From the NCBI GenBank assembly GCA_944323035.1, contig CALUQY010000001.1, positions 129,131 through 193,130 on the forward strand: 64,000 bases of DNA, read 5' to 3'. This document shows, in pieces, positions 1 through 64,000 of the stretch (positions within the stretch are counted from its first letter, which is position 1; each line of letters starts with the position of its first letter). Source of the stretch: Candidatus Gastranaerophilales bacterium. GTDB taxonomy: Bacteria > Cyanobacteriota > Vampirovibrionia > Gastranaerophilales > Gastranaerophilaceae. The translations under genes were made by a program, and so were the position numbers. Under the pieces are notes generated by a model. It was not told the origin of the DNA and made no database searches. It was given only the letters and a program-made list of their open reading frames with translations.

Positions 1-31
1 ATTAATTCAGAAACCGTCTTTTTATAATCCA

Positions 32-2431
32 TTAATCTATTCTTTCCCTGTTATCATCTTCACTAATATTAATTACCTGAGCATATTGCAGCGGTTTTGC
101 TTTCACATTTTTTTCATGCGGAATAAGCCAGAATTCCGGCTGCAGTTCTACAAGCTGTTCGCCTTCATCGCCTGAAAGCTTATCCGGATTTTTAATCTCC
201 AGAGTTTTATATTTTAACGTCGCACCTGTAGTATTCAAAGAAAAACCTACCGTAACATAAGTTCTCTTACGCAAGAAATCGTAACCGAAAGTCAATTTAA
301 AATCCTCCGGCCCGAGAATAATCAGAAATGCGTTTTCCTGAAATAACTTCTGGTTTGAAGCGTCATCAGACAATGACATTACCCCGCTCCACGCAACAGA
401 AAGGAACTTACAAAGTTTCAGGGCTTCCCTGATTTGTAAACTTGACGTACCGTATCTGTAAGCATCAAATCTTTGCATAGGAGTATTATCATCCCACGCG
501 GTCAAGAAATACGAAATATCCTGCATCCAGTATTTATATTGAGAATGTGCACGTAACCCCATACGACCGATAATCTGCGTATCTCCGGTACCGTATAACG
601 CCGCACTGCCCTGCATCAATGCACTCAGTTTGAAGGTTTTAAAGTTTTCCTCATCCATGTGCTTATACAAATCCTGTTCAATCTGTGCCATATAACGGCC
701 TCTAAACGTACCGATATTACCTGATTTAAACCGTTCAGCATACATATTGTACATAGAGTTGTGATAATAACCAAAAGACGCACGGTGCTGATACGTCATA
801 TCCAGCCCCTTGCGGAAAGTACTCGGTATCCTGTAACTATCTTTATATAATAATTCCAGAGCATATTTAGGCATCATCCCGCCGAGGAACCACTGATCAA
901 AGAAATAGTTCATACCGTACTCAAGGGAAAGTTTATCATCAAGTTGTTGATGCCCCTTCATTACAAAAATATCCGATACAGAACCGTAAGACAATTCCGT
1001 AATATTATTTGCGCCGTGATAACGCAGGGAACCGCCGACCCCGAGTTCATCTTTTCTATAGTTAAGAAACGGAATAAATTTTAAGGTGCCGGCACGCGGA
1101 ACTTCAAGGACAATACCAGGCCCGATAAACATACCTAAACGAGCAATACTGCCGAATTCAGGATAATTAGCTTCAAAACTCTTATGCTGCTTATCCATAT
1201 ATGCTGTCAAAGACGGTATCCTGAAAACTTTATTATTCCCGTAATGAACCTTAGTATCTTTTAATGTTATAACATCGTGATCCTGCTTGGCATTAATAAT
1301 AATTCTGCCGGTGTCAAAATGAACCGTATCATCTTTGGAAAGATATGGCTGGATAAAAAATTTATCATCTTCACTAATCGGCATTAAATCGTCCGGTCTG
1401 AAACCTTTTAATTTTCTGGACGGAAGCCCGATACGCTTGTTGCCGTCAGAACTTAAATATCCGTTATAAAGATATAACGTATTATTTCTGGATACACCGT
1501 TTTCAGCCTTGACAGATGTACCTGTAAACTCAGCGTTCATATTTTCAAAAGAAATTTCTTCTTCGTTAACGTTTACCTGAACATAATCACAGAAAATTTC
1601 TCTGCCGCTGTGATTAATCCTTACATTACCGATAGCTTTAACGATATTTGCCGCATTTATGTATACAAACTTATCAGCCTTCATCGTAATTTTTTGTTTC
1701 GGAAACTTTACTACAGCATCGTTTTCGGCAATTATTTCATCATTTTCCTCAACATAGTAGATATTTTTTGCATCTAAAACAACCAGATTTTCACCTTTAT
1801 TTTGTTTCAATTTCCCTTTAAGCTTAACCGGCTTAGATGCTTCTGACACATCCTGTGTGCCCTGCCCAGCCTGCGGATCTTCTATTTTCACATCTTCTAC
1901 GGCCGGTGTTTCCAGGGATTTTTCAGCAGCCTCTTTCTCTTCCTTTGATGTATAGAAAATATCGTTAATGAGTTTTTCTTTTTCCAAATCCTTTTCAAAC
2001 TGTTCAAGCTGTTTCTTTTCTTTTTCGAGATCTTTCAGATAAGATTCGTGTTCTTTATTGCGCAGCCAGTTAAAAAGTTTAATTCTTGTCCTCTTAAATA
2101 CCGGAATATTTTTGGAATCATATACTTTATTTTTCGGGATACCGCCCATGTGCATTGTTCTGGGATCCTGTGTCATCACAGAATTATATATAACAGACTG
2201 AACGGTTTCATCTCCGTTAAAAAGCCCTTCCTGCATATCAATTTGTTGTTCTTCAGGCACAAATTTTTCTTTTTTCTCTTTTATGAGTGTAGCTTCCGGA
2301 AATGCATTTTCAGGGAACATATCGTATCCGCCCATAGCATCAAATGCGCCGAACATTCCGGCTTCCGCGGCGAATGCGCCTGCCGTGGAAAAAGAAATTG
2401 CTATTAAAGATATGATTATAAATTTTTTCAA
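32..2431 (-). CDS. lptD: LPS-assembly outer membrane protein LptD/OstA-like
   Basis: A 799-residue protein with a Sec signal peptide (residues 1-21, ending AGAFAA). An acidic, Lys/Glu-rich linker at about 100-200 is followed by an OstA/LptA-type beta-jellyroll at about 205-310 (repeated short strands such as NAKNIYY, AVVKFPKQ, GNVRINHSG). The long C-terminal half is rich in alternating aromatic strands, as expected of an outer-membrane barrel. Known family role: LptD inserts lipopolysaccharide into the outer leaflet. The start codon is TTG, supported by an AAAAGG ribosome site 9 nt upstream, and it lies 14 nt after the M23 peptidase gene on the same strand, so the two are probably cotranscribed. 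The assignment to LptD rather than another OstA-domain protein rests on length and architecture. Confidence 0.8.
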   Translation of the reverse strand: MKKFIIISLIAISFSTAGAFAAEAGMFGAFDAMGGYDMFPENAFPEATLIKEKKEKFVPEEQQIDMQEGLFNGDETVQSVIYNSVMTQDPRTMHMGGIPKNKVYDSKNIPVFKRTRIKLFNWLRNKEHESYLKDLEKEKKQLEQFEKDLEKEKLINDIFYTSKEEKEAAEKSLETPAVEDVKIEDPQAGQGTQDVSEASKPVKLKGKLKQNKGENLVVLDAKNIYYVEENDEIIAENDAVVKFPKQKITMKADKFVYINAANIVKAIGNVRINHSGREIFCDYVQVNVNEEEISFENMNAEFTGTSVKAENGVSRNNTLYLYNGYLSSDGNKRIGLPSRKLKGFRPDDLMPISEDDKFFIQPYLSKDDTVHFDTGRIIINAKQDHDVITLKDTKVHYGNNKVFRIPSLTAYMDKQHKSFEANYPEFGSIARLGMFIGPGIVLEVPRAGTLKFIPFLNYRKDELGVGGSLRYHGANNITELSYGSVSDIFVMKGHQQLDDKLSLEYGMNYFFDQWFLGGMMPKYALELLYKDSYRIPSTFRKGLDMTYQHRASFGYYHNSMYNMYAERFKSGNIGTFRGRYMAQIEQDLYKHMDEENFKTFKLSALMQGSAALYGTGDTQIIGRMGLRAHSQYKYWMQDISYFLTAWDDNTPMQRFDAYRYGTSSLQIREALKLCKFLSVAWSGVMSLSDDASNQKLFQENAFLIILGPEDFKLTFGYDFLRKRTYVTVGFSLNTTGATLKYKTLEIKNPDKLSGDEGEQLVELQPEFWLIPHEKNVKAKPLQYAQVINISEDDNRERID

Positions 2432-2445
2432 TTATAATTACCTTT

Positions 2446-3561
2446 TTAGAAGAGAACATAATTTGTAGGATTATTAGGCTTGCCGTTAACTCTCACTTCA
2501 AAGTGACAATGCGGGCCGGTACTGTAACCGGTAGAGCCTTCTTTTCCTATAACCTGACCTTTTTTAACGGACTGCCCGTTGGTTACATTGATTGATGACA
2601 TGTGGGCATATAGTGTTGTTATCGGAGAATTATTAACGTTACCGTGGTCAATAATCACGACTTTGCCGTAACCGCCGTACCAGCCGGCATATATAACCTT
2701 GCCGTCATTAGATGCAATAATATTACCTGCATTAGGGCCGGCGATATCAACACCGGAGTGGAAAGACTTACTTTTAAATATCGGGTGTGTACGCATTCCG
2801 AAAGGCGAGGATATCCTGCCCGAGATTGGTCTTATAAAGCTGGAATTTACCAGTTTTGCATTAGAACCCTTGTTATTGAGCATGTGCTGCAATTTATTGG
2901 ACTGTCCCATAAGTTCGCGTTCAGCTCTTTCGTACGCCCGTCTGTCGGTTTTTAGCTTATTAATTTTCTTTTCATTAGCTGCGATTGCACGTCTTAACGA
3001 TTCTTTTTGAGAGTGAATATTTTTTATGGATTTTGCCAGATAATTTCGTCTTAACTGAATACTGCGCTTCATCATAACGACTTTCTGTGCTTTAGTTTTT
3101 ACCGACATAATTTTATTAACATCTTTTTTCAGGATAATTTTTTCATAATAAATAGTATCCAGAAAAGAGGTTAAATCCTTGGCAGAGAATAATAGTTGAA
3201 GCATACCCGTTCTTTGGGTTTTATAAATAAACCGGATTTTATTGTTAAAATCGGTAACAGCGATGTTGTATTCCTGCATAGCAACATCATAATCTTTTTC
3301 GGCATCAGAAAGTTCGGATTTAAGAATATTGTAAGTATTCTGGGATTTTGCAAGATTTCTGGCAGTTGTTTCAAGCTGTTGTTGGTTTCTATGCAGCCTG
3401 TTTTTTTCCAAACCCTCCAAAACTTTAATATCTTTAATTTTCTGGTTAACGTTTTTGAGTTTTTTATTAACAACCTGCTGCTGAGAAGGCGCCCCGTACG
3501 AGAACGGGACAAAGGTAAATATAAAAGCTGCCAGTATAAAAATCTTTAAAAAATTTTTCAT
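2446..3561 (-). CDS. Secreted M23 peptidase with coiled coil (EnvC/NlpD-like)
   Basis: A 371-residue protein with a signal peptide (MKNFLKIFILAAFIFTFVPF), a long heptad-rich coiled coil (about 30-225) and a C-terminal LytM/M23 domain. The zinc/catalytic residues are present: HSGVD (H..D), YAHM and the HCHFEV HxH motif. It is therefore probably an active peptidoglycan endopeptidase, not a degenerate EnvC-type activator. An in-frame TTG nine bases upstream (3570) is a possible alternative start; ATG 3561 gives the better signal peptide. It sits between a tiny membrane peptide gene upstream and lptD downstream, suggesting an envelope-biogenesis operon. Confidence 0.88.
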   Translation of the reverse strand: MKNFLKIFILAAFIFTFVPFSYGAPSQQQVVNKKLKNVNQKIKDIKVLEGLEKNRLHRNQQQLETTARNLAKSQNTYNILKSELSDAEKDYDVAMQEYNIAVTDFNNKIRFIYKTQRTGMLQLLFSAKDLTSFLDTIYYEKIILKKDVNKIMSVKTKAQKVVMMKRSIQLRRNYLAKSIKNIHSQKESLRRAIAANEKKINKLKTDRRAYERAERELMGQSNKLQHMLNNKGSNAKLVNSSFIRPISGRISSPFGMRTHPIFKSKSFHSGVDIAGPNAGNIIASNDGKVIYAGWYGGYGKVVIIDHGNVNNSPITTLYAHMSSINVTNGQSVKKGQVIGKEGSTGYSTGPHCHFEVRVNGKPNNPTNYVLF

Positions 3562-3591
3562 ATTCCACAAATCCGGTTATAAGACTGTTTC

Positions 3592-3696
3592 TTAAGAAAA
3601 CAATACAGGTAACAAAAGCAAGCCAAGCGTCCAGGCAATGAAAGTCAATGCTATCACAAATATTATTATTTTCTGATTTTTTCTGAAAAATTCCAT
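3592..3696 (-). CDS. 34-residue single-span membrane peptide
   Basis: A short reading frame with a very strong ribosome site (AAGGGGGAT, 7 nt before the ATG). It encodes MEFFRKNQKIIIFVIALTFI, then AWTLGLLLLPVLFS: a basic start followed by one hydrophobic segment of about 24 residues. It precedes the M23 peptidase gene by about 30 nt in the same orientation. It is too short for most gene finders. I do not recognise a family. It could be a small envelope-complex subunit or a leader peptide for the operon. Confidence 0.6.
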   Translation of the reverse strand: MEFFRKNQKIIIFVIALTFIAWTLGLLLLPVLFS

Positions 3697-3765
3697 ACAA
3701 AATCCCCCTTAGTAATATAGATTTTACCTGAAACACACAAAAAGTGCAATTATTTCTAAATAAAT

Positions 3766-3794
3766 TTGCAAAAAATAACAAAATCTATTAATAT
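3766..3794 (+). promoter_or_regulatory. Promoter giving a leaderless mRNA (ATPase/TPR gene)
   Basis: TTGCAA (3766-3771), a 17-bp spacer, and TAATAT (3789-3794). The -10 box ends 6 nt before the ATG at 3801, and no Shine-Dalgarno sequence is visible, so the transcript probably starts at or next to the start codon. Confidence 0.5.
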
Positions 3795-3800
3795 AACTTT

Positions 3801-6242
3801 ATGAAATATCAGTTTTTGCAGGAAAATATTACACCCGATGCAATTATAGAAAATGCAGAAGATATAAGCTCTTCCATTTTGCTTGAAAACAACAAAGCAC
3901 AGATTAATAAAATTTTTGACTTTTTCAAGTCGGATAATTCGGTTTTACTTGCCACCGGTTTTCTCGGAACCGGCAAAACTTCAGTTATTCAAAAATGTCT
4001 GGGGGCTTTGAGTGAAAATTGCGTTCTGCTATGGGCAAACTGCTATGAGTCAACAAACCTTGACGATATTTTTCTTGAATTCTTTGAAGAGTTTAAACAC
4101 CTTGCTTCTCATAACATAATAAAAGTTCCGCAGGCAAAATTTGAAAATTTCTCACAAAGAATTAACGCATACTTCTACTCAATTTCGAAACCGATAGTAA
4201 TTATCCTCAATTCTTATCAGGCGCTGCTGCCTGACAACGCAAAATTATTGCTGGATTTCATCGGACATTTGAGCGAATTCGCAAAAATCAAAACAATTAT
4301 TATCTCCAGAAACTTCAACACTGAAAACCTTAAACCTGAAATTAAATTTGAAAAAATAAACTTCAAAGCCCTTGATAAAGAACTTTTCCAAAAGTATATC
4401 ACAGCAAATAAAATCCGTATTCACGGGCCGGTTTTTGAAGAATTTTATAAACTTACAAAAGGCTACTATTTTTATACAACCCTTGCCCTGATAATCATGA
4501 ACGCTCAAAAGCTTTCACCTATAGATTTAATTCAAAAACACGCCAACAGCTTTTTGTCGCTCAGAGAATTTCTTTTCCGTGAATTTTTGTCAATGGTCGA
4601 CCCTGCCGGCGGACACCTTATCAGATTTTTAACCGTTATAAGATATCCGGTTAACACAAAATTACTCCAATCTCTAAATCTTTACGATGAAGTCCGGCTG
4701 CAAAGATACGCGGCAAGTTATATTATTGAAGTTGACCACGGCAATATTTATTTGAAGGATTACTACAAAGACATTACCGAAGGCGAAATCCCGGATAATA
4801 TCCTCGTAAAACTTCACAGAGCCTGCGCGGAACTTTATGAAATGCAGCTTCCTCGCAAACCGGAAGAACGAGATTTGCTTATCTCCCGACGTACAATCAG
4901 GCAGGAAATTGAATACCATAACCTTTTTATACCGAAAAAAGTCGAACATACACAAAGCGTCGAAGTTTATAATGCACAGGCCCTAATGTTTAAGCAGGCG
5001 GAGCAGCCGGCAAAAACTTCCACACCGGAAACTAAAAAAACTGTTACTCCGCCGGCTCCGCCTAAGAAAAAAGAGCTTAAAGATATCCTGTTCGTATTTA
5101 ATGAAGAAGAAGAAAATTCTCTTCTTGCAAACATTGCATCTTCTATAAATGAGTTTCTGGCAGAAGCACGGGCACAGGAAACCGCCGAGTTGGAAATGAA
5201 TACTGACGAACTTCTAAATCTCGTTAAAGAAGCCGAAGCCGGATATGATTACAAACGCGTAATTTCCTTATGCGAAAAAATTCTGTTAAAAAGTGAAGGT
5301 CAAACCGCCTTGCAGGCTTATATCAACAGTAAAATTGCAATTTCATTTGCAAATCTTTCCGATGCTTATAATGCTCTTAAACACTTTTCAAGTGCAAAAG
5401 AACTCTATCAAAAATTAAACGATATCCAAAATCTTATTGAAACGAATTTTTACATAGCAAAAATGAATTATTTAATGTTCAAACGCACAGAGGCAAAAAA
5501 AGTTCTGGCAGAGAATATGAGCGAAAACATGTCTAAAAGCCTACAGATTAAATCGAATCTGCTTCTTTTTGACATTTATATGGAAGAAGGTGACGAGGAC
5601 AAAGCCTTTGAAATTTGCAAAACCACAATGAAACTTGCAGACAAAACTCAGGAACCGAAAACAATCTGTGAACTGCTTTTTAAATGCGGCGTAATTTTGG
5701 AATCCAGAAATAATAACTACCGCGCAATTGAAGCCTACGAAAGGGCAGTTAAATTCAATAATGATCCGAATACAAACAAATTTCTACAACAAATTTATTC
5801 AAACCTGACAACTCTATACTCTGAAACAGATAACATTGAACTTGCAAAGCAATACTGCCAAAAAGCGCTGGGAATAAGCATGACAACCAACAACGCCGAA
5901 GGTCTTTATAACTCTTACCTTAAACTTGCAGAACTAAATGCTCCTGACGCTGATGCTGCAGCAGTCTGCGGATATTATGAAAATGCACTTAAATTTGCCG
6001 GAGAATTGAAAGACAATTTCTATACGATTTCCGCACTTATCGCTTACGGTGACTTCCTATACGGGAAAACGCGACTTATCGAAGCGCTTGAAAAATACTT
6101 TACGGCCCGCACACTTGCAAAAAATAACTTTATCAAGGAAAATATCCAGACAATTGAAAGACGGATTTTAGACGTTAAATACCGCGTGAGCGAAGACATT
6201 TTTAAGAAAAAAGCAAAAGAGTTTAACTATGATGAACAATAA
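3801..6242 (+). CDS. P-loop ATPase with C-terminal TPR repeats (STAND/AAA-like)
   Basis: 813 residues. An N-terminal NTPase domain carries Walker A GFLGTGKT (53-60) and a Walker-B-like hydrophobic strand (IVIILNS, about 133). A winged-helix-like region follows at about 260-350, then a Pro/Lys-rich linker near 400-425 and about eight TPR-like helix pairs from about 470 to 800 (for example ANLSDAYNALKHFSSAKELY and NYRAIEAYERAV). This matches the general plan of STAND signalling ATPases, in which a helical-repeat sensor controls the NTPase. No effector domain is recognised, so its output is unknown. The 3' end overlaps rsmG by 14 nt, so the genes are translationally linked. Confidence 0.75.
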   Translation: MKYQFLQENITPDAIIENAEDISSSILLENNKAQINKIFDFFKSDNSVLLATGFLGTGKTSVIQKCLGALSENCVLLWANCYESTNLDDIFLEFFEEFKHLASHNIIKVPQAKFENFSQRINAYFYSISKPIVIILNSYQALLPDNAKLLLDFIGHLSEFAKIKTIIISRNFNTENLKPEIKFEKINFKALDKELFQKYITANKIRIHGPVFEEFYKLTKGYYFYTTLALIIMNAQKLSPIDLIQKHANSFLSLREFLFREFLSMVDPAGGHLIRFLTVIRYPVNTKLLQSLNLYDEVRLQRYAASYIIEVDHGNIYLKDYYKDITEGEIPDNILVKLHRACAELYEMQLPRKPEERDLLISRRTIRQEIEYHNLFIPKKVEHTQSVEVYNAQALMFKQAEQPAKTSTPETKKTVTPPAPPKKKELKDILFVFNEEEENSLLANIASSINEFLAEARAQETAELEMNTDELLNLVKEAEAGYDYKRVISLCEKILLKSEGQTALQAYINSKIAISFANLSDAYNALKHFSSAKELYQKLNDIQNLIETNFYIAKMNYLMFKRTEAKKVLAENMSENMSKSLQIKSNLLLFDIYMEEGDEDKAFEICKTTMKLADKTQEPKTICELLFKCGVILESRNNNYRAIEAYERAVKFNNDPNTNKFLQQIYSNLTTLYSETDNIELAKQYCQKALGISMTTNNAEGLYNSYLKLAELNAPDADAAAVCGYYENALKFAGELKDNFYTISALIAYGDFLYGKTRLIEALEKYFTARTLAKNNFIKENIQTIERRILDVKYRVSEDIFKKKAKEFNYDEQ

Positions 6243-6831
6243 AGAATTATACGCAGATTATATGACGCGTTTTTTGAAAGAAAATGCAAAAATAAACCTT
6301 ATTTCCAAAAATGAGGAAAAGTTTTTATGGGAGAAACACATATTTGACAGCCTTTCGCTTGAATTATTTTTTGAGAAATACGGAATACAGCCGGAAGGGA
6401 AAAGCCTTCTTGATATTGGAACCGGCGGCGGATTTCCGGCCGTGCCGCTTGCAATCAGGTACCCTGAACTTAATGTAACGGCTCTTGATAGTATACGAAA
6501 AAAACTCACTGCGATAGAGAATATTGCCGGAGAGTTGAAGATAACGAACCTCAAAACGCTTTGCGAACGCGCTGAGAATATAAAAGGTGAATACGATTTT
6601 ATAACATCCCGCGCGGTTGCGAAGCTGGATAAAATCAGCACATACGCGCTTCCACTACTGAAGGAGGGCGGATATTTTATCGCCTACAAATCAAAAAAAG
6701 TATCGGAAGAAATTGAAGAAGGCAGAAGAACTATCAAACGGCTCGGGGGGAAAATCGTTGATATAATAGAATACCGGCTTCCGCTTGAAGAAGTTTATGA
6801 TAGAAATCTGGTAATCATTGAGAAGAAATAA
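6229..6831 (+). CDS. rsmG: 16S rRNA (guanine527-N7)-methyltransferase RsmG
   Basis: 200 residues, close to the family norm. The SAM-binding motif LLDIGTGGGFPAVPLAIRYP is present at about 60-79, followed by the RsmG-typical VTALDSIRKK and ITSRAVAKL. Known function: N7 methylation of G527 in 16S rRNA. The gene begins ATGATG inside the end of the preceding ATPase/TPR gene, so translation is probably coupled. Either ATG could serve; the first is annotated. Confidence 0.93.
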   Translation: MMNNKELYADYMTRFLKENAKINLISKNEEKFLWEKHIFDSLSLELFFEKYGIQPEGKSLLDIGTGGGFPAVPLAIRYPELNVTALDSIRKKLTAIENIAGELKITNLKTLCERAENIKGEYDFITSRAVAKLDKISTYALPLLKEGGYFIAYKSKKVSEEIEEGRRTIKRLGGKIVDIIEYRLPLEEVYDRNLVIIEKK

Positions 6832-6886
6832 AAAACAGGATTCTGCCACTTCTCCCCCGCTTCTTTCACAGCCATAAATAACGGGC

Positions 6887-6915
6887 TTGATTTTTGAAGT
6901 TTTTGATGATATATT
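6887..6915 (+). promoter_or_regulatory. Promoter of tRNA-Met
   Basis: TTGATT (6887-6892), a 17-bp spacer, and TATATT (6910-6915), about 21 nt before the tRNA 5' end. Confidence 0.55.
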
Positions 6916-6936
6916 GTGAACAGTAGCGAGGAGCTT

Positions 6937-7011
<75 letters not shown>

Positions 7012-7025
7012 TTTAAAAGATAATA

Positions 7026-7055
7026 AAAAGCAAGGGGTTGTCCCTTGCTTTTTAT
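7026..7055 (+). terminator. Rho-independent terminator after tRNA-Met
   Basis: AAAAAGCAAGGG, loop GTTGT, CCCTTGCTTTTT: a near-perfect stem followed by a T run, 15 nt after the tRNA. Because it is symmetric it may also serve the secreted-protein gene (7087-7581) arriving on the minus strand. Confidence 0.85.
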
Positions 7056-7086
7056 TAAATATTTTATATTATAAATACGTTGTGGT

Positions 7087-7581
7087 TTATAATGTGCGAT
7101 AACCCCGTTCTATAGGACTAGAATATTGTCTACGCGGCATATTTTTATATCTTTTATAACTTACAATTTTCTTATTATTAAATTTTAATTCACGGTATAC
7201 TTTTTTGTAATGCCTAAAAACCGGCAAATTTTTATATGCGTGATAACGCGAAGTAATTAGAACATCCTGCCCCAAGGGTTTTAAAGAAACTGAAAATGTA
7301 GCTTTTGCAAACCGAGAGGTTGCCCAATTTTCACCCCCACCCCAGTAACCAAGTAATGAAAGGTCATTATAATCAACAGTATAAACATGCCTGCTACCAT
7401 CCATTTCCCGTGGCGTTACGACTCCGTCATACGCTTTTATTAAATCCGTGACAGTTTGCTCAACCTCCCAAATAGAGGCATTTAAGACGACACATTTGTG
7501 CGTGTCGCTATCATCCCAAGGTGCCGCAAATACAGGACTTGCAAAAAATAATAACGCCGCTAAAATAAATATCTTCTTCAT
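7087..7581 (-). CDS. Secreted protein of unknown function
   Basis: 164 residues with a clear signal peptide (MKKIFILAALLFFASPVFAA, cleavage after AFA/A). The mature part is a mixed alpha/beta, basic protein (VEQTVTDLIKAYDG, RYHAYKNLPVF). I recognise no domain. An AGGAGG-type ribosome site (read on the minus strand) lies just upstream of the ATG. It converges on the tRNA-Met terminator and stands apart from the flanking XRE gene, which is transcribed divergently. Confidence 0.7.
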   Translation of the reverse strand: MKKIFILAALLFFASPVFAAPWDDSDTHKCVVLNASIWEVEQTVTDLIKAYDGVVTPREMDGSRHVYTVDYNDLSLLGYWGGGENWATSRFAKATFSVSLKPLGQDVLITSRYHAYKNLPVFRHYKKVYRELKFNNKKIVSYKRYKNMPRRQYSSPIERGYRTL

Positions 7582-7744
7582 ACTTCCTCCTATACGAAAT
7601 TTTAATTAACTATTTATATTAAATATATTACCATTGTGATTTGCTTTGTGAATAAACCATTTAAACTATTTTTAGGTGTAAAAATTCATATTTATTATTA
7701 AATACTTACTGGTTATCTTAACAGCAATAAATGATAATATTATT

Positions 7745-8086
7745 ATGAACGATAAGTCTTTCAAAAAGGGAATCGGCAATAGAATAAAAAGTTATAGAAA
7801 GCTAAAAGGTTTAACCCAAGAACAATTGGCTGAACTTATGGACTTCAATACGAAATCTATTTCATTGCTTGAAAATGGTCATAACTACATTGCTCTTAAC
7901 AAAGTTCCAAAACTTTGCAATGCATTAGACATAAAACCCTATCAGTTATTTATCTTTGACAAAAGAAATAACAAATCAGAAAAAATTCAGGATGATATTA
8001 TAGAATTGTTAAACACTATGGATTCCACAAAGTTGAAACTGGCATATAAACTTTTATACGAACTAAATAACTTTCACCTCAAGTGA
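7745..8086 (+). CDS. XRE-family helix-turn-helix regulator
   Basis: 113 residues. The N-terminal HTH_3 domain (about 8-62) includes RIKSYRKLKGLTQEQLAELM and the recognition-helix region NTKSISLLENG. The C-terminal 45 residues are helical. No ribosome site is visible, and a GATAAT box (7733-7738) ends 6 nt before the ATG, so the mRNA may be leaderless. The last seven codons and stop lie in a 36-bp sequence repeated at 10318-10353. It may regulate the nearby fic segment, but this is inference from position. Confidence 0.85.
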   Translation: MNDKSFKKGIGNRIKSYRKLKGLTQEQLAELMDFNTKSISLLENGHNYIALNKVPKLCNALDIKPYQLFIFDKRNNKSEKIQDDIIELLNTMDSTKLKLAYKLLYELNNFHLK

Positions 8087-8097
8087 TATATTCTATT
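8062..8097 (+). repeat. 36-bp direct repeat, left copy (end of XRE gene)
   Basis: Matches 10318-10353 at 34 of 36 positions in the same orientation. It includes the last codons and stop of the XRE gene. The two copies bracket the fic gene and its neighbour. Confidence 0.8.
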
Positions 8098-8171
8098 CAA
8101 ATTATTTATTAATTTATACTTGACACTGCAATATTTTAAGAGTAAAATTAGTTGCAACATTATACATACAG

Positions 8172-8193
8172 CCGTCTTTACGACGGTTTTTAT
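8172..8193 (+). terminator. Short hairpin terminator
   Basis: CCGTC, loop TTTAC, GACGG, then TTTTTATT. It lies between the XRE gene and the convergent fic gene. Confidence 0.55.
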
Positions 8194-8244
8194 TAGCACA
8201 GCATTTACCCTGTATTTTGTTTTTAAAAAAGGAGGAAATTACAT

Positions 8245-9384
8245 TTATTCCTCAACACTAATGAATTGTTCTCTATAAAGTGTTTCTATGATACCTCTTG
8301 TAAGGTCTTTGCAGATTAAATTGATAACGTATGTGCGTGCATTAGGTTCAGTACGTTGCAATAACCCGAGTTCAACCATTTTGGTTATTAACAAATTTAT
8401 CTGGCGCGGGGTCTTTTCCGGCAATGCCCCTTGAACATCTTTTGATTTAACAATACCCTCAGTTTTATTCAATGCCAATTCTAAAACTTTCTTGTAATCG
8501 TTATTTATAAAATGTAATTCAAGTGCTTTATTTATTGCCGGCATAACAATACGTTCTGCAAAAAATTGTTTGTTCATAAGTTTAGAAACTTTCGACATTT
8601 CTTTGTGCAAACCGCTAAGAACATATTCACACCAAATGGCTTTGCTTTCATCTGTATTTTCATCTGCCACTTGTAACATTTCAAAATACTTGTTTCTATC
8701 TATACAAAAAACAGCGGTAGAGTTTAGAAGATATGCCATATCAAAACCGTATTGACGCAGCATTGAATATGTCAAAATTCTTGACATTCTGCCGTTACCA
8801 TTATCGAACGGGTGTATCCAGGTAAAGCAATGGTGTGCAATCGCAACCTTTAACAATTGCATTTGCATTTTATCATCTTTATTTATCCATTCAATAAGTT
8901 CCTGCATAAAACCCGGAACAGCTGTAGGATTTGGCGGAGTATGTATAGCCTTATTTATTTTAACATAACAAGTTCTGTAACTTCCGCTTTCATTACTTCC
9001 CTCGTTTTTTAAACCTTTGGTAATCAAATAATGTAATTCTTTTAGAAACTTATTTGATATTTTAAACTCTTTATCTTCATCAAAACAGGTGTTCACATAG
9101 TTTATTGCAATTTCAATATTTTCAATCTCTTTTATGTTTTCAAATTCTTTGTTTTCTTCAAATTTATATGTAACATAATCAGAAATAGTTGTTCTGTTAC
9201 CCTCAATCCTTGCTGACTGCAAGCTTTCAATCATGTGAAAAATTTCTTTTACCTGCGTAAATAATCTTGGATTAATCTCTAATGGAGCAATTTGATTTCG
9301 TAAAACTTCAAGTTGCATAATAAGTTCTACCAAATTACTATCAAATGATATTTGAGGTAATTTTAAATTTAATTTATCACACAT
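8245..9384 (-). CDS. Fic-family (AMP-transferase type) protein with winged-helix C-terminus
   Basis: 379 residues. A Fic core with the intact motif HPFDNGNGR (191-199) is preceded by an N-terminal helix carrying the class II inhibitory motif SARIEGN (S57, E61, G62). The C-terminal region (about 285-370) resembles a winged helix (KTPRQINLLITKMVELGLL). Known family activity: transfer of AMP, or another phosphate-containing group, to hydroxyl residues of target proteins, held in check by the inhibitory Glu. The promoter region contains six copies of a TTATTTACGT motif at 22-bp spacing, so autoregulation by the winged helix is plausible. The target is unknown. Confidence 0.88.
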   Translation of the reverse strand: MCDKLNLKLPQISFDSNLVELIMQLEVLRNQIAPLEINPRLFTQVKEIFHMIESLQSARIEGNRTTISDYVTYKFEENKEFENIKEIENIEIAINYVNTCFDEDKEFKISNKFLKELHYLITKGLKNEGSNESGSYRTCYVKINKAIHTPPNPTAVPGFMQELIEWINKDDKMQMQLLKVAIAHHCFTWIHPFDNGNGRMSRILTYSMLRQYGFDMAYLLNSTAVFCIDRNKYFEMLQVADENTDESKAIWCEYVLSGLHKEMSKVSKLMNKQFFAERIVMPAINKALELHFINNDYKKVLELALNKTEGIVKSKDVQGALPEKTPRQINLLITKMVELGLLQRTEPNARTYVINLICKDLTRGIIETLYREQFISVEE

Positions 9385-9396
9385 AATGTTCTCCGG

Positions 9397-9559
9397 TTAT
9401 TTACATCAATATAACATATTATTTACGTTAATGCAAGAATTTATTTACGTAGAAAAGCCTAAAACCATTACAATAATTAAAGTTTAAAATTAAACTAAAA
9501 ATTTTTATTTACGTTGGATTGAAAAATTATTTACGTAAACTAAAAATTTTATCTACATT
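9397..9559. repeat. 22-bp-spaced array of TTATTTACGT motifs (probable operator)
   Basis: Six copies begin at 9397, 9419, 9441, 9505, 9527 and 9549. The spacings are 22, 22, 64, 22 and 22 bp, giving two groups of three. The inner four read TTATTTACGT; the outermost read TTATTTACAT and TTATCTACAT. The copy at 9527 sits in the palindrome TTTACGTAAA. The array fills the gap between fic (minus strand) and the divergent gene at 9638, with every copy on the same face of the helix. It could be a cooperative operator; plasmid-type iterons are less likely because no Rep gene is present. Confidence 0.75.
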
Positions 9560-9637
9560 TAATGCAATTTTCACAAATCTTTACAAACGCTATATAAATA
9601 AAGCATTTATATTACACTTATAGTAAGGAGATTTTCT

Positions 9638-10270
9638 ATGATTACTATTAATACAGCGCAAAATAATTTTAATAATCAACATTCTATAAAATTTGAATCA
9701 CGCATTATACCCACACAAAGCCTGAAAAACACAATATCACACACAATCAAAAATGCAACAATATACGACGAAGAAGCAGGTTATTGTAGAAGCCTTATTA
9801 AAGCACTTAATGCTATTTTAAATGATTCAAAAGATGATGTTATCCAGTTTGAAAAAACAGAAAATACAGGTATTTTATATAAGAGTCCGACAGGTACAGA
9901 TATCTTTGTAAATAAAGAAAAAGTAGCAAGCAATTATATTACAGAGGAACTACAATGTGAGTTTGAGTTAGAGCAATATTACGAAACACCCATTAATGAA
10001 GCCTTGAAGGATGAAGACTTTATGGAGCGAAGTATAATAGATTTTGCCGAGGAAAGATTTCAAAAAAAATTTTATTCTGAAGAGCTAACAGAGCAAGAAC
10101 TTGACCTTATAAACCCGATGATAACAAAAATGCAGAACCTCAACTCACGGGATACTCTAATACATAATAAAATGCTAGGCATGGCTTTCAGAATACAAAA
10201 AAAATTATATGAGAATGCGTTGATACAATTAGAAAAGATACAAAATAAAATTTTTAATCCGAACGAATAA
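9638..10270 (+). CDS. Hypothetical protein divergent from fic
   Basis: 210 residues, preceded by AAGGAG 8 nt before the ATG. The N-terminus is Asn-rich and disordered-looking (about 1-35, with SIKFESRIIP). The rest is strongly helical and acidic, with many Glu/Lys pairs (EELQCEFELEQYYETP, EKIQNKIFNPNE). I recognise no family. It shares the repeat-filled intergenic region with fic, so the two could be coregulated. A partner, antitoxin or target role is possible but unproven. Confidence 0.65.
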   Translation: MITINTAQNNFNNQHSIKFESRIIPTQSLKNTISHTIKNATIYDEEAGYCRSLIKALNAILNDSKDDVIQFEKTENTGILYKSPTGTDIFVNKEKVASNYITEELQCEFELEQYYETPINEALKDEDFMERSIIDFAEERFQKKFYSEELTEQELDLINPMITKMQNLNSRDTLIHNKMLGMAFRIQKKLYENALIQLEKIQNKIFNPNE

Positions 10271-10317
10271 AGCAAATCTCGGCTATCTAAATTCCATATC
10301 GCAGAACATTCTCGGAT

Positions 10318-10353
10318 ACTAAATAACTTTCATCTCAAGTGATATATACTATT
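10318..10353 (+). repeat. 36-bp direct repeat, right copy
   Basis: 34 of 36 identical to 8062-8097 and again reads LNNFHLK-stop, yet it is not attached to a full gene here. Flanking sequences differ beyond the repeat. Confidence 0.8.
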
Positions 10354-10430
10354 AATTTTTGTAAATTTTCTTACTGCAAACATAAAGAATAACTTCTAAA
10401 TTGTCGACACTCCTTTTATAAGGAGCGGCA

Positions 10431-11699
10431 ATGCAAATAGGCGAACCGATGCTCCAGCTGCTTTTGTATAAAAAGGCACAGAGTGAGCAAAATAAAACTA
10501 TTTCACAGAGCAATACAACGGCAGAGCCGGTGGTAACCGGGTCTGCCAGTAATACTGATACTTCTGCGCTAACTTCGGCTGATTATGAAATCGCCAATGA
10601 TTTTGCTATGAATAATTTTAACGAAAGTCAGAAAATCGCCGCAGCGACCTCTAACATTTTGACGGTAAACACTAACGCTGTTACTATTTCCTCGCTTTCT
10701 GCCGCAGAAATTTCACGTATTAAGCAGGTAATTTATGATTTACACCACCCGACAAGTACGCCGGAGCCAGAACCTGAACCGGATACCGGCGAAACTCCTG
10801 CCGGACAAATCGGGTTTATGCATGACTTCGACGATGTTGATGAAATGTTTAATTATATTAACACGATTGATCCGACCGTCACAAAAGAAACCGGACTTGA
10901 CGGTAATGCTCTGTGGCAGTTAACCCAGCGTGACGATTGGGAACGAAACAACAACAGCTTCTTCGGTATAATGAACCACGGGTTTAACCTCATAGATACC
11001 GACAACGACGGTGTTCTATCTTATGAAGAAATCTCCGATTTCGTCGGGGATGAAATGGCTACCGTTTCTGATTATCTGAATAAAGTTCAAGAATATTCAA
11101 ATGAACTTCAAAGAGATTTTAATAATATGACCGCACTGCAAAAACTTGATTTTGCGATTGAAAAAGCACGGGAATATTTTGAACAGGTAGGCTTAACAGA
11201 ACAAATTGCATCGCTTGACAGACTTATCCGTGAGAATAAAATCGGTTTTATGGATCTCAACGAGGGTAAAACTTATGTTGAAGGCGCCGGCGGTTGGGTA
11301 CTGGGTGCATACGCATCACTTGCGGATTCGTCAGGCAACTGGGTAGGTGATGATGACATGTTTTTCGATCAAGACGGTGACGGTATTGACGATTACCATG
11401 GCGGCCTCTGGCTGGATGAATATTATTACTGCGAAAGAAGCGGTTCCACCTGGTATGACCTTGTAGGTACTCTTATCCACGAATTAACCCACGCGACAGC
11501 ATCTTTCCACCCTTCTGATGAAACGGCCTGGGGTGAATATGTTGCATATCAGACAGAAGAAGATTACCTTGATAGTATTGCCTGTGGACAGTGGAGCGGC
11601 AGCGCCGAAAAGTCTGAAATAACTTCACATATTAATACATACTATCCGGGAGAACCGGTTCCTGGCGACAGATGGTGGACTTACGGCGACTACGCATAA
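10431..11699 (+). CDS. EF-hand protein with HExxH metallopeptidase-like motif
   Basis: 422 residues, with AAGGAG before the ATG. A low-complexity Ser/Thr/Asn N-terminus and a Pro/Glu linker (PTSTPEPEPEPDTGETP, about 105-121) are followed by an EF-hand loop DTDNDGVLSYEE and a later D-rich loop DQDGDGIDD. A HELTH motif follows, with ETAWGEYVAY downstream. HExxH with a downstream Glu is the zinc-site pattern of gluzincin-type peptidases. No signal peptide is seen, so export by a non-Sec route or a cytoplasmic role remains open. Peptidase activity is inferred. Confidence 0.65.
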   Translation: MQIGEPMLQLLLYKKAQSEQNKTISQSNTTAEPVVTGSASNTDTSALTSADYEIANDFAMNNFNESQKIAAATSNILTVNTNAVTISSLSAAEISRIKQVIYDLHHPTSTPEPEPEPDTGETPAGQIGFMHDFDDVDEMFNYINTIDPTVTKETGLDGNALWQLTQRDDWERNNNSFFGIMNHGFNLIDTDNDGVLSYEEISDFVGDEMATVSDYLNKVQEYSNELQRDFNNMTALQKLDFAIEKAREYFEQVGLTEQIASLDRLIRENKIGFMDLNEGKTYVEGAGGWVLGAYASLADSSGNWVGDDDMFFDQDGDGIDDYHGGLWLDEYYYCERSGSTWYDLVGTLIHELTHATASFHPSDETAWGEYVAYQTEEDYLDSIACGQWSGSAEKSEITSHINTYYPGEPVPGDRWWTYGDYA

Positions 11700-11797
11700 A
11701 TTGTCGTAAAATTCCTTAATATTTTGTCCCTATTACTAAAGATTCACCTCAAAAAGCCGATATCAATCATGATAATACTATTTTGAGGAAATCAACA

Positions 11798-13243
11798 ATG
11801 GGTATGGCAGCATCTCAAGCCCGATTTCTGGGTTTGACAGCAAGAATGAATAACCTAGAATTTGAAGGACAGCAAATTAACCAACAAAGGACTGCCCTCT
11901 CAAATAAATCTGCTTCATACTACACAGATCTTCTGGGTATGGATGTGCCGACCGCGCCTTCTGTTGAAGAATTTACCCAAACAGTATATACTTTTAACGA
12001 CGGGGCTTTAACTAATCAAATAACTTCTCTGATTTCAGATCCGGCCAACCCCGGCAAATACAAAGTGAGCTACCTCAGATCCTGGACCGATGATTTTTCT
12101 ATCATTTCAGCAGCTCCGAGTATTGTTACAAATATGGGCAGCGGAACTTATAATATCGGCGGGACAAAACTCAGACTTTTAGGGCAGGCCGGTGGCAGTA
12201 CAACTATTGGCAACACAATCAATATAGACGGCAAAACCTACACCGTAAATAGCGATGCCGGCGGATATTATATTAACGAAATAACTACAACCCGCGGATT
12301 AGAAGTTTGCACGGCAGAGGAAGTTGCTAATCTTGAATACTACAAATTCAATGCGGATTACAGCGCTGCAGAAAGGGTTTACAAAGATACTGACGGTTCT
12401 TTCTATAAACTTGATACAGATGGGAACAAAGTTCCTCAAGCCGGATTAACAGAAGACGATTTAATTATGTGTCTTTATGATAATTCGCAAACAGATCCGG
12501 ACAAAGCCGTTACTCTTGTTCAGAAAAATGCTGATAACACTTACAGCAAAGAAGCCGATATCGTCAACACCAATAAAAGATATTTAACTACAGATGAAAT
12601 CAACAGCATTACGATTTATAATGATGTAGCGAACGATCCATACCTTAGCACATTAAGTCCGGATCAAGTCACGCAGACCGTTGAGGAAGAAAAGGCTATT
12701 TTAAAACTGTTAAACGACGAATTAAATAACGGCGATCAAACCGGTCAATGGTTTGTGAGATACGTCCAAAACACTTCCACCGGTGAATATGAAGGCGTAT
12801 ACTACAAAGCTGATGACATAACCGGTGCGGTCTGGGATGATAAAAACAATTCCCAATCATTTATAGGAGCATACAAACTCGGCTCCGCAGAACGTATTGA
12901 AGAAATCAAGGGCATTGAGGGTGTAGATCTGGAACAGGATTCCACAGGCCGCTATATCAATATTACAATTGATGGCAAAGAATATGCGCTCTCTACCAAT
13001 ACCGTAACGGATCAGGATGCTTACGAGGATGCAATGAACCAGTATGAATACGATAAAGCATCTTATGATCAAGCAATTGAGGATATCAATGCCAAAATTG
13101 AAATAATTCAATCAGAAGATAAAAACCTTGAATTGCGTCTTAAACAGCTTGATACAGAACACAACGCCATTTCCAATGAAAAAGACGCCGTTTCAAAGGT
13201 TATTGAAAAGGCTGTTGAAAGCGGATTTAAGACTTTCGGCTAA
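11798..13243 (+). CDS. Large coiled-coil-ended protein, conserved in Gastranaerophilales-type genomes
   Basis: 481 residues. ATG 11798 is preferred over an upstream TTG (11783) because GAGGAAA lies just ahead of it. The ends are helical: GMAASQARFLGLTARMNNLE at the N-terminus and a heptad-rich C-terminus (about 415-478, LELRLKQLDTEHNAISNEKD). The middle is a Gly/Thr/Asp-rich beta-type region. I recall this end-sequence pattern from uncharacterised proteins of this lineage but cannot name a function. Conserved helical ends around a variable centre resemble flagellar axial proteins. That is an analogy only. Confidence 0.7.
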   Translation: MGMAASQARFLGLTARMNNLEFEGQQINQQRTALSNKSASYYTDLLGMDVPTAPSVEEFTQTVYTFNDGALTNQITSLISDPANPGKYKVSYLRSWTDDFSIISAAPSIVTNMGSGTYNIGGTKLRLLGQAGGSTTIGNTINIDGKTYTVNSDAGGYYINEITTTRGLEVCTAEEVANLEYYKFNADYSAAERVYKDTDGSFYKLDTDGNKVPQAGLTEDDLIMCLYDNSQTDPDKAVTLVQKNADNTYSKEADIVNTNKRYLTTDEINSITIYNDVANDPYLSTLSPDQVTQTVEEEKAILKLLNDELNNGDQTGQWFVRYVQNTSTGEYEGVYYKADDITGAVWDDKNNSQSFIGAYKLGSAERIEEIKGIEGVDLEQDSTGRYINITIDGKEYALSTNTVTDQDAYEDAMNQYEYDKASYDQAIEDINAKIEIIQSEDKNLELRLKQLDTEHNAISNEKDAVSKVIEKAVESGFKTFG

Positions 13244-13256
13244 TATCCGTTACGAA

Positions 13257-13303
13257 TCAGAACTCAATGGATTTCCACGCTGCCTGCGACCGCACGCAAT
13301 GAC
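13257..13303. repeat. Short dispersed palindrome fragment
   Basis: Contains TGGATTTCCACGC and CGCACGCAATGACA. This is a fragment of the family seen at 40873-41017, 51659-51757 and 58272-58308 (core TCATTGCGAG...GGCAATCCA). Confidence 0.5.
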
Positions 13304-13306
13304 AAA

Positions 13307-14671
13307 CTAGAAATCTCTGGGATTAACGCCTTTCAACCAGTTGCGTTCTATCTGTTCCAGCGAAATCCCTTTTGTTTCAGGTACAAAGAAGTAAACGAAC
13401 AGAATACAAAGGAATGATACAACGCCAAACATCCAGAACGTAAATGCTCCGCCGATTCTGTGCAGTAATATCGGAAAACTTGCGACAACAAAAAAGTTAA
13501 ACGCAAAGTTTGAAACCGTACAGATACTCATTGCAATACCGCGGATTTTAAGCGGGAAAACTTCCGATACAAGAATCCAGCCGATTGGCCCCAAACTCAT
13601 TGCAAAACATACAATGTAAGTTACCAGACTTCCAACCGCTACCCATTTAAGGTTATCTCCCAAAACCGCTTCAAACTGGAAGGCAGAGCCTAATGCAAAT
13701 AAGCTCAGCATAACCCCGGCAAGTCCAAAATAAAGAAGCGGTTTCCGTCCAAGTCTGTCCGTAAAATAAATTGCAACAATGGTCATAAGAAAGTTTACAA
13801 CACCAATTCCTGTTGTTGCATAAATTGCGCCAAGATTTGAATCAAAACCTGCGGTTTTAAATATTGTAGGGGCATAATAAATAATCGTATTTATACCTGT
13901 ACAAATTTGCGCAAACATAATTCCGATACCGACAACAAAGGGCATAATCATCCATTTGCGAAACCGGAACTTTTTATCCGTTGTTTCTGATTGTGCAATA
14001 TTTGCTTTAACCTGTTCTATTTCAGCATCCACGTCCACATCCGGCTCAATTTTCTTAAATACTTTTTTTGCCTCTTCTTCCCTGCCTTTGCTTACCAGCC
14101 AGCGCGGCGTATCAGATAAAAACAGCATTCCAACCAGAAGTATTGTGCCCGGAACAACACCGGCAAAAAGCATCCAGCGCCAGTTATATACGGCGTGAGC
14201 AAATATAGCATTTATCAGGTACGAGAACAAAATACCTGATGTAATTGCCCATTGATAAAGCGATACAAGAGTTCCTCTAAGATGTTTTGGCGAAACCTCC
14301 GAGAGATACAGCGGAACTACAAAATTGACAATTCCAACGGCAAAGCCTACGAACAATCGCGAAAGTATAAGTACATAAATATTCGGGGCAAAAGCACAGG
14401 CAATTGAACCCAGAATAAAAATTATTGCCGTTGCAATAATAATCTTCTTTCTGCCGAATAAATCTGCAAGGACCCCGTTTGTAGCAGCGCCGATTACCGC
14501 ACCGATTAACACGGAACTAACCAGAATTCCTTGCAGGGAATCTGATAAATTCCATGAATCGTTAATAAATAACAGCGCGCCAGAGATTACACCCGTGTCA
14601 TAACCGGACAACAAACCGCCCAGAGATGCAATTACAGCAATAATATACAGCAGAATATATTTTGTATCCAT
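13307..14671 (-). CDS. MFS sugar transporter (sugar porter family)
   Basis: 454 residues with 12 predicted membrane spans. Family signatures are present: GYDTGVISGALLFI near the N-terminus, DLFGRKK after span 2, DRLGRKP in the second half, and PETKG near the end (FVPETKGISLEQIE). It belongs with XylE/GalP/AraE-type proton-sugar symporters. The substrate cannot be read from the sequence. It is a single gene, divergent from the EamA transporter gene. Confidence 0.93.
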   Translation of the reverse strand: MDTKYILLYIIAVIASLGGLLSGYDTGVISGALLFINDSWNLSDSLQGILVSSVLIGAVIGAATNGVLADLFGRKKIIIATAIIFILGSIACAFAPNIYVLILSRLFVGFAVGIVNFVVPLYLSEVSPKHLRGTLVSLYQWAITSGILFSYLINAIFAHAVYNWRWMLFAGVVPGTILLVGMLFLSDTPRWLVSKGREEEAKKVFKKIEPDVDVDAEIEQVKANIAQSETTDKKFRFRKWMIMPFVVGIGIMFAQICTGINTIIYYAPTIFKTAGFDSNLGAIYATTGIGVVNFLMTIVAIYFTDRLGRKPLLYFGLAGVMLSLFALGSAFQFEAVLGDNLKWVAVGSLVTYIVCFAMSLGPIGWILVSEVFPLKIRGIAMSICTVSNFAFNFFVVASFPILLHRIGGAFTFWMFGVVSFLCILFVYFFVPETKGISLEQIERNWLKGVNPRDF

Positions 14672-14787
14672 AACTCCCTTTCCATTAGAATGCCTATTAA
14701 TATTATAACGTATTTTTAAAGCTTTTCAAGAAGTTTTGATTTTTTATTTCTTTTCGATTATTCTGTTGCACAGGAGATTGTGGATTT

Positions 14788-15720
14788 ATGATAAGACGAA
14801 AACTTACCGGCGGATTATATGGAGCAGCTGCGGCAGCCTGTTACGGGATGAACCCTCTTTTTGCTCTTCCTTTAATAAATAACGGCATTGGCGTCAATTC
14901 TGTTCTTTTTTACAGATACGTTTTTGCGGTTATTATCTTCGGAATTTGGGTAAAATTCTTCAAAAAAATCTCGCTAAAAATAACATTGAAAGAATTTTTC
15001 CTGCTTTTCATAATGGGGATTATGTTTTCACTGTCTTCGTTAACGCTTTTTATGAGTTACACCTATATTGACGCCGGAATCGCTTCTACAATCCTTTTTA
15101 TCTATCCGGTACTGGTTGCGGTTCTTATGGCAATCTTCTTTAAAGAAAGGCTGTGCTTTAGCGCAATCCTCTCAATCCTTCTGACAACAATAGGCATTGG
15201 GCTTTTATATAACGGCAAGCTGGGGCAGAGTTTAAACCTCACAGGAGTTCTTCTTGTTTTTTTATCTGCCCTGACTTATGCAATTTACATAATAGGCGTA
15301 AAAAATATTCCGGCAATAAAACATTTAAATACAGCTAAACTCTCGTTTTACGTAATGTTATTCGGACTTCAGGTATATGTTATCAACCTGAAATTCTGCA
15401 CAGAATTACAGTTCATACACACGCCTGTATTATGGCTCAGTGCAATTGCACTTTCAATTCTTCCGACAATCGTATCACTTGAAGCAATGACAATTTCAAT
15501 AAAACTCATAGGTTCAACGCCTGCTGCTGTTCTCGGGGCACTGGAGCCTGTGACGGCACTATTCTTCGGCGTTGTAGTCTTTCACGAACAACTCACACCA
15601 AGAATCATCACCGGAATTATAACAATCCTAACCGCAGTATTAATGATAATTCTTGCGAAAGATAAACATAGAAATAAAGCAGTTCTCCGCCGCTCCGCCT
15701 CGCTGAACCGCGAGCCGTAG
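14788..15720 (+). CDS. EamA/DMT-family transporter with repeat-derived C-terminus
   Basis: 310 residues. About ten membrane spans are arranged as two EamA halves (PVLVAVLMAIFFKERL and PVTALFFGVVVFHEQL mark the end of each half). It has an AGGAG site 10 nt before the ATG. The last 15 residues (NKAVLRRSASLNREP) are encoded by the hairpin repeat that starts at 15673, so the native end of the gene appears to have been replaced by the repeat. The substrate is unknown. Confidence 0.88.
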   Translation: MIRRKLTGGLYGAAAAACYGMNPLFALPLINNGIGVNSVLFYRYVFAVIIFGIWVKFFKKISLKITLKEFFLLFIMGIMFSLSSLTLFMSYTYIDAGIASTILFIYPVLVAVLMAIFFKERLCFSAILSILLTTIGIGLLYNGKLGQSLNLTGVLLVFLSALTYAIYIIGVKNIPAIKHLNTAKLSFYVMLFGLQVYVINLKFCTELQFIHTPVLWLSAIALSILPTIVSLEAMTISIKLIGSTPAAVLGALEPVTALFFGVVVFHEQLTPRIITGIITILTAVLMIILAKDKHRNKAVLRRSASLNREP

Positions 15721-15868
15721 CGTTCCCTCTCGAAAAACAGTTCACTGGACTGTTTTTCTCGGCAGAGTGCTGTCTAATACGCCACTCAAAAGACTCGCTT
15801 GCGTGAGCGGGAGTTGCTACGCAACTCATTCACGCCTCGTTCCTTATCGCGAGTCTTTCTCGGACAAT
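15673..15868 (+). repeat. Modular hairpin repeat, copy A
   Basis: 196 bp from AATAAAGCAG to CTCGGACAAT. Hairpin 1 is GAAAAACAGT, loop TCACTGG, ACTGTTTTTC. Hairpin 2 is a nested stem with outer arms AAAGACTCGC/GCGAGTCTTT and inner arms GCGTGA/TCACGC and GAGTTGC/GCAACTC. It starts inside the EamA gene and supplies its stop codon. It lies between convergent genes. Related copies are at 34699, 44211, 52189 and 54044. Confidence 0.9.
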
Positions 15869-15872
15869 AAAC

Positions 15873-15906
15873 AAAGAAGGGCTTGCCGTTTAGCAAGTCC
15901 CTCTTT
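15873..15906 (-). terminator. Terminator of the secDF operon
   Basis: Imperfect 14-bp stem: AAAGAAGGGCTTGC, loop CGTTTA, GCAAGTCCCTCTTT. It lies 15 nt beyond the secF stop and is T-rich on the minus strand. Confidence 0.65.
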
Positions 15907-15920
15907 CCAATTTTTAAATC

Positions 15921-16895
15921 TTACGCAGCTTTAACCGGTTTATTTTTCTTATCGTTCCAGAACTCAATAAGCATTGAGCAGAAGAAGATACTGGAATAAG
16001 TACCGATTGCAATACCTAAAATCATTGCAAGAACGAAATCTTTTGTTGTAACTCCGCCAAAGAAGTACAGTGCAAGAAGTGTCAACAATGTTGTAAGTGA
16101 AGTATTAATACTTCTTGCCAGTGTCTGGTTAACAGAGGCGTCAACGATTTCGCCAAATGTCATTTTCTTAGAGTAGTATCTCAAATTTTCACGGATTCTG
16201 TCGAAAGTAACGATTGTATCGTGAACAGAGAAACCGATTACCGTCAACACAGCCGTAATAAATAATCCGTCAATTTGAACGTTGAAGAGTAAGCCAAGTA
16301 TTGAGAATACACCTACAACAAAAAGGACATCATGCCCGACACCCAGAATTGCAGCCAGAGCATAGTCAAATCTAAACCTTACAGAAAGATAAGCAACTAT
16401 GCCAAGAAACGCCAGTGCCAGAACAATAAACGAATGTTTAAACAATTCATTACCCAGCGTAGGGCCGACAGAACTTACAGAAACAAGTTCAGAAGAAGGA
16501 AATTCCTGTTTCATAACAGAAGTTATTTTATCTAAATCCTGAGAATCCTTGTCAATAAATTTCGTTCTGATAGAAATAATTGTTTCAACATTTTTGTTTT
16601 CAGCGGTCGGGTTGACGCCTAAGATTTGGATATAAGGGTTTTCAATATCCGCCTTACTCAAGCCGTCACGGAGTTCTGCAAGCTGATCTTTGTCGTCAAT
16701 TCTAACTTTTTCAGCCACAGCATACTGTGAAATAGTACCGCCTGTATAATCAATACCGACTTTAAGCGGTGCGTGATTCGGGTATGTTGCCATGGAATAG
16801 CCCATAGCAATAAGCCCCGGTAACAGAAGCAATGCGGACAAAATCATCCACACCCATCTGTATTTAACTATGTGAACTATATGTTTATTACTCAT
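15921..16895 (-). CDS. secF: Protein translocase subunit SecF
   Basis: 324 residues and six membrane spans. The first periplasmic domain follows span 1 (VGIDYTGGTISQY). Family signatures are present: VSSVGPTLGNEL before span 2 and VGFSVHDTIVTFDRIREN in spans 4-5. Known role: with SecD, uses the proton motive force to assist preprotein release at SecYEG. It lies 74 nt downstream of secD on the same strand, with its own ribosome site (AAGGAG). A terminator follows. Confidence 0.95.
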   Translation of the reverse strand: MSNKHIVHIVKYRWVWMILSALLLLPGLIAMGYSMATYPNHAPLKVGIDYTGGTISQYAVAEKVRIDDKDQLAELRDGLSKADIENPYIQILGVNPTAENKNVETIISIRTKFIDKDSQDLDKITSVMKQEFPSSELVSVSSVGPTLGNELFKHSFIVLALAFLGIVAYLSVRFRFDYALAAILGVGHDVLFVVGVFSILGLLFNVQIDGLFITAVLTVIGFSVHDTIVTFDRIRENLRYYSKKMTFGEIVDASVNQTLARSINTSLTTLLTLLALYFFGGVTTKDFVLAMILGIAIGTYSSIFFCSMLIEFWNDKKNKPVKAA

Positions 16896-16969
16896 TTTAT
16901 TCTCCTTAAAAGCATTTTCCAGGCGCCATTAAAGGCGCGTCTATCAGGTTTCCGTCAAATATCCGCGGT

Positions 16970-18277
16970 CTAGTCCAAAATACCGAAACGGGCTTTTTCG
17001 CGTTTAGTTTCGCTTGCGGTATAAGCCGAATCAATATCTTCCTTACTCAAACCGAACATTTGAGGGTATTTCAACTCGCCGGTTCCGAAAATCAGGTGCA
17101 TAAAGTTTTTGGTAATTGTAATTGCACTGAACATAGAAACCATTACCCCGAGAGCCAGTGTTAAAGCAAAACCTTTAACAATGCTTGTACCCCAGAAATA
17201 GAGGATAGCGCAGGTGATAATTGTTGTCATATTTGAGTCAAAAATACTTGTAAACGCTCTGTCAAAACCGGAGTTAATTGCGGTATACAGGTTTCTGCCG
17301 GCACGAAGTTCTTCTTTTGTACGTTCAAAGATAAGAATATTCGCATCCACCGCCATACCGATACTCAGGATAAAACCAGCAATTCCGGCAAGGGTCAGCG
17401 TTACAGGGATTGTTACGAACAGTGCAAACAGGATTAAACTATATATAATCAATGCAACGTTTGCAATCATACCCGGAACACGGTAGTAAACGAGCATAAA
17501 CAACATTACAAGGCTTAAACCGACAAGTCCTGCAAATTTTGATTTTTCCAAACTATCTGCACCAAGTGTCGGGCCAACGATGTTTTCTTCAACGATTTCA
17601 GCCGGAACAGGCAATGCCCCTGCATTAAGGAGTTTAACCATTCTGTCTGCTTCTTCATAAGCGAACCCGTCGCTGCCTGAGATTTGCGCACGGCCGAGTA
17701 AAATCGGCTCACGGATAACAGGTGCGGACTGTAAATCTCCGCCGAAGAAGATTGCCATTTGTTTACCGACCAATTCAGTCGTTAATTGTGCAAACTTTTT
17801 AGTACCTTCACCGTTAAATTCCAGATCTACAACCCATTTACCGGCGCTGTCAGTAGACAGAGTAGATTTTGAAAGATCTTTACCTGTCAGTCCCGTAGGC
17901 TCCCAAATCTGATTGCCGTTTGCGTCAATACCGTTTTCTTTTTTGAATTCCAATTCAGCGGTATCACCGATAAATGCTTTTGCTTCTTTAAGGTCAGAAA
18001 CGTTAGGGATTTCAACCAGCAAACGTTTTTCACCAACCTGCTGGACAACAGTTTCGGCAACACCAAGTTTGTTAACACGGTTTTCGATAGCGAATTTCAA
18101 TCTATCCATAACCTCAGGTGTAATTTTTGCCAGAGTATCAGTTGTCTTGGCTTCCAGTGTCAGTCTGGAGCCTCCGATTAAATCCAGCCCGAGTTTTGGC
18201 GGATTCAGGCAGATTACGACAATTGAAGCAATCGTTATTGCCATAATCACCCAGAACATAATCAATTTGTTTTTCAC
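16970..18277 (-). CDS. secD: Protein translocase subunit SecD
   Basis: 435 residues, shorter than the 615 of E. coli but normal for many bacteria that lack the extended P1 domain. It has span 1 followed by LGLDLIGGSRLTLEA, the region VVQQVGEKRLLVEIPNV, IVGPTLGADSLEKS before span 2, and IGMAVDANILIFERTKEEL in span 4. Partner of SecF in the holo-translocon. It is first in the secDF operon. Confidence 0.95.
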   Translation of the reverse strand: MKNKLIMFWVIMAITIASIVVICLNPPKLGLDLIGGSRLTLEAKTTDTLAKITPEVMDRLKFAIENRVNKLGVAETVVQQVGEKRLLVEIPNVSDLKEAKAFIGDTAELEFKKENGIDANGNQIWEPTGLTGKDLSKSTLSTDSAGKWVVDLEFNGEGTKKFAQLTTELVGKQMAIFFGGDLQSAPVIREPILLGRAQISGSDGFAYEEADRMVKLLNAGALPVPAEIVEENIVGPTLGADSLEKSKFAGLVGLSLVMLFMLVYYRVPGMIANVALIIYSLILFALFVTIPVTLTLAGIAGFILSIGMAVDANILIFERTKEELRAGRNLYTAINSGFDRAFTSIFDSNMTTIITCAILYFWGTSIVKGFALTLALGVMVSMFSAITITKNFMHLIFGTGELKYPQMFGLSKEDIDSAYTASETKREKARFGILD

Positions 18278-18343
18278 TTTTTTATTCCTCTTTTACTAAT
18301 AATCTTAAACATATTCCTAAAGATAAAACTATAGCCCGAAAGA

Positions 18344-19243
18344 CTATAGTTCATCCTCATAAAACGCATCTATAACAGCGAATAATTCTTTTTTAGCCTC
18401 GTCAGACAATTCAACGAGCGGACGTCTTACATATTCTTCAATAATGCCTTTATGCGCAAGAACAGCCTTGACCGGAATAGGGTTCGGCGCCATAAATAAT
18501 TTTTTGAAGCTCGGGAAAAGTTTTCTGTGCATATTTTGCGCGACATTTAAATTCCCTGTTTTGAAATTTCTAATCATAGATTTCATTTCGCACCCGAACA
18601 CGTGTGACGCAACGGAAATAACCCCCTGCGCACCCAGCGACAGCATTGGAAGCGTCAGGCTGTCATCACCCGAATATATAACAAAATCTTCAGGGCAAAG
18701 GCATTTCATTTCACTAATCGCATCCATATCGCCGCAGCTTTGCTTAATCGCAACGATATTGGAATATTTATTTGCAAGCTTTGCAACTGTCTGCGGAAGC
18801 ATATTAACTCCAGTCCGCCCCGGAATGTTATATAATATCACAGGCAAATCAGTGCTCTCCGCGATTGCGGAAAAGTGTTCAAACATTCCTTCCTGATTAG
18901 GTTTATTGTAATACGGTACGACAGATAAAAGTGCATCAACATCTTCTTTTTGCGCAAGCTTAGCCGTCCGGCAAGCGGTTTTTGTGCAATTGGAACTTGC
19001 ATTCATAATAACCTTGCAGGCGTTGGCAGAAGCTCTTTTAACTGTACTTAAAAGTTCTATTTCCTCATCATGCGTAAGCGTCGGGCTTTCGCCGGTAGTT
19101 CCGGCTACCAGTATAGCATCACTGCCGTTATTCATCAAATGTTTGACCAGAGCCGTTGTCTTATCATAATCAATTTCTCTTTTAGAGTTAAACGGTGTTA
19201 CCATTGCGGTAATGATTTCGCCTGCATCAATTCTGTATTCCAT
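18344..19243 (-). CDS. dapA: 4-hydroxy-tetrahydrodipicolinate synthase
   Basis: 299 residues forming a full-length TIM barrel of the DapA family. Signatures: GTTGESPTLTHDE (pyruvate-binding TT pair), catalytic Tyr in YNIPGRTGV, and Schiff-base Lys in VAIKQSCGDM. Known reaction: condensation of pyruvate and aspartate semialdehyde, first step of the diaminopimelate/lysine pathway, which also feeds peptidoglycan. It lies upstream of secD with a 66-nt gap, so it may be cotranscribed. Confidence 0.94.
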   Translation of the reverse strand: MEYRIDAGEIITAMVTPFNSKREIDYDKTTALVKHLMNNGSDAILVAGTTGESPTLTHDEEIELLSTVKRASANACKVIMNASSNCTKTACRTAKLAQKEDVDALLSVVPYYNKPNQEGMFEHFSAIAESTDLPVILYNIPGRTGVNMLPQTVAKLANKYSNIVAIKQSCGDMDAISEMKCLCPEDFVIYSGDDSLTLPMLSLGAQGVISVASHVFGCEMKSMIRNFKTGNLNVAQNMHRKLFPSFKKLFMAPNPIPVKAVLAHKGIIEEYVRRPLVELSDEAKKELFAVIDAFYEDEL

Positions 19244-19368
19244 AAATACCTCACCCGCCCGAACGGCGGCCTCTTAATTAATCCCTAATCACCGGACATA
19301 ATATCCGAAACATATCTATTATACGACAAAAGAAACACTAAACGCTAAAATATTAAGAAGCATTAATT

Positions 19369-20220
19369 TTACGCAAAAACATGGCGCATTTTTGCAAACA
19401 TAGAAAATAAATCTTCTTTGTAGTAATTACCATTCAGTACAATATCGACTTTTTCCTTGTGCGGTTTTATATGAAGTTCCGCAGAAGCACACATATATTT
19501 CCACATTTGAAGCGCCTCTTCTTTTGACTTATTGCGGCTTGCAGCGCGCTCAACGTGACGTGTTTTGCGTGTTTCTTCGTCCAAATCAACATAAATTGTC
19601 ACATCGAACTTTTTATCCAGCCCGTTCCACATAGAAGCAATCCCTTCAACAAGGATAACTTTTGCGCTTTTAACCGGTGTCTGGTTTTTAATGCAAACAC
19701 CGTTGCTTAAATTCATTTTCGGAATACAAATTTCTTTGCCCTGCGAGATATCATCCAGAGCTTTAGCCAGTTCTTCCAGATCAAACGCACCCGGGCCTTC
19801 CAAATCAACACCTGCCGCAAGGGCATTTCCGTAGTTGCCGTATTTTTCATAGTAGCAGGAAATATCCTGATAAAAATTATCACAGCTAATAAAAGAACAA
19901 TCTATGCCCATATCAAGGATAAACTGCTTTAAATTCTGCGTAAAACACGACTTCCCGCTTGCGCTCTCGCCGGTAATCGCAACCATAATCGGGCGATTTT
20001 GCTTTAAGAGGCGCTGCATTTTATACAAAAAATCCGATTTCAAAGAAACAAAAACCGGATTATCAATTGATGAATTATATTTTAAAAGGGATTTCATTTC
20101 TTCATGTTTTCTGAAAAGTTCAAACGGTAAAACATGAGAAATCACGTCATGAGTGTTCTTTAATGCCTTTTCTGCTGATAACAAACTAACTTTTTCCATA
20201 ATAGATTTATCTGCTGCCAT
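19369..20220 (-). CDS. Uridine kinase-like P-loop kinase
   Basis: 283 residues. A helical N-terminus of about 75 residues is followed by a P-loop GESASGKSC (about 86-94). CDNFYQD follows (substrate Asp and the DxFY-type motif of uridine/phosphoribulokinases), then ILVEGIASMW and the LID-type DEETRKTRHVERAASRN. It fits the uridine kinase/phosphoribulokinase superfamily. The N-terminal extension is unusual, and the true phosphate acceptor is uncertain. Confidence 0.8.
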   Translation of the reverse strand: MAADKSIMEKVSLLSAEKALKNTHDVISHVLPFELFRKHEEMKSLLKYNSSIDNPVFVSLKSDFLYKMQRLLKQNRPIMVAITGESASGKSCFTQNLKQFILDMGIDCSFISCDNFYQDISCYYEKYGNYGNALAAGVDLEGPGAFDLEELAKALDDISQGKEICIPKMNLSNGVCIKNQTPVKSAKVILVEGIASMWNGLDKKFDVTIYVDLDEETRKTRHVERAASRNKSKEEALQMWKYMCASAELHIKPHKEKVDIVLNGNYYKEDLFSMFAKMRHVFA

Positions 20221-20368
20221 AAAACTTCCTTGTTTTTCATTATACCAAAAACAGCTAAAAAAATTTATTGCGCGTCAAGTTTGTTAATTTTTGTAAAAGG
20301 AGATTTAAAATTGCCCCTCTATACGCGGTTTAAAAAGCATGTTATAATGATAAAAAAGGGAGTAAGAT

Positions 20369-21841
20369 ATGTTTAAAAACAAGAAAATGCAATATGTTAT
20401 CAAAACCTGTTCCAGCGAGGACACGCAGGCACTGCAAAATCTCTTAAACGAAATGTCCATGAACGGCTGGGAACTTTACACTATTAACGAGGTCGAAGTT
20501 GACGACGGTTATCAGTATAACTGCATTTTTATGAAAGAATCCGAGGAAGAGAATTACACTCAAAATACGGATGAAATTAATATTTCCAACTTCAAAAGCC
20601 AGATGGAAAAGCTCCTTTCGCCAAAACTTACTCCTTATGAAGCCTGCCTTGAAATTCAACAAAAAATCAAGGAAGTAAAAAATAAAATTGCAAAAGCCAA
20701 AAAAGAGCTTGAGAACGAAGCGCCGGCATCTTTGGGCAGAAAAAGGCTTAACGACAGGATTTCCTCCGGTCTGCGGGAACTTGATGAACTCAAACGCCAG
20801 CTTGCCGAAACAACTTCTCCTGACGGTATGTATAAAAAACTCCGCGAGGACAAACTGGCTATATCACTGAGTGAAGAAATTTTAGGCTATATTGATGCAG
20901 AGCAGGACATTGATGAAGAGGAACTGGTTGCAGAAACTGTCCGTTTGAGATTAAAACTCACCGAAGAACTCGGCTATGTTATCCCGAAGATTATTTTCAA
21001 AGATGATGAAACCCTGAATCCGTATGAATATTCAATCAAAATCCGTGGGTTTGAGGTATTCAGAGGTACGGTCTATCCTAATTACCTGATGTTTTTCACC
21101 GACAGTCTTTTGACCACGAAAAAGATGAAGGACGCAATTTACGATACAGACGAAATCACGGGTAAAAAAATCGTTTGGGTTCCGAAAGAAAAATGCAAAG
21201 ATTTCTGGGAAAAAGGAATCTCCGGTGCACAGTGCATAACCCGCGCACTGGAATTTATTGCGGTAAAATTTGTCGATGAAATTCTTGACTACAACGAACT
21301 CGATAACTACATTGAAGTCGTTGACGAAAATAACTCCTATTTGATCGAAAACCTTATTCCCGAGTTTTTAAGCCTCGCGGATTTAAGATACATCCTCACA
21401 AGCCTTATTAATGAAAAAGTTTCGATAAAGGATATTACATTTATCTTAGAAAAGATAAACGATTTTGCAAACGATTACGACAAATCTGATATCCTTCGCA
21501 AACTGCGGCTTTCAATCGGACGACAGATTGCTAAAAACTACATAAATGAAGAAGGAATTATTCAGGCAATCGAAATCACGGAAGATTCGCTTTTGAACGT
21601 ATGCGAAACAAGCGTTGAAGAAGACGAAGAGATAATAAAAATTGACGCTCACTACGCGGATCAATTAGCCAAAAAGATTGAAAAACTTATGAAAAAGTAT
21701 GACTGTAAGACCGTTATCGCACCGCTTGAATTCAGACATCTGCTTTTCAAAATGCTTTCGAGCTACTTTAATGAAGTTGCGGTGCTTGCACGCGAAGAAA
21801 TTTCTTTCTACGCACCTGTTGAAATCTTTGAGGAACTATAA
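20369..21841 (+). CDS. Soluble FlhA cytoplasmic-domain (FHIPEP) protein with DUF4177-like N-terminus
   Basis: 490 residues. The N-terminus (about 7-57, NLLNEMSMNGWELYTINEVE) resembles DUF4177. A Lys/Glu coiled coil occupies about 70-150. From about 175 to the end the protein follows the FlhA cytoplasmic domain: ELGYVIPKIIFKDDETLNPY, YSIKIRGFEVFRG, IPEFLSLADLRYILTSLINE, KVSIKDITFILE and a final APLEFRHLLFKML. There is no membrane segment, whereas FlhA/SctV has eight. Known FlhA-C role: docking ring for export substrates and chaperones. A good GGGAG site precedes the ATG. It lies 2 nt from the next gene. This looks like a fusion or derivative, not a fragment. Confidence 0.75.
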   Translation: MFKNKKMQYVIKTCSSEDTQALQNLLNEMSMNGWELYTINEVEVDDGYQYNCIFMKESEEENYTQNTDEINISNFKSQMEKLLSPKLTPYEACLEIQQKIKEVKNKIAKAKKELENEAPASLGRKRLNDRISSGLRELDELKRQLAETTSPDGMYKKLREDKLAISLSEEILGYIDAEQDIDEEELVAETVRLRLKLTEELGYVIPKIIFKDDETLNPYEYSIKIRGFEVFRGTVYPNYLMFFTDSLLTTKKMKDAIYDTDEITGKKIVWVPKEKCKDFWEKGISGAQCITRALEFIAVKFVDEILDYNELDNYIEVVDENNSYLIENLIPEFLSLADLRYILTSLINEKVSIKDITFILEKINDFANDYDKSDILRKLRLSIGRQIAKNYINEEGIIQAIEITEDSLLNVCETSVEEDEEIIKIDAHYADQLAKKIEKLMKKYDCKTVIAPLEFRHLLFKMLSSYFNEVAVLAREEISFYAPVEIFEEL

Positions 21842-21843
21842 AA

Positions 21844-22365
21844 ATGACAAACCGCATCGTAATTTTTTCGGGTAAACAGTTTTCTGGCAAGGACACTCTT
21901 GCAAAATTAATGCTTGAAAAAATGCCGACCTTCCGGCGTTTCGCAATGGGGGACGTGATAAAAGATACCTTTGCTAAACAAAAAGGCATCACCGTTGCTG
22001 AAATTGAAGCCAACAAACCTTTCTACAGGCCGGAGCTCATAAAACTCGGCGACTGGGGAAGAAAGCAGGATCCTGATTACTGGCTGAAGAAAATCGTTTC
22101 GCAGGACGGCGACATATTTGTGACGGATGTCAGGAAACTGCACGAATACGAGGTATTTAAAGAAGCCGGCGCAAAATCAATCCGCGTAGAAGCACCGCGT
22201 GAAATAAGAGCGCAGCGTGGAAAGCTTGTGAGCGAAAATGATTCAACCGAAACCGAACTGGATAACATCAAAGATTGGGATTTTGTAGTCCACAACGACT
22301 CCGACTACGAAAGCTTAAAATCAAAGGCTCTGGAACTTGTAAAAGCCCTGAATGATAAATCTTAA
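21844..22365 (+). CDS. Nucleotide-kinase-like P-loop protein
   Basis: 173 residues. The P-loop GKQFSGKDT (residues 10-18) is followed by FAMGDVIKDTFAKQKG, RPELIKLGDWGRKQDPDYW and FVTDVRKLHEYEVFKEAGA. This arrangement resembles deoxynucleotide monophosphate kinases and phosphomevalonate-kinase-like proteins. The phosphate acceptor is not identifiable. It starts 2 nt after the FlhA-C gene, so translation is coupled. It overlaps the convergent small gene at 22362 by 4 nt. Confidence 0.75.
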   Translation: MTNRIVIFSGKQFSGKDTLAKLMLEKMPTFRRFAMGDVIKDTFAKQKGITVAEIEANKPFYRPELIKLGDWGRKQDPDYWLKKIVSQDGDIFVTDVRKLHEYEVFKEAGAKSIRVEAPREIRAQRGKLVSENDSTETELDNIKDWDFVVHNDSDYESLKSKALELVKALNDKS

Positions 22366-22547
22366 TCATCACAATACCCGCAAAGTTTGCATAATAATCT
22401 GTCAGACTCTTTATATACAACCTCAATAAGCGGTGATATCTTCTCAATATCCTCATCTTCGTTTTGTCTGCAATACTCATTGGCAACAATGCTTACATTG
22501 TGTATTTTTCGTGCTAAATTTTCTATCTCAACTAAATTTGGCTGCAT
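22362..22547 (-). CDS. Small Cys-containing hypothetical protein
   Basis: 61 residues, with an excellent ribosome site (AAAGGAG, 6 nt before the ATG). Acidic and helical, it ends in a CKLCGYCDD cluster (plus one earlier Cys) that could bind metal. I recognise no family. It is divergent from the XRE gene and could be its functional partner; that is a guess from position. Confidence 0.6.
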   Translation of the reverse strand: MQPNLVEIENLARKIHNVSIVANEYCRQNEDEDIEKISPLIEVVYKESDRLLCKLCGYCDD

Positions 22548-22581
22548 TTATTTCTCCTTTTTATAATACCATTTTTATTCT

Positions 22582-22639
22582 TATATGAACAATATTAGTA
22601 CTATATGAACTTGTAGAGAGTTTGTCAATACTTTATAAT
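22582..22639 (+). promoter_or_regulatory. Leaderless promoter and candidate operator of XRE gene
   Basis: TTGTAG (22611-22616), 17-bp spacer, TATAAT (22634-22639), then 6 nt to the ATG at 22646. Two direct TATATGAAC repeats (22582-22590 and 22602-22610, 20 bp apart) sit immediately upstream of the -35 box and are a plausible XRE binding site. Confidence 0.6.
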
Positions 22640-22645
22640 AAAAAA

Positions 22646-22864
22646 ATGAACAAAGACGAACTTCTAAAACTGGCATATAAAATAAAATATGCGCGTGATA
22701 AAAAAGGACTTTCCCAAGAAAAACTGGCCGAACTAGCTGATGTCGGCATGAGTACAGTCACAAAACTTGAACGCGGGGTCGGCAATATCACGCTAAAAAA
22801 CCTCTACAAAATCGCAGAGGTTTTAGACTTAAATCTGGGTATTATTAATAATAAAGAGCTTTAA
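22646..22864 (+). CDS. XRE-family helix-turn-helix regulator (small)
   Basis: 72 residues, essentially only an HTH_3 domain: IKYARDKKGLSQEKLAELAD, then the recognition region GMSTVTKLERG and LKNLYKIAEVLDL. ATG 22646 is preferred over an in-frame TTG at 22622, which lies within the promoter. There is no ribosome site, because the -10 box ends 6 nt before the ATG. Overlaps the end of the convergent creD-like gene by 4 nt. Confidence 0.82.
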   Translation: MNKDELLKLAYKIKYARDKKGLSQEKLAELADVGMSTVTKLERGVGNITLKNLYKIAEVLDLNLGIINNKEL

Positions 22865-24060
22865 TCATTATACCATTCAACGTTGCGCGTTGTGTACATA
22901 ACAAGGCTGATTATCAGGAACAGAACAATACTGCCTATGATAAGCGAAAAGTCCTGAATTACCAGCAATGTATAAAAGAACAGATATAATACCGTCATTA
23001 TTCCGGCGATTAACAGCGAGAATTTAAGATTTTGACGTTTGGTAAGAATAAAATATGTGTACGCACCGATTAAGCCTACCGTCATTGCCGCTGCAATAAA
23101 ATACGCCCACCCGAACGAGATAAATTCTGACATTGAAACCAGAAGCAAATAGAAAATCAACATTGCCGCCCCCATCATCATATATTGAAGCGGATGAATT
23201 CTCTTATCTTCTTTAGATGTGATTTCAAAGATAAAGTATGAAAGGAATGTCAACGACAGGAATAAGAACGAATATTTAAGCGCTCTTGTAGCCATTCTGT
23301 AAGTATCAACAGGCATAAGCAGCGAAACGCCCAGCCGTGCATCTTTTTGCGAACTTACCGCGATATAAGGGATTTCCCATTCGCCTTCAAAATGATCTGA
23401 TGTCACGTCTCTTTCTGCCGGAAGGAAATCACCTTCAAAACTTGGATTATTCCAATCACCTTCTATTTCAATTTTATTTACCAAGCCTTCCGGCTTAACA
23501 TAAATTTCTTTAGAACCGCGGAGTTTATAAGTTATTTCAAACGGGATTAGCTGCGCAGAGGTTGTCAATTTCTTTTTATACATCATCTCATGGCTCGGGA
23601 TAAATTCATTATCCATAAGCTTAAACTGCGGAGATGAAACAAATCCCTTTGAATCTGAAACATTGAAGGAAAATTCTACCGGCTGGTTTTTCAAAGGAGC
23701 ATAGTCATTCTTAAAATTCCCTTTTACTTCAACGTTTGCGGTGTAAACAGGAACTTTAAAAATACCCTTTTTACGCAGTTCGGTTGTAATACATATATCT
23801 GCCTTATAATCATTGAGAGTAAAATATTTATACGGATTTTTGGTATCATTTGTCGGAATGGCCAGAACCGGTGCGGAGATTGTCTGGGAAGAAGCCCACG
23901 ACGTTTCAACTTTGCGCTCGGCATCACGCTCATAATTAGAACGATCTTCTACAATCCCGTACAAAAACAGTATCGGAATTAGAAGTATCAACAGTGTACA
24001 AAGAATCGTATAAAACTTTTTAAGTTTTGTACTTTTCTGTTTCGCAGATGTTTCAGACAT
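22861..24060 (-). CDS. CreD-like inner-membrane protein
   Basis: 399 residues. One N-terminal span (LCTLLILLIPILFLYGIV) is followed by the family-typical RSNYERDAERKVETSWASSQ and SAPVLAIP. A large extracytoplasmic domain (about 50-260) follows, then five or six closely packed C-terminal spans. CreD belongs to an inner-membrane family linked in enterobacteria to the CreBC regulon and envelope integrity; the molecular function is unknown. It is followed on the same strand by no close partner. Shorter than E. coli CreD (450). Confidence 0.82.
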   Translation of the reverse strand: MSETSAKQKSTKLKKFYTILCTLLILLIPILFLYGIVEDRSNYERDAERKVETSWASSQTISAPVLAIPTNDTKNPYKYFTLNDYKADICITTELRKKGIFKVPVYTANVEVKGNFKNDYAPLKNQPVEFSFNVSDSKGFVSSPQFKLMDNEFIPSHEMMYKKKLTTSAQLIPFEITYKLRGSKEIYVKPEGLVNKIEIEGDWNNPSFEGDFLPAERDVTSDHFEGEWEIPYIAVSSQKDARLGVSLLMPVDTYRMATRALKYSFLFLSLTFLSYFIFEITSKEDKRIHPLQYMMMGAAMLIFYLLLVSMSEFISFGWAYFIAAAMTVGLIGAYTYFILTKRQNLKFSLLIAGIMTVLYLFFYTLLVIQDFSLIIGSIVLFLIISLVMYTTRNVEWYND

Positions 24061-24078
24061 AATACCCCCTTTTAGTTA

Positions 24079-25323
24079 TTACTTATCATCTGTGCTAAAA
24101 GCATAAATTATTTCTCTTCTGTAAGTTGCGTTCTTTTTCAAAATTGGTTTTTCATCAAACGTATTTATTGCATCTGGGAAAAACTGCGGCTCTATGCAGA
24201 AAGCGGAACGTTTTTCATACTTTTTGCCATCTTTTCCTGCCGGCTGCGCGTCTTTGCCGAGGTGGTTTGCAGTGTAGAACTGAAATCCCGGCATGTTCGT
24301 TGAAACATGCATCGTTATACCGGTTTTATCTGAGGTAACTTTTGCAATATCAATCATTTTTTCGCCGTCATAGCCGTCGATACAGAAATTCTGATCAAAA
24401 CCGGAGCCGATTTTAATTTGTTCGTTTTCTGTTTCAATAACGTCTTTTATCTTCTTAGCGCCCCTAAAATCAAACGGAGTACCCTCAACAGAGGCGATTT
24501 CGCCTGTCGGAACCGCAAGTTCATTATTTACGGTAAAAGTTGAGGAGTTCGGAAGTTCTACAATATGCTCATATACAGAATTTTCCTGAGCATTTTCAGC
24601 GCCGTCAAGGTTAAAATATGAATGGTTCGTCATATTTAGAATAGTGTCGGCATCACTTTGCGCCTCATAGATTATATGAAGCTGGTTGTCGTTATCGAAT
24701 TTGTACGTAACTGCGGCCTGAACGTTCGCCGGATAGCCGCTTTCCATATCTTTTTTATTGTAGGTAAATTTAATTCCGTCTTTTATAATTTCCGCGTTCC
24801 AGTTTTTGACATCAAACCCTTCCGAGCCGCCGTGGGAGTGAGTTTTGCCGCCGTCTTTGTTGCATTCAAGTTGATATTCTTTATCATTTAAAGTAAATGT
24901 GCCGTTATTAATTTTATTTGCGCAAGGCCCTATCGTGCCGCCGGCATGCCCGACCGGCGAATTTTCATAAGGGGTTACGGAATCATACCCCTGAGTAACA
25001 TCAACGAGTTTTCCCGCCTTATCAGGAATTTTGATTGAGATGATTGAAGCCCCGAAAGTTGATAAATCAACGCTCGCGCCGTTTTTATTCGTAATAGTAT
25101 AAAGAGTTGCCTCCTCACCGTTTTTGAGTTTTCCGAAAGATTTTTGTGCTATTTTCATCCCGTCGAACTCAGGATTGATTTCAGCGGATTTCACTTCAAC
25201 CTGTTTTTCAAAAGTATCCTGCTGTAGTTCACTCGCCGGAACCGCCATTTGCCTTGCAATAACAGGCTTTATTGGTTTATTCGAACTAAAAGATATAAAA
25301 TGTGTATTGAAATCTATTGGCAT
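24079..25323 (-). CDS. galM: Aldose 1-epimerase (GalM-like) with N-terminal extension
   Basis: 414 residues. The epimerase domain starts near residue 65 (KLKNGEEATLYTITNKNGA) and has GHAGGTIGPCANKI, THSHGGSEGFD (catalytic His region), MTNHSYFNL and a late CIEPQFFPDAIN. Known reaction: anomer interconversion of aldoses. The first 50 residues (FISFSSNKPIKP...) are not part of the enzyme and look disordered; no signal peptide. It lies 18 nt upstream of the CreD-like gene on the same strand. Confidence 0.88.
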   Translation of the reverse strand: MPIDFNTHFISFSSNKPIKPVIARQMAVPASELQQDTFEKQVEVKSAEINPEFDGMKIAQKSFGKLKNGEEATLYTITNKNGASVDLSTFGASIISIKIPDKAGKLVDVTQGYDSVTPYENSPVGHAGGTIGPCANKINNGTFTLNDKEYQLECNKDGGKTHSHGGSEGFDVKNWNAEIIKDGIKFTYNKKDMESGYPANVQAAVTYKFDNDNQLHIIYEAQSDADTILNMTNHSYFNLDGAENAQENSVYEHIVELPNSSTFTVNNELAVPTGEIASVEGTPFDFRGAKKIKDVIETENEQIKIGSGFDQNFCIDGYDGEKMIDIAKVTSDKTGITMHVSTNMPGFQFYTANHLGKDAQPAGKDGKKYEKRSAFCIEPQFFPDAINTFDEKPILKKNATYRREIIYAFSTDDK

Positions 25324-25465
25324 AACAAATCCCTTTCATAATTTTATAATATCCTAACACAAAAATTTTTGTTAATATGTAAATTTAATTTATAAAAAAT
25401 TCCCCGCCGGTGTAATGAAAATTTTATCAAAATCGGTTTTACTCAATAAGAAAAAGGGGGGGAAT

Positions 25466-26185
25466 ATGACAGACGAAATAGAAGTTCAGGGACAGAAATG
25501 CACAGAAGAGATATGTAGTTTTGAGTTTCCAAAACAGATTTTAATGGTAGTAACAAATGCAACCCGCGGGGCAAACGGGCAGCGAACAGGCGTCTGGTTT
25601 GAAGAATTCGCCGTGCCGTATCTGGGATTTTTAGAACAGGGCTATGAAGTAACGGTTGCATCACCAATTGGCGATCCAGCACCTATAGATCCGGCAAGCG
25701 AAAATTTGATTAACGATGTAAAATGGTCACAGGCAAAAAAAGCCCTGAATGCACCTCTAAAACTCAATACCGTAGATTATATGGTATTTGACGCAATAGT
25801 ACTACCGGGTGGTCACGGGCCTATGATGGATTTGGCAAAAGACGAAACTTTAGGTAAAATTATCAACTACTTTGCCACACAAAATAAACTTATTGCAGCA
25901 ATTTGCCACGGGCCGGCAGGGCTTCTTCCTGCCGTAAAAGACGGTGTTGCATTTGTGAATGGCAGACGCTTAACCTGCTTTACAAATGATGAAGAAATCG
26001 CGGCAAAGAAACAAGACCTGCTGCCATTTTATCTTGAAGATGCCCTGAAAACAGCCGGAGCAGTTTTTGTTAAAGAAAGCATCAGCAAGGTAAATATTGT
26101 TGAAGACAGAAACTTAATCACAGCGCAGAATTATCAGTCGGCAAAGGCCTTTACAGATGCAATTATTAAATATTTATCAAAATAG
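25466..26185 (+). CDS. DJ-1/PfpI-family protein (Hsp31-like, class I GATase fold)
   Basis: 239 residues from ATG 25466, which follows the run AAAAAGGGGGGG; an upstream in-frame start (25415) lacks a ribosome site. Domain features: ILMVVTNATRGANGQRTGVW, VLPGGHGPMMD, and the nucleophile elbow AICHGPAGLL with Cys. This matches YDR533C/Hsp31-like members, which include chaperones and glyoxalase/deglycase enzymes. The exact activity cannot be told. Followed by a terminator. Confidence 0.88.
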   Translation: MTDEIEVQGQKCTEEICSFEFPKQILMVVTNATRGANGQRTGVWFEEFAVPYLGFLEQGYEVTVASPIGDPAPIDPASENLINDVKWSQAKKALNAPLKLNTVDYMVFDAIVLPGGHGPMMDLAKDETLGKIINYFATQNKLIAAICHGPAGLLPAVKDGVAFVNGRRLTCFTNDEEIAAKKQDLLPFYLEDALKTAGAVFVKESISKVNIVEDRNLITAQNYQSAKAFTDAIIKYLSK

Positions 26186-26192
26186 AGATTTA

Positions 26193-26216
26193 AAAGCCCC
26201 GGGATTTCGGGGCTTT
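26193..26216 (+). terminator. Rho-independent terminator
   Basis: AAAGCCCC, loop GGGATTTC, GGGGCTTT, 8 nt after the PfpI-family stop codon. Confidence 0.75.
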
Positions 26217-26220
26217 AGTA

Positions 26221-26462
26221 TTAATTGTAAACATTTTGTAATATTTAAAATACAAAAAGGCAATTCATCCGGAAGAAAAAACTTTATATAAGTGTAAAGG
26301 GAAATTTAATCGAAGTTATTAAATTGGATATTAAAAAATAGGAAAATAGTTCAGGTTCTTGAAAGTTATAAGAACAGAATTGAAAGAAAGTTTTTTATAC
26401 TCTCTCTCTCTTAATATCCTCGTGTTTATTTAATGCTTGCCGTTCAGGCAAGTTTTTTTTTT
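26221..26462 (+). ncRNA. Possible small RNA ending in a strong terminator
   Basis: About 215 nt without a credible reading frame, ending in a canonical terminator (CTTGCC, GTTCA, GGCAAG and nine or ten T, 26436-26462) although the upstream gene already has its own terminator. Features inside: AAGGCAATTCATCCGG near 26255 and a CT-dinucleotide run near 26400. The promoter is not clear (TTGTAA at 26226 is the only -35-like box). No known RNA family recognised. Confidence 0.3.
26436..26462 (+). terminator. Rho-independent terminator without an obvious gene
   Basis: Six-base stem CTTGCC/GGCAAG with 5-nt loop and a long T tract. It closes an apparently non-coding 215-nt stretch. Confidence 0.75.
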
Positions 26463-26775
26463 GCGCCGAGCAGAGCCACGAAGCAAGGCTTGCCTTGCGT
26501 AGAGTCGAGCGCGCAACGCTCACGCAAGCGCGAGCGGTGGCGTTTTATGCGAGGCGCAATGCGTAAGCCGGTGTAGGCGCAGTGCGACATCACGGGAGTG
26601 ATGACGGCAGGCGACGGAACACTACGATTGCGACGTTTCAAAATTTGCTAGTGTTGATAACACTAGCTTAAATTTTGTCAGGAGCCAAGTGAATTTGGCT
26701 AACGCGAGCGGTGGCGTTTTATGCGAGGCGCAATGCGTAAGCCGGTGTAGTCGCAGCGCGGCATCACGGGAGCAC
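26463..26775. repeat. GC-rich intergenic repeat with two 70-bp direct copies
   Basis: GC-rich in contrast to its surroundings. 26529-26598 and 26703-26772 are direct repeats (70 bp, about four differences). Between them lies a hairpin (26638-26679) with GCTAGTGTT/AACACTAGC nested in CAAAATTT/AAATTTTG. No protein-coding signal is credible here. The repeat abuts the 3' end of the M16 peptidase gene. Confidence 0.75.
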
Positions 26776-26781
26776 CATATA

Positions 26782-28107
26782 TTACGCCGGCATTAATACG
26801 GAAATTACTGCATTATTAATGTTTAAATATTTACGTACCGAGTTCTCAAGATCCTCAACCGTGATATTTTCCAGATCACGCAGGTATTCTTCAACGAGTT
26901 TCAAATCCCCGCAGACAGTCATATAATATCCGATTGTTTCTCCGATTTCACTGACCGTTTCTGCGTTTTCAGCAAAACGTGATTTCGTTTTCTTCTTCGC
27001 CTTCATCAGTTCTTCTGCGGTAATCTTTTCACTTAAAAGTTTAGCCAGTTCTGCCTTAATCATCCAGATCACAGTATCTTTCTTTTCAGGGCGGAAGTTT
27101 GCCTGAATAAAGAAATTGTTGCCGTCTTTAAACTGGTAGTGAGTCGAATCAACGTAATTAACAACAGGTTCCGCCTGTTTTTCAATTAAATTCTGATAAA
27201 GGCGCGAACTTGTACCTTCTCCAAGGATTATACTGATTAAATCAAGGGTAATATTTTCTTTTAATTCGCGCGCTTTCGGGCCGAGAAAACCGAACATTAC
27301 ATAACCTGTATTGGCAACGGCTGTATCTTCAACGATTTTTGTTTCACTGACCGGAGTGTCAATTTTATTTTCGCGCTGCGGAGCTTTTTTTGTGCCGTGA
27401 AATTCAAAACCTTTTATAACAGAATCAAGAACTTTTTCCTTATCAAAATCGCCAACGACAATCGTTGTAATATTTTCCGGCGTATAGTGGGTTTTGTAGT
27501 AATCCATAATCTGTTCGCGCGTAACCTGCGAGATAATTTCCGGAGTCCCGATAACATCGCGCTTATACGGGTGCTGCGTGTACATATTAAAGTTACAGGC
27601 GTTATAAACTTTTGTCCAGTTCTGATCTTTTCGCATTCTGATTTCTTCAATGACGACATGGCGTTCGCGCTTATCGGTTACGGTTGTGTCATTAAGGTCA
27701 AACGGCGCGCCGATTTCAACTTCAGGAAGAATTGCGCCGGTCATCATATCCGCGTGCAAATCAATTGCAAGATAAAGGTTTTCGTCATTTTCGCCTTTTG
27801 GAAGAGTAACATAATAGAATGTATAATCCTTCCAGGTTGCGGCATTTACTATACCGCCTTTTGACTCAAGAATTCTGTCGAACTCTCCGACCTTGAATCT
27901 TTCTGTACCTTTAAACATAAGGTGCTCAAGAAAATGCGAAATTCCGTTATTTGTGTCGTCCTCATTAATAGAGCCGGTCTTAACCCAGCTTGAAACATTA
28001 ACGAGTTCACCCTCTTTGTGCGCAAGAACAATTTTATGCCCGTTTTCGCGCTCGTAAACTTCAACTTTCTCTGTCAGGTACGGATATTCAACAAAACTTT
28101 TTTTCAT
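26782..28107 (-). CDS. M16 (pitrilysin/insulinase) zinc peptidase
   Basis: 441 residues from ATG 28107, supported by AAAGGAAG upstream; an earlier in-frame start at 28131 is less likely. The inverted zinc motif HFLEH is present near residue 52 in GISHFLEHLMFKGTERF, with the distal Glu in the VVIEEIRMRKD region. Two M16 halves follow. It resembles processing-peptidase-like M16B proteins. No signal peptide is seen, so it is probably cytoplasmic. Divergent from nanE with a 65-nt gap. Confidence 0.9.
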   Translation of the reverse strand: MKKSFVEYPYLTEKVEVYERENGHKIVLAHKEGELVNVSSWVKTGSINEDDTNNGISHFLEHLMFKGTERFKVGEFDRILESKGGIVNAATWKDYTFYYVTLPKGENDENLYLAIDLHADMMTGAILPEVEIGAPFDLNDTTVTDKRERHVVIEEIRMRKDQNWTKVYNACNFNMYTQHPYKRDVIGTPEIISQVTREQIMDYYKTHYTPENITTIVVGDFDKEKVLDSVIKGFEFHGTKKAPQRENKIDTPVSETKIVEDTAVANTGYVMFGFLGPKARELKENITLDLISIILGEGTSSRLYQNLIEKQAEPVVNYVDSTHYQFKDGNNFFIQANFRPEKKDTVIWMIKAELAKLLSEKITAEELMKAKKKTKSRFAENAETVSEIGETIGYYMTVCGDLKLVEEYLRDLENITVEDLENSVRKYLNINNAVISVLMPA

Positions 28108-28160
28108 AAAAACTTCCTTTACAATTAACAATATTATAACCCAAACAAAAACTTTTGGAT

Positions 28161-28166
28161 TATAAT
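28161..28166 (+). promoter_or_regulatory. -10 box of nanE (leaderless type)
   Basis: A perfect TATAAT ending 6 nt before the ATG at 28173. No ribosome site is visible and the -35 region is weak. Confidence 0.45.
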
Positions 28167-28172
28167 TTACGA

Positions 28173-28859
28173 ATGGGCATTATTAATCGTTTGAAAAATA
28201 AAGTTATTGTATCCTGCCAGGCAATGCCAAACGAGCCGTTTTATAACGAGATGTGCATGATTGCGATGATGAAATCTGTTGTAAAAGGCGGCGCCGGCGG
28301 GTTGCGTGTTGCAGGGGCAAGGGATGTTAGAAACGCAAAAGGGCTTTTTGATGTTCCTGTTATCGGGTTAACGAAACCGCCTGTAATTCCCGCGAATTGG
28401 AAAGAAATAGTTTATATCACACCGTCAATTAAAGACACGCTTGAGCTTATAAAAGCCGGTGCGGATATTGTTGCATTCGACGGAACCCAGCGCCCGCATG
28501 ACGACTGTACGATTGACGAAATTATCAAATATATTCACATAAATCAGCGTCTTGCAATGGCGGATATTTCTACGCTTGAAGAAGGTATTCTTGCAGAAAA
28601 AGCCGGCGCGGATTTAATCTCGACAACGCTTTCAGGCTATACACAGAATTCACCTAATGAAAGCGACGGGCCGGATTTTAAACTGGTAGAAGAACTTGTA
28701 AAATCAGTCAAAGCACCGGTCGTTCTTGAGGGCAGAATCTGGACGCCGGAACACGTACAGGAAGCCTTTAAACTCGGCGCTCACTGCGTTGTTATCGGCT
28801 CTGCAATAACACGCCCGCAATTGATTACAAAACGCTTTGTTCAGAATAGAGGTTTATAA
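28173..28859 (+). CDS. nanE: N-acetylmannosamine-6-phosphate 2-epimerase
   Basis: 228 residues forming a TIM-barrel enzyme: VIVSCQAMPNEPFY at the N-terminus, GGLRVAG, PVIGLTKPP, GADIVAFDGTQRPH and VVLEGRIWTPE. ATG 28173 is used in preference to a TTG at 28155 that overlaps the -10 box. Known reaction: ManNAc-6-P to GlcNAc-6-P in sialic acid/ManNAc use. It is followed 2 nt later by a ROK kinase gene, which strengthens the pathway assignment. No NanA lyase gene lies in this window. Confidence 0.92.
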   Translation: MGIINRLKNKVIVSCQAMPNEPFYNEMCMIAMMKSVVKGGAGGLRVAGARDVRNAKGLFDVPVIGLTKPPVIPANWKEIVYITPSIKDTLELIKAGADIVAFDGTQRPHDDCTIDEIIKYIHINQRLAMADISTLEEGILAEKAGADLISTTLSGYTQNSPNESDGPDFKLVEELVKSVKAPVVLEGRIWTPEHVQEAFKLGAHCVVIGSAITRPQLITKRFVQNRGL

Positions 28860-28861
28860 TA

Positions 28862-29746
28862 ATGCGCACAGCACTGGTTATTGATATTGGCGGAACAAAA
28901 ATTTATAACACAATTATCAACGAAAACGGCGAAATTATCGCTGATATTGAAAAACGTCCGACGCCGAAAACCTTTGATGAAATCAGGGCAGCGTTTGAAG
29001 AGATTATAAAAAAGCACGAAGAAAACGTTGATATAATTGGGGTTTCTACCTGCGGTTCCGTAAACAACGAAAACACAGGTATAATCGGTTCTACCGGCAA
29101 CATAGCCTCCGGCTATCCGAATATGGATTTTCAATCACTATCTAAAAAACGCGTTTTTGTTGAAAATGACGCCAACGCAGCAGCGTGGGCAGAACACGAA
29201 ATCGGTGCTTCAAAAGGTATGCCGTATTCAATCATGCTGACGTTCGGAACCGGTGTCGGCGGCGGAATTATAATAAATAACAGGCTTTACAAAGGCAAAA
29301 GCGGAGCCGCCGGCGAAATGCATTTTAAAATGCGAACAGACAAACACCGCAAATGTACCTGCGGTTCGTGGGATTGTTTTGAAATTTATACCTCGGGCAA
29401 AGGGCTGAAAATCACCGCAGAAGAAATGAGCGGAAACCCTGACATAACGACTTATGACGTTGTAGGCGGTGCTCAAAAAGGCGATGCCGTAATGAAAGCG
29501 ATTTTAAACCGCTGGCAGGAAGATGTTCTTGCAGGGCTTATAGGACTTGCAAACCTATTTGATCCTGATATGATTGTGCTTTCCGGTTCTCTGGGCGATT
29601 TTCTGGATGCGGAATATTTAGAGTGCGCAGTTAACAGGGAAATAGTTACACAGCCGCTAAAAGTCCGCCACGCAACAACCGGCAATTACTCCGGAATGAT
29701 AGGTGCAGGACTTCTTGCTCTGGAGAAGCTGCTTACCAACCAATAA
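28862..29746 (+). CDS. ROK-family sugar kinase, probably N-acetylmannosamine kinase
   Basis: 294 residues. The phosphate-1 motif IDIGGTKIY is at the N-terminus, followed by VENDANAAAWAEHEIGAS, GTGVGGGIIIN and GEMHF. The ROK zinc-type cluster is CTCGSWDCFE (His is upstream: DKHRKCTCG). ROK proteins phosphorylate glucose, ManNAc, GlcNAc or fructose. Adjacency to nanE (2-nt gap) favours ManNAc kinase (NanK), by context and not by residue evidence. Confidence 0.87.
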   Translation: MRTALVIDIGGTKIYNTIINENGEIIADIEKRPTPKTFDEIRAAFEEIIKKHEENVDIIGVSTCGSVNNENTGIIGSTGNIASGYPNMDFQSLSKKRVFVENDANAAAWAEHEIGASKGMPYSIMLTFGTGVGGGIIINNRLYKGKSGAAGEMHFKMRTDKHRKCTCGSWDCFEIYTSGKGLKITAEEMSGNPDITTYDVVGGAQKGDAVMKAILNRWQEDVLAGLIGLANLFDPDMIVLSGSLGDFLDAEYLECAVNREIVTQPLKVRHATTGNYSGMIGAGLLALEKLLTNQ

Positions 29747-29784
29747 AGAGTATCTTGCAATTATCGTCACAGTTAGGAGAAAAA

Positions 29785-30003
29785 ATGGGTAAAGCTAAAA
29801 AAAGAAGTTTTCAGCTTGGAATTTACAATCAATTTTCCAGCCTGAGCCGTGAAGAAGCCATAAAAACCGTCGTTAAACTTCTGGAAGAGAACCACCGTGA
29901 CGCGGACAATCTTATCACGCTTTTCGGGCTGAGTGCAGAGGAAATTTTAGAAGCCGGCGCGAGTTATGAGGCTGTCAAAAGTAAAGAAGGTCTTTTGAAA
30001 TGA
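29785..30003 (+). CDS. Small helical hypothetical protein
   Basis: 72 residues from ATG 29785 with TTAGGAG 7 nt before it. Basic N-terminus (MGKAKKRSF), then a helical domain (SLSREEAIKTVVKLLEENHR, DADNLITLFGLSAEEILEAG) that looks like a small nucleic-acid- or protein-binding helical bundle. I recognise no family. The stop codon overlaps the next ATG (ATGA), coupling it to the UbiA gene. Confidence 0.6.
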   Translation: MGKAKKRSFQLGIYNQFSSLSREEAIKTVVKLLEENHRDADNLITLFGLSAEEILEAGASYEAVKSKEGLLK

Positions 30004-30959
30004 GCACTATGAGGGACTGGCTCGAGTGCGTAAGAGCCTATTCAATACCTATTACGGTGATGTCGTGGGCTGTGGTTTTCGCATACGGGCTTAAAGCGGG
30101 CGGCGACCTCCGGCTCGGATTGCTTGCAGGTATCGGGATTGAACTTGCACACCTTGCGACAAACCTTGTAGACGATTATCTGGATTACAAAATAATCTGC
30201 CGTGACAAAAATTTCCACAATACCGTTCAAAAAGGTAAATGCAGGCTGATTTGTCAGGGGATTATCAGCCACAGGCAAATAGGTATTGCAATAATAATTC
30301 TGTGCACAATCGCCGCATTAATCGGTATAACGCTCGTTTTTCTGAGCGGGCCGCATGTATGGTGGCTTATGGCAATAGGCGCCACGGCAGTCCTATTTTA
30401 TCAAAAATGCTCGCTTATCGGATGCAGCGAACTCGCAGTCGGTATCGTCTACGGCCCGCTGCTCTTTGAAGGCACTTATTACGTTATGACCGGAAGTTTT
30501 TCGTGGGAAGTTCTACTGCTTTCGCTCGCAAGTGTTATGTTTTCCGAGCAATTCCTCTACACTCACACCGTTCTTGACTATGACGGAGATATGATTTCGC
30601 ACAAAAAAACTCTTGCCTGCCGCATCGGCAACAAAAATAAAGCGCTTATTCTGCTTATTGTTTTTTTTGCAATCGGGTTTATTTCACTTGGTGCGCTAAC
30701 CTTTATGAGCGGGAATTTCCTCTATCTTGCAGGATTTTTAACCATCCCCTATATAATCTGGCTTTTTAAAGAACTGCGCCGGTTTAATAGTGACAAAACA
30801 GTTATTCCGCGCATAAACAAACTAAACTTCCCGCTCGACAACTGGGAACAGGTAGTCAAAGACGGTGCAGAAAGTTTTTACTTTCGTCTGCTTTTATCGC
30901 GCAATATTATGATGTATATGGCGCTGATTTTAATCTGCGCAATCGCATTCGGGGCTTAG
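30000..30959 (+). CDS. UbiA-family membrane prenyltransferase
   Basis: 319 residues, about nine membrane spans. The two Asp-rich motifs are present: NLVDDYLDYK (about 56-65) and DYDGDMISHKKTLACRIG (about 195-212). Family members attach isoprenoid chains to aromatic acceptors (MenA, UbiA) or other acceptors. It fits the MenA-like group loosely. No quinone pathway gene is nearby, so the acceptor is unknown. It is coupled to the 72-residue gene upstream and overlaps the convergent fliR by 4 nt. Confidence 0.82.
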   Translation: MSTMRDWLECVRAYSIPITVMSWAVVFAYGLKAGGDLRLGLLAGIGIELAHLATNLVDDYLDYKIICRDKNFHNTVQKGKCRLICQGIISHRQIGIAIIILCTIAALIGITLVFLSGPHVWWLMAIGATAVLFYQKCSLIGCSELAVGIVYGPLLFEGTYYVMTGSFSWEVLLLSLASVMFSEQFLYTHTVLDYDGDMISHKKTLACRIGNKNKALILLIVFFAIGFISLGALTFMSGNFLYLAGFLTIPYIIWLFKELRRFNSDKTVIPRINKLNFPLDNWEQVVKDGAESFYFRLLLSRNIMMYMALILICAIAFGA

Positions 30960-31741
30960 AATATGCCGCTATATGAGGTCAAATAATCCTGAATAACATT
31001 AAACAGCATCGGCAAAATCCAAACCATTATTGCCGCCCCCAGAACCGGTTTGAAAAGAAAGCTTAACTGGAATACGTTTACCTGCGGAGCTGTTTTTGAA
31101 ATTACTCCAAGAATAATATCTTGTCCCAGAGTTGCCAGAAGCACAGGGGATGCCAGTTGCAAGCCCATATAAAGAACATTTGAGGTGATTTTAACCAAAT
31201 AATCCAGATTAACAAGTTTTTCAAGAGGTATTGAAACAGCATATAGAGGGAAAATCTCAAAACTTCTCATAAATGCATTCATCATCCAGTAAACACCGCC
31301 GATATGAATAAAAATACACAATGCAAATAAAGAAAATAATTTCCCCAGAATTGACACCTGACTTGACGTTGTAGGATCCAGAACCATTGCTGATGAAAGC
31401 CCCATTTGCATATTAATCATATCAGCACCAGCTTCAATTGCGATTAAAATTACCTGTGCAACGTAACCTAAAAGCCCGCCGACAACGAAATTCAAAACAA
31501 TCGACAACAGCAGTGAATCCTTAAACAACTCTCCCTCAGGTTTCAAAACCATAGTGATTACAACCGTCAGAATAAATACAAGACACAGCTTCACCATGCC
31601 GGGAATTTCTTTTCTGTTCAAAACCGGCGCCCAGCGTGAAAAACCTATCAAACGCGAAAACACCAAAATTCCCGCAATTAAATATTCATTTAATTCCGGA
31701 AAAATCTTCACAAGTTCTGTCAAAAAATCAAACCCGTTCAT
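30956..31741 (-). CDS. fliR: Flagellar/type III export gate protein FliR
   Basis: 261 residues with several membrane spans. Recognisable SctT/FliR features: VFSRLIGFSRWAPVLNRKEI with the PGMVKLCLVF segment, YVAQVILIAIEAGADMINMQ and LLATLGQDIILGVISKTAPQ plus NVFQLSFLFKPVLG. Known role: part of the FliP5Q4R1 pore of the export apparatus. It is last in a fliM/N-fliO-fliP-fliQ-fliR series. flhB does not follow; the adjacent gene is unrelated and convergent. Confidence 0.92.
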   Translation of the reverse strand: MNGFDFLTELVKIFPELNEYLIAGILVFSRLIGFSRWAPVLNRKEIPGMVKLCLVFILTVVITMVLKPEGELFKDSLLLSIVLNFVVGGLLGYVAQVILIAIEAGADMINMQMGLSSAMVLDPTTSSQVSILGKLFSLFALCIFIHIGGVYWMMNAFMRSFEIFPLYAVSIPLEKLVNLDYLVKITSNVLYMGLQLASPVLLATLGQDIILGVISKTAPQVNVFQLSFLFKPVLGAAIMVWILPMLFNVIQDYLTSYSGIF

Positions 31742-31758
31742 CTAAACCGCCTTACAAC

Positions 31759-32253
31759 CTATTGACCTCTCATAATCTGGTTTGTTTCAATCAAATTAGG
31801 ACGAGGCATTGGTGTTCTTCGTGACGGATAATATTTCGTTTTTTCATAATTATCAATATAAGGAACCTTACCTGGATTTTTCATAATCTCGTTTATATCA
31901 GGAACATTTTTAAATTTATCCATTTCCATTTCCTTTTGAAATGGTGTTGTATATTTATAATAATCAGAGGACAACACGAAACTATCATTCTTAGGTAAAA
32001 CGTTAAACGCAAGCCCCATTCCCTGAATAAAAAAGTTATTCAGCATATTCATAAACGCATATCCGCCGATAATAATAACAAGGAATACCCCGAGAATCTT
32101 CGGCGCTGCAGCAATGGTTTGCTCCTGAACCTGTGTTACAGCCTGCAAAATACCGACAACAAGACCAATCCCCGCGGCCACAAGTACGCACGGCATTGAG
32201 ATAGAAAGCATTACCAGAAAACCTTTTGCTAAATATTCAACCATAAGTTCCAT
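31759..32253 (-). CDS. fliQ: FliQ with a long C-terminal extension
   Basis: 164 residues. The first 88 or so are a normal FliQ: two spans (SISMPCVLVAAGIGLVVGIL, VFLVIIIGGYAFMNML) linked by QAVTQVQEQTIAAAPKIL. Typical FliQ is about 89 residues, so the C-terminal 75 residues are extra. They are hydrophilic and Tyr/Lys/Pro-rich (FQKEMEMDKFKNVPDINEIM, YPSRRTPMPRP). FliQ surrounds FliPR in the export gate. The tail would lie at the gate rim, probably in the cytoplasm if orientation follows the model. A stop-codon or frame error does not explain it, since the extension is in frame and ends before fliR. Confidence 0.92.
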   Translation of the reverse strand: MELMVEYLAKGFLVMLSISMPCVLVAAGIGLVVGILQAVTQVQEQTIAAAPKILGVFLVIIIGGYAFMNMLNNFFIQGMGLAFNVLPKNDSFVLSSDYYKYTTPFQKEMEMDKFKNVPDINEIMKNPGKVPYIDNYEKTKYYPSRRTPMPRPNLIETNQIMRGQ

Positions 32254-32273
32254 AATTAAACGCCCTCACATTC

Positions 32274-32915
32274 CTAGTTATAACTCGTTACCAGACCCTG
32301 AACAATCAGTCCCCAGCCGTCAACCGCAATAAAAATAAGCAGTTTAAACGGCAAAGAAATAATCGTCGGTGACAGCATAAACATACCAAGTGCCAGCAAA
32401 ATGTTTGCAACAACAAGATCCAGTACAATAAACGGTACAAAAATTATAAACCCGATTTCAAACGCGGTTTTTAATTCACTCATAATATACGCCGGCGCCA
32501 CCTGCCAGATTGTTATTTCATCAGGATCTTTCGGCGGAGTTTTCTGCGAAAGCTCAATAAAAAACGCTAAATCGCTTTCCCGCGTCTGCTTCATCATAAA
32601 CTCTTTCAATGGCTTGGAACCCTCACTTATCGCCTCAACGATATTCTGATTTTTTTGATATGGAACAGATCCCATTTCATACATTTTTGAGAATGTTCCG
32701 CCCATTGTATAAAAGGTTAAAACCATAGAAAGCCCTATGATAACAATACTCGGCGGCACCTGCTGGGTACCCATAGCCGTTTTCAACATGGAAAACACTA
32801 TTGCAAACCGCAAAAAACTTGTCATACAGCAAAAGATAAACGGAATCAGTGAAAATACCGTCATAACTATAAGCAATTGTAAAACAGGATTTATATCTTT
32901 TATCACGCTATCCAT
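32274..32915 (-). CDS. fliP: Flagellar/type III export gate protein FliP
   Basis: 213 residues with four membrane spans. Signatures: MTSFLRFAIVFSMLKTAMGTQQVPP, PAYIMSELKTAFEIGFIIFVPFIVLDLVVANILLALGMFM in pieces, and PFKLLIFIAVDGWGLI. It lacks the cleavable signal peptide of enterobacterial FliP and so resembles injectisome SctR. AGGAG precedes the ATG. Core of the export pore with FliQ and FliR. Confidence 0.94.
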   Translation of the reverse strand: MDSVIKDINPVLQLLIVMTVFSLIPFIFCCMTSFLRFAIVFSMLKTAMGTQQVPPSIVIIGLSMVLTFYTMGGTFSKMYEMGSVPYQKNQNIVEAISEGSKPLKEFMMKQTRESDLAFFIELSQKTPPKDPDEITIWQVAPAYIMSELKTAFEIGFIIFVPFIVLDLVVANILLALGMFMLSPTIISLPFKLLIFIAVDGWGLIVQGLVTSYN

Positions 32916-32927
32916 TTCTTCTATCTC

Positions 32928-33425
32928 CTAAAGCAGTTCTTCGCCGCCACGGCCAGTTGAGCCCGGTACCGTGCCCGGCTTCGCTGTCGCATCTGCCACT
33001 CCAAACTTTCGCTCTTCGCGAAATTTTCTCGGGCTGCTGATTATGTTCCTGAGTATGGTAGTGGAATCTTTTCTTACAACTTCACCGCCTGAATATAAAT
33101 TTTCCATATCAAATTCAATATCCCGTGCACTGCTAATTTCCGGTCTGTGCTCCGGCAAAGTTTGAGGCGCCCCCTCTCCCTGCAATTTAGAAAGAAAAGT
33201 CGTTCTTTCCGCATCAGATGCGATTAAAAACTTTTCACTGCCCGCTCTTACAACGTACAATTGCTTACGAACCCCTAAAGATACACAATCTTCTATCTCA
33301 AGGAATTTTGACGCAGAAACGCGGCTGTTGTTAACAGAGCACTTCTTATAGACGAATAACGCAAGGAAAATCGCGCCAATCATCGCAGTCGTATAAACAG
33401 TGAATGTTAAAATGTAAGAAGTCAC
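32928..33425 (-). CDS. fliO: FliO-like export gate assembly protein
   Basis: 165 residues. One N-terminal span (YTTAMIGAIFLALFVYKKC) is followed by the short FliO-type cytoplasmic domain (VSLGVRKQLYVVRAGSEKFLIASDAERTTFL in part) and a charged tail. Known role: chaperone for FliP oligomer assembly. The start is GTG, and its G is shared with the TAG stop of the upstream gene (TAGTG), so translation is tightly coupled. Confidence 0.8.
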   Translation of the reverse strand: MTSYILTFTVYTTAMIGAIFLALFVYKKCSVNNSRVSASKFLEIEDCVSLGVRKQLYVVRAGSEKFLIASDAERTTFLSKLQGEGAPQTLPEHRPEISSARDIEFDMENLYSGGEVVRKDSTTILRNIISSPRKFREERKFGVADATAKPGTVPGSTGRGGEELL

Positions 33426-34603
33426 TAAATATCCTCCTCAAGATCAAAGTCGCTGTAATCAAATTCTTCATCATCACCGCCGCCGGTACTGGCTTCAACT
33501 CCCGGAACATCCGGTACATCTACAGGGATTTCACTATCTGCCGGCGGCGCTGCCGCAGGAGAAGAAGCCTGCGGCTGTACATACGTTTCTTCCGGAGCTT
33601 TCGGCGCCAGAACCTCGGTAATCTTAACACCGTATTTGTCATTAACAATAACCAGTTCCCCGCAGGCTATCGGCTTATCTTCCACGGTTAACGTGACACG
33701 GTTTTGATAAATTGAAGTCAAATCAACAACCATGCCGGACTGAATTTTCTTCAACTCACCAAGTGTTATATCGACAGCATCAAAATTCGCAACCATTTCA
33801 ACTTCAATACTATCCCAAATATTTATATCTTTTTCTGACACCTCAGAACCTCCATCATTATCAATTGGTACAACCAGACTCAAGTTCGGCTTCAATAACA
33901 CATCTGTTTCATAATCCCGGAACTTCAATTTCATTTTATCTGTATTACTTGACTCAAAAACGACCATATCTTCAACTTCCAGATGTTTTACATCATACAG
34001 TGAAAAAGTAGTCTTTCCGACCTCAAGGCTGACAGAAATCGTACTTTTTTCAAACTGGCTAACCGGAAAATTTTCGCTTACCTGAATTTCTTCAGGCTGA
34101 ACGAGAACATCAGGCAGAGTTATAACAAATCTGCCGGATTTACCGGTCGAACCGTCCGTAAGAACAAATCCCAGATATACGACATCAAAATTTGTTCTGG
34201 TAAGCGTTGGCGGAGCGGGTTTTAAAAACTTCACAACCGAACGGTACATACAGTCATTAAAAGTTGTTATTATCTTTGTTTCAAGATCGGTAAGCTTATT
34301 CAAATCTATCTTCTTGGTGCCGGATTTCCCCAGAACCTTATCCAGAACAAGCCCGATAGCGGTTTCAGACAATCTAAAAAAAACATCATGTTGCTTATCA
34401 ATCTTGACCTTTGTGACGAAATAGGAATCTTTATCGGCAAGAGTGTTGATATTTTTGCACACACCAAGCAGGGTAAACGTAAAATCTTCGGCGAAAAAAT
34501 CGTCAAAAACCTCCTGTACGACCGGCGGAAACGTTTTTTGATACCAGTCGTACTGATAGGATAGTTCATTAGTTGTTACTACATTAACGCTTTGAGTACT
34601 CAT
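33425..34603 (-). CDS. FliM/FliN-type protein with two SpoA domains
   Basis: 392 residues. The N-terminal domain (about 15-190) is FliM-like or SctQ-like but weak. A first SpoA domain (about 195-265, STISVSLEVGKTTFSLYDVK) and a second (about 283-350, VEMVANFDAVDITLGELKKI) follow, then an acidic Pro/Ala-rich tail. Tandem SpoA domains are typical of injectisome SctQ and of FliM-FliN fusions. Known role: cytoplasmic sorting platform or C-ring. It heads the export gene cluster. No FliG, FliF or CheY target is nearby. Confidence 0.82.
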   Translation of the reverse strand: MSTQSVNVVTTNELSYQYDWYQKTFPPVVQEVFDDFFAEDFTFTLLGVCKNINTLADKDSYFVTKVKIDKQHDVFFRLSETAIGLVLDKVLGKSGTKKIDLNKLTDLETKIITTFNDCMYRSVVKFLKPAPPTLTRTNFDVVYLGFVLTDGSTGKSGRFVITLPDVLVQPEEIQVSENFPVSQFEKSTISVSLEVGKTTFSLYDVKHLEVEDMVVFESSNTDKMKLKFRDYETDVLLKPNLSLVVPIDNDGGSEVSEKDINIWDSIEVEMVANFDAVDITLGELKKIQSGMVVDLTSIYQNRVTLTVEDKPIACGELVIVNDKYGVKITEVLAPKAPEETYVQPQASSPAAAPPADSEIPVDVPDVPGVEASTGGGDDEEFDYSDFDLEEDI

Positions 34604-34698
34604 TCGTCACCTGCCAATAGACAAACTCTCCCGATATTATTTTAACCTGCCGCAGACACGATAACAAATACTTAATAATTTTGTTACATATTTCAACT

Positions 34699-34893
34699 AA
34701 TAAAGCAGTTCTCCGTCGCCTGCTTGCCCTGCTCCCGCAGGTCAACCCTCTTACCTCTCACAAAACAATTCACTGGATTGTTTTGCTCGGCAGAGTGCTG
34801 TCTAATACGCCACTCGAAAGGCTCGCTTGCGTGAGCGGGAGTTGCTACGCAACTCATTCACGCCACGTTCTTTATCTCGAGCCTTTCTCGGAC
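34699..34893 (+). repeat. Modular hairpin repeat, copy B
   Basis: Hairpin 1: CAAAACAAT, TCACTGG, ATTGTTTTG. Hairpin 2 outer arms: AAAGGCTCG/CGAGCCTTT. Its right end abuts the stop codon (34893-34895) of the minus-strand nucleotidyltransferase-like gene. Confidence 0.9.
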
Positions 34894-35708
34894 TAGTCTA
34901 GAGATACTAAATTACTGAGCGCATTATAAGAAAGGTCAATTAACTTTTTCAAATAACCTTCATTTCGCAGCTTTCTGAATATCAAATTTTCTTTTGAAAG
35001 TTCGCCGCCGGTTGAGAGTCCGGCTTCCCGCAGTCTGTAAATTTCCTGAAAAAGAGGCGTTATTCTCTTAAAATCCTTGTTAGCCAGACATTCATCCAGA
35101 GATTTTTTAAGATTAAGATACTTTTCCGACTTAGAAACATCCGGTATAACAAAATTTTCATCATACACCGGCTTTTTAAGCCATTGTCCGCTCATAAGCG
35201 AATAACGCCCCTGAGAACGCGCTTTTCTTGCTGCATCCTCAACGCTGACCTCGACCGGATGCCCGTACATCATAAAACTGTTTGTGTAATTAAACAGATC
35301 ACGTTTCGACTTAAAATAATCAGCCAGAAGTCTTGCATCTGTGTTATACTTGCTGAAATCAGTCACAAGGTGCAAATCTATATCCGAAAATTTTCCGTAA
35401 TTATGGCTTGCCATTGAGCCGACAAGAACTAAATCTTTACGTTCAAACGGCAGGGCAAGTGTCTGCTGAAAGATATCTGCAACAAGGTTAAGCTTTTTAG
35501 CCACCTCGGGTTTCAAAACATCATTCTGCCATATATCGGGGCAAAGCACTTTATTCAAGTTCTTTGAGCAAAAATTAACCTGCCGCAGACTGTCTGCTGC
35601 CGCCGGCTTTTGTTGAAATTTATTATAATAACCATTCTCCGGTCTGCTGAACGTAGAATGGTTATTGTAAAATTTATACGGGTAGTTATTAATCGAGTTA
35701 ATTTTCAT
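34893..35708 (-). CDS. Nucleotidyltransferase-fold protein
   Basis: 271 residues. An Asn/Tyr-rich N-terminus (about 1-55, including QVNFCSKNL) is followed by a nucleotidyltransferase core: LVLVGSMASHNYGKFSDIDLHLVTD, i.e. GS...D.D at about 101-117, with a later GHPVEVSVED supplying the third acidic site. This is the pol-beta superfamily pattern found in minimal nucleotidyltransferases. A helical C-terminus (KRITPLFQEIYRLREAGL) follows. Substrate unknown. Good AGGTGC-like site is absent, so the start is chosen by reading frame only. Confidence 0.7.
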   Translation of the reverse strand: MKINSINNYPYKFYNNHSTFSRPENGYYNKFQQKPAAADSLRQVNFCSKNLNKVLCPDIWQNDVLKPEVAKKLNLVADIFQQTLALPFERKDLVLVGSMASHNYGKFSDIDLHLVTDFSKYNTDARLLADYFKSKRDLFNYTNSFMMYGHPVEVSVEDAARKARSQGRYSLMSGQWLKKPVYDENFVIPDVSKSEKYLNLKKSLDECLANKDFKRITPLFQEIYRLREAGLSTGGELSKENLIFRKLRNEGYLKKLIDLSYNALSNLVSLD

Positions 35709-35760
35709 TTTTCAGCACCTTTTAGAACTTTATAAAACTGCTGAAAAAATAATTTGCTAC

Positions 35761-36297
35761 CTAGTAATCTGAAATTACAGTATCATCTTCATCTTCCAGA
35801 GAAGAAAGGTCTTTGCTGTAAACCGCGTCAAAATCTTCCGGCAGGTACTCCGGATCCGGCCATACGGTATCTTCATCAAATCTGGAAGCGTGCAGGTTTA
35901 CGGAAGAGGAGAAATCCGAATTACTCAAATCAGCTTCCGAGAAAATACATCCCGCAAGGTCTGTATCTGTAAAGTTACAGTAGCTTACGACAGAATAACT
36001 GCAATCAGTTCCGGTCATAAGACTTTCCGTGAAATCGCACTCAATGATATGAGAACGGGTAAAATCAACAGAAGTCAAATCTGTATTGGTAAAATTAATC
36101 AATGACAGACTGCAATCAGCAAACGAACTTGAATTAAGATTAATATTGCTGAAATCAATTTCATTAAGAGTAAGACCGGAAAAATCCATTTCGCTTAAAT
36201 TAATTTCTTCATCACCCTGTTCAGCCTTCCATTCGTTAAATCTGTCAGGATTCCTTTTCAACAATTCAACTAATTCTTCTCTTGTATAATCTATCAT
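35761..36297 (-). CDS. Pentapeptide-repeat protein
   Basis: 178 residues. A helical N-terminus (about 1-35, YTREELVELLKRNPDRFNEW) is followed by about 20 pentapeptide repeats of A(D/N)LXX-like form: LSEMDFSGLTLNEIDFSNIN, TDLTSVDFTRS, TDLAGCIFSEADLSNSDF. The tail is acidic. Pentapeptide proteins form a right-handed square beta-helix; some mimic DNA. The function here is unknown. It lies 22 nt after the downstream response regulator gene on the same strand with AGGAG before the ATG. Confidence 0.88.
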   Translation of the reverse strand: MIDYTREELVELLKRNPDRFNEWKAEQGDEEINLSEMDFSGLTLNEIDFSNINLNSSSFADCSLSLINFTNTDLTSVDFTRSHIIECDFTESLMTGTDCSYSVVSYCNFTDTDLAGCIFSEADLSNSDFSSSVNLHASRFDEDTVWPDPEYLPEDFDAVYSKDLSSLEDEDDTVISDY

Positions 36298-36319
36298 CTA
36301 AAATTTCTCCTTTTAAAAT

Positions 36320-36907
36320 TTATACTAAATCGGTGTTCATAGCGGTTAAAATTGCCTGAGTTCTGCCTGTTACGTTGAGTTTTTTATAGATAGAATTCAA
36401 ATGGGTTTTAACAGTGACCTCTTTTACAACCATTTTGTCAGCTATTTCTTTATTGCTGGCGCCTTTTGCAAGCATTGCCAGAACCTCTTTTTCTTTACCT
36501 GTCAAATGTTCAACGGTCAAATTTTTAATTTTTACGTTTTTAGGTTTAGCCCGCCTGAGAACCGCTTCCATACGGGCCAGAAGATTTGGCAGAATGAAGG
36601 GTTTTATTATATAATCATCAGCCCCGTTTTTCAATCCGAGAACCATTTTTTGCTCGTCATTTACGGCTGTGAGCATTATTACCGGCAAGTGTTCCGTCAA
36701 TGAATTCCGCCTTATATTACGCAGAGTTTCCCACCCGTTCATATTCGGCATCATTACGTCTAAAAGTATAATATCAAAATCAGAATTTTTTGCAAGTATT
36801 TTTAAAGCCTGAACCCCGTCGGACGCACAAACAACTTCATAGCCGTAAAACGGCAGCGCATCGTTTAAGTATTTTGAATTATCATCAACAAGCAAAACTT
36901 TTGTCAT
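36320..36907 (-). CDS. Response regulator, REC plus LuxR-type HTH
   Basis: 195 residues. Receiver domain with phospho-acceptor Asp in LLDVMMPNMNGWE, the acidic pair DD in LLVDDN, and the conserved Lys in DYIIKPF. The LuxR/GerE HTH is at about 130-190 (LTGKEKEVLAMLAKGASNKE, VTVKTHLNSIYKKL). No sensor kinase is encoded in this window. Last but one of the signalling run, 11 nt after the other response regulator gene. Confidence 0.92.
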   Translation of the reverse strand: MTKVLLVDDNSKYLNDALPFYGYEVVCASDGVQALKILAKNSDFDIILLDVMMPNMNGWETLRNIRRNSLTEHLPVIMLTAVNDEQKMVLGLKNGADDYIIKPFILPNLLARMEAVLRRAKPKNVKIKNLTVEHLTGKEKEVLAMLAKGASNKEIADKMVVKEVTVKTHLNSIYKKLNVTGRTQAILTAMNTDLV

Positions 36908-36918
36908 AATTTCACAAC

Positions 36919-37572
36919 TTATACAATTTTATTTTTAAGAGCTTTAAGTGCGGCCTGAAGCCTGTCATCAACTTCCAGTTTTTGTAAAATATTTGCAACG
37001 TGAGCTTTTGTAGTGTTAATACTTATAACAAGGATTTGAGCGATTTCCATATTGCTGTAGCCTTCTGTCATAAGTTTAAGAATCTGTGATTCACGCGCGG
37101 TGAGGTCATATTTTTTAGCGTTATCAGCGGAATTATCCTCCTGCACCTGCGCCTGACAGCTTGCTTTAAGCACGATATGCGCAATACTCGGGTCAAACCA
37201 CGCGGCGCCGTCCGCAACGGATTGAACGACTGCAATAAGTCTTTGCGGGTTAATTTCTTTGGAACAATACGCATTTGCGCCGGCTTTAAGGCTGCTTATA
37301 ACCTCTTTTTCGTCATTGTGCGAGGTCAGCATAATAACTTTAACATCTTTTTTGCGTGCGCGGATTTTCTGGGTTGCCTCAATCCCGTTCATGCCGGGAA
37401 GCCCCAGATCCATAATTATCACGTCAATATTGTTTGCATCAAAAATTTCAAGCGCTTTTTCCGCAGATTCCGCCTCAAAAATTTCATTGACATAATCAAC
37501 ACCTTCAAAGGTTGTTTTCAAGCCAAAACGTGTTAATTCGTGATCTTCAACAATTAAAATATTCAACTTCAT
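36919..37572 (-). CDS. Response regulator, REC plus LuxR-type HTH
   Basis: 217 residues. Receiver: LIVEDHELTRFGL, phospho-acceptor in VIIMDLGLPGMNGIE, Lys replaced in position context by CSKEINPQRL (Lys present). The LuxR HTH is at about 155-210 (LTARESQILKLMTEGYSNME, TTKAHVANILQKLEVDDR). This NarL-type architecture is common. Its start codon overlaps the preceding gene's stop by 4 nt (ATGA type). Two paralogous regulators side by side suggest a branched output. Confidence 0.92.
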   Translation of the reverse strand: MKLNILIVEDHELTRFGLKTTFEGVDYVNEIFEAESAEKALEIFDANNIDVIIMDLGLPGMNGIEATQKIRARKKDVKVIMLTSHNDEKEVISSLKAGANAYCSKEINPQRLIAVVQSVADGAAWFDPSIAHIVLKASCQAQVQEDNSADNAKKYDLTARESQILKLMTEGYSNMEIAQILVISINTTKAHVANILQKLEVDDRLQAALKALKNKIV

Positions 37573-39071
37573 ATATTCAATGCCTCTTTTGCCGGTTTAA
37601 ACTCTGGATTTAGCAGCAGAGATTTTTGAAAATTCTGTTGTGCATTGCTTTTCTGTCCCTGCTTATTGCATAATAACCCCAGATAATAATAATATTTATA
37701 ATTATTTTCGTCAATAGATTTTACTATTTTTAAATACTTGCCTGCGCTGTCAAGATTTTCTTTTTTCATTTCACAATCGGCAAGGGCAAGCCAGCCGTCA
37801 ACGAAATTCATATTAATTGCAACGGCTTTTCTGAGATAAGGCATTTCCTTAGCCTTATCAAGCTTTGCCAGATTATAGTAGGAAAGGTAAGCATTATTTG
37901 AAACCATTATGACGCTTTCAAATAACTCTTTAGCCCTTTCGGTTTCCCCGAGTGCCAGATATGCCTGCGCGAGTTTTTCGCGGTATTGAAGCCTTTTTTT
38001 GTCCATTCTGGAGGCTTTTGAGTAATATTTTACCGCGGAGGTGTAATCCTCTTTATCGGAATAATAGTCACCAAGAACATCATTCGCAAGAGGAGAACCT
38101 TTTGCCTTCGATGCGAAGCCGAAGGCTTTATCAAAATCATCAGAATCGTAATAAATCCTCGCAAGCAATGCATTAATATCTTTATTTTTCTTCTCAATAC
38201 CTAAAAGGGTTCTAATAGCCTTTTCATAAGCTTTTTCCAAGTAATAATAGTATCCGAGATGATAATTTTTGACGGACTCTTTTTTAGCAAGTTTATACTG
38301 AACATATTCTTCAAGTGAATTAATTTTGTTTGTAAAAGTTATAGAATAAATCTGCTGTTTTTTAAGTTTGTTAATCACTTTGAGCGCTTCTTTAGGTTGG
38401 CTTGTTTCTGCAAGGATTTCAACCAGAAGCGACTGATAATTCAAATTATTCGGATTAAGAGCTATTGCCCTGTCAATGTAGGTTTTGGCGTTCACAAAAT
38501 CGTTATTTTGCACTAAGGCAAAAGCTTGCAGATAATTAGCATAATCAACGCCGTCCAAGGATCCGTCACCCTGACTCAACTCGCTGATAACCTCAGAGGT
38601 TTGTTCGTTATAAACAATATTGGAATATAATTCTGCAAGATAAAGTTCTTTTTTCAGCCGCATTTGCTGCGCAGGGAAATAGTAATGCTTAATATCTTCA
38701 ATAACGATATTTGCAATCTCTTTTTCCTTAATCTTACTCATAGCAAGATCAGACAGGGAGAAAAAGCCTATATGCGCCATTTCTTCCGCCATTTTCATAT
38801 AGAAATAATCGTTGGCGCCCGCGTTTTCAAAAAGATTTTTTAAATCATCATAGGCCGGTTTTATATTGCTGTTTTTAAAGCGTTCAAATGCTATGTTATA
38901 GAGGGCAAACGGGCTGTCATAGCTGATAGAAACCTTTTTCGGGGCTTCCTGCGTAAGGTTTAAGACATTTTGCATAACAGGGTCGACAAACTTCAACTGG
39001 GAATACAAATCCTCAGCCAGAGCCGGCGCTGCGGTAATAAATATCAAACTTAACGCTAAAAATCTCTTCAT
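37569..39071 (-). CDS. Secreted/periplasmic TPR protein
   Basis: 500 residues with a signal peptide (MKRFLALSLIFITAAPALAE). About ten TPR motifs follow, such as YANYLQAFALVQNNDFVNAK, TYIDRAIALNPNNLNYQ and DYTSAVKYYSKASRMDKKRL. TPR proteins are scaffolds. Located between a GAF/HD-GYP gene (4-nt gap) and a response regulator gene (4-nt overlap). The operon suggests a periplasmic component of the same signalling pathway; this is inference. Confidence 0.85.
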   Translation of the reverse strand: MKRFLALSLIFITAAPALAEDLYSQLKFVDPVMQNVLNLTQEAPKKVSISYDSPFALYNIAFERFKNSNIKPAYDDLKNLFENAGANDYFYMKMAEEMAHIGFFSLSDLAMSKIKEKEIANIVIEDIKHYYFPAQQMRLKKELYLAELYSNIVYNEQTSEVISELSQGDGSLDGVDYANYLQAFALVQNNDFVNAKTYIDRAIALNPNNLNYQSLLVEILAETSQPKEALKVINKLKKQQIYSITFTNKINSLEEYVQYKLAKKESVKNYHLGYYYYLEKAYEKAIRTLLGIEKKNKDINALLARIYYDSDDFDKAFGFASKAKGSPLANDVLGDYYSDKEDYTSAVKYYSKASRMDKKRLQYREKLAQAYLALGETERAKELFESVIMVSNNAYLSYYNLAKLDKAKEMPYLRKAVAINMNFVDGWLALADCEMKKENLDSAGKYLKIVKSIDENNYKYYYYLGLLCNKQGQKSNAQQNFQKSLLLNPEFKPAKEALNI

Positions 39072-39074
39072 TAC

Positions 39075-40799
39075 CTATTCTTTCCCCGCTCCGTTTTTAC
39101 AAGCATAATAATATTCAAAAATATCAACAAGTTTTTGCTGCTTTTTAGTTATTTTTTCACTGTTAAGCGCGTTATAAACATCCAATAGACAACTGCCGCT
39201 CAGAACTTTAATATCTTTTGCCAGAAGCCTTTTTTCAGGGCTTTCGCTCAAAAATACCTGAATTAATTCCACGAGCGGAATGGCAAGGAATACGTCAACT
39301 ATTGACTTATCAAAGTGAGTTCCGGAATCCTTCAACAGAATATTAATTACATTGAAAATCGGCATTCTGTCACGATAGTGACGTTTTGAAGTAATTGCAT
39401 CAAAGACATCCGCGACAGCCAGAACCCGTCCGCCAAGCGGGATTTCTTCTCCTTTGAGGCCTCTATAATAGCCTGTTCCGTCATATTTTTCGTGATGCGA
39501 GCAGGCGATTTCAGTAATAAGCTTAAAATCTTTTGACATGTGGATTTTATCCAGAATATCATGCGTAATCCGCGCGTGCTCCTGAATATGCGCATATTCT
39601 TCCGGCGTAAGCTTGCCTTCTTTTTGCAAAACAGAATCCATAATCCCGATTTTGCCGATATCATGGAGAATCGCCGCCTTTTCAATAATCCCGATATCTT
39701 TATCGGAAAGCCCCATTTTGCGTGCAATCAGGACAGAATAAAGTTTCACCCGCGTAGAATGACCTGCCGTAATCTTATCACGCGCATCGACAGAAGCCGC
39801 AAGCGTATCAATAAAGCTTTCAAAGAGTTCTTTTTGTTCTTTATAAAGCTGTTCCTGCTGCGCGAATAACTGGGCATTTTCCAGAGCAATACTTGCGCTT
39901 CCGCCGATTGCAACGAGCAAATCCTCATCACTCTTTGTAAAACAGCCCTTTAACTTATTCAGAACCTGAAATACACCGATAATTTCCTGATTATTATTTT
40001 TAATCGGCAGACATAAGATTGTATGCGTTTTATATCCTGTTTTAAGGTCAACATCAGGATTGAAACGCTCGTCATTGTAAGCGTCTTTAATATTTATGCT
40101 TTCACCGGTTTTGGCGACATATCCGGCAAGCCCCTTTGTTGCAGGGAAACGAATTTCTTCGCTGTCCATACCGAGCGCAACCATTGACCAGAGTTCATCG
40201 GTTTCCTTATCCCATAAAAACACCGTACATCTGTCCGCCTGAATAGCGTTTTTTGTTTCTTCGGCAATAACTTTCAACAGAACTTTTATGTCAGTCAGAG
40301 CGGTAATTGAACGTCCGATTTTAACCAGCGACACAAGCGGATCTGCTTTCACCGGATGCGAAAAATCAAGTCCGTTATTAATCTGGCTTATGCGGATAGT
40401 TAACATATCAGAAATATCGTATTCAATGCCGTCAGCGGAGGAAAGTTCTTTTGCATTCATATAATGCTTAAGCGCAACTTTTGACTCGCCTTCCGCGAAA
40501 TTCAACTCACCCAGAACGAACTCGTTAAGAAGTTTTGCGGAAATATTATTGTTATAATCAGCAAGAAAGCCCGCTTCATTAATCGTTTCCAGCGCAGATT
40601 TAAAATTATTTTTATCCGCGAGATAATTTGCAAACCCCATTAAACTCATGCATTCGGAATTTAAATCATTACAATTTCTTTCGTGCAAATCATCAGAGAG
40701 CACTTTTATAGCAGCCAGTGCCTCACCCGCCTCTCTATCAGTCAAGAGAGAAATAATTTTTAAAATATCTTTCCTATTCTTCTCACAAGCTTTTACCAT
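39075..40799 (-). CDS. GAF plus HD-GYP-type phosphodiesterase protein
   Basis: 574 residues. A helical N-terminus (about 1-145, TPR-like) is followed by a GAF domain (about 165-310, ADRCTVFLWDKETDELWSMV, GLAGYVAKTGESINIKDAYN) and an HD-GYP domain (about 330-500). Metal and catalytic motifs: HDIGKIGI, HARITHDI, HHEKYDGTGYY and DVFDAITS. Canonical HD-GYP reads GYP after DG(S/T); here it is GYY. HD-GYP proteins hydrolyse cyclic dinucleotides. The metal ligands remain, so activity is possible. First gene of a probable five-gene operon (to 35761). Confidence 0.88.
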   Translation of the reverse strand: MVKACEKNRKDILKIISLLTDREAGEALAAIKVLSDDLHERNCNDLNSECMSLMGFANYLADKNNFKSALETINEAGFLADYNNNISAKLLNEFVLGELNFAEGESKVALKHYMNAKELSSADGIEYDISDMLTIRISQINNGLDFSHPVKADPLVSLVKIGRSITALTDIKVLLKVIAEETKNAIQADRCTVFLWDKETDELWSMVALGMDSEEIRFPATKGLAGYVAKTGESINIKDAYNDERFNPDVDLKTGYKTHTILCLPIKNNNQEIIGVFQVLNKLKGCFTKSDEDLLVAIGGSASIALENAQLFAQQEQLYKEQKELFESFIDTLAASVDARDKITAGHSTRVKLYSVLIARKMGLSDKDIGIIEKAAILHDIGKIGIMDSVLQKEGKLTPEEYAHIQEHARITHDILDKIHMSKDFKLITEIACSHHEKYDGTGYYRGLKGEEIPLGGRVLAVADVFDAITSKRHYRDRMPIFNVINILLKDSGTHFDKSIVDVFLAIPLVELIQVFLSESPEKRLLAKDIKVLSGSCLLDVYNALNSEKITKKQQKLVDIFEYYYACKNGAGKE

Positions 40800-40872
40800 A
40801 AAAACCCTCTGTTAAAATTTTACATCATTAATCTATATTTGTAAAGCTATAAAGACGGTATTAAACAGGAAT

Positions 40873-41017
40873 TGTCATTGCGAGCGACCAACGGGAGCGT
40901 GGCAATCCACCGGCGGTCAACCCGGTTCCTAATTGGTTGGGCTTTAGTCATATCCAATCTATCATGGATGCCACTCAGTGGCCTGGATCGCCACGGGCTG
41001 ACGCCCTCGCGATGACA
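40873..41017. repeat. Dispersed palindrome (TCATTGCGAG family)
   Basis: Outer inverted arms TGTCATTGCGAG and CTCGCGATGACA enclose internal arms around GTGGCAATCC and GGATCGCCAC. It lies between the HD-GYP gene and the pilin gene. Confidence 0.75.
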
Positions 41018-41024
41018 GAATACT

Positions 41025-41055
41025 AAAGAGGCGGGTCATTAAAACCCGCCTCTTT
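41025..41055. terminator. Strong bidirectional terminator (pilin gene)
   Basis: 12-bp perfect stem AAAGAGGCGGGT/ACCCGCCTCTTT with loop CATTAAA; T-rich on both sides. It lies just past the pilin stop codon. Confidence 0.85.
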
Positions 41056-41075
41056 AAAATTTTAGCTTATTTAAC

Positions 41076-42038
41076 TTAACGTTTTACACAACGTGTAAAG
41101 CCGGTAGTAACACTGCCTTCTTGAGTGTAAGCTTCAATCTCACCGCCGGAAATTTCACCTTGCCAGTATGTATAAGTTTTTGCACTGGTTGCACCCTTAG
41201 TAGAAGTCAGGTACGCATTACCCTCACCGCCGTCTTTAATCAAGTTTCCGTTCAAAGCCATTGCCGCAGCTTCAAATCTGTTCGGAACCCTGTATTCTGA
41301 ATCACAGGAAACCGTGGAAGAAAGAGTTGTTGATTGTACGTAAGGAATAGGTGATACAACGTTAGAGTCGGACGGATAGAATACAGTCATAAAGCCGATA
41401 TCTTTACCAACAGAGTTAGGTCCTTTGTTAGAGTTCAAGTCATAAATCATATTCATACAGATATGGCTGAACATATCAATACCACTTCCTGTACCTTCAA
41501 TACTGCTAGGAGATTCTTCCTGATCCGGTGTACAATCCGGATTGTAGAATAATACGATTGATTCACCGTTACCTGTTTCAAATGCAGCGACTTGAGCTTT
41601 GTTTGCATTTGACGGGACATCTGAGTCAGATGATGCAGCTGCACTGTCATACGAGAACTGGTGATCAATACCTAAATCAGACCAGGTTCCCGGGAAGGTT
41701 GAAGTTGTACCATCCGCCAATCTCGCGAACATGCTTGTGCTGATACCGCAGTCTTCAAGGTTTGCCTGAGAACAAACGTTGTTAATTTTTGTAACAGTGT
41801 TCAAAGCACCAGCAATAAATGATTCTGCGTCATCGTATGTGTTAATAGAATCCAGCAGCGGGATAGCTTGTGACATACGAGCATAAAGAGCTTTCTTTTG
41901 AGTAGCCCAGGTTCTTTCGTTAATATTACCGGTCAAGGACGGTAATGTAATTGCGGCAACGACACCAATAATTGTTAAGGACAAAAGAATTTCCGCCATG
42001 GTGAACGCGCCAAACGCTTTTGAGAAAATGTTTTTCAT
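41076..42038 (-). CDS. Type IV pilin-like/pseudopilin protein (prepilin N-terminus)
   Basis: 320 residues. A short basic leader (MKNIFSKAFGA) leads to FTMAEILLSLTIIGVVAAIT, matching the type III signal pattern (Glu at +5, hydrophobic stretch) of prepilin-peptidase substrates; the residue at -1 is Ala, not Gly. After the helix comes PSLTGNINERTWATQKKALY, then a long globular domain with six or more Cys. The ending GFTRCVKR is shared with the decayed copy at 50915. It is intact and has a downstream terminator. The promoter was not clear. It could be a minor pilin or a secretion pseudopilin. Confidence 0.85.
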   Translation of the reverse strand: MKNIFSKAFGAFTMAEILLSLTIIGVVAAITLPSLTGNINERTWATQKKALYARMSQAIPLLDSINTYDDAESFIAGALNTVTKINNVCSQANLEDCGISTSMFARLADGTTSTFPGTWSDLGIDHQFSYDSAAASSDSDVPSNANKAQVAAFETGNGESIVLFYNPDCTPDQEESPSSIEGTGSGIDMFSHICMNMIYDLNSNKGPNSVGKDIGFMTVFYPSDSNVVSPIPYVQSTTLSSTVSCDSEYRVPNRFEAAAMALNGNLIKDGGEGNAYLTSTKGATSAKTYTYWQGEISGGEIEAYTQEGSVTTGFTRCVKR

Positions 42039-42191
42039 CTTTAATATACCCTCGTAATAAATAATACCACATTTATTATAACACTATTTTAGCCACCTAG
42101 TCAATAGAATATTAAAAAATTTGTGTAAAATTTACGATTAATGGTATATGGTGGGCCCGGCGCCGGCGGTCAAGCCGGTTTTACATAAGGC

Positions 42192-42219
42192 TTGCCATTT
42201 TAGTGTTCTGTAGTACAAT
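42192..42219 (+). promoter_or_regulatory. Promoter for the tRNA-Arg pair and U32 gene
   Basis: TTGCCA (42192-42197), 16-bp spacer, TACAAT (42214-42219), 16 nt before the first tRNA. Confidence 0.55.
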
Positions 42220-42235
42220 AGTTAGAGAAAGTCAA

Positions 42236-42309
42236 GTGCCTGTAGCTCAGTCGAATAGAGCGTTGGTCTCCGAAGCCAAAGGTCACGGGTTTGAGTCCCG
42301 TCAGGCACG
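42236..42309 (+). tRNA. tRNA-Arg (anticodon CCG)
   Basis: Acceptor GTGCCTG/CAGGCAC, D-arm GCTC/GAGC, anticodon stem TTGGT/GCCAA with loop CTCCGAA (anticodon CCG, reads CGG), T-arm GGGTTTGAGTCCC. Discriminator G; CCA not encoded. Confidence 0.93.
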
Positions 42310-42315
42310 AATTGC

Positions 42316-42389
42316 GGGCTCGTAGCTCAGTAGGATAGAGCAACGGTTTCCTAAACCGGAGATCGCGAGTTCGACTCTCGCCGGGCCCA
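42316..42389 (+). tRNA. tRNA-Arg (anticodon CCT)
   Basis: Acceptor GGGCTCG/CGGGCCC, anticodon arm ACGGT/ACCGG with loop TTCCTAA (anticodon CCT, reads AGG), T-arm GAGTTCGACTCTC. Six nt after tRNA-Arg(CCG). CCA not encoded. The first pair of the anticodon stem is A-G mismatched. Confidence 0.92.
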
Positions 42390-42398
42390 AATAAAGCT

Positions 42399-44168
42399 AT
42401 GAAAACAGAACTCCTTGCACCTGCAAAAAATAAGCAAACCGCAATCACGGCAATTAATTGCGGCGCTGACGCCGTTTATATCGGCGCTTCAAATTTCGGT
42501 GCAAGAAAAAATGCCCCGAATTCCCTTAGTGATATAAAAGAAATTGTCGATTATGCGCATAAATTCTATGTAAAAGTTTTTGTAACCCTGAACACAATTC
42601 TTACAGACAGCGAACTTCAAGAGGCAAAAGAACTTATCCGGAAACTCTATGAAATAGGTGTTGACGCCCTGATTATTCAGGATTTCGGGATTTTAGAACT
42701 TGCAAAAAACGGCGAACTTCCACCTATTCCGCTCCATGCCAGCACCCAGTGCGATAACAGAACTCTTGAAAAAGTCATTTTCTTTAAAGAACTCGGGCTT
42801 AAACGTGTAATTCTTGCACGCGAACTTTCGCTTGAACAAATCCGCGAAATTACAAAAAAACTTAAAAATACAGAAATAGAAGTTTTTGTCCACGGGGCGC
42901 TGTGCGTAAGCTACAGCGGACAGTGTTACCTGAGCCAATTCATCGGCGGGCGCTCCGCAAACAGAGGTGAATGCGCACAGCCATGCCGCAAAAAATACTC
43001 GCTGGTCGATGAAAACGGGAAATATCTGGCGAAAAATAAACATCTTCTTTCCCTAAAAGACTTTAACGCCTCAAAACATCTGAAAAAACTTTGCGAAACA
43101 GGTGTTAAATCCTTCAAAATAGAAGGACGCCTAAAAGATGAAACTTACATAAAAACCGTTGTCAGCTATTACCGCAATGAACTCGACAAATATTCCTCAA
43201 AAACCTCTTCCGGCAGGGTGATAACAGATTTCAAACCGGTATTGGAAAAAAGTTTCAACCGCGGATTTACTGAATATTTTCTCACCGGACGCGAAAAATG
43301 CTTCAACTTCAACACCCCGAAATCTCTCGGAGAAAAACTCGGAAAAGTAAAAAACACGGGCAAAGATTTCTTTGAACTCGACAGCGGCGTTCAGGTTAAC
43401 GCTCAGGACGGACTTTGTTTTATGCGCGAGGATTTAGAAGGCTTTATGGTAAACAAAGTTATAGGGCGCAAAATCTTCCCTAACCGCATGCCGGCACTCA
43501 AAACGGGTGATATCATTTACCGAAATTTTGATTCACAGTACGAAAAAGAAATACAGAGCGCAAAATTTCTCCGAAAAATCACTGTAGATGTTGAAATTTC
43601 GCAAGACGGCATTACACTCACAGATGAGGACAAAAACCGCATAAAACTTGAGCTTCCACAGGGTGAAACACCTCAAAACCAGCAGCGTGCGAACGAAACT
43701 TTTATTACACAATTCAAGAAAACCGGCGAATCTGATTTTGAAATCCGGAATTTCAACGTGAATTGCGACCTGCCTTTCCTGCCAATCTCGGTTATAAACG
43801 AATTTCGCCGCAGCGCTTTTGAAAGACTTATGGCAGAAAGATTAAAAAACTATCCGCGCAAAATCCAGAACTCGCTTAAAGAAACGATTTTTCCGCAGCA
43901 GGAAATGGACTACCGCGCAAATGTTTTGAATGAAAGCGCTAAAAAATTCTATCTCGATCACTATTGTGAAGTTAAAGAACCGGCATTTGAAGCAGAACAA
44001 CCAGCACGGCAGGCAGAACTTATGCGCACAAAACACTGTCTGAAATACGCGTTTGATATCTGTCAATCGCCCGTAAAACTTTTTCTTGAGGATGAAAAAG
44101 GCGTAAAATTCCCGCTGAAATTCGACTGCAAGAATTGTGAAATGGCAATATTAACCCCTGAAAAATAA
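42399..44168 (+). CDS. U32-family protein (RlhA/collagenase-like)
   Basis: 589 residues. The N-terminal TIM-barrel-like U32 domain includes [20 protein letters not shown] and the U32 signature [20 protein letters not shown] (in parts), then [18 protein letters not shown] with conserved Cys that can hold an Fe-S cluster. The C-terminal half is longer, as in DUF3656-containing members. Known members hydroxylate 23S rRNA (RlhA) or tRNA (TrhP), or were called peptidases. The ATG lies 9 nt after the tRNA-Arg(CCT) discriminator with no ribosome site, so the mRNA may arise by tRNA 3' processing. Confidence 0.88.
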
Positions 44169-44210
44169 CCGCGCCTCCGGAATTAACCAAAAGCGCGATT
44201 TCCCTAAGAA

Positions 44211-44363
44211 AATAAAGCAGTTCTCCGCCGCACCGCCTCGCTGAACCGCGAGCCGTGGCGGCTGCGCTGTCTAATACGCCACTCAAAAGACTCGCTTGCG
44301 TGAGCGGGAGTTGCACGCAACTCATTCACGCCACGTTCCTTATCGCGAGTCTTTCTCGGACAA
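44211..44363 (+). repeat. Modular hairpin repeat, copy C (short form)
   Basis: 153 bp. Hairpin 1 is absent; hairpin 2 is kept with outer arms AAAGACTCGC/GCGAGTCTTT and inner GAGTTGC/GCAACTC with a 2-nt loop. It fills the gap between the convergent U32 and phage-like genes and its right end abuts the stop of the latter (44364). Confidence 0.9.
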
Positions 44364-44738
44364 TTATTCTACTGTTTCCCCCAGTTCCGCAAGCCGCGCC
44401 CTCAGCTCCTGTGCCTGCGCCTCGTAAAGTTCTATATAATCCGTTTCACCTGCACGCAGCGCCCGAATACTCTTTAAATCCAACTCATCAAGTTCAGACT
44501 TAATTGATTCAATTTCGCGCTGTTTGAGTTCTTCCTCTGTCGGCGCCGGAATAAGTTTTATCTCAAAACGTCTTACCGGCTCAATAATTTCAGAATTTAC
44601 CTCAATCTCTTCAACGTTTTCCTCCGGCACAACCGGCTCAATTTCTTCAATATAACAATCCCCGCGGTTGTTACACCATTCGGCAGCTTCCGGCGGATAT
44701 TCTCCTTCAAAAATTTGTCCTATTTCAAATTCTTCCAT
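44364..44738 (-). CDS. Acidic phage-type accessory protein downstream of tail fibre
   Basis: 124 residues, AGGAG before the ATG. The start FEIGQIFEGEYPPEAAEWCN is followed by EEIEPVVPEEN and a helical C-terminus. This layout resembles small proteins found after tail-fibre genes in phages, including fibre-assembly and DUF4376-like types. It follows the tail-fibre-like gene by 33 nt. I cannot give a firm family. Confidence 0.6.
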   Translation of the reverse strand: MEEFEIGQIFEGEYPPEAAEWCNNRGDCYIEEIEPVVPEENVEEIEVNSEIIEPVRRFEIKLIPAPTEEELKQREIESIKSELDELDLKSIRALRAGETDYIELYEAQAQELRARLAELGETVE

Positions 44739-44771
44739 AAAAATTCTCCTTTTTATTATTTACGATACCTG

Positions 44772-46121
44772 TTAGTACCCGCAGGCATACCAGAAACCGC
44801 TGTTATTACTTTCTACCCACGCGGTAAAACCCGTTGTACTGATTGAATTTACCATACAGTTGTCATTACTGCCGTCACCGCTTAAAGGTATTACAAGAAG
44901 AGTGTAGTTAGTGTCCTTAAACGCTTTAAGGAATGTTCTTGAATAACTTCCGCCGCCGCGGCCGCCCTGCTCTATCCAGCCGTCAGACCAGACACGATAC
45001 CAGTTCGTACCGTTTACGTAATTCGTCACAACAACCGCCGGATTAAGCGCAGAAGCGCTGCTTTTGGCTCCGGCTCTGGAATTGCTCCAGGATTGAGAAG
45101 TAATAACATTCAAAGGCGTTGTCAAATCTGCAGTCAGCGGCATATTAATCGACTTTATAACCCCGTTTTCAACAGTATTGCCTCCTTCCGTGAGTATTAT
45201 CATCGAATGTTTTTCAGCGCCGGAAACCATTATATTTTTTGCACTGTCATACTCGGGGCCAGCCCAGATATGAATATTATTAAATATGTTGGACGGTAGA
45301 AATACTAATTTCCCGTTTACTCTGGTATAATCGGAAGAGAAATATGTCAGATAAATCTTTTCGGTTGTAAAATCCTGATTTTTTAATGTGCCGTCATCAT
45401 TCCTATAATTAGGAATAAGCATACGCACGCCTTTATCTATCCACAGGCTTGAGCCAATATAGCCAAAACCGTGAAAAATCTGATTTATTGAGGTATAACC
45501 GCCGGTTGAGGCCGAACTTACAAGACCTAACGGAAAGGAAAGACCGCTTAACCAGGTTTTGCCATTGTCATTAGAGCGTTTCATCAGGTTATTTGCGGTA
45601 TCATACCACATCATATATTGATAAGTATCAGGGGCAGTTGTTCCTGAAAACCCCTGTCCTGAAGGATAGTCCGCCAAAAAATTCGTATCCGGCTGCACGA
45701 ACAGTATACCGTTACTTCTTGTATAAGTTGGCAAAATAGAAGTTACATCATTTTCAAGCGTTATATAATCAAATTTCGGCGTGGTACCGTCAGCCTCAAA
45801 TCCGTTCGGAACAATTATGACAGAGCCTTCTTTAAGGGTTATGGTGCCGGCGGAGGCATTCAATTCAAGTTTAAAACGCTGAGGTATCTCTAAAACACAG
45901 TTTGTTATATTTTTACAGTTAGACAAGTCCGTTTCAAGTTTTCCCCCGAGAGATTCATCAAGACACGCTTCCATTTCGGAGCGAAAATCGTCTATAGATT
46001 CTGTAGTAAATGTTTTTCCGTCCTCAACCGTCTGTGCAAGTGCAATAAAGTTTGCATTAACTTCACTTGCCATAGCTTTTGTACCGGGGACAAAGGAATA
46101 GGGTATTAAAGAATTAGCCAT
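44772..46121 (-). CDS. Phage tail-fibre-like protein (gp53-like C-terminus)
   Basis: 449 residues from ATG 46121, which follows AGAAAGG; an upstream in-frame start at 46160 is weaker. The N-terminus SLIPYSFVPGTKAMASEVNA is typical of phage fibre proteins (region of ANFxxL). The C-terminal end carries NWYRVWSDGWIEQGGRGG and GFTAWVESNNSGFWYACGY, the pattern of gp53-like tail-fibre C-terminal domains. No other phage genes accompany the pair, so it is a remnant, a domesticated fibre or an orphan. No reverse transcriptase or template repeat was seen near it. Confidence 0.75.
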   Translation of the reverse strand: MANSLIPYSFVPGTKAMASEVNANFIALAQTVEDGKTFTTESIDDFRSEMEACLDESLGGKLETDLSNCKNITNCVLEIPQRFKLELNASAGTITLKEGSVIIVPNGFEADGTTPKFDYITLENDVTSILPTYTRSNGILFVQPDTNFLADYPSGQGFSGTTAPDTYQYMMWYDTANNLMKRSNDNGKTWLSGLSFPLGLVSSASTGGYTSINQIFHGFGYIGSSLWIDKGVRMLIPNYRNDDGTLKNQDFTTEKIYLTYFSSDYTRVNGKLVFLPSNIFNNIHIWAGPEYDSAKNIMVSGAEKHSMIILTEGGNTVENGVIKSINMPLTADLTTPLNVITSQSWSNSRAGAKSSASALNPAVVVTNYVNGTNWYRVWSDGWIEQGGRGGGSYSRTFLKAFKDTNYTLLVIPLSGDGSNDNCMVNSISTTGFTAWVESNNSGFWYACGY

Positions 46122-46197
46122 AAAAACCTTTCTGACTAATTTAACGAAACAAAAATGCACACAAAATTAATATAGCAAAAATTTTGATCTTCTACAA

Positions 46198-46260
46198 TTC
46201 CCCAAAATTGGCTACACAAATCTGCGTAGCCAAATTTGCGTACCCAAATTTGGGGACACA
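46198..46260. repeat. Nested hairpins around CAAATTTG/GGCTAC
   Basis: Short inverted repeats: TTGGCTAC/GTAGCCAA with a 10-nt loop, and CCCAAATTTGGGG-type self-complementary runs. Lies between pheA (3' end) and the tail-fibre gene (5' end) on the minus strand. It may terminate pheA or act as a leader structure. Confidence 0.5.
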
Positions 46261-46267
46261 AAAATGC

Positions 46268-47146
46268 CTACACATTTGCTACGGTATCTATATAATAAGA
46301 CCCTAAAAATCTGAAAAATGTTGTCTTTTGACGCATTTCTTCCACAGTTCTGAGGATTTGATTACTGTTTGTGTGACCGTCAAAACTTACAATAAAAATA
46401 TATTCGCCAAACTTATGCTTAGATGGACGCGATGAAATATATGAAAGATTTATATTATTATTCCGGAAGATTTCCAGAACATCCAGCAGCGCACCCGGCT
46501 TGTTTTCCGTTGAAAACGCCAGAGAGGACTGCATTCCTTTAGCAAAAGGTGCATCACAATCGCCTATCAGAATAAATCTTGTACTATTTGATTTATCATC
46601 ATTAATATTTTCTCTCAGAATATTCAACCGGTATATGCTTGCCAGCTTTTTACTTCCGATTGCAGCATACGTAAGGTTATAATTAGACAGACTTCTTGCG
46701 GCTTCCGCCGTGCTGGAAGCCTCTATCGTATCAATACGGTAAGGCATTTCAGTGTGTATAAAATTCTGGCACTGCGCAAGCGCCTGAGGATGTGAAATTA
46801 TCCCGCCGGTTATACTGTAAAATTCAGTTGTACGCGCTAGCAAACAATGCTCAATCGGCATTATCACTTCCGAAAGAATTTTGATATTAGGATTTTGTAA
46901 TTTGATTAAATTATCAAGCGTTTCTCTAACAGCACCCTCAATAGAATTTTCGACCGGCAAAACCCCGAGAGTATTCGGCGTTGAATCAACAAATTCCATA
47001 ACTTGACGGATTGTCTTATGTTCCGCCGGACGCCCCTGCAAATTGTATTTATCCACAAAATAATCCGCCGCCATTTCTGTATAAGAACCGCTCGGCCCGA
47101 GGTATGCTATATTTTCAATATTATCAAAATTAAAACCCGATTTCAT
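46268..47146 (-). CDS. pheA: Prephenate dehydratase (PDT plus ACT domains)
   Basis: 292 residues. The PDT domain has the start YLGPSGSYTEMAADYF, and the catalytic Thr-Arg-Phe is in NSTRFILIGD. The ACT domain (about 205-285) includes KPGALLDVLEIFRNNNINLS and SSRPSK in place of ESRP, a phenylalanine regulatory motif. No chorismate mutase domain. Known reaction: prephenate to phenylpyruvate. The start overlaps no gene; it is divergent from the phosphohexomutase gene. Confidence 0.92.
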   Translation of the reverse strand: MKSGFNFDNIENIAYLGPSGSYTEMAADYFVDKYNLQGRPAEHKTIRQVMEFVDSTPNTLGVLPVENSIEGAVRETLDNLIKLQNPNIKILSEVIMPIEHCLLARTTEFYSITGGIISHPQALAQCQNFIHTEMPYRIDTIEASSTAEAARSLSNYNLTYAAIGSKKLASIYRLNILRENINDDKSNSTRFILIGDCDAPFAKGMQSSLAFSTENKPGALLDVLEIFRNNNINLSYISSRPSKHKFGEYIFIVSFDGHTNSNQILRTVEEMRQKTTFFRFLGSYYIDTVANV

Positions 47147-47182
47147 ATTTGTATTATAATAGAAATCAAAAAAGAGGGCAAG

Positions 47183-48568
47183 ATGAAAAATGTGATTAAA
47201 TTTGGTACAGACGGCTGGCGTGCGATTACGGACAAAGATTTTACGGAAGAAAATGTCAAAACCGCGGTTCAGGCGATTGCAAAATATATTTTTGAAGATT
47301 TTGGCGCAGAAAAAAAAATTATTATCGGCTATGACCCGCGCCGCGAGGCAGATTTCTTTGCGAAACGCGCAGCAGAATTTTTAAAATTTCTGGGTTATCA
47401 GGTGCTATTGAGCGAACGCATAATCCCTACACCGGTTCTGGCTTTTCAGGCAAAAGAGCTTAACGCCTGCGCCTTAATGTTCACAGCCTCGCATAATCCG
47501 CCGGAATATCTGGGGTTAAAGTTTATACCTGACTACGCCGGCCCTGCGACGAGCGATATTACAGATAAAATAATGTCAAATCTCGGTAAAGATTTTAAAC
47601 CGTTCAACCCGAACGGCTCACTTAAAACAGTTGACTTTTCACACCCGTATTTTAAGCATCTTGAAACACTGGTTGATTTTGACAAAATCAAAACGAATTC
47701 CCCAAAAATTATTTTTGACGGGCTTTATTCCGCAACTATCGGCTATTTTGATAAAATTTTGCAAATGCACGGGATAGAATTCGAATCCCTCCACCTCCAC
47801 TATGATGTAAATTTTGGCGGCGGCATGCCGGAACCAAAACCAAAATATCTAAAGGAATTGATTGAAAAAGTTAAATCGGCACACGGAGCTGTCGGGTTCG
47901 CAAATGACGGGGACGGCGACAGATTCGGCGTCATAAATGAAAACGGCGAATACGTAACGCCAAACGAGATTATCGGAATTTTACTGCTTCACCTGAAAAA
48001 ACATAAAAATTATAAAGGTGCGCTTGTAAAAACAGTCGGCGCAAGTCTTATGCTGAATATTCTGGCAGAAAAACTCGGCGTTGAACTCATTGAAACCGCT
48101 GTTGGTTTTAAACATGTAGGCGAAGCAATGAGAAAATTCAACCCGATTATTGCAGGTGAAGAAAGCGGCGGACTTAGTATTCAAAACCATATTCCGGAAA
48201 AAGACGGCATCCTCGCAAACCTTCTTGTACTGGAAGCCATGGCTTATGAAAACAAACCGCTCACACAGCTTCAACAGAACCTCAAAAAACTTGTAGGGAA
48301 AGAATTTATTAACGACAGAATTGATAAACATCTTGAAAACATTGATGAAGTAAAACCGTTTTTACAAAAAGTCAAATCAATAACGGCTCTCGGAGATTTA
48401 AAAGTTTCAAAAACGGATCTTACTGACGGAGTGAAACTCTTCTTTGAGGACGGCGAAAGCTGGATTTTAGTCCGCCCGAGCGGAACAGAACCGCTGCTTA
48501 GAATATATTTTGAAACAACAACAAAAGAAAAAATGGCTTACCTTCAAAACAAAATGGCAGAGATTTAG
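47183..48568 (+). CDS. Phosphoglucomutase/phosphomannomutase family protein
   Basis: 461 residues from ATG 47183, supported by AAGAGGGC upstream; longer reading-frame starts overlap pheA and lack support. Signatures: KFGTDGWRAI, the phosphoserine loop TASHNPPEYLGLKF, metal loop NDGDGDRFGV, sugar loop GEESGGLSI, phosphate loop RPSGTEPLLRIYFE. The substrate (glucose, mannose or glucosamine phosphate) cannot be fixed. It is divergent from pheA. Confidence 0.92.
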   Translation: MKNVIKFGTDGWRAITDKDFTEENVKTAVQAIAKYIFEDFGAEKKIIIGYDPRREADFFAKRAAEFLKFLGYQVLLSERIIPTPVLAFQAKELNACALMFTASHNPPEYLGLKFIPDYAGPATSDITDKIMSNLGKDFKPFNPNGSLKTVDFSHPYFKHLETLVDFDKIKTNSPKIIFDGLYSATIGYFDKILQMHGIEFESLHLHYDVNFGGGMPEPKPKYLKELIEKVKSAHGAVGFANDGDGDRFGVINENGEYVTPNEIIGILLLHLKKHKNYKGALVKTVGASLMLNILAEKLGVELIETAVGFKHVGEAMRKFNPIIAGEESGGLSIQNHIPEKDGILANLLVLEAMAYENKPLTQLQQNLKKLVGKEFINDRIDKHLENIDEVKPFLQKVKSITALGDLKVSKTDLTDGVKLFFEDGESWILVRPSGTEPLLRIYFETTTKEKMAYLQNKMAEI

Positions 48569-49123
48569 TTACCAGTCCTCAGAGCCAAAAGGTTTATATT
48601 TTTCAATATATTGCAGGCATCGGGTTTCCATTTTGTTGAGGCGCTCAATTGTACCTTTATCCTCAGCTTTCATACGCATTATTTTAATATCAAGAAGCTC
48701 CTCTTTAGCCTTGCGCACTTTGGCTTTAACCTTTTCCCGCACAAGAAAAGAGTACCCCTCATACGAACAATCCTGTGGCAGAATTATAAACTCATTTTTC
48801 GGATACTGCCGGCAAAATTTCGGACGTCTGTCATAAACTTTACAAAGATTATTTTCATCAATATAACGGCAATAATAAAAATAAGTATCTGCGCCATATA
48901 TTCTTTTGTTATATTCACAAACAGCATCCACTGCAACCGCATCAATATCCTGTACATCCTTTCTGGAATCATACGGTACAAAAAGTTTTAAAAAATTCAC
49001 AGCAACACTATCGCCGTTTTGGGACTCTTCATACAATTCTTCATACGATTTTAACGAATAAATTAAACGACAACACTTTCCGCATTTTTTACATATATTT
49101 TTTTCGCCCAGAATATCAGACAT
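48569..49123 (-). CDS. YkgJ-family cysteine-cluster protein
   Basis: 184 residues. The N-terminal cluster CKKCGKCCRL, later YCRYIDENNLCKVYDRRPKFCRQYP gives the Cys spacing of the YkgJ/CxxCxxCC family, which binds zinc or an Fe-S cluster. Function unknown. ATG 49123 is preferred; TTG 49129 is the alternative. The -10 box TATAAT ends 7 nt before the ATG and no ribosome site is seen, so the mRNA is probably leaderless. Ends adjacent to the mutase gene, convergent. Confidence 0.85.
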   Translation of the reverse strand: MSDILGEKNICKKCGKCCRLIYSLKSYEELYEESQNGDSVAVNFLKLFVPYDSRKDVQDIDAVAVDAVCEYNKRIYGADTYFYYCRYIDENNLCKVYDRRPKFCRQYPKNEFIILPQDCSYEGYSFLVREKVKAKVRKAKEELLDIKIMRMKAEDKGTIERLNKMETRCLQYIEKYKPFGSEDW

Positions 49124-49130
49124 ATTCAAT

Positions 49131-49159
49131 ATTATAACTTTATAATTTTCAGTTTCAAA
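49131..49159 (-). promoter_or_regulatory. Leaderless promoter of the Cys-cluster gene
   Basis: Minus strand: TTTGAA, 17-bp spacer, TATAAT (49136-49131), 7 nt before ATG. Confidence 0.55.
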
Positions 49160-49234
49160 AATCGTTACATTTCTTTAATATTTAGCAATAATCTTAACGG
49201 CAAAAACTTTATATTCTTAGAAGGTTATAATTTT

Positions 49235-50134
49235 ATGCAAAATTCAGTAGTAGGACAAACCCCGATACCGCAAGCGGTAACATCAACATATAATAAACCC
49301 GCGGTTCAGCAGCCGGCAGCACAGCCCGCACCGCATCAGGCAGCACAGACTCAAGCAGCCGTGCAGCAAAATTATGCAACTCCGCCGGCAGTTTCGCAAA
49401 CACCGGCTCCTGCATATCAACAGATTTATCCTCAAGCTCCGGCAAATTATAACATAGCTCCGCAGCAGCAATCCGTTCAGGTTCCGAACTATTCAGGAGT
49501 TAATATTCAGATTTTCAACCCGTCAGTAACGCCTCCGGGCGGAATGGCTCCGGTTTATAATGTAAATGCACCTTCTTATCAGACCGCAACCCAACCGCAA
49601 AGCTATCCGGCAAATTATTATACCCAGCAGCTTGCAAAACCCGCTGAAGATACAACAAAAAACATAACAAATACAACAAATAATACAACGAACAATATTG
49701 ATAACTCAAAGAAAACAGAAAAACGCAAAATTGTTCAGCTGACAGATGATTACATAAAAAATCTTGAAAATTATCTGAACAGTCAGGATAAAGAATTGCG
49801 TTATATGGGTGCAAAAGAAGTAATCGCACGTCTTGAAGAGGATGAAAGCCGAAAAGACGACAAAGCCCTCAACGCATTAATCAATAAAATGCTTCAAGAC
49901 CCTTATTCAAAAGTCAGATTTCTTGCAATGGCAGCCCTACAATCCAGAATGGCAACCGGTGATAACCTGACAGTCCAACTCTTAACTAATATGCAAAATT
50001 CAAGTTCCGGCTATGGTCAGGATTCCCTGATGGCGTCAGACATACTATTGAAAATGGCAGGACAAACCGTTGAAAAAGAATTTGAAGTAAAAAATGACAA
50101 AAAAGCAGACAAAACAACGTCAGATAAAAAATAG
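49235..50134 (+). CDS. Protein with Gln/Pro/Ala-rich N-terminus and HEAT-like C-terminus
   Basis: 299 residues. About the first 150 are low-complexity, rich in Gln, Pro, Ala and Tyr (AVQQNYATPPAVSQTPAP). An Asn/Thr run (NITNTTNNTTNNIDN) is followed by HEAT/Armadillo-like helical pairs (about 175-260, LRYMGAKEVIARLEED, YSKVRFLAMAALQSRM) and a Lys-rich tail. AGAAGG lies before the ATG. Function unknown; scaffold or surface role is conceivable. It is followed 13 nt later by a membrane-segment protein. Confidence 0.68.
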   Translation: MQNSVVGQTPIPQAVTSTYNKPAVQQPAAQPAPHQAAQTQAAVQQNYATPPAVSQTPAPAYQQIYPQAPANYNIAPQQQSVQVPNYSGVNIQIFNPSVTPPGGMAPVYNVNAPSYQTATQPQSYPANYYTQQLAKPAEDTTKNITNTTNNTTNNIDNSKKTEKRKIVQLTDDYIKNLENYLNSQDKELRYMGAKEVIARLEEDESRKDDKALNALINKMLQDPYSKVRFLAMAALQSRMATGDNLTVQLLTNMQNSSSGYGQDSLMASDILLKMAGQTVEKEFEVKNDKKADKTTSDKK

Positions 50135-50147
50135 GATGACATAACCG

Positions 50148-50651
50148 ATGAAAATCTTGTCAAAACTAAAAAACGGATGTAACAATTCCGTATCCAAAGT
50201 AAAAAACAACTACGGTAAATATCTCGCAAAAACCGTGGCAGTAGGTGCTTTGGGTATGATAGGTTATGACGCACATATTTTAGGCCTGCTTCAATCAGAC
50301 TGCTATTCCCAAACCCGTGATGCAGAAGCCTGCATAAAAGCAGCGACCAACTCAATGTATCTTTCTAACCCCAGCGCTATAAATTCAAAATTGAAAACAG
50401 GAGTTCTTCATCTGGAAATGGAAGAGAACTGGAGAAGTTTTATAAATTCCACAATCGGATATTTTAAGGGTGCCGGAACATCCCTGATATCTAACGTAAT
50501 TCCGCTGGGGCTTGGTTTAATGACTGTAATTGCAGGGAAAAAACCGGTCGTAAAAACCGGAGGCTGGCTATTAGGAATTTATGGCGCAGTATCAGTTTTG
50601 AAGGATGTTCTGGGCTTCGGGCAGCCAAAAGATTTGAATAGAAGATTTTAA
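50148..50651 (+). CDS. Hypothetical protein with membrane-like segments
   Basis: 167 residues, basic N-terminus (MKILSKLKNGCNNSVSKVKN) then hydrophobic segments at about 28-45 (TVAVGALGMIGYDAHILGLL), about 106-124 (SLISNVIPLGLGLMTVIAG) and about 130-147. Contains three Cys. I do not recognise a family. Downstream of the HEAT-like gene and probably cotranscribed. Confidence 0.62.
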   Translation: MKILSKLKNGCNNSVSKVKNNYGKYLAKTVAVGALGMIGYDAHILGLLQSDCYSQTRDAEACIKAATNSMYLSNPSAINSKLKTGVLHLEMEENWRSFINSTIGYFKGAGTSLISNVIPLGLGLMTVIAGKKPVVKTGGWLLGIYGAVSVLKDVLGFGQPKDLNRRF

Positions 50652-50660
50652 AAAAAGTGC

Positions 50661-50689
50661 TTGCAAAATTCAAAAAAAGATGTTATATT
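50661..50689 (+). promoter_or_regulatory. Promoter of 54-residue basic protein gene
   Basis: TTGCAA (50661-50666), 17-bp spacer, TATATT (50684-50689). Confidence 0.6.
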
Positions 50690-50712
50690 AGAACAACAAA
50701 TTTAAGGAGAAT

Positions 50713-50877
50713 ATGATGAAAAATACATTTGCCCAATGCAGAGAGTTACTCTCTGACAAACGTCGTCTTGCTGCACTCAAACGAGCATTATTGAAAAAAT
50801 GCCGGGAGAGAAATATTTTTGACCGGTGGAAAGTCCATTCCTCAACTGCCGCAATCGGATGTGAATTTGATATTTAA
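50713..50877 (+). CDS. 54-residue Arg/Lys-rich small protein
   Basis: Excellent ribosome site AAGGAG, start ATGATG. The sequence (RELLSDKRRLAALKRALLKK, then CRERNIFDRWKVH) is very basic and helical, as in small nucleic-acid-binding proteins, with three Cys. It has its own promoter (TTGCAA/TATATT) and a 17-bp-stem terminator directly after the stop. Complete transcription unit signals make it convincing despite its size. No family recognised. Confidence 0.68.
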   Translation: MMKNTFAQCRELLSDKRRLAALKRALLKKCRERNIFDRWKVHSSTAAIGCEFDI

Positions 50878-50915
50878 AACATTCGGGTTGGTATAAAAAT
50901 ACCAACCCGAATGTT
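50878..50915. terminator. Bidirectional terminator
   Basis: 17-bp perfect stem AACATTCGGGTTGGTAT/ATACCAACCCGAATGTT with loop AAAA, T-rich on both sides. Shared by the small basic gene and the decayed pilin gene. Confidence 0.9.
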
Positions 50916-51693
50916 TAATTTCTTTTTATACACATAGTTGTACAGCCTCCCGAGTCATTATTGGCTACAAAGCGATCTCCAGCTCCCATATTAACCCGCC
51001 AATGCTTGGAGGAACTCGGGCGGGTCGATGAAACCATACTTGTTGTAGTCGAAAAACCAATCAAAGGAGCATTATAAACTATAGCAGTTAATTCTTCCAT
51101 ATTTGGCACTCTGGCATCATCTCTTGCCCTGCAAATCCCAACCAGAGCATTTGCATTAGCACCATTGACTGTATTCGTAGATTCCGGCATTGGCGCGACA
51201 ACTACAGAATCCGTCGGATAAATCGCAGTTATAAAACCGATATCTTTACCAACAGAGTTTGGCCCCTTCGTGCCATTAAGATCATACACAAAGTTTGCAC
51301 ACATTTTCGGCTGTGAAAAATGCCATGATTTATCCGTTGTACCGGATTCAAAAAAATTCCCCTGACAATTCGGGTTATAAAAGACTGCAACAGATTCCCC
51401 GTTAGCGGTTTCAAATGCAGCAGTCTTTGTATCCAACTGTGAATAAGCATAATAGCGGGAATTAACTCCGTCCCAGAAAGACCCGTTAAAAATAGAATTA
51501 TATTCCAGTAAACTGCTTTACGCTGGGTGTTCCATGTACGCTCGTTTATGTTACCGGTAAGGCTCGGAAGTGTAATCGCCGCAACCACACCGATTATCGT
51601 GAGGGATAACAGTATCTCCGCCATGGTAAAGGCCACGCCGCGTGCCAATACCCCCCGGTCATTGCGAGCCCCTTTAGGGGCGTGGCAATCCAT
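50915..51693 (-). pseudogene. Decayed pilin-like gene (frameshift, repeat-derived leader)
   Basis: The 5' part reads FTMAEILLSLTIIGVVAAIT with NINERTWNTQRKAVYW; the 3' part, in another frame, reads YNSIFNGSFWDGVNSRYYAY, then TKTAAFETANGESVAVFYNP to the end CTTMCIKRN, homologous to the intact gene at 41076. The frame changes near 51510 and about eight codons of the region after KALY seem lost. The leader before the pilin motif (MDCHAPKGARNDRGVLARGV) is translated from a dispersed palindrome. Probably non-functional as annotated unless the frameshift is a sequencing error. Confidence 0.75.
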
Positions 51694-51757
51694 TTGAGTA
51701 CGCAGCGTGTTTGACTGGATTGCCGCGTCGTTCACTACGTTCACTCCTCGCAATGAC
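51659..51757. repeat. Dispersed palindrome (TCATTGCGAG family)
   Basis: GTCATTGCGAG ... GTGGCAATCCA ... TGGATTGCC ... CTCGCAATGAC: two nested inverted pairs. It supplies the leader of the decayed pilin gene. Confidence 0.8.
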
Positions 51758-51788
51758 GGTGGACGCTTACGGTTACGATACATACTTT

Positions 51789-51875
51789 TGTCATGCTGAA
51801 CTCGTTTCAGCTTCTGGCCAGCATTACGTGCTACCGGTATCGTTGGACAGATCCCGAAATAAATTCGGGATGACA
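51789..51875. repeat. Dispersed palindrome (GCTGAA...TTCAGC / ATCCCGAA family)
   Basis: Contains GCTGAACTCGTTTCAGC and ATCCCGAAATAAATTCGGGAT hairpins flanked by TGTCAT and ATGACA. A related copy lies at 58163-58249. Confidence 0.8.
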
Positions 51876-51915
51876 TTTCGGATACAGATTGCGCACTAGT
51901 ACCTGTTAAGAGAGG

Positions 51916-51928
51916 CCCCCCCCCCCCC
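51916..51928 (+). repeat. Homopolymer tract of 13 C
   Basis: A run of 13 cytosines in non-coding DNA upstream of the decayed pilin gene. Such tracts slip readily, or may be a sequencing artefact. Confidence 0.7.
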
Positions 51929-52013
51929 TGTGCAAGTAATTACACTTCTTTGTTTTTTCATTTTTCCATCCTTTCTTTTATGGCGTTGGGCTGGCAAGCC
52001 CAACCTACATTCT

Positions 52014-52130
52014 AGTTAATGAGTTAATCAGTTAATAAGTTAATTAGGGTTATAAATTGTTACCCGGGTTCATTTTTCTTACATTCGGTCATATCCCTTA
52101 TTAACTTTTTAACCTATTAACTTTTTAACT
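52014..52130. repeat. Inverted GTTAATAA-type heptad array 1
   Basis: Left arm of AGTTAATGAGTTAAT-type repeats facing a right arm of TTATTAACTTTTTAACC-type repeats, with a centre of about 50 bp. Same family at 58483-58590 and 55005-55137. Confidence 0.65.
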
Positions 52131-52188
52131 TTTCTTGTCCATTTGGCCATAACGACTTATTGCCTTATTGCCTTATTCTCTTATTGCC

Positions 52189-52374
52189 AATAAAGCAGTT
52201 CTCCGTCGCCTGCTTGCCATGCTCCCGCAGGTCAACCCTCTTACCTCTCACAAAACAATTCACTGGATTGTTTTGCTCGGCAGAGTGCCACTCAAAAGGC
52301 TCGCTTGCGTGAGCGGGAGTTGCTACGCAACTCATTCACGCCACGTTCCCTATCGCGAGCCTTTCTCGGACATT
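52189..52374 (+). repeat. Modular hairpin repeat, copy D
   Basis: 186 bp. Hairpin 1 arms CAAAACAAT/ATTGTTTTG; hairpin 2 outer arms AAAGGCTCGC/GCGAGCCTTT. It interrupts a duplicated intergenic region whose other copy (near 58640) has no insert. Confidence 0.9.
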
Positions 52375-52482
52375 ATTCATTATGTACCATGTTTTATATT
52401 TAGTCAAGCTCGATTGTAACAATTTCTTTACTAACTGGCAAAAAATTTCTTGACGGGTTTTAAGGCTAAAGGGATTACAAAA

Positions 52483-54045
52483 GTGTCAATCAATCCAATA
52501 TTGAATAGCGTTAATACTCCGGCTAACCGCAATCCCAAAAAGGATTCGCGCAGGGGAGCAGCACAACCTGAACAACGTGTTAAAACCAGTATTTTCTACC
52601 TTAACGATATTCACGGGAAATCTATAAATATGGAACGGCTCGCAAGCGTTTCTAATACCTTTGACTCGTTCCAGAAATCACAACCGGATGTGGACAGGTT
52701 AAAGCTTTCATCAGGCGATATTCAGCTCGGACACGATGAAAAAATTAACGAGGTCGCCGTTAAATTCCAAAACGCAATCGGGATTCAGGCAACAGCTATG
52801 GGCAACCACGAATTTGACCTTGCCTGGAAAAAATCCGGCAAACTCCTTAACCTCTTAGAACAAATTCAATATAAACTTCTTGCCAATAATGTTTACATAA
52901 ACAACAGCGAAAAAGTTCAAAATAAACTGCAAAACTACACAATTGAGGAAATTAACGGGCACAAATACGGAATTATCGGAACTTCTCCGGTTGATTTAAT
53001 CTCCCGTCTGCGGCAGGGAACGCTTACCGAAAACCTGCGCGTTCACTCACTTGACGAAACGATTAAACAGGTGCAGCGCGATGCCGACGACCTTAAAAAG
53101 CAAGGCGTTGACAAAATCATCCTTCTTTCACACGTAGGTTATGAAGGAGATATTCTCCTCGCACGCGCAACTGACGGCATTGATATCATTCTGGGCGGTC
53201 ACTCTCACGATTTATTGAGAGATATTAAAGAAGGCAAAAACCTTTTCTACTCAAAATCCAACGAACCGGTTATCATAACTCAGGGCGGACGTGACGGAAC
53301 ACACTTTGGAATTTTAAATGTTGAATTTGATGAAAAAGGTATTATCAAAAAAGCACAGAATAATATTTCCTACACAGACTACTTCCGCCGCAATGCGCCG
53401 ATGAGATACATTTTTGAAACTATCCTCGGGAAACCGGAAAAAATCGGCTACATTGAAAGCGCGGAAAAACCGCCGAAAAAAGTTCTCACAGAGCCAACCG
53501 GACACGCAAACTTTATACTTGACTGTATGAAAGAGGACTGTGACGCGGATATTGCAATAATGCCGTCACCTGAAATCCGCGGTTTCTTTGATGAAGGCAC
53601 GCTTGATACAAGAACGCTAAATGAAATTCTGCCGTTCAAAAACAAAGCCGTTGTTGTCAACTACACGGAAAAAGAAATCGTTGACGCAATTAAATTCGCC
53701 TCAACTTCCCTGCAAAACAAAGATAATAAACCCGGAATAATGGAAGTTTCAGGTCTGGAATACAGAATAAACAAAGACGGCGACCTGCTTTCAATGTCCT
53801 ATATTGATAAAAACGGCGCCAAAACACCTATCGACATCAATAACCCGCGGGAAGACAAATTATATAAAACCGTAATAAATGACTTCCACGCGCAGGGTAA
53901 CGATAACTACGCAATGCTTAACAAATTCAATGAAGCCGAAAAAATTTGTGATTACGACATCACAGGCTGCGTAATCAACTGCGTGAAAAAACACAATAAG
54001 CCGATAAAAATTGCAGATGACGGAAGAATTCAAATTGCAGACTAA
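52483..54045 (+). CDS. 5'-nucleotidase/2',3'-cyclic phosphodiesterase family (UshA-like)
   Basis: 520 residues. The calcineurin-like metallophosphatase domain includes YLNDIHGKSI, GDIQLGHDE, AMGNHEFDLAW, ILLSHVGYEGD and GGHSHD. The C-terminal 5'-nucleotidase domain (about 350-510) includes FKNKAVVVNYTEKEI. The start is taken as GTG 52483 (AAAGGG upstream) with TTG 52450 as alternative. There is no signal peptide, unlike periplasmic UshA, so it may be cytoplasmic or exported by another path. Its stop codon is at the first bases of hairpin repeat E. Confidence 0.86.
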   Translation: MSINPILNSVNTPANRNPKKDSRRGAAQPEQRVKTSIFYLNDIHGKSINMERLASVSNTFDSFQKSQPDVDRLKLSSGDIQLGHDEKINEVAVKFQNAIGIQATAMGNHEFDLAWKKSGKLLNLLEQIQYKLLANNVYINNSEKVQNKLQNYTIEEINGHKYGIIGTSPVDLISRLRQGTLTENLRVHSLDETIKQVQRDADDLKKQGVDKIILLSHVGYEGDILLARATDGIDIILGGHSHDLLRDIKEGKNLFYSKSNEPVIITQGGRDGTHFGILNVEFDEKGIIKKAQNNISYTDYFRRNAPMRYIFETILGKPEKIGYIESAEKPPKKVLTEPTGHANFILDCMKEDCDADIAIMPSPEIRGFFDEGTLDTRTLNEILPFKNKAVVVNYTEKEIVDAIKFASTSLQNKDNKPGIMEVSGLEYRINKDGDLLSMSYIDKNGAKTPIDINNPREDKLYKTVINDFHAQGNDNYAMLNKFNEAEKICDYDITGCVINCVKKHNKPIKIADDGRIQIAD

Positions 54046-54280
54046 TAAAGCAGTTCTCTGTCGCCTGCTTGCCCTGCTCCCGCAGGTCAACCCTCTTACC
54101 TCTCACAAAACAATTCACTGGATTGTTTTGCTCGGCAGAGTGCTGTCTACCTCTCGCGAAACAATTCACTGGATTATTTCGCTCGGCAGAGTGCCACTCA
54201 AAAGGCTCGCTTGCGTGAGCGGGAGTTGCTACGCAACTCATTCACGCCACGTTCCTTATCGCGAGCCTTTCTCGGACATT
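54044..54280 (+). repeat. Modular hairpin repeat, copy E (hairpin 1 duplicated)
   Basis: 237 bp. Hairpin 1 occurs twice: CAAAACAAT/ATTGTTTTG and CGAAACAAT/ATTATTTCG. Hairpin 2 arms AAAGGCTCGC/GCGAGCCTTT. It begins at the 5'-nucleotidase stop codon and separates two convergent genes. Confidence 0.9.
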
Positions 54281-54356
54281 ATAACAAAAAGGCGCGTTCA
54301 GCGCCTCTCAATTCCCTTTTTTAAGTTTGTTGTGTGTTACTAAAATAAGTGTGATG

Positions 54357-54902
54357 TTATGATTTTGAATTAGTTTTGTACTTATAACTTAAAATACTAT
54401 AACTTCCTGAGCTTGAAGATGACGAATCATCACCATAGAAAACAGATATATTTGTTGCAGCCCGGTTATTCATCTCATCTTCCTTTTCCATTTTTGCCGC
54501 GGTTAATTTAAAAGCTGCTATTTCAGAATCCGTAATTCTGCCGTCGCCGTTCGTATCCATAGATTCAAAGTTTTCTATAATATAAGAATAATCCTCGCTG
54601 GAAATACCGGAAGCCCCTGATGAATACAACTGTATTAACTGCGCCTTAGTCAAACCGCTTGCAGACATCTGGCTTATACTGTTAGTTGTTTCGTCCGCCG
54701 AGAGAACACCGTCACCGTCTGCGTCAAGCGCAGAAAAGTTTGTTTGCAAATATGATGCAAAAGTCTGGTTTAAATTCATCAAATTATCTGTATTAGTACG
54801 TGCTTCAGCAATATTTTCAAGTGTCAAGCCGTCTTTATACTGGGACGCCAAATACGCATAAGTGCTGTTAAGCCCCGCATATATTCCTGATAATGAAGTC
54901 AT
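54357..54902 (-). CDS. EF-hand calcium-binding protein
   Basis: 181 residues. Two EF-hand loops: DADGDGVLSADE (about 59-70) and DTNGDGRITDSE (about 114-125), each in a helix-loop-helix. The N-terminus (MTSLSGIYAGLNSTYAYLAS) is not a Sec signal peptide. Ser-rich C-terminus. GAGG precedes the ATG. The other EF-hand protein of the window is at 10431. Function unknown. Confidence 0.8.
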   Translation of the reverse strand: MTSLSGIYAGLNSTYAYLASQYKDGLTLENIAEARTNTDNLMNLNQTFASYLQTNFSALDADGDGVLSADETTNSISQMSASGLTKAQLIQLYSSGASGISSEDYSYIIENFESMDTNGDGRITDSEIAAFKLTAAKMEKEDEMNNRAATNISVFYGDDSSSSSSGSYSILSYKYKTNSKS

Positions 54903-55004
54903 AACTACCTCGTTTCTACCTTACTACATTGCTTGATTTATTATTTAATGATGTAAGTAAAAAAATCAACCTCTAAATAAAGTATTTTTGTGATAAGATA
55001 AAAA

Positions 55005-55137
55005 AGTTAATAAGTTAATAAGTTAATAAGGTTTAACAGCTATCTAAGAATAAACACCGGAAAATCATATTATTTCTTATCATAAACCTTATTAACAACA
55101 GCCAAAGGCTGTGATTAACTTATTAACTCATTAACCT
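55005..55137. repeat. Inverted GTTAATAA-type heptad array 2
   Basis: Three to four AGTTAATAAG repeats face AAACCTTATTAAC and TTAACTTATTAACTCATTAACC, with a small inner hairpin CAGCC/GGCTG. It lies upstream of the PC4-like gene. Confidence 0.65.
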
Positions 55138-55171
55138 TGTATAAACTTATAATATGAAGAGGAGACACACT

Positions 55172-55408
55172 ATGGCAGATGCAAAAATTTTAGCTACAAT
55201 TCCAAGAACAGATACAGAACAATTACAGATATCAATCAGCGAATACAAGGGAAGAAGTTACTTTAACCTTCGCATCCACTACACAACAGACGGCGGCGCG
55301 ACATGGCTTCCGACAAAAAAAGGCGTTACTTTCACACCTGAACAATTAGATTTATTGTCAGAAGCTATTGAAGAAGCTAAAAAAGAATTCATGTCCGAGG
55401 GTGACTAA
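55172..55408 (+). CDS. PC4-like (transcriptional coactivator p15) DNA-binding protein
   Basis: 78 residues from ATG 55172, with GAGGAG ahead of it (55159-55164); an upstream ATG at 55154 lacks such support. The sequence LQISISEYKGRSYFNLRIHY, TDGGATWLPTKKGVTF and PEQLDLLSEAIEEAKKE follows the PC4 beta-sheet plus helix plan. PC4-like proteins bind single-stranded DNA. It is followed by priA in the same orientation with a 36-nt gap, suggesting a shared replication/repair unit. Confidence 0.85.
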   Translation: MADAKILATIPRTDTEQLQISISEYKGRSYFNLRIHYTTDGGATWLPTKKGVTFTPEQLDLLSEAIEEAKKEFMSEGD

Positions 55409-55468
55409 GTCGCCCCCTTATATTTGGCTGGTCAATAAAAAGTCGTGTTGAACACATTGGAGTTAGAA

Positions 55469-57676
55469 TTGTCAAAATATGCCTTAGCATTAGTAAATAT
55501 CAAAGGATTGGGGGTAAAGACATACAGTTACCTTATTCCTGATGAAATGCAGGGCAAAATCCAAATCGGACAGGTAATTCTTGTTCCGTTTGGCCGGCAA
55601 GGACTTGTTAACGCTTTTTGTGTGGGATTTTCCGACTACCTGCCGCCTGAAATCAAGGCAAAAAAAGTGAGCAGGATTCTGGAGGAAAATCCCCTTTTTA
55701 CTATTGACTACCTGAAACTTCTGGAATGGGTCGCAAATTATTATTGTACGGACTTAATCACTGTCATAAACGCTGCAATTCCGCTAAAATTAATTGAAAA
55801 AGCCGCAAAAACCGAACAGGTCGTGGAATTCATCACTTTTGAAGGCGCAACCAAACGCCAGAGAGAAGTTCTTGAAAAATTACAATCCCGCGGAAAATGT
55901 AATCTTATCTTTTTTGAAAAAGAGGCAAAAACCACCCGCGCGACAATCAAAAAACTTGAAGAACTTGGATGTATAAAGCTTACGAATGAAGAGCTTTACC
56001 GCAACCCGCTTGATATTCTGCAAATAACACAACGCGAAGCACTTTATGAGCTTTCGCCGGAACAAAACACCGTTTACGAAGGGATAAAGAAAAAATTTGC
56101 ACAAAACCCGACAGAAACAGTGCTTTTACACGGCGTCACCGCAAGCGGCAAGACAGAAGTTTATTTTAAACTTATTGACGATTGCATAAAATCGGGGAAA
56201 AATGTTCTTTTTCTGGCTCCTGAAATCGCGCTTGCCTCACAGCTTACAAAGCGGCTTGCAAAAAAATTCGGAACAGAAGACGTCGCAATCTGGCACAGCA
56301 GTATTTCAGACGGCGAACGTTATGACGTCTGGCAAAAACTTTACCGCGATGAGATTAAAATTCTGGCCGGCGCGCGCTCTGCGGTTTTTGCACCGCTAAA
56401 AAATATCGGGCTTATTATAATTGACGAGGAACACGAAAGCGCCTACAAACAAACAAGCCCTGCACCTCGATATGATGCAAAAGTCGTCGCACAAAAATTA
56501 CAGGAATTTCATCAATGCCCGATGATTTTAGGTTCTGCAACGCCGGACATTTCCAGCTACTACCGCGCGATAAACAGCGGAAACCTTTTTGAACTTTTGA
56601 AACGATATAATAACGCAAAAGTTCCGCCGGTATCCGTTATTAATATGCAAAACCACGGCAAAGCAGCATATAAAAACTTAATTTCAAAACCGCTTCAAAC
56701 AGCGATAACAGAAACCCTTGAAAAAGGTCAGCAGGTAATTTTGCTTATTAACCGGCGCGGCTTTTCAACCTATACCCAGTGTCAGGCGTGCGGTCACGTA
56801 ATAGAGTGCCCGCACTGCGCAATTCCGATGATATGGCATGCAAAAGACCAGCTTCTCAAGTGTCATTATTGTAACCATACGGAATATTTTCCGGATTTCT
56901 GCCCGTCTTGCGGCTCGGACGCGTTCAAAAACAGCGGTGTCGGAACACAAAAAATTGAACAATTTATAAAAGAGCTTTACCCCGAACACAATGTCGAACG
57001 TATTGACAGCGATATTTTAAGCCGCAAAGGCGAACACGTCAGGCTTTTGGAAAAATTCCAGCGCGGCGAAATTGATATTCTTGTCGGCACACAAATGATA
57101 GCCAAAGGGCTTGACAACCCGAACGTAACGCTTGTCGGTGTAATTTCAGCGGATGCAAGCTTTAACCTGCCTGATTTCAGAGCATCAGAGCGCGGGTTCC
57201 AGCTTTTAACACAGGTTGCAGGCCGCGCCGGAAGAGGCGAATTCTCAGGAAGCGTTATTTTCCAGACCTATAATCCGGATTACTACGCACTTGCCAGCGC
57301 TAAATCACAAAATTACAAAGAATTTTACGACACGGAAATAGTTGCCCGCGAAGAATTTGACTACCCGCCATTCAGCCAGATTATAAGAATAATTTTGAGC
57401 AGCGAAAACAATTTCCGCGCAGAGAAATCCGCACAGGAAATTGTTCTCAGATTAGCCACAATTATTGATAAATTCGGTGTAAGCGAACGGCTTGAAGTTC
57501 TAGGCCCGACACCTTGCGTAATCGAGCGGATAAACGGACTTTACCGGTTTCAGATACTCATAAAAAATAAGCTCGGAGAAAAAGGACATAGCTTTATTTC
57601 AAGCTTTATCAGTAAAATCACAATGCCGCGCGATATCAGAATGGCCGTAGACGTTGACCCGCTGGATATACTATAA
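55469..57676 (+). CDS. priA: Primosomal replication helicase PriA
   Basis: 735 residues from TTG 55469, chosen because TTGGAG lies 6 nt before it and the N-terminus (SKYALALVNIKGLGVKTYSY) then fits family length; GTG 55445 is the alternative. Walker A HGVTASGKTE, Walker B IIIDEEHESAYKQ, and a zinc-binding set CQACGHVIECPHC, CHYCNHT and CPSCGS. Helicase motifs GTQMIAKGLDNPNVT and QVAGRAGRGEFSG. Known role: restart of stalled forks and primosome assembly. Confidence 0.95.
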   Translation: MSKYALALVNIKGLGVKTYSYLIPDEMQGKIQIGQVILVPFGRQGLVNAFCVGFSDYLPPEIKAKKVSRILEENPLFTIDYLKLLEWVANYYCTDLITVINAAIPLKLIEKAAKTEQVVEFITFEGATKRQREVLEKLQSRGKCNLIFFEKEAKTTRATIKKLEELGCIKLTNEELYRNPLDILQITQREALYELSPEQNTVYEGIKKKFAQNPTETVLLHGVTASGKTEVYFKLIDDCIKSGKNVLFLAPEIALASQLTKRLAKKFGTEDVAIWHSSISDGERYDVWQKLYRDEIKILAGARSAVFAPLKNIGLIIIDEEHESAYKQTSPAPRYDAKVVAQKLQEFHQCPMILGSATPDISSYYRAINSGNLFELLKRYNNAKVPPVSVINMQNHGKAAYKNLISKPLQTAITETLEKGQQVILLINRRGFSTYTQCQACGHVIECPHCAIPMIWHAKDQLLKCHYCNHTEYFPDFCPSCGSDAFKNSGVGTQKIEQFIKELYPEHNVERIDSDILSRKGEHVRLLEKFQRGEIDILVGTQMIAKGLDNPNVTLVGVISADASFNLPDFRASERGFQLLTQVAGRAGRGEFSGSVIFQTYNPDYYALASAKSQNYKEFYDTEIVAREEFDYPPFSQIIRIILSSENNFRAEKSAQEIVLRLATIIDKFGVSERLEVLGPTPCVIERINGLYRFQILIKNKLGEKGHSFISSFISKITMPRDIRMAVDVDPLDIL

Positions 57677-57777
57677 GTTAAGAGGGGTTTCTTCCTCCCG
57701 CAATTATCTTTTTACGCATCAAACCCAAAATTCTCTATTTCTATCATAATAAAGCTGTAAGCCGTAAAGCCTTGATT

Positions 57778-58032
57778 TCAAGCCTTGAGTAAACCTGATT
57801 CGTATATAACACCGCTTGACCATGCATTATTATCACCACTAGCGGGCATATCAATTAACAAACGATTGTAAAACATGGAAGCAAGTTCCTCACTGGTCTG
57901 AAGCCTGCTTTCGCTATCATGACTTCGGCATAAGTTGCCTGCATCAGTCTGTTTACTTACACCTGCAGAAGAAGTTAACGGCATCGGTGCCATCACACCG
58001 ATTATCGTGAGGGAAAGCAAAATCTCCGCCAT
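57778..58032 (-). pseudogene. Internally deleted pilin-like gene
   Basis: The reading frame MAEILLSLTIIGVMAPMPLT jumps from the pilin N-terminal helix to a C-terminal stretch (CRSHDSESRLQTSEELASMF) homologous to CRARDDARVPNMEELTAIVY of the gene at 50915. About 180-200 codons of the globular domain are missing. The leader before MAEILL is not recognisable. The 5' DNA is duplicated with that of the gene at 50915. Probably a deletion product. Confidence 0.75.
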
Positions 58033-58162
58033 GGTGAACGCTATTCGTCGTCCGTGAGCCCGTAAACCCTTTATGGCTCTCGACTCAGTCGAGCGGCTCA
58101 GCCAGTGTCATTCCGAACTGCGTGAGCGAGCAGAGGCACCAAGCGAAAATGTGAAACAAAAC

Positions 58163-58249
58163 TGTCATGCTGAACTCGTTTCAGCATCTATCCAGCGTTG
58201 GAAACTACCGGTAACGTTGGACAGATCCCGAAACAAGTTCGGAATGACA
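58163..58249. repeat. Dispersed palindrome (GCTGAA...TTCAGC / ATCCCGAA family)
   Basis: Near copy of 51789-51875; translates as HAELVSAS ... RSRNKFGMT in one frame. Confidence 0.8.
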
Positions 58250-58271
58250 TGTGGACGCAGGGTGGGTTGAC

Positions 58272-58308
58272 TGGATTGCCACGCCGACTTTCGTCGGCTC
58301 GCAATGAC
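58272..58308. repeat. Dispersed palindrome (TCATTGCGAG family, short)
   Basis: TGGATTGCCACGCCGAC TTTC GTCGGCTCGCAATGAC: hairpin with arms GCCGAC/GTCGGC and family ends. Confidence 0.75.
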
Positions 58309-58410
58309 GAATACTTTACGTCCTTCACGCTTACTTCTTTCGTGGTACTGTCGCTCGAGTTCAATTATAGAGCCGGCTCAGCCGCCCCTGCATTTGTTAA
58401 TACATTCCTG

Positions 58411-58673
58411 CGGTTTTTCATTCTTTCCATCCTTTCTTTTATTGCGTTGGGCTGGAAAGCCCAAACTACATTCTTTTTTTCTAGTTAATGAGTTAATAAG
58501 TTAATTAGGATTATGGGAGTTTATCCGGGTTTATTTTCGTCAATTCGGTCATATCCCTTATTAACTCTTTAACCTATTAACTTATTAAGTTTTATCGTCC
58601 ATTCGACAATAATGACTCTTTGCCTTATTCTCTTATTGCCTTCTTCGTTATGTACCATGTTTTATATTTTGCC
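58411..58673. repeat. Duplicated intergenic region, copy 2 (no insert)
   Basis: Empty-site counterpart of 51951-52410. At the point where the hairpin repeat sits in copy 1, this copy reads TTATTGCCTTCTTCGTTATG. Confidence 0.8.
58483..58590. repeat. Inverted GTTAATAA-type heptad array 3
   Basis: AGTTAATGAGTTAATAAG on the left faces TTATTAACTCTTTAACC and CTATTAACTTATTAAG on the right. Confidence 0.65.
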
Positions 58674-58722
58674 AAGGGGGCAAAAATATTTTTTTTTGAA
58701 CTTAATAAAATTACAAAATATC

Positions 58723-58750
58723 TTGAAAAAATAAATAATTAGTGTAAAAT
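58723..58750 (+). promoter_or_regulatory. Leaderless promoter of decarboxylase gene
   Basis: TTGAAA (58723-58728), 16-bp spacer with TG extension, TAAAAT (58745-58750), 7 nt before the ATG at 58758; no ribosome site. Confidence 0.55.
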
Positions 58751-58757
58751 TAACATT

Positions 58758-60209
58758 ATGACGAACGTAACAAAGCAAAAAAGATTTACCGGAAATATAC
58801 AAAAGAAATATAATAAAGTAAAAGCCCCGATAGTTGAAGCACTGCAGCAGGCTTATATTAATCCGACATACCAGTTTCATATTCCGGGGCACACAAAAGG
58901 CGCAGGTGCACTGCCGGAATTCAAACGCCTTATCGGAAGCCGTGCTCTAAATATCGACACGACCGATGAGTTTGATAATCTGGGAACCCTTCACCCTGCA
59001 ACCGGCCCTATTAAAGAAGCTCAGGAGCTTGCGGCAAAAGCCTTTGGTGCAGAAAAGACATTTTTCCTGCTTAACGGTTCAACTGCCGGCAACCTTGCTA
59101 TTGCAATGGCTTTAACAAAAAAAGGGCAGAAAGTTATTATTAACAGGAACTGCCACCGATCAGCTCTGACAGGAATGATTATTTCCGGAGCAGAACCTAT
59201 CTGGGTGAATCCTAAACAATTTACCGATTGGGGTATCTGGGGAAATATTACCCCTGAAACGATTGAAGATGCCCTAAAATCCCACAGCGACGTTTCAATG
59301 GTCTGGATTACCAACCCTACTTATGAAGGCGTTGTTTCTGACATAAAATCAATTTCTGCAATATGCAAAAAATATAACGTTCCGCTAATCGTTGATGAGG
59401 CACACGCTTGCCTTTGGAATTTTAATGAACATCTTCCGACCTCAGCACTCAAACTCGGCGCGGATGCGGTTGTTCATTCGCTTCACAAAACCGGCGGAAG
59501 CATGAGCCAGAGTTCAATGCTGCATATCGCAAAAAATTCTTTAATTAATGCGGATGATGTGGAAAAAGCTTTAAAACTTTTACACACAACCAGCCCGTCA
59601 ATGATTTTACTTGCAAGCCTTGATGCCGCAAGAGCAAACCTTGAATCCCCGCGCGGTAAAAAAGCACTTGCACGTGCTGTTGCGAACGCAAAATATCTGC
59701 GCAAAGAAATCGACAAAATGGAACATATTCATCACCTGCGCCCTGATTTCGGATACAAAACAGATGTAACCAAAGTATTTATAAAAGCTGACGGACTTTC
59801 CGGCAAAAGGCTTGAAAGCATTCTGGAAATCGACTTCAATATTGAAGTGGAAAGCGCTTCTGATAACGGCTTGCTGATACTTTCAAACATCGGCAACAAG
59901 CGTTCCGATATTGAATACCTTGTAAAATGCCTGAACAAAATTGATAAATCTCATTACTCAGACATATATTATTTAGAAAAGAAAAAGCACATGCCAATGC
60001 TGACGCCTCAAATAAAAATGAGCCTGCGCGAAGCTTATTATGCAGAAAAAGAAACTCTGCCAAAAGCGCAGGCAATCGGCAGAATTTGTGCGGAAGTAAT
60101 CGCGGAATGCCCGCCGGGAATTGCAATTCTTCTTCCGGGCGAACTTATTACGGAAAAACATCTTCCGTACCTCACCGATTATGAATGCATTGAAGTCATT
60201 ACCGGCTAA
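58758..60209 (+). CDS. Orn/Lys/Arg decarboxylase family (SpeA-like, short form)
   Basis: 483 residues: PLP-dependent fold type I. QFHIPGHTKGAGALP at the N-terminus, FLLNGSTAGNLAIAMAL, NRNCHRSAL, VDEAHACLWNF, and PLP-Lys in VHSLHKTGGSMSQSS. The length fits the short Gram-positive-type decarboxylases. Known products are polyamine precursors (agmatine, cadaverine or putrescine). The substrate is not fixed by sequence alone. The gene has a leaderless-type promoter. Confidence 0.9.
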   Translation: MTNVTKQKRFTGNIQKKYNKVKAPIVEALQQAYINPTYQFHIPGHTKGAGALPEFKRLIGSRALNIDTTDEFDNLGTLHPATGPIKEAQELAAKAFGAEKTFFLLNGSTAGNLAIAMALTKKGQKVIINRNCHRSALTGMIISGAEPIWVNPKQFTDWGIWGNITPETIEDALKSHSDVSMVWITNPTYEGVVSDIKSISAICKKYNVPLIVDEAHACLWNFNEHLPTSALKLGADAVVHSLHKTGGSMSQSSMLHIAKNSLINADDVEKALKLLHTTSPSMILLASLDAARANLESPRGKKALARAVANAKYLRKEIDKMEHIHHLRPDFGYKTDVTKVFIKADGLSGKRLESILEIDFNIEVESASDNGLLILSNIGNKRSDIEYLVKCLNKIDKSHYSDIYYLEKKKHMPMLTPQIKMSLREAYYAEKETLPKAQAIGRICAEVIAECPPGIAILLPGELITEKHLPYLTDYECIEVITG

Positions 60210-60263
60210 GCCGGCTCTATATTTTAGTCATTGGTAAAAATTTATAAGACAAATTTAAAAACT

Positions 60264-60283
60264 AGCGGGTCATAAAACCCGCT
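60264..60283 (+). terminator. Weak hairpin terminator
   Basis: AGCGGGT, loop CATAAA, ACCCGCT, then TTCTC. Lies after the decarboxylase gene. Confidence 0.5.
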
Positions 60284-60335
60284 TTCTCAATTATAAATAT
60301 TTTGTTAAAAATAGCTGAAAACTATTGCAATCTAA

Positions 60336-61712
<1,377 letters not shown>

Positions 61713-61890
61713 CGGATTTTGCACTCTGCCGAACAAACGATTGAGTATCGTTTGTGAGAGGTGCGAAGTGATTGCGCAGCACGAACCCAGCACGAAGTAA
61801 CGCGCAGCTTGTGAACGAACCGTTTTGTGAAAGCAAAACATCGTGAACACAGCGGAGCGTGAAGTAATAATCCAAGACAGACCAAATAAA
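61713..61890. repeat. Diverged hairpin repeat relic after eno
   Basis: Contains the sequence CACTCTGCCGAACAAACGAT, loop TGAGT, ATCGTTTGTGAGAGGT (61722-61762), the reverse-complement order of hairpin 1 of the modular family. A second hairpin (CGTTTTG/CAAAACA) lies near 61815. Too diverged to align throughout. Confidence 0.6.
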
Positions 61891-61896
61891 ACTTGA

Positions 61897-61925
61897 GCGG
61901 TTCGGGAAATCCCGAACCGCTTTTT
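61897..61925 (+). terminator. Rho-independent terminator of eno
   Basis: GCGGTTCGGG, loop AAAT, CCCGAACCGC, then TTTTT: 10-bp perfect stem. Confidence 0.88.
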
Positions 61926-61943
61926 ACTTATATTCTCATTTAG

Positions 61944-62825
61944 TCAAGAGTGGTATTTTCTAACCCTGCGCATAACAAGTCCGCCCCCGCCCCGGCAAGC
62001 GGCAGTAATCATTTCTCCTTCTAACCGCACCCCGCAAGGACAATCTTTTACAATCTCCAGTTCATAAGGATTTGGAATATAAAAATCCTTACCCAGCGTT
62101 ACATAACACGGAAGCCACGGATGCAGCGCTTTAATACGCGCAGCAATTTCCTCTGCTGTTTCACTCTCAAAATCAAGCATCATTTCATCTTCTTCAATAT
62201 TCGGGAAATATGTTGCCAGCGCTTCATTTTGATCTACCGGCACGATTTCGCCCCTATCCAGCGCGACAAGGAATTCCGGCAGCGCCTGTTTTACCTCAAA
62301 AACCGTTTTATCCCGCAGTTCTTTTGACGTATAATAAGGTAATACCTCAACTCTCTTCTGATACAAAATGGCACCGTTATCAAATTTTTCATCAATCAGA
62401 TGAAACGTAAATCCCGAAAAAGTTTCCCTATTTTTTATGACCTGCAAATAAGGATTTGGCCCGCGATATTTCGGCAAAAGCGAAGGGTGAACGTTAACCG
62501 ACGCAAGTTTTGGCACCTCAAAGATTTCACGCTTAATCTTTTCCCGCCATGTTCCGACAAGCATTAAATCAATATTATTCTCCAGTAAAAATTGTCGGAA
62601 TTCTTTAGAATTAACAGAGGAGAAACGCAAATCCTTCAACTTATATTTTTTTATAAGCGTGTTTTCAACGGAAGGTTTAAAAAAATCCGAAAGCCTCAAA
62701 CGCCATTCGGGCATAATAAGGTTTTCATAGCGGAAAACTCCGGCGATTTCGACACCGCGGCATGCCCTGCATCCTTCAATAAGTGCGCATAACATCTGAC
62801 CTTTTCCGACTAAAACAACCCGCAT
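61944..62825 (-). CDS. Formyltransferase-family protein (Fmt/ArnA-like)
   Basis: 293 residues. The catalytic triad pattern is present: VNVHPSLLPKYRGPNPY (Asn, His) and DEKFDNGAIL (Asp). The C-terminal part (about 205-290) looks like the shortened Fmt C-domain. It differs from Fmt in the SLLP-K-YRG loop and short N-terminal motif, so it may act on a sugar or amino acid and not on Met-tRNA. It is separated from smpB by 18 nt on the same strand. Confidence 0.8.
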   Translation of the reverse strand: MRVVLVGKGQMLCALIEGCRACRGVEIAGVFRYENLIMPEWRLRLSDFFKPSVENTLIKKYKLKDLRFSSVNSKEFRQFLLENNIDLMLVGTWREKIKREIFEVPKLASVNVHPSLLPKYRGPNPYLQVIKNRETFSGFTFHLIDEKFDNGAILYQKRVEVLPYYTSKELRDKTVFEVKQALPEFLVALDRGEIVPVDQNEALATYFPNIEEDEMMLDFESETAEEIAARIKALHPWLPCYVTLGKDFYIPNPYELEIVKDCPCGVRLEGEMITAACRGGGGLVMRRVRKYHS

Positions 62826-62843
62826 AACAAGGCTCCTTTATTT

Positions 62844-63293
62844 TTAGCGAATTTTACCCGCCCGCTCCATTTCGCGCTTTTGATCCTTTTTCGTTAAATC
62901 CTCGCGCTTATCGTATAATTTTTTCCCTTTAACCAGAGCAATTTCCAGTTTGGCAAGCCCCTGAATAAAAAACATCTCCAGAGGTACAATCGTATAACCT
63001 TCTTTTTTCACTTTTTGCGAAATTTTTAATAATTCCTTTTTCGTCAGCAATAATTTTCTAAGTCTTTCCGGCTCGTGATTATAACGGTTTCCGTGTTCAT
63101 AGGGCGAAATATGACATTTATAAAGGAATAATTCATTATCAACAAAACTGCAAAAGCTATCTTTCAAGTTTACCAGATTTTGTCTGATAGACTTAATCTC
63201 GGTTCCGGATAGCACAATTCCGGCCACGTATTTTTCAAAAACAATATAATCGTGGAATGCTTTTCTGTTTGTGGTTATAATTTTTCTTTCCAT
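62844..63293 (-). CDS. smpB: SsrA-binding protein SmpB
   Basis: 149 residues, full length. Features: NRKAFHDYIVFEKYVAGIVL, GTEIKSIRQNLVNLKDSFC, SPYEHGNRYNHEPERLRKLL, and the basic C-terminal tail DLTKKDQKREMERAGKIR. Known role: brings tmRNA to stalled ribosomes. No tmRNA gene was recognised in the window. It lies 36 nt after gmk on the same strand. Confidence 0.95.
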   Translation of the reverse strand: MERKIITTNRKAFHDYIVFEKYVAGIVLSGTEIKSIRQNLVNLKDSFCSFVDNELFLYKCHISPYEHGNRYNHEPERLRKLLLTKKELLKISQKVKKEGYTIVPLEMFFIQGLAKLEIALVKGKKLYDKREDLTKKDQKREMERAGKIR

Positions 63294-63329
63294 AAAAAGA
63301 ATTGTAGCACAAAATCCTGAAAATTACTT

Positions 63330-63932
63330 TTATTTAGCGCGGAATACTTCTGCCATTTCTTCTACCGATTCAGCCAAATCATCATTTCTGATTATGACAT
63401 CATACTTGTCTTTAAATCCCAATTCATAACTGGCTTTATCCAAACGCTCTTTAATCGCGTCAAGAGTTTCGGTACCGCGTTTTACAAGACGTGAAGCCAG
63501 TTCTGTCATTGACGGCGGTTCAAAGAAAAGCAACAGCGATTCCGGACGTTTTTTCTTAACCATCATTGCGCCGTCAACATCTAACGCCATAACAACATTT
63601 TTGCCCGTTGCCAAAGCCTCATCAACATCTTTTTTTCTGGTTCCGTAAAATTTATCTGCATAAACATTTACGTATTCTAAGAATTCATCATTTTCAATTC
63701 CTTTTTTAAACTCTTCGGGTTTAAGAAAATGATAGTTGACGCCGTCGACTTCTCCCGGTCTCGGTTTTCTGGTTGTGCAGGTAACAACACGCGAGAAAAA
63801 CCCGTATTTTTTATCAAAACCGTTCAAAATACTGTCTTTACCGACGCCTGACGGTCCTGACACCACACAAACAAATTTATCTTTAATCCCGTTTTCTCCT
63901 ACATCAAGGAGTTTCGTAAGATTATTCTTCAT
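63330..63932 (-). CDS. gmk: Guanylate kinase
   Basis: 200 residues from ATG 63932; an in-frame TTG at 63995 would add 21 residues with no support and is near the window edge. P-loop SGPSGVGKDS (Asp in place of the usual Ser or Thr after Lys), TCTTRKPRPGEVDGVNYHFL, EFLEYVNVYADKFYGT, and AMMVKKKRPESLLLFFEPPS. Known reaction: GMP + ATP to GDP + ADP. Typical length about 205. Confidence 0.93.
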   Translation of the reverse strand: MKNNLTKLLDVGENGIKDKFVCVVSGPSGVGKDSILNGFDKKYGFFSRVVTCTTRKPRPGEVDGVNYHFLKPEEFKKGIENDEFLEYVNVYADKFYGTRKKDVDEALATGKNVVMALDVDGAMMVKKKRPESLLLFFEPPSMTELASRLVKRGTETLDAIKERLDKASYELGFKDKYDVIIRNDDLAESVEEMAEVFRAK

Positions 63933-64000
63933 AATTGTACCGAATTCAACATTTCGGGCATTGTTAGAATTCAGGCCTTTTCTTCTACAATCCAAATCTC

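What the first reader, a model, noticed from the sequence alone, without database searches (positions are those of the whole stretch)
9397..9559. Six TTATTTACGT motifs at exact 22-bp steps before fic
Copies start at 9397, 9419, 9441, 9505, 9527 and 9549, giving spacings 22, 22, 64, 22 and 22. Two helical turns per step put all sites on one DNA face. One copy is in a perfect TTTACGTAAA palindrome. The array fills the shared promoter of fic and the divergent gene. The winged-helix tail of this Fic protein, or the nearby XRE protein, could bind it. This would make an autoregulated Fic switch, possibly paired with the 210-residue neighbour.
Basis: partly seen in the sequence, partly recalled or inferred. 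Interest (0 to 1): 0.75.

Follow-up and report, generated by a model that had tools for sequence, protein, structure and literature searches.

The report
Self-repression operator array of Fic enzyme
The repeated DNA words in front of this fic gene are very probably docking sites with which the Fic protein (an enzyme that tags other proteins with AMP) shuts off its own gene; distant relatives keep the same two-group spacing of sites while spelling the word differently, which suggests that each protein and its sites changed together.

Summary
The array is real: six 10-bp sites (four exact, two with 1-2 mismatches), steps 22-22-64-22-22. Random shuffles never come close (6/6 lattice positions against at most 3/6 in 1000).

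It belongs to fic. Fic homologues of 39-100% identity in Gastranaerophilales, Gammaproteobacteria and a Nomurabacterium carry the same layout upstream of fic: two groups of 2-3 sites in the same orientation, step 22 or 23, groups 63-66 bp apart. The letters differ by lineage (ACGTAAATAA, TTGTAGTTAA, TTTGAGATAA, TTCAAGATAA). The XRE gene and the 210-aa gene are not conserved beside fic, and no other 22-bp pair this good occurs in the genome.

The protein is a full-length homologue of CccR (PDB 7xux), a Fic enzyme shown by others to repress its own promoter through its C-terminal winged helix. In the window the near trio interleaves with a probable core promoter (TTGCAT-N17-TATATT).

Best reading: negative autoregulation by the Fic winged helix. 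Shown here: sites, layout, conservation, homology. Inferred: binding and repression. The far trio's role (looping or cooperative seeding) is open. Autoregulation is known; the conserved two-group direct-repeat lattice with changing letters was not found in the literature searched.

The parts
9397..9406 (-). operator copy 1, proximal trio (ATGTAAATAA read in the fic direction); lies over the probable +1 region
9419..9428 (-). operator copy 2, proximal trio (ACGTAAATAA); lies in the -35/-10 spacer
9441..9450 (-). operator copy 3, proximal trio (ACGTAAATAA); just upstream of -35
9505..9514 (-). operator copy 4, distal trio (ACGTAAATAA); 64 bp from copy 3
9527..9536 (-). operator copy 5, distal trio (ACGTAAATAA; within the TTTACGTAAA palindrome)
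9549..9558 (-). operator copy 6, distal trio (ATGTAGATAA, 2 mismatches)
9431..9436 (-). probable -35 hexamer TTGCAT of fic (between copies 2 and 3)
   Evidence: read from sequence; same TTGCAT-N17 layout in L005 and TTGCTT-N17 in L053/L054; not listed by the consensus scan because it has 8 of 12 matches
9408..9413 (-). probable extended -10 hexamer (TG-T-)TATATT of fic (between copies 1 and 2)
   Evidence: read from sequence; TGnTATATT/A kept in L005 and L052-L054
9391..9394 (-). GGAG ribosome-binding site of fic
8245..9384 (-). fic: 379-aa Class II Fic AMP-transferase with C-terminal winged helix, homologue of CccR (PDB 7xux)
9199..9216 (-). codons of the inhibitory-helix motif S57-ARIE-G62 ([S/T]xxxE[G/N])
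8779..8814 (-). codons of the Fic motif HPFDNGNGRMSR (residues 191-202)
8314..8502 (-). codons of the C-terminal winged helix (residues 295-357; recognition helix 326-338), proposed reader of the array
   Evidence: AlphaFold2 model, pLDDT about 90 or more here

Best explanation
The array is the operator of the fic gene. The Fic protein binds it through its C-terminal winged helix, roughly one protomer per 10-bp site, with neighbouring protomers about two helical turns apart. The proximal trio lies on the core promoter (site, -35, site, -10, site over +1), so filling it blocks RNA polymerase and Fic limits its own synthesis. The distal trio, at a fixed 63-66 bp, either raises occupancy of the proximal trio through a Fic-bridged tight loop or is a seeding site for cooperative binding. 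Shown here: the sites, the lattice, its conservation with changed letters, the protein's homology to a proven autorepressor and its predicted winged helix. Inferred: binding, repression, and the role of the distal trio.
For: (1) Layout conserved in homologues. Upstream of fic in 16 non-redundant family loci, 22/23 is the top self-similarity distance in 12 (binomial P about 3e-14) against 1 of 11 other Fic loci. Pooled distances stand out at 22, 23, 44, 64, 65, 86-88 and 107-111, the difference set of a two-group lattice (z up to 17; 95th percentile of shuffle maxima 5.8). An E. coli prophage homologue fetched afterwards has TTTGAGATAA-like sites at -127, -104, -40 and -17: steps 23, 64, 23. 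(2) Sites are conserved blocks among Enterobacterales-side relatives of 91-98% identity. (3) Motif letters track the recognition helix beyond the catalytic domain (partial Mantel p 0.006); for example helix QITYQ goes with TTTGAGATAA and QRTYQ with TTCAAGATAA. (4) Homologue of CccR over residues 6-375: phmmer E 4e-89, TM about 0.8. CccR represses its own promoter through its C-terminal HTH (EMSA, footprint, lacZ; PMC9755527). CccR's footprinted half-site AGATAATCAT occurs letter for letter in the -105 lattice copy of L079-L081. (5) The array occurs once in the 1.9-Mb genome.
Against: No binding data for this protein. CccR's operator was reported as an inverted pair (AGATAATCAT-N26-ATGATAATCT), not a direct-repeat lattice, and its crystal dimer is two-fold symmetric, which fits inverted better than direct sites unless DNA loops or the domains swivel. 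The -35 is weak and the promoter was assigned by eye. Some copies in L005, L050, L055, L058 and L059 are degenerate. Consensus motifs for searches were chosen by eye, and family loci are not fully independent.
Confidence: 0.85

Rival explanations
1. The XRE-family protein at 7745-8086, or another regulator, reads the array and controls fic.
For: A small HTH_3 protein is encoded 0.16 kb downstream of fic; XRE proteins often control toxin genes.
Against: The array persists, with diverged letters, in fic loci whose neighbours differ and lack this XRE gene. Letters change in step with the Fic recognition helix.
Confidence: 0.06
2. The array is a shared, bidirectional operator for fic and the divergent 210-aa gene, which form one functional pair.
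For: The array lies between the two divergent genes, and both are kept in G003 and in the G852 contig.
Against: Diverged orthologues keep both site groups without a 210-aa homologue; 210-aa homologues in G048, G076 and G079 occur in genomes without this fic. The array ends about 80 bp from the 210-aa start. A side effect on that gene is still possible.
Confidence: 0.08
3. Iteron-like replication or partition repeats of a (former) plasmid.
For: Direct repeats near 22 bp resemble plasmid iterons; the family is often on phages or phage-plasmids.
Against: No Rep gene beside the array; it lies in a 213-kb contig between housekeeping genes. The repeats track fic, not a replicon, and lie on its promoter.
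Confidence: 0.01
4. Chance or AT-rich low complexity.
For: The region is about 21% G+C.
Against: Shuffles keeping dinucleotides never approach the observed lattice, and the same spacing recurs in homologues with other letters.
Confidence: 0

Closest known systems
CccR of Yersinia pseudotuberculosis (YPK_0951; PDB 7xux; PMC9755527)
   Same: Full-length homology (residues 6-375, phmmer E 4e-89), Class II inhibitory motif SARIEG, HPFxxGNGR motif, C-terminal HTH. CccR represses its own promoter through that HTH, at sites near -35 and -10. Its half-site AGATAATCAT is found letter for letter in the -105 lattice copy of close homologues L079-L081.
   Different: CccR's operator was described as one inverted pair with a 26-bp spacer. 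Here and in the homologues examined the sites are direct repeats in two groups, step 22/23 and gap 63-66. The letters in the window are ACGTAAATAA, not AGATAATCAT. CccR is a T6SS-delivered effector; nothing here shows secretion.
SoFic (SO_4266; PDB 3eqx, 3zcn) and Coxiella Fic2 (PDB 8cil; PMC10628234)
   Same: Class II Fic enzymes with a C-terminal winged helix; Fic2 binds DNA through it.
   Different: Distant in sequence and fold (TM about 0.5, 14-18% identity). No specific operator known; Fic2 was tested with random DNA.
Doc/Phd and FicT/FicA toxin-antitoxin operons
   Same: A Fic/Doc enzyme whose gene is negatively self-controlled.
   Different: There a separate antitoxin inhibits (and in Phd also binds the operator). 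Here both the inhibitory helix and the DNA-binding domain are in the Fic chain.

Membership tests
CccR-type Class II Fic enzyme with C-terminal winged helix | Fic catalytic motif HPFx[D/E/N]GNGRxxR | tested here: met
   HPFDNGNGRMSR, residues 191-202; Pfam Fic E 4e-18
CccR-type Class II Fic enzyme with C-terminal winged helix | N-terminal inhibitory helix [S/T]xxxE[G/N] | tested here: met
   S57-ARIE-G62, invariant in the homologue alignments
CccR-type Class II Fic enzyme with C-terminal winged helix | C-terminal winged helix | tested here: met
   AlphaFold2 model: helices 295-306, 314-320, 326-338, strands 342-344 and 351-354, pLDDT about 90 or more
CccR-type Class II Fic enzyme with C-terminal winged helix | full-length sequence and fold similarity to CccR (7xux) | tested here: met
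   phmmer E 4e-89 over 6-375; Foldseek E 8e-22, TM 0.78-0.84
CccR-type Class II Fic enzyme with C-terminal winged helix | binds and represses its own promoter | not testable with these tools
   Only indirect: conserved site lattice on the promoter
CccR-type Class II Fic enzyme with C-terminal winged helix | delivered by a type VI secretion system (a property of CccR itself) | not tested
   No T6SS search was made
Phd/Doc- or FicT/FicA-like toxin-antitoxin pair | adjacent conserved antitoxin gene carrying the inhibitory helix | tested here: not met
   Inhibitory helix lies in the Fic chain; the 210-aa and XRE neighbours are not conserved beside fic
Plasmid iteron origin | iterons next to a rep gene on a replicon | tested here: not met
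   213-kb contig, neighbours rsmG, an AAA/TPR protein and a transporter; no Rep domain among the seven neighbouring proteins scanned

The most novel reading that the evidence does not exclude
Fic enzymes with a winged-helix tail as a class control themselves by assembling on arrays of helically phased direct repeats: step 22/23 in two bridged groups here, 11 bp in a second family, 41 bp in a third. Protein and DNA letters co-diversify, and assembly on the array (a tight Fic-bridged loop across the 63-66 bp gap) may also set the AMP-transfer activity, making the operator a sensor of free Fic.
Probability: 0.25. Interest if true: 0.7.

Novelty: new variant of a known kind. Interest (0 to 1): 0.55.

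Why it matters
Class II Fic enzymes are widespread and toxic when unleashed, yet how their dose is kept safe without an antitoxin gene is little known. A site lattice kept across phyla while its letters change gives a simple, testable rule for how these enzymes control themselves. It also supplies natural protein-operator pairs for studying how a winged helix changes specificity, and it suggests re-examining the CccR operator, described as an inverted pair.

Tried and rejected
A viral-contig scan with the three closest sequences found no relative; the wider alignment found three. No close full-length match in phage records. The sigma-70 consensus scan did not list the promoter I assign (8 of 12 matches), so it rests on conservation in L005 and L052-L054. 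The idea of six sites on one continuous 22-bp ladder was rejected: in 23-step lineages the gap is still 64-65, not 69. Hypervariability of the recognition helix was considered; it is more variable than the catalytic part (0.60 against 0.39 of positions) but not uniquely so, so it is not used as evidence. Similarity of the 210-aa protein to the 220-aa ORF upstream of fic in L006 was rejected.

Full report
Observation. The six sites exist at the stated coordinates with exact spacing 22-22-64-22-22. Four are exact TTATTTACGT; 9397 has one and 9549 two mismatches. TTATTTACGT is the only non-trivial 10-mer in the window with four exact copies within 160 bp; no such cluster appears in 100 dinucleotide shuffles, and the six-position lattice scores 6 of 6 against at most 3 of 6 in 1000 local shuffles. 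A search of the whole genome for the 22-bp pair, up to three mismatches, returns the four pairs of this locus and one further weak site; the reversed control pattern also gives one. So no other good target was found in this genome.

The protein. fic (8245-9384, - strand) encodes 379 residues with a Fic domain (Pfam E 4e-18), the motif HPFDNGNGRMSR and the Class II inhibitory motif S57-ARIE-G62. An AlphaFold2 model gives a confident C-terminal winged helix, residues 295-357 (pLDDT about 90 or more). The closest solved structure by sequence and fold is 7xux (phmmer E 4e-89 over residues 6-375, TM about 0.8). The CccR paper itself contains the code 7XUX.

The homologues. In fic-directed reading the sites are: window ACGTAAATAA; L005 TTGTAGTTAA; L006 ATGTAAATAA and ATGTAATTAA; L052 ATGTAAATAA; L055 GTGTAGATAA; L043 TTGTTAAATC; L050 TGCTACATAA; the Xenorhabdus group TTTGAGATAA; L047 and L040 TTCAAGATAA; L058 TTGTATATAA. 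Most share the 3' part ATAA and vary at positions 1-6. All arrays have the same orientation relative to fic.

The layout. Positions relative to the start codon show two groups with steps of 22 or 23 and a gap of 63-66 between the inner sites: window -174, -152, -130 / -66, -44, -22; L006 -211, -189, -167 / -104, -82, -60; L052 -174, -152, -130 / -65, -43; L044 -152, -129, -106 / -41, -18; L046 -128, -105 / -41, -19. Pooled self-similarity in 16 non-redundant loci peaks at 22 (z 17), 110, 64 (z 14.5), 23, 65, 86, 88, 87, 44, 111 and 109; the 95th percentile of the largest z in shuffles is 5.8. 22/23 is the single best distance in 12 of 16 family loci and 1 of 11 other Fic loci. Because the gap stays 64-65 where the step is 23, the sites are not one continuous ladder; the distance between groups is constrained separately. 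An E. coli prophage homologue fetched after the rule was stated shows sites at -127, -104, -40 and -17. In closely related loci the sites are the conserved blocks of the upstream region.

Promoter. In fic direction the window reads TTGCAT-N17-TATATT with TG one base before -10. The hexamers (9431-9436, 9408-9413) lie between the proximal sites, and +1 falls near the last site. The same arrangement is in L005 (TTGCAT-N17-TATATA) and L053/L054 (TTGCTT-N17-TATATT). The -35 is weak and a consensus scan does not list it, so this is an assignment by conservation.

Who reads it. Neighbouring genes differ in the diverged orthologues: a tRNA/mnmA side and a membrane protein in L005, a 220-aa ORF unrelated to the 210-aa protein in L006, others in L063 and L064. 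Homologues of the 210-aa protein exist without this fic. Hence neither the XRE protein nor the 210-aa protein is needed for the array. Motif similarity follows recognition-helix similarity after removing catalytic-domain similarity (partial Mantel p 0.006; motifs picked by eye, modest n). Published work on CccR shows repression of its own promoter (3.3-fold rise in the deletion strain), binding by residues 201-380 but not 1-200, and a footprint AGATAATCAT-N26-ATGATAATCT near -35 and -10 (PMC9755527). AGATAATCAT is present letter for letter in the -105 lattice copy of homologues L079-L081, which ties that footprint to this lattice.

Mechanism. Most likely Fic binds with its winged helix, fills the proximal trio and blocks its promoter. 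CccR's recognition helices are 70 A apart, close to the 71-78 A that 21-23 bp of DNA would span (arithmetic from 3.4 A per bp; inference). A two-fold dimer fits direct repeats poorly on straight DNA but could bridge the distal and proximal groups if the gap DNA folds back; this would explain the fixed 63-66 bp gap (6.0-6.3 turns). That step is inference, roughly one in three.

Comparison and novelty. Self-repression by a Class II Fic enzyme is known from CccR, and Fic-HTH fusions were proposed to self-regulate in 2009 (PMC2686095). The two-group direct-repeat lattice, its conservation over phyla and its changing letters were not found in the papers searched (open-licence papers only). I therefore rate it a new variant of a known kind.

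A wider pattern seen in passing. Two other Fic families in the same bacterial class have their own phased direct repeats at the promoter: an HPY-type family with 11-bp tandem units (ATGGCAAAATA-like; the top distance is 11, 22 or 33 in all nine loci) and a third family with 41-bp spacing around the -10. The window's genome carries one of the 11-bp type (L024). This suggests that phased direct repeats are common for Fic proteins with winged-helix tails, but it was not tested beyond this class.

Noticed in passing
L009, L011-L014, L016, L019, L024 (own genome, G000:C7:22616-23428), L025: A second Fic family (active-site HPY..GNGR, winged-helix C terminus) has 3-5 tandem 11-bp units (ATGGCAAAATA-like) laid over its promoter from the -35 to the start codon; the top self-similarity distance is 11, 22 or 33 in all nine loci.
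   Followed up: partly
L010, L015, L017, L018, L020, L022, L023 upstream of their Fic genes: A third Fic family (374 aa, MKEYKAGTYILHKGYKPF...) has a direct repeat at about 41-bp spacing (TTAAACTTTAATATAA-like) flanking the -10.
   Followed up: partly
window 8062-8115 and 10318-10368: A direct repeat of about 54 bp (87-89% alike), containing the 3' end of the XRE gene, flanks the fic plus 210-aa segment, as if the segment had been inserted or duplicated. G004's downstream-gene locus shows no similarity upstream of the equivalent of window 10398.
   Followed up: partly
L061 (G852:C34, 4178 bp) against window 6935-11112: A genome assigned to another genus holds a 98.4% identical short contig with XRE, fic and 210-aa gene: recent transfer or a mis-binned contig.
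   Followed up: no
L058, L040, L077, L057: The Fic-winged-helix family rides on mobile DNA: beside a P2-type capsid and an integrase (L058), KilA-N and a phage tail gene on a plasmid (L040), terminase in E. coli TUM9757 (L077), a D5-type helicase (L057).
   Followed up: partly
L036 4167-4565: In Xenorhabdus a second, small Fic/Doc protein (132 aa) is encoded just upstream of the Fic-winged-helix gene.
   Followed up: no
L048, L041: The fic gene is truncated or split in these loci; in L048 the upstream site lattice is still intact.
   Followed up: no
window 10431-11699: 422-aa ORF with an EF-hand-like motif and a HELTHA (HExxH) metalloprotease-like motif, present as a longer variant in G003.
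   Followed up: no

What the first reader, a model, noticed from the sequence alone, without database searches (positions are those of the whole stretch)
15673..15868. Modular hairpin repeat with compensatory stem changes, five copies
Copies lie at 15673, 34699, 44211, 52189 and 54044, with a relic near 61722. Seen: hairpin 2 has outer arms AAAGACTCGC/GCGAGTCTTT in two copies and AAAGGCTCGC/GCGAGCCTTT (or a CGAGCC variant) in three. Hairpin 1 arms read GAAAAACAGT/ACTGTTTTTC, CAAAACAAT/ATTGTTTTG or CGAAACAAT/ATTATTTCG. The relic reads ACAAACGAT/ATCGTTTGT. Paired changes on both arms mean that the structure, not the sequence, is kept. The ends are constant (AATAAAGCAG ... CTCGGACA). This fits a structured RNA or a hairpin mobile element and is not a protein gene.
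Basis: seen in the sequence. Interest (0 to 1): 0.85.

Follow-up and report, generated by a model that had tools for sequence, protein, structure and literature searches.

The report
Self-nesting hairpin mobile DNA repeats
These are copies of a small, modular, hairpin-forming mobile DNA repeat that is confined to one order of gut bacteria, inserts into other palindromes and beside tRNA genes, and keeps its two arms complementary in a way that looks like DNA-level repair rather than a conserved RNA.

Summary
The repeat is real. Five composite copies (151-237 bp) lie where stated; copy 44211 lacks hairpin 1. The 61722 'relic' is hairpin 1 alone, inside a different palindrome. The genome (Candidatus Gastranaerophilales) holds 61 hairpin-1 units against 0 in a reversed-pattern control. 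Hairpin 1 occurs in 96/117 genomes of the order. None of the sampled genomes outside the order has it.

Arm covariation is very strong: 57 double-sided changes against 1 one-sided, 0/500 shuffles. But G.U intermediates are almost absent and A.C mismatches are not rarer than G.U, unlike tRNA stems from the same genomes. This points to DNA-level arm correction, not a selected RNA.

The units move: copies 34699 and 54044 are empty in two relatives, 52189 in one, and shared copies differ in modules. Composites lie mostly on the C-rich replication strand (33/37; repeated in a relative). Hairpin 1 inserts into other palindromes; about half of sampled copies sit within 200 bp of a tRNA gene, and 52/59 of those checked are followed by a repeat of the tRNA end.

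Best reading: REP-like, non-autonomous hairpin mobile DNA, probably moved through single-stranded DNA at forks by an unidentified enzyme. The one Y1 transposase gene here is broken by such an element and has its own GTAG REPs.

The parts
15673..15866 (+). composite copy A: head + H1 + H2 (overlaps the 3' end of ORF 14788-15720)
15726..15768 (+). hairpin 1 (H1) of copy A, arms GAAAAACAG/CTGTTTTTC, loop TTCACTGGA
15782..15866 (+). hairpin 2 (H2) of copy A, outer arms AAAGACTCGC/GCGAGTCTTT with an inner hairpin module
34699..34893 (+). composite copy B (head + H1 + H2); orthologous site empty in G003 and G001
34754..34796 (+). H1 of copy B
34810..34893 (+). H2 of copy B
44211..44362 (+). composite copy C (head + H2, no H1); same insertion in G003 carries a loop insert and an H1
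44279..44362 (+). H2 of copy C
52189..52372 (+). composite copy D (head + H1 + H2); empty in G003
52244..52286 (+). H1 of copy D
52288..52372 (+). H2 of copy D
54044..54278 (+). composite copy E (head + two H1 + H2); empty in G003 and G001
54099..54141 (+). first H1 of copy E
54150..54192 (+). second H1 of copy E (one mismatch in the stem)
54194..54278 (+). H2 of copy E
61711..61873 (-). different palindromic repeat (GGATT...AATCC) that hosts the solo H1
   Evidence: same context in L072, L093, L095

Best explanation
The repeats are a family of non-autonomous, hairpin-forming mobile DNA elements ('self-nesting hairpins') of the order Gastranaerophilales.

Anatomy (shown): each unit is a hairpin with constant feet. 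H1 is CCTCTC-arm-loop-arm'-TCGGCAGAGT; H2 is CCACTC-arm...arm'-CTCGGACA. Both have the same internal loop beside a CC/GG pair, so the complementary strand carries CCGA(G) at the 5' foot of the hairpin. A head stem (GCAGTTCTCCG...CGGCAGAGTGCTGTC) encloses a small hairpin and, optionally, H1.

Mobility (shown): units insert into intergenic DNA, into genes, into the loops and 3' arms of other palindromes, and next to tRNA genes.

How it moves (inferred): a hairpin in single-stranded DNA at the replication fork is cut and joined into another exposed strand, most likely the lagging-strand template, by an enzyme acting in trans. Fork template switching around the hairpins then makes the local tandem and inverted copies seen beside tRNA genes and re-copies one arm from the other. 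That would keep the arms complementary while their sequence drifts.

No RNA or cellular function is needed for the pattern.
For: Insertion polymorphism: copies at 34699 and 54044 are absent in G003 (94% identity) and G001, and 52189 is absent in G003. The same insertions at 44211 and at C13:8884 differ between G000 and G003 by a hairpin placed in a hairpin loop and by H1 units.

Copy number and reach: 61 H1 in G000, H1 in 96/117 genomes of the order, 0 in the other classes of the phylum sampled. Hits of the genome-collection scan whose titles name an order are Gastranaerophilales, apart from two titled Cyanobacteria and one Heliobacteriaceae MAG; many titles name none.

Target preference: 81/168 H1 within 200 bp of a tRNA gene against 7% at random, 79/81 in one geometry. 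52/59 are followed by a copy of the tRNA end or flank of at least 9 nt, 0 after shuffling; 16 also have an inverted copy. Many other H1 lie inside other palindromes just 5' of the closing arm.

Strand bias: composites lie on the C-rich strand in 33/37 cases (p = 1e-6) in G000 and 20/23 (29/34 in all, p = 4e-5) in G003. Neighbouring genes give no such signal.

DNA-level arm maintenance: 57 double-sided against 1 one-sided change; no G.U excess against a tRNA control of 28:6. At L297 an H2 has become a perfect palindrome, TTGTCCGAGAAAGACTC...GAGTCTTTCTCGGACAA.
Against: No mobilising enzyme was found. The single-stranded route is inferred from structure and strand bias only. Solo H1 units in other genomes show no bias against GC skew over 8 kb, although that measure is noisy. 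There is no conserved target tetranucleotide next to the composites on the side where IS200/IS605 elements need one. The position-0 A.C excess in H1 could also be read as G.U in an RNA made from the complementary strand. In-place differences in modules could be gene conversion between copies rather than new insertion. G000 and G003 share some insertions, so the two strand-bias counts are not fully independent.
Confidence: 0.6

Rival explanations
1. A structured RNA or RNA regulatory element: the hairpins are transcribed with a neighbouring gene and the fold is under selection.
For: Very stable predicted folds (z about -5) and strong covariation.
Against: G.U intermediates nearly absent and A.C as common as G.U against the tRNA control. 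No orientation preference to genes: 24 same, 18 opposite. H1 lies on either strand relative to the tRNA transcript. Insertion polymorphism and absence of Rfam hits.
Confidence: 0.08
2. REP elements mobilised by the Y1 (RAYT/TnpA-REP) transposases of these genomes.
For: Hairpins with a constant tag at one foot. Genomes with a Y1 gene hold more H1 (median 10 vs 4, p = 3e-4, no phylogenetic correction). Replication-strand bias.
Against: Neither GTAG nor CGTC tag on H1 or H2. 64 of 95 family genomes in the sample have no Y1 match, including G003 (38 H1), G048 (41) and G066 (38). The G000 Y1 gene is flanked by canonical GTAG REPs (GTAGGTTGGGCTTGCCAGCCCAAC) and is itself interrupted by a composite element with an in-frame stop. 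No H1 lies beside the 12 Y1 loci examined.
Confidence: 0.15
3. No transposition at all: the hairpins spread only by replication template switching and gene conversion between repeats, and tandem duplication beside tRNA genes is ordinary slippage.
For: Duplications beside tRNA genes have no fixed length and include inverted copies. Arms are corrected as in quasipalindrome template switching (PMC8794818). Interiors of shared copies differ while their ends stay the same.
Against: Whole composites of 151-334 bp with constant ends sit at unrelated sites, some of which are empty in relatives. The same H1 feet are kept in most genomes of the order sampled. Target preference is strong.
Confidence: 0.2

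Closest known systems
REP / REPIN elements with RAYT (TnpA-REP) transposases (PMC3733652, PMC8266576, PMC6006769)
   Same: Short hairpins with a constant tag at one foot, tens of copies, non-autonomous, found mainly between genes, tolerance of insertion inside genes.
   Different: Tag is CTCTC/CCGA(G), not GTAG or CGTC; no cognate transposase found; prefers palindromes and tRNA genes; units nest inside each other.
Double-hairpin / repetitive hairpin-forming elements of mitochondria (Allomyces, sponges; PMC2800124)
   Same: Single and tandem hairpins with complementary arm changes, insertions inside genes without frameshift, presumed mobile, no known enzyme.
   Different: Bacterial chromosome, order-wide conservation of the feet, tRNA-end duplications, replication-strand bias. 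Sequence relation not tested.
Rickettsia palindromic elements (RPE; own knowledge)
   Same: Palindromic repeats that can sit in frame in protein genes; here a composite sits in frame in cbiM of G000.
   Different: Mostly intergenic here (3 of 46 inside ORFs); different lineage and sequence; modular and nested.
Small dispersed repeats of Nostoc-type cyanobacteria (own knowledge; original paper not in the library)
   Same: Very small nested repeats in the sister lineage.
   Different: H1 is absent from all sampled genomes of other classes of the phylum; the sequences themselves were not compared.
MITEs
   Same: Short, non-coding, mobile, many copies.
   Different: No terminal inverted repeat between the two ends and no constant target-site duplication.

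Membership tests
REP superfamilies (GTAG / CGTC tagged) | Unpaired GTAG or CGTC motif at one foot of the hairpin | tested here: not met
   H1 feet CCTCTC / TCGGCAGAGT, H2 feet CCACTC / CTCGGACA in the copies read
REP superfamilies (GTAG / CGTC tagged) | Cognate RAYT gene flanked by the repeats | tested here: not met
   12 Y1 loci hold no flanking H1; the G000 Y1 is flanked by GTAG REPs of another sequence
IS200/IS605-derived elements | Conserved target tetra- or pentanucleotide next to the left end on the active strand | tested here: not met
   Position table of 49 flanks: after CTCGGACA only AT-richness; only AAT before AAAGCAG is constant, and it may belong to the element
IS200/IS605-derived elements | Orientation bias with the replication fork | tested here: met
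   33/37 in G000 and 20/23 in G003 on the C-rich strand, with GC skew as the proxy for fork direction
IS200/IS605-derived elements | Cleavage by a Y1 HUH transposase on single-stranded DNA | not testable with these tools
   Needs biochemistry
MITE | Terminal inverted repeats | tested here: not met
   AATAAAGCAGTTCTC and the complement of the other end, TGTCCGAGAAAG, do not match
MITE | Constant-length target-site duplication | tested here: inconclusive
   Three empty sites: short or no duplication, no common length
Structured non-coding RNA (Rfam) | Match to a described family | tested here: not met
   Window scan: only three tRNAs at gathering threshold
Structured non-coding RNA | Covariation with tolerated G.U pairs | tested here: not met
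   Covariation present, but no G.U excess (control 57)
Integron attC sites | Cassette array with an IntI integrase | not tested
   Copies are dispersed, not in one array; IntI was not searched
Double-hairpin elements | Adjacent hairpins, mobile, complementary arm changes | tested here: met
   this is likeness in structure, not proof of descent

The most novel reading that the evidence does not exclude
A new class of single-stranded-DNA mobile element with its own undiscovered enzyme. It recognises hairpins by a CCGA(G) foot, targets folded tRNA arms and other palindromes, and leaves the target tRNA intact through a local duplication, so that arrays of hairpins grow beside tRNA genes in nearly a whole bacterial family.
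Probability: 0.2. Interest if true: 0.8.

Novelty: new variant of a known kind. Interest (0 to 1): 0.58.

Why it matters
It gives a well-populated natural case (hundreds of hairpins, many genomes) in which covariation that would pass as proof of a conserved RNA appears to be produced by DNA processes. That makes the argument 'covariation equals selected RNA structure' directly testable with the G.U/A.C ratio. It also describes a REP-like mobile repeat of Gastranaerophilales that nests in other palindromes and marks tRNA genes, and so points to an enzyme or fork process still to be found. No earlier description turned up in the held library, which does not prove that none exists.

Tried and rejected
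Y1 transposase as the mobiliser: positive but uncorrected association, no flanking H1, broken gene in G000.

Protein neighbours of non-tRNA H1: the only recurrent cluster is pilin-like N-termini in 5 loci, judged incidental.

Target-site duplication from flanks: none with a constant length.

Solo H1 against 8-kb GC skew: no bias.

IMG/VR pattern scan: 76 matches, only 1 with paired arms, the rest chance. Annotated phages and plasmids: no match to the composite.

Autonomous version (head...ORF...tail) in the stretches read: none; the one long gap inspected holds an ordinary large element with a degenerate H1, plus an unrelated perfect-palindrome H2.

Insertions present in G003 but empty in G000: 7 testable sites, all shared, so the reverse direction could not be shown.

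Literature searches for Gastranaerophilales palindromes or nested hairpins beside tRNA genes found nothing specific.

Full report
WHAT WAS CHECKED. The five copies are at the stated places and share the stated ends. They are modular. A head (AATAAAGCAGTTCTCCG...) pairs with the tail of hairpin 1 or with GTGGCTGCGCTGTC. An optional hairpin 1 (H1) has constant feet CCTCTC and TCGGCAGAGT. Hairpin 2 (H2) has constant feet CCACTC and CTCGGACA and holds an inner hairpin. Copy 44211 has no H1, 54044 has two. The 'relic' at 61722 is an intact H1 in another palindrome. Folding is far better than shuffles (z about -5).

HOW MANY AND WHERE. The source genome (1.94 Mb, 41 contigs) has about 60 BLAST places and 61 H1 by pattern, against 0 for the reversed pattern. 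H1 is in 96 of 117 genomes of the order. In a phylum-wide sample it was found only in the same order. The genome-collection scan returned many records titled Candidatus Gastranaerophilales, two titled Cyanobacteria, one titled Heliobacteriaceae bacterium, and many without an order name. One H1 lies in a Mu-like phage contig with Mu portal, F protein and terminase genes.

IT MOVES. At 34699 and 54044 the relatives G003 (94% identity) and G001 have the uninterrupted sequence; at 52189 G003 does. No constant target duplication is visible. At 44211 and at C13:8884 both G000 and G003 carry the same insertion, but the G003 copies hold extra modules: a hairpin inside the head hairpin's loop and one or two H1 replacing 4-11 nt. 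New insertion or gene conversion between copies can both explain that.

WHERE H1 GOES. In 115 loci from other genomes, 81 of 168 H1 lie within 200 bp of a tRNA gene (7% expected), and 79 of these have the same geometry: the tRNA gene upstream of H1 in H1's own direction, whichever strand the tRNA is on. The usual layout is: intact tRNA, flank, a hairpin or an inverted piece of the tRNA, a partial tRNA copy, H1 replacing about 4-6 nt of a D-, anticodon- or T-arm, then the rest of the tRNA end and the flank again. 52 of 59 distinct cases repeat at least 9 nt (0 after shuffling); 43 have a left piece and 16 an inverted piece. Several arrays hold two to four units, sometimes with different H1 arms in one array. 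Many H1 away from tRNA genes sit inside other palindromic repeats, just before the closing arm, or in the loop of H2.

RNA OR DNA. On 38 distinct H1 of equal length the ten stem pairs show 57 double-sided changes and one one-sided change; no shuffle reaches the observed covariation score (0.419 vs 0.155) and sliding the partner destroys it. If the fold were kept as an RNA one would expect G.U intermediates. In the same loci tRNA acceptor stems have 28 G.U to 6 A.C. H1 has 10 to 26 and H2 7 to 7. An H2 that has become a perfect palindrome by copying one foot onto the other was seen (L297). Template switching at inverted repeats homogenises arms and makes double changes (PMC8794818, PMC8604942). 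Orientation to neighbouring genes is random (24:18) and gene-pair context matches background. I therefore read the covariation as DNA-level arm correction. The complementary strand could still make an RNA; this was not excluded.

STRAND BIAS. Composite elements lie with the read strand on the C-rich strand in 38/46 cases in G000 (33/37 where |skew| > 0.03) and in 29/34 (20/23) in G003. Gene direction in the same stretches does not predict this. The complementary strand, with CCGA(G) at the 5' foot of both hairpins, would be the one exposed on the lagging-strand template. That is how IS200/IS605 elements work (PMC6006769), so single-stranded mobility is the leading idea; it is inferred, not shown. 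Some insertions are shared by the two genomes, so the two counts overlap.

ENZYME. Y1 (PF01797) genes occur in 37 of 117 genomes; H1 counts are higher where one is present (median 10 vs 4 within the family), but several genomes with about 40 H1 have none. The G000 Y1 gene is flanked by GTAG REPs and is interrupted by a head+H2 element that introduces a stop. H1 and H2 lack GTAG/CGTC tags, so they are not REPs in the sense of PMC3733652, although they may work like them. The mobiliser remains unknown.

CAVEATS ON THE NUMBERS. The order and phylum samples are draws, not complete sets, and the genomes are assemblies in contigs. The 38 sequences were chosen as distinct sequences of one length, partly, and their relatedness was not modelled. 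The Y1 comparison has no phylogenetic correction.

VERDICT. A non-autonomous, self-nesting hairpin mobile DNA family that is largely confined to Gastranaerophilales: a new variant of a known kind. The covariation is genuine, but its reading as conserved RNA structure is not supported.

Noticed in passing
L298:8794-9864 (G000 C13) and L049:1360-1694 (G003): A composite element sits in frame in a CbiM (cobalt uptake) gene of G000 without a stop; the longer version of the same insertion in G003 contains an in-frame stop.
   Followed up: partly
L257 (G000 C23, about 15.9 kb): The only Y1 transposase gene of G000 is flanked by GTAGGTTGGGCTTGCCAGCCCAAC repeats (canonical GTAG REP), holds one such repeat inside it, and is broken by a composite element.
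   Followed up: partly
L184:3425-3500 (IMGVR_UViG_3300011008_000426): A Mu-like phage contig carries one H1 between baseplate-region genes, a possible vehicle between hosts.
   Followed up: partly
window 51789-51876 and 58163-58250: Another palindromic repeat, TGTCATGCTGAACTCGTTTCAGCATCT...GGGATGACAT, in two copies.
   Followed up: no
window 26524-26598 and 26698-26772: Tandem pair of 75-nt repeats, 174 bp apart, GC-rich.
   Followed up: no
L080, L099, L110, L123, L134, L108: H1 sits at nearly the same point of the GTCATTCTGAGG...CTCAGGATGACA palindrome (GGATCCTTCGC^GGCTCAGGATGACA in most), as if that palindrome were a preferred slot.
   Followed up: partly
L135, L074, L109: A fixed twin hairpin, GAAATTTCTAAATTCGCATGCTCATTAAGAAATTTC followed directly by H1, inserted in CCCTAACC...GGAGGG-type repeats: a second composite type.
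   Followed up: no

Follow-up and report, generated by a model that had tools for sequence, protein, structure and literature searches.

A conserved soluble paralogue of the cytoplasmic domain of FlhA in Gastranaerophilales, and its possible role beside a flagellin-less type III secretion system

The locus and the protein

The DNA analyzed here (the window, a stretch of 64,000 nucleotides from a Candidatus Gastranaerophilales genome) carries a gene for a soluble relative of the FlhA cytoplasmic domain (FlhA-C), together with a kinase-like neighbor and part of a secretion gene set (Table 1). FlhA is the membrane gate of flagellar and type III secretion machines, and its cytoplasmic ring receives chaperones and their substrates. 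The open reading frame starts with ATG, and the start Met is conserved across the orthologue alignment.

Table 1. Features at and near the soluble FlhA-C gene, with window positions
Feature	Position	Strand	Basis or remark
Gene for 490-aa soluble FlhA-C paralogue	20369..21841	+	ORF, Pfam, orthologue alignment, dN/dS
DUF4177-like beta-alpha-beta-beta domain (tentative label), residues 8-57	20390..20539	+	Mean column identity 0.74
Predicted helical hairpin (antiparallel coiled coil), residues 89-148	20633..20812	+	AlphaFold2; conserved alignment columns
FlhA-linker-like motif SPD-x-MY-x-x-L, residues 150-160	20816..20848	+	Orthologue alignment
FlhA-C with altered chaperone groove, residues 160-490	20846..21838	+	Pfam, profile, structure match
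Deoxynucleotide-monophosphate-kinase-like gene, 2 bp gap downstream of soluble FlhA-C gene	21844..22365	+	Pfam; same genus only
fliMN-fliO-fliP-fliQ-fliR of second, flagellin-less T3SS	30956..34603	-	Context, 9 kb off

The window protein is a soluble FlhA-C without the membrane half. Residues 144 to 479 match positions 314 to 653 of the 657 in the Pfam FHIPEP model (PF00771; E 4.2e-46), with 158 bits against a cutoff of 29, which places them in the FlhA-C domain family, and model positions 1 to 313 find no match. The NCBIfam FlhA model gives E 9.5e-42, far below the equivalog cutoff because the membrane half is absent; the scores are 143 bits of the 772 required for TIGR01398 and 84 of 692 for TIGR01399, so that the protein is an equivalog of neither FlhA nor SctV. 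A phmmer comparison with the FlhA-C of 3mix returns E 2.9e-20, and a profile built from 41 orthologues hits FlhA-C and SctV-C domains of known structure, with 3mix again the best (E 2.1e-44). In the AlphaFold2 model (mean pLDDT 76, pTM 0.55), residues 159 to 490 align with FlhA-C crystal chains, 6ch2 among them, at Z 20; the rmsd is large, probably because the arrangement of subdomains is uncertain. Scanned for hydropathy, the full-length FlhA of the same genome shows six hydrophobic stretches; the 41 soluble orthologues show no FlhA-type membrane segments, and only 4 of them have any scan position above threshold, those marginally. The initial annotation had proposed just this arrangement, an FlhA-C in the C-terminal part with the eight-span N-terminal membrane domain missing, and both the domain match and the structural comparison bear it out.

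Compared with FlhA (PF00771; 3a5i, 6ch2, 3mix), the protein thus has the same cytoplasmic fold, linker, and buried invariant residues, but it lacks the membrane domain, carries an extra N-terminal domain and helical hairpin, and has an altered chaperone groove, with sequence identity of about 20%. The cytoplasmic fold is also that of SctV (YscV, InvA, MxiA, CdsV; Z about 12 to 18), from which the window protein likewise differs in lacking a membrane domain, its sequence being nearer to FlhA than to SctV.

Ahead of the FlhA-C, AlphaFold2 predicts a beta-alpha-beta-beta unit at residues 9 to 57, a flexible stretch, and two helices (residues 89 to 115 and 122 to 148) that form a hairpin, in agreement with the coiled-coil joint suggested earlier. 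Residues 8 to 57 are better conserved, at a mean column identity of 0.74, than the FlhA-C, at 0.58 to 0.70 (variable residues 396 to 425 left out). The initial annotation rightly saw this N terminus as DUF4177-like (PF13783). Position, length, and the predicted strand-helix-strand-strand order agree with the family, and 23 of 41 orthologues match it at E of 0.1 or less, weakly and with a best value of 0.002, but the window protein itself scores 13.9 bits, under the cutoff of 25. The label is therefore weak and tentative, if plausible. A search of the PDB yielded no sequence relative of the N-terminal domain, and fold comparison gave only matches to common small folds, at Z of 6.5 or less and none of them distinct. 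Our literature search found no description of a soluble FlhA with a fusion of this kind, as the initial annotation had supposed, nor did it bring up anything relevant on soluble FlhA or on type III systems of Gastranaerophilales.

Conservation and gene neighborhood

Of 97 family genomes, 92 carry a distinct, single-copy orthologue, 36 to 98% identical and nearly always about 490 aa long, and it also occurs in both further families sampled from the order Gastranaerophilales; many public assemblies named Candidatus Gastranaerophilales carry it as well, and through these matches the host of the window comes out as a member near Ca. Gastranaerophilus. Three records titled Fusobacterium sp. or Brachyspira sp. 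(L101, L115, and L159) have the gene and look like mislabeled Gastranaerophilales assemblies. The orthologue was seen only in this order: 10 genomes from other families of the class showed only full-length FlhA or other detached forms, as did the rest of the phylum sample. Among viral contigs no relative of the window protein was found, and a viral origin was dropped; in a plasmid search, the matches listed were ordinary full-length FlhA at about 21 to 25%.

The gene is under strong purifying selection, with dN/dS of about 0.02 against same-genus orthologues (dN 0.06 to 0.07, dS saturated). That it might be truncated flhA debris or the product of a misjoined contig would fit the presence of FlhA as its C-terminal half only. 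However, a complete flhA lies on another contig of the same genome (G000:C27:17788-19764), so the window gene is not a disrupted gate gene, and this, the orthologues of equal length in family genomes and named public assemblies alike, and the low dN/dS leave that explanation a negligible chance and rule out a pseudogene or assembly error.

The surroundings of the gene are less uniform than the gene itself. In 71 of 104 loci the immediate upstream neighbor, on the same strand and usually 2 to 11 bp away, is a uridine phosphorylase gene, and an unrelated pyrimidine-nucleoside phosphorylase takes the same place in 11 further loci, at -8 to 25 bp, so that nucleoside phosphorylases tightly adjoin the gene in 82 of the 104; these neighbor counts are not independent, because the loci come mostly from one clade. 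Farther upstream, skp and bamA are found in 12 of 23 diverse loci, and a 4-alpha-glucanotransferase-like gene is another usual neighbor. Family f3 instead has the gene immediately ahead of fliJ-fliK-flgD-flgE, whose hook genes look flagellar rather than part of the second T3SS, and in most genomes it is unlinked to secretion genes. The initial annotation also pointed out two neighbors. The adjacent kinase-like gene is present but restricted to the genus of the window, and a functional tie to it was set aside. The fliOPQR genes, described as 10 kb away, are indeed near, with fliR at 9.1 kb, but distance alone is no evidence of linkage, and by a rough estimate for a 1.9-Mb genome with several T3SS loci, a spacing of 9 kb is not beyond chance.

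A second secretion system and the origin of the soluble protein

Nearly all of the 97 family genomes encode a second, divergent FlhA (about 720 bits). In the window genome, where flagellin was not found, the gene for this FlhA is preceded by genes for FliE, FliF, a FliG-like protein, and FliH; the window itself encodes FliMN, FliO, FliP, FliQ, and FliR of the second system; and FlhB, FliJ, FlgB, FlgC, two FlgF/G-like proteins, and a 277-aa FlgE/F-like protein are encoded elsewhere. Counterparts of the last, 58 to 97% identical, occur in 10 further genomes of the order, both with and without flagella. Flagellin occurs in 41 of the 97 relatives, and 40 of these are exactly the genomes that have a canonical flagellar FlhA (manual comparison). 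The flagellin-less, flagellar-type T3SS (the window genes of Table 1; L083, L235, L236, and L237) is found in nearly every family genome, with or without flagella. Its FliG-like protein (L086:11718-12752 and orthologues) is divergent, matching Pfam FliG_N at E 0.02 only, and is present as two tandem copies in family f3, where the operon of the second system also holds a gene for an SLT lytic transglycosylase (L228:9485-10102). Earlier publications interpreted such partial sets of flagellar genes as incomplete flagella (PMC4040986, PMC5877343). The conservation of these sets points instead to a working, different machine that lacks a filament.

Phylogenetic analysis of 79 FlhA-C sequences unites the soluble proteins in one clade (SH-aLRT 100), which lies toward the class's non-flagellar FlhAs and by sequence indicates a single origin for the group. 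The profile of the soluble proteins scores 215 to 235 bits for the order's own non-flagellar FlhA, 194 to 201 bits for its equivalent in most of the class's remaining families, and 143 to 149 bits for the order's canonical flagellar FlhA; in addition, 16 consensus columns are common to the soluble proteins and both non-flagellar groups to the exclusion of the canonical FlhAs, with 4 showing the opposite. The soluble protein thus appears to descend from the FlhA of the second system and not from flagellar FlhA, although the soluble clade sits on a long stem and, by AU tests, could also attach deeper, between non-flagellar and canonical FlhAs. A plain flagellar duplicate was rejected, as the clade falls outside the canonical flagellar FlhAs and the host lacks flagellin. 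The order's non-flagellar FlhA (L001, L083-L088), which profile scores and shared residues make the nearest relative of the soluble protein, is a 700-aa membrane protein that, unlike the window protein, retains the residues of the chaperone groove.

Detached FlhA-C proteins of other kinds are present in the phylum. Genus g13 has a 593-aa protein (L313:3542-5323) whose N terminus matches the FliG-like protein of the second T3SS (E 1.9e-17) and is linked to a pair of membrane helices and an FlhA-C from which the groove segment is missing, and several Gastranaerophilaceae genera have FlhA-C-like proteins of 215 to 296 aa that also lack this segment (L314, L315, L316, and L317). In another class, two genomes encode fusions of an HTH_17 (excisionase-type) domain to soluble FlhA-C (L219:4815-6056 and L312:4765-6018; 65% identical), one of them divergent from fliP-fliR-flhB. 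Like the window protein, these fusions join a soluble FlhA-C to an added N-terminal domain within the same phylum, but they are a separate sequence lineage, from another class and with a DNA-binding-type N terminus. FlhA-C proteins of 400 to 620 aa with other N termini and no membrane domain, from the same class as these fusions, lie away from recognizable fli genes (L300, L303, L304, L306, L307, and L310). Across these proteins the attached parts are DUF4177-like, HTH, FliG-like with membrane helices, or long and helical. Judging from these forms in g13, in other genera, and in another class, the detachment of FlhA-C appears to have happened in the phylum on more than one occasion.

The chaperone groove and possible functions

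Mapped on Salmonella FlhA numbering, the soluble proteins retain the buried or structural residues R391, G399, P403, W465, L544, E559, R579, I586, R655, and E676. They also share the linker motif SPDxMYxxL with non-flagellar membrane FlhAs (NPNRMYERL, SPDMMYSLL); a hydrophobic residue of the FlhA linker inserts into the neighboring ring subunit (PMC8213127). The groove is another matter. In Salmonella, complexes of chaperone and substrate dock on FlhA-C, whose groove holds FliT and FliS, and mutation of F459 weakens the ternary complexes (PMC5932034). Among 30 soluble sequences, D456 is retained in 28, but F459 is replaced by T or S in all 30, T490 by R or K in 26, and H491 is lost in all 30. 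The window protein has D261, T264, and R292 at positions 456, 459, and 490, respectively, so that of the three docking residues only the first is kept, whereas the order's own membrane FlhA retains D456, Y459, T490, and H491. Because the replacement residues are themselves conserved, the groove looks re-specialized rather than decayed.

This bears on the suggestion that the protein is an adaptor, decoy, or regulator. A plain decoy would capture secretion chaperones in the cytosol and hold them off the gate, in keeping with the docking role of FlhA-C (PMC5932034) and with the nearly invariant charged D456; with the rest of the groove rewritten, and its new residues pointing to another partner, it is quite improbable. 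Adaptor or regulator remains the reading we favor. Tentatively, we infer that the window protein acts in the cytosol, as an accessory to the second T3SS or as its regulator, with a partner of its own. A soluble FlhA-C would have separated, a single time, from the line of gate proteins in the second, non-flagellar system and become fused, via the helical hairpin, to a small conserved N-terminal domain. With linker and core retained, it may dock to the ring of membrane FlhA or next to it. The rewritten groove would accept some partner that is not a chaperone of the FliS/FliT type, and the N-terminal domain and hairpin may recruit this partner or set the oligomeric state. Such a role is consistent with a truncated FlhA-C fold kept across the order under purifying selection, with the second-T3SS genes of a genome without flagellin, and with the profile scores and the 16 shared columns against 4; the linker motif, the f3 gene beside fliJ-fliK-flgD-flgE, and the separate FlhA-C that g13 joins to this system's FliG-like protein agree with it as well. 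The co-occurrence of the second T3SS and the soluble gene says little, because both are near universal in the order. Other Vampirovibrionia have a non-flagellar FlhA and no soluble protein, which is thus not required for the non-flagellar machine in general. Also weighing against the accessory role are the lack of secretion-gene linkage in most genomes, where bamA-skp, phosphorylase, or 4-alpha-glucanotransferase-like genes are the neighbors, the flagellar look of the f3 hook genes, and an AU test that allows more than one branching point.

The neighborhood links disagree with one another and are not independent, but they are the chief ground for considering a role outside secretion. The protein may have been repurposed in nucleoside salvage or envelope biogenesis, its ties to secretion being ancestral only, as the phosphorylases immediately upstream, the dNMP-kinase-like gene 2 bp downstream that the window genus has instead, and the loss of the canonical groove could suggest. 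We consider this somewhat unlikely, given that the loci are mostly of one clade, that neighbors vary among lineages while the gene is constant, and that the FlhA core and linker are retained. Alternatively, the N-terminal domain may provide an output, through nucleic acid or protein binding, in a gene regulator whose FlhA-C senses secretion substrates or the export state. The HTH_17 fusions of another class, with the one copy facing fliP-fliR-flhB, offer a precedent, and YjzH, from the DUF4177 family, has turned up in a proteome of RNA-bound proteins (PMC12456014), but this is unlikely for a protein whose N terminus is not predicted to be HTH, has no solved sequence relative or clear fold match, and belongs only weakly to DUF4177.

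It is possible, if doubtful, that detached FlhA-C is a recurring cytosolic module of non-photosynthetic Cyanobacteriota, reused several times with varied N termini, and that in Gastranaerophilales it serves as the soluble gate partner of an overlooked flagellin-less T3SS present across the order. Gastranaerophilales are Melainabacteria, non-photosynthetic relatives of cyanobacteria from animal guts, and they keep a soluble FlhA-C beside a complete gate protein. A conserved, free ring domain with a changed groove would represent a second, detachable use of FlhA-C, as an adaptor or sensor, and would offer a way into the exports of the flagellin-less T3SS that nearly all members of this common gut lineage carry.

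What the first reader, a model, noticed from the sequence alone, without database searches (positions are those of the whole stretch)
52189..52374. Filled and empty sites show the hairpin repeat is mobile
Intergenic DNA at 51951-52410 and 58411-58673 is duplicated. Both copies contain CTTATTCTCTTATTGCC and TTATGTACCATGTTTTATAT in order. Copy 1 has 186 bp of hairpin repeat between them. Copy 2 has only the short TTCTTCG stretch. This is a natural before/after pair that fixes both element boundaries and shows insertion (or precise loss). No transposase is nearby, so a non-autonomous element moved by another enzyme is inferred.
Basis: partly seen in the sequence, partly recalled or inferred. Interest (0 to 1): 0.75.

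Follow-up and report, generated by a model that had tools for sequence, protein, structure and literature searches.

The report
Modular hairpin element that jumps
A gut bacterium (Candidatus Gastranaerophilales) carries roughly 130-150 copies of a small hairpin-rich DNA element without a gene of its own; comparison with a sister species shows that it inserts precisely, without target duplication and oriented by the replication fork, although the enzyme that moves it could not be found.

Summary
The block is one of about 130-150 copies in this 1.94-Mb Gastranaerophilales genome. They share AAT-AAAGCAGTTCTCCG at the left and CTCGGACA at the right, and are mosaics (up to 437 bp) of swappable hairpin modules with compensatory stem changes. 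The paralogous pair in the window is only suggestive. Proof comes from the sister genome G003: 17 of 27 resolved sites are empty there, including 52189 and 54044. The best-fitting junction model is insertion of AAT+element with no target-site duplication. The right flank prefers A/T (consensus ATTAA), and orientation follows replication (GC skew, p=3e-6), not gene strand. The element is expanded only in this genus. Anatomy and strand bias fit single-strand transposition of the IS200/IS605 sort, but membership fails: no Y1 or IS110 transposase was found in the six sister genomes, and the one Y1 gene in the host is itself interrupted by a copy. Verdict: a new family of non-autonomous mobile elements, a variant of a known kind, mobilising enzyme unknown.

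The parts
52189..52372 (+). The element (184 bp): AAT + AAAGCAGTTCTCCG ... CTCGGACA
   Evidence: Empty in the paralogous region and in the orthologous G003 locus; ends shared by 89 complete copies held
52251..52275 (+). Middle module palindrome CAAAACAATTCACTGGATTGTTTTG (module present 0-2 times per copy; relatives in other genera)
52294..52364 (+). Right-module hairpin, stem AAAAGGCTCGC / GCGAGCCTTT, 8 nt from the right end; stem varies with compensation between copies
51952..52188 (.). Left flank, upstream region of a pilin-like gene (minus strand); paralogous to 58413-58640
52373..52408 (.). Right flank, paralogous to 58641-58676
58413..58676 (.). Paralogous site without the element; junction between 58640 and 58641
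54044..54278 (+). Second nearby copy (middle module doubled) at the stop codon of the 5'-nucleotidase ORF; absent in L053-L057
34699..34894 (+). Copy of the element; G003 empty
15673..15866 (+). Copy of the element; G003 empty
44211..44362 (+). Copy of the element; present in G003 too
32930..33035 (+). Degenerate copy (106 bp); G003 has about 105 bp between the same flanks

Best explanation
The block is one copy of a genus-specific, non-autonomous mobile DNA element made of interchangeable hairpin modules between fixed ends (AATAAAGCAGTTCTCCG ... CTCGGACA). SHOWN: it inserts at A/T-rich sites with a constant right end, mostly without duplicating or deleting target bases, and preferentially in the orientation that puts its bottom strand (5'-TGTCCGAG...CTGCTTTATT-3') on the G-rich strand, taken to be the lagging-strand template. 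INFERRED: the bottom strand folds at the fork, is cut out and joined as single-stranded DNA, and is inserted 3' of a TTAAT-like target that resembles its own 3' end (TTATT), as IS200/IS605 elements do, by a transposase acting in trans that is not in the assemblies at hand. Modules are exchanged or multiplied by later template switching or adjacent insertion (inferred).
For: 17 filled/empty orthologous pairs; 'AAT+element inserted, no TSD' is best or joint best in 10 of 17 and has the lowest total edits (61, against 75 or more for every TSD length). Right-flank A/T is 0.96 at +3 and +4, with C or G nearly excluded. Orientation against GC skew: 38 of 45 concordant, p=3e-6; 87 of 100 copies on their contig's majority strand against 68 by permutation. 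No bias relative to flanking genes (41 of 92), and at convergent/divergent sites 20 of 21 follow skew. The skew switch on contig C2 lies near dnaN. Structure: DNA fold z = -4.9; three stem classes matched by their own complementary arm.
Against: No IS200/IS605 transposase (PF01797) in six same-genus genomes that carry 19-116 left ends each. The target motif is weak and degenerate, unlike the fixed 4-5 nt sites of IS608 or ISDra2. 7 of 17 junctions do not fit exact insertion best, and two copies sit where G003 has 1.1-1.35 kb of other DNA. That the leading strand is G-rich is assumed, supported only by dnaN near the skew switch. The catalytic step is not shown.
Confidence: 0.5

Rival explanations
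1. It is a REP/BIME-type element moved by the resident Y1 transposase (RAYT, TnpA-REP) at G000:C23.
For: One Y1_Tnp gene lies in the genome, with a copy of this element in it. Two right ends are joined to the GTAG-type REP.
Against: The element interrupts that gene. GTAGGTTGGGC palindromes around it look like its own REPs. No Y1 gene is found in G001-G006, although G003 has 116 left ends, while a genus with three Y1 genes (G011) lacks the element. The element has no GTAG tag.
Confidence: 0.12
2. It is a DDE-transposase MITE (like BOX, RUP, ERIC, Correia) whose target duplication is obscured by divergence.
For: High copy number, small size, modular make-up as in BOX (PMC3049150); one 138-bp copy has inverted left ends at both sides.
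Against: No TSD length from 2 to 10 fits as well as none. The usual copies have no terminal inverted repeats. Strand bias with replication is not expected of a DDE element.
Confidence: 0.15
3. A tyrosine or serine recombinase (coupling-sequence type) or an enzyme of unknown class inserts it.
For: No TSD, A/T-rich targets, left-junction bases sometimes replaced; no Y1 or IS110 gene found in the sister genomes.
Against: No conserved crossover core shared by ends and targets; the left AAT is nearly constant (72 of 89), unlike a coupling sequence. These recombinase families were not searched for.
Confidence: 0.18
4. The empty copies are secondary deletions of an ancestral repeat.
For: The pair in the window is paralogous and cannot give a direction.
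Against: 17 empty sites with intact flanks and the same boundaries; five relatives lack the 54044 copy.
Confidence: 0.02

Closest known systems
IS200/IS605 elements and their non-autonomous derivatives (IS608, ISDra2)
   Same: Hairpins near both ends, no target-site duplication, a one-sided target preference resembling the other end, orientation by replication strand (lagging-strand targeting: PMC6006769)
   Different: No Y1 transposase found in the sister genomes; target is a loose A/T motif, not a fixed 4-5 nt site; many modules and hairpins
REP/BIME/REPIN elements with TnpA-REP (RAYT)
   Same: High-copy non-coding palindromes that fold as single strands
   Different: No GTAG tag; Y1 gene not found where the element is abundant; element is longer and mosaic
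BOX elements of streptococci
   Same: Modular: end modules around a variable number of middle modules; similar size range (67-637 bp against up to 437 bp); copies inside genes
   Different: BOX has terminal inverted repeats and target-site duplications (PMC3049150); this has neither in its usual form
Rickettsia palindromic elements
   Same: Copies in frame inside protein genes (L057, L050; PMC10969869)
   Different: Mostly intergenic here; different sequence and ends; in-frame copies are the minority

Membership tests
IS200/IS605 (Y1 HUH) non-autonomous element | Insertion without target-site duplication | tested here: met
IS200/IS605 (Y1 HUH) non-autonomous element | Subterminal hairpins | tested here: met
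IS200/IS605 (Y1 HUH) non-autonomous element | Fixed 4-5 nt target site 5' of the left end | tested here: not met
   Only a loose WNWWW right-flank preference
IS200/IS605 (Y1 HUH) non-autonomous element | Orientation bias with replication | tested here: met
   (GC skew as proxy)
IS200/IS605 (Y1 HUH) non-autonomous element | A Y1 transposase, or an autonomous copy with the same ends, in the genome | tested here: not met
   Not found in G001-G006; the only host Y1 gene is interrupted; draft assemblies
IS200/IS605 (Y1 HUH) non-autonomous element | Single-stranded circular intermediate | not testable with these tools
   Needs wet work
REP element of a RAYT | GTAG (or CGTC) tag at the foot of the palindrome | tested here: not met
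   Ends are AATAAAGCAG and CTCGGACA
REP element of a RAYT | Co-occurrence with the RAYT gene | tested here: not met
BOX / DDE-type MITE | Terminal inverted repeats | tested here: not met
   Left and right ends are not complementary; one exceptional left-left copy
BOX / DDE-type MITE | Target-site duplication | tested here: not met
Any Rfam RNA family | Match at gathering score | tested here: not met
   Only tRNAs in the window

The most novel reading that the evidence does not exclude
A recently active, replication-strand-specific mobile element that transposes through single-stranded DNA without a Y1 transposase, by an undescribed enzyme or by a housekeeping replication or recombination activity acting on folded hairpins.
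Probability: 0.22. Interest if true: 0.82.

Novelty: new variant of a known kind. Interest (0 to 1): 0.55.

Why it matters
Seventeen natural before/after pairs fix the ends, target preference and strand of a small bacterial mobile element almost to the base. The element is a mosaic of hairpins, adds peptides in frame to some proteins, and seems to have been moving recently in a gut lineage that has few genetic tools. The missing enzyme is a defined, testable question.

Tried and rejected
(1) Y1/RAYT at C23 as mobiliser: it first looked decisive because a copy lies next to the Pfam match; reading the locus showed the copy inside the gene, and the genus survey showed no co-occurrence. (2) Reverse transcriptase at C16: it is beside an Avd-like ORF, so probably a diversity-generating retroelement, not linked to the ends. 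(3) Y2 (IS91) and IS110 transposases in the genus: no hits; the Y2 search had no positive control, so it does not show absence. (4) Long copies as autonomous elements: complete copies held are 437 bp or less and carry no gene; orphan ends look like truncations. (5) Element in phages, plasmids or viral contigs: none; the viral scan used exact patterns only. (6) Target-site duplications of 2-10 bp: rejected. (7) The idea that AAT is target DNA: rejected by pairs in which the empty site lacks it. (9) No paper on this repeat turned up in the library.

Full report
WHAT WAS CLAIMED AND WHAT IS THERE. The two intergenic stretches are duplicated as described: 51952-52185 matches 58413-58645 at 82-83%, and 52373-52408 matches 58641-58676 at 89%. 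Copy 1 holds a block that copy 2 lacks. Comparison with copy 2 (GCC|TTCTTCGTTATG) and with the orthologous locus of a sister genome (GCC|TTTTTCATTATG) puts the block at 52189-52372, 184 bp, from AATAAAG to CTCGGACA. Both stretches lie upstream of minus-strand reading frames that begin ...FTMAEILLSLTIIG..., a type IV pilin-like start (read directly; no Pfam hit), so the duplication is probably one of paralogous pilin leader regions.

WHERE IT COMES FROM. The neighbouring gene (5'-nucleotidase-like) has its closest relatives in Candidatus Gastranaerophilales genomes, among them Ca. Gastranaerophilus phascolarctosicola. The own genome (G000) has 1.94 Mb in 41 contigs.

COPY NUMBER AND RANGE. The left-end pattern gives 172 hits against 29 for the reversed control, the right-end pattern 133 against 7. 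A stricter left-end pattern gives 150 in G000 (control 2), 116 in G003, and 55, 42, 35, 25 and 19 in five other genomes of the genus, 0-5 elsewhere in the family and 0-4 in the order, where controls are 0-3. The middle module alone has relatives in other genera of the order. No match in phage records, plasmid records or IMG/VR (the viral scan was for exact patterns).

ANATOMY. 89 distinct complete copies from G000 were held (42-437 bp by pattern; the three shortest, 42-46 bp, are near the pattern minimum and less certain). 72 begin AAT-AAAGCAG and 77 end CTCGGACA exactly. Between the ends lie interchangeable hairpin modules: a left module with alternative palindromes, a middle module CCTCTC-palindrome-CTCGGCAGAGTG present 0-2 times, and a right module whose stem closes 8 nt from the right end. 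Internal joints read GCTGTCT-AAT-ACGCCACTC, like a right end followed by a left end (read; inference). The right stem occurs in three main versions, and each 3' arm goes with its own complementary 5' arm: CGAGTCTTT 23 of 31, CGAGCCTTT 20 of 26, CGAAACTTT 18 of 19; the 9 crossings seen are between the first two, which differ by one base. The copy in the window folds far better than shuffles as DNA (-37 against -21.8 kcal/mol, z -4.9).

FILLED AND EMPTY SITES. Joined flanks of G000 copies were searched in G003, which is the genome of L053. Seventeen sites are contiguous, hence empty, in G003, among them 52189 and 54044 and window copies 15673 and 34699. Ten are filled: six coincide with element hits in G003, the rest are judged by gap size only. 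Two more (L010, L034) have 1.1-1.35 kb of other DNA in G003, a pilin-like gene in one of them. Direction: at 54044 five relatives lack the element. Testing junction models on the 17 pairs, removal of AAT+element with nothing duplicated has the lowest total edit distance (61) and is best or joint best in 10; target-site duplications of 2-10 bp total 75-132. The right junction, after GGACA, is constant; the left varies by a few bases in the rest. The aligned flanks are about 82-97% identical, which limits exactness.

TARGET. The right flank, essentially unchanged between filled and empty states, is A/T at +3 and +4 in 96% of copies, with consensus ATTAA; further out it is about 60-70%. On the bottom strand this reads 5'-TTAAT^TGTCCGAG...CTGCTTTATT^-3': the target before the element resembles the element's own last bases. 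The motif was described after seeing the data and was not tested on an independent set.

STRAND. Orientation follows local GC skew in 38 of 45 copies (Fisher p=3e-6), and 87 of 100 listed left ends are on their contig's majority strand against 68 in permutations. It does not follow gene direction (41 of 92 flanking genes on the same strand), and at convergent or divergent sites 20 of 21 copies follow skew. Copies in one contig are not fully independent, so p values are optimistic. On contig C2 the skew switches sign at about 90 kb, beside dnaN at about 92.7 kb. If the leading strand is G-rich, as in most bacteria, the bottom strand of the element lies on the lagging-strand template, the strand targeted by IS608 and ISDra2 (PMC6006769).

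WHICH ENZYME. G000 has one Y1 transposase gene, and a 117-bp copy of the element sits in its 5' part; GTAG-type palindromes GTAGGTTGGGC...GCCCAACCTAC surround that gene and are its more likely substrate (GTAG tags: PMC8266576). PF01797 finds no Y1 gene in G001-G006, while G011 with three has no element. IS110 (control positive) gave nothing in the genus; IS91-type Y2 gave nothing but had no positive control. These are draft assemblies, many of them MAGs; a multi-copy gene can be missing from them. Serine and tyrosine recombinases were not searched for.

EFFECT ON GENES. Three of 49 copies in long stretches lie inside ORFs. In two relatives the element lies in frame inside a gene: L057 (5'-nucleotidase) and L050 (a membrane/ferredoxin-like protein), adding about 35-40 residues. 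This is like Rickettsia palindromic elements (PMC10969869).

CONCLUSION. That this is a precise, recently active, non-autonomous mobile element family is well supported (about 0.93). That it moves as single-stranded DNA at the fork is the best reading of four features (no duplication, one-sided target, subterminal hairpins, strand bias), about 0.5-0.6. It works like an IS200/IS605 derivative but cannot be filed there, since the defining transposase and fixed target were looked for and not found. It is not a BOX-type MITE (no inverted ends, no duplication; PMC3049150 reports both for BOX) and probably not a REP of the resident RAYT.

Noticed in passing
G000:C16:8241-8915 (L184): Reverse transcriptase (424 aa) next to a 122-aa Avd-like ORF: probable diversity-generating retroelement.
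   Followed up: partly
window 51985-52008 and 58447-58467; L153 1200-2010: GTAG-type REP palindromes GTAGGTTGGGC...GCCCAAC, also clustered around and inside the Y1/RAYT gene.
   Followed up: partly
window 51917-51929: Long poly-C run upstream of the pilin-like gene; similar runs at the same place in L053, L055 and L057, a possible phase-variation tract.
   Followed up: no
window 51789-51876 and 58163-58250: Another palindromic repeat (TGTCATGCTGAACTCGTTTCAGCATCT...), also present within the 5' part of a pilin-like reading frame in G003 (L221).
   Followed up: no
L057:8098-8205 and L050:1417-1550: Copies of the element in frame inside protein genes, adding about 35-40 residues.
   Followed up: yes
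G000:C10 about 1580 (L010; G003:C15:5442-6597) and G000:C2:38781 (L034; G003:C3:21869-23222): The element stands where G003 has 1.1-1.35 kb of other DNA (a pilin-like gene in one case): gene loss or cassette exchange at element sites.
   Followed up: partly
L195 about 9110-9247 (G000:C4:39110-39247): Copy with left ends in inverted orientation at both sides, i.e. a terminal-inverted-repeat form.
   Followed up: no
L193 (minus strand, about 11344) and L203 (plus strand, about 12825): Right ends of the element joined to a GTAG-type REP in place of the left module.
   Followed up: no
L051 1470-1580: Middle-module hairpin in a repeat of the 3' end and terminator region of a tRNA gene in another genus.
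   Followed up: no
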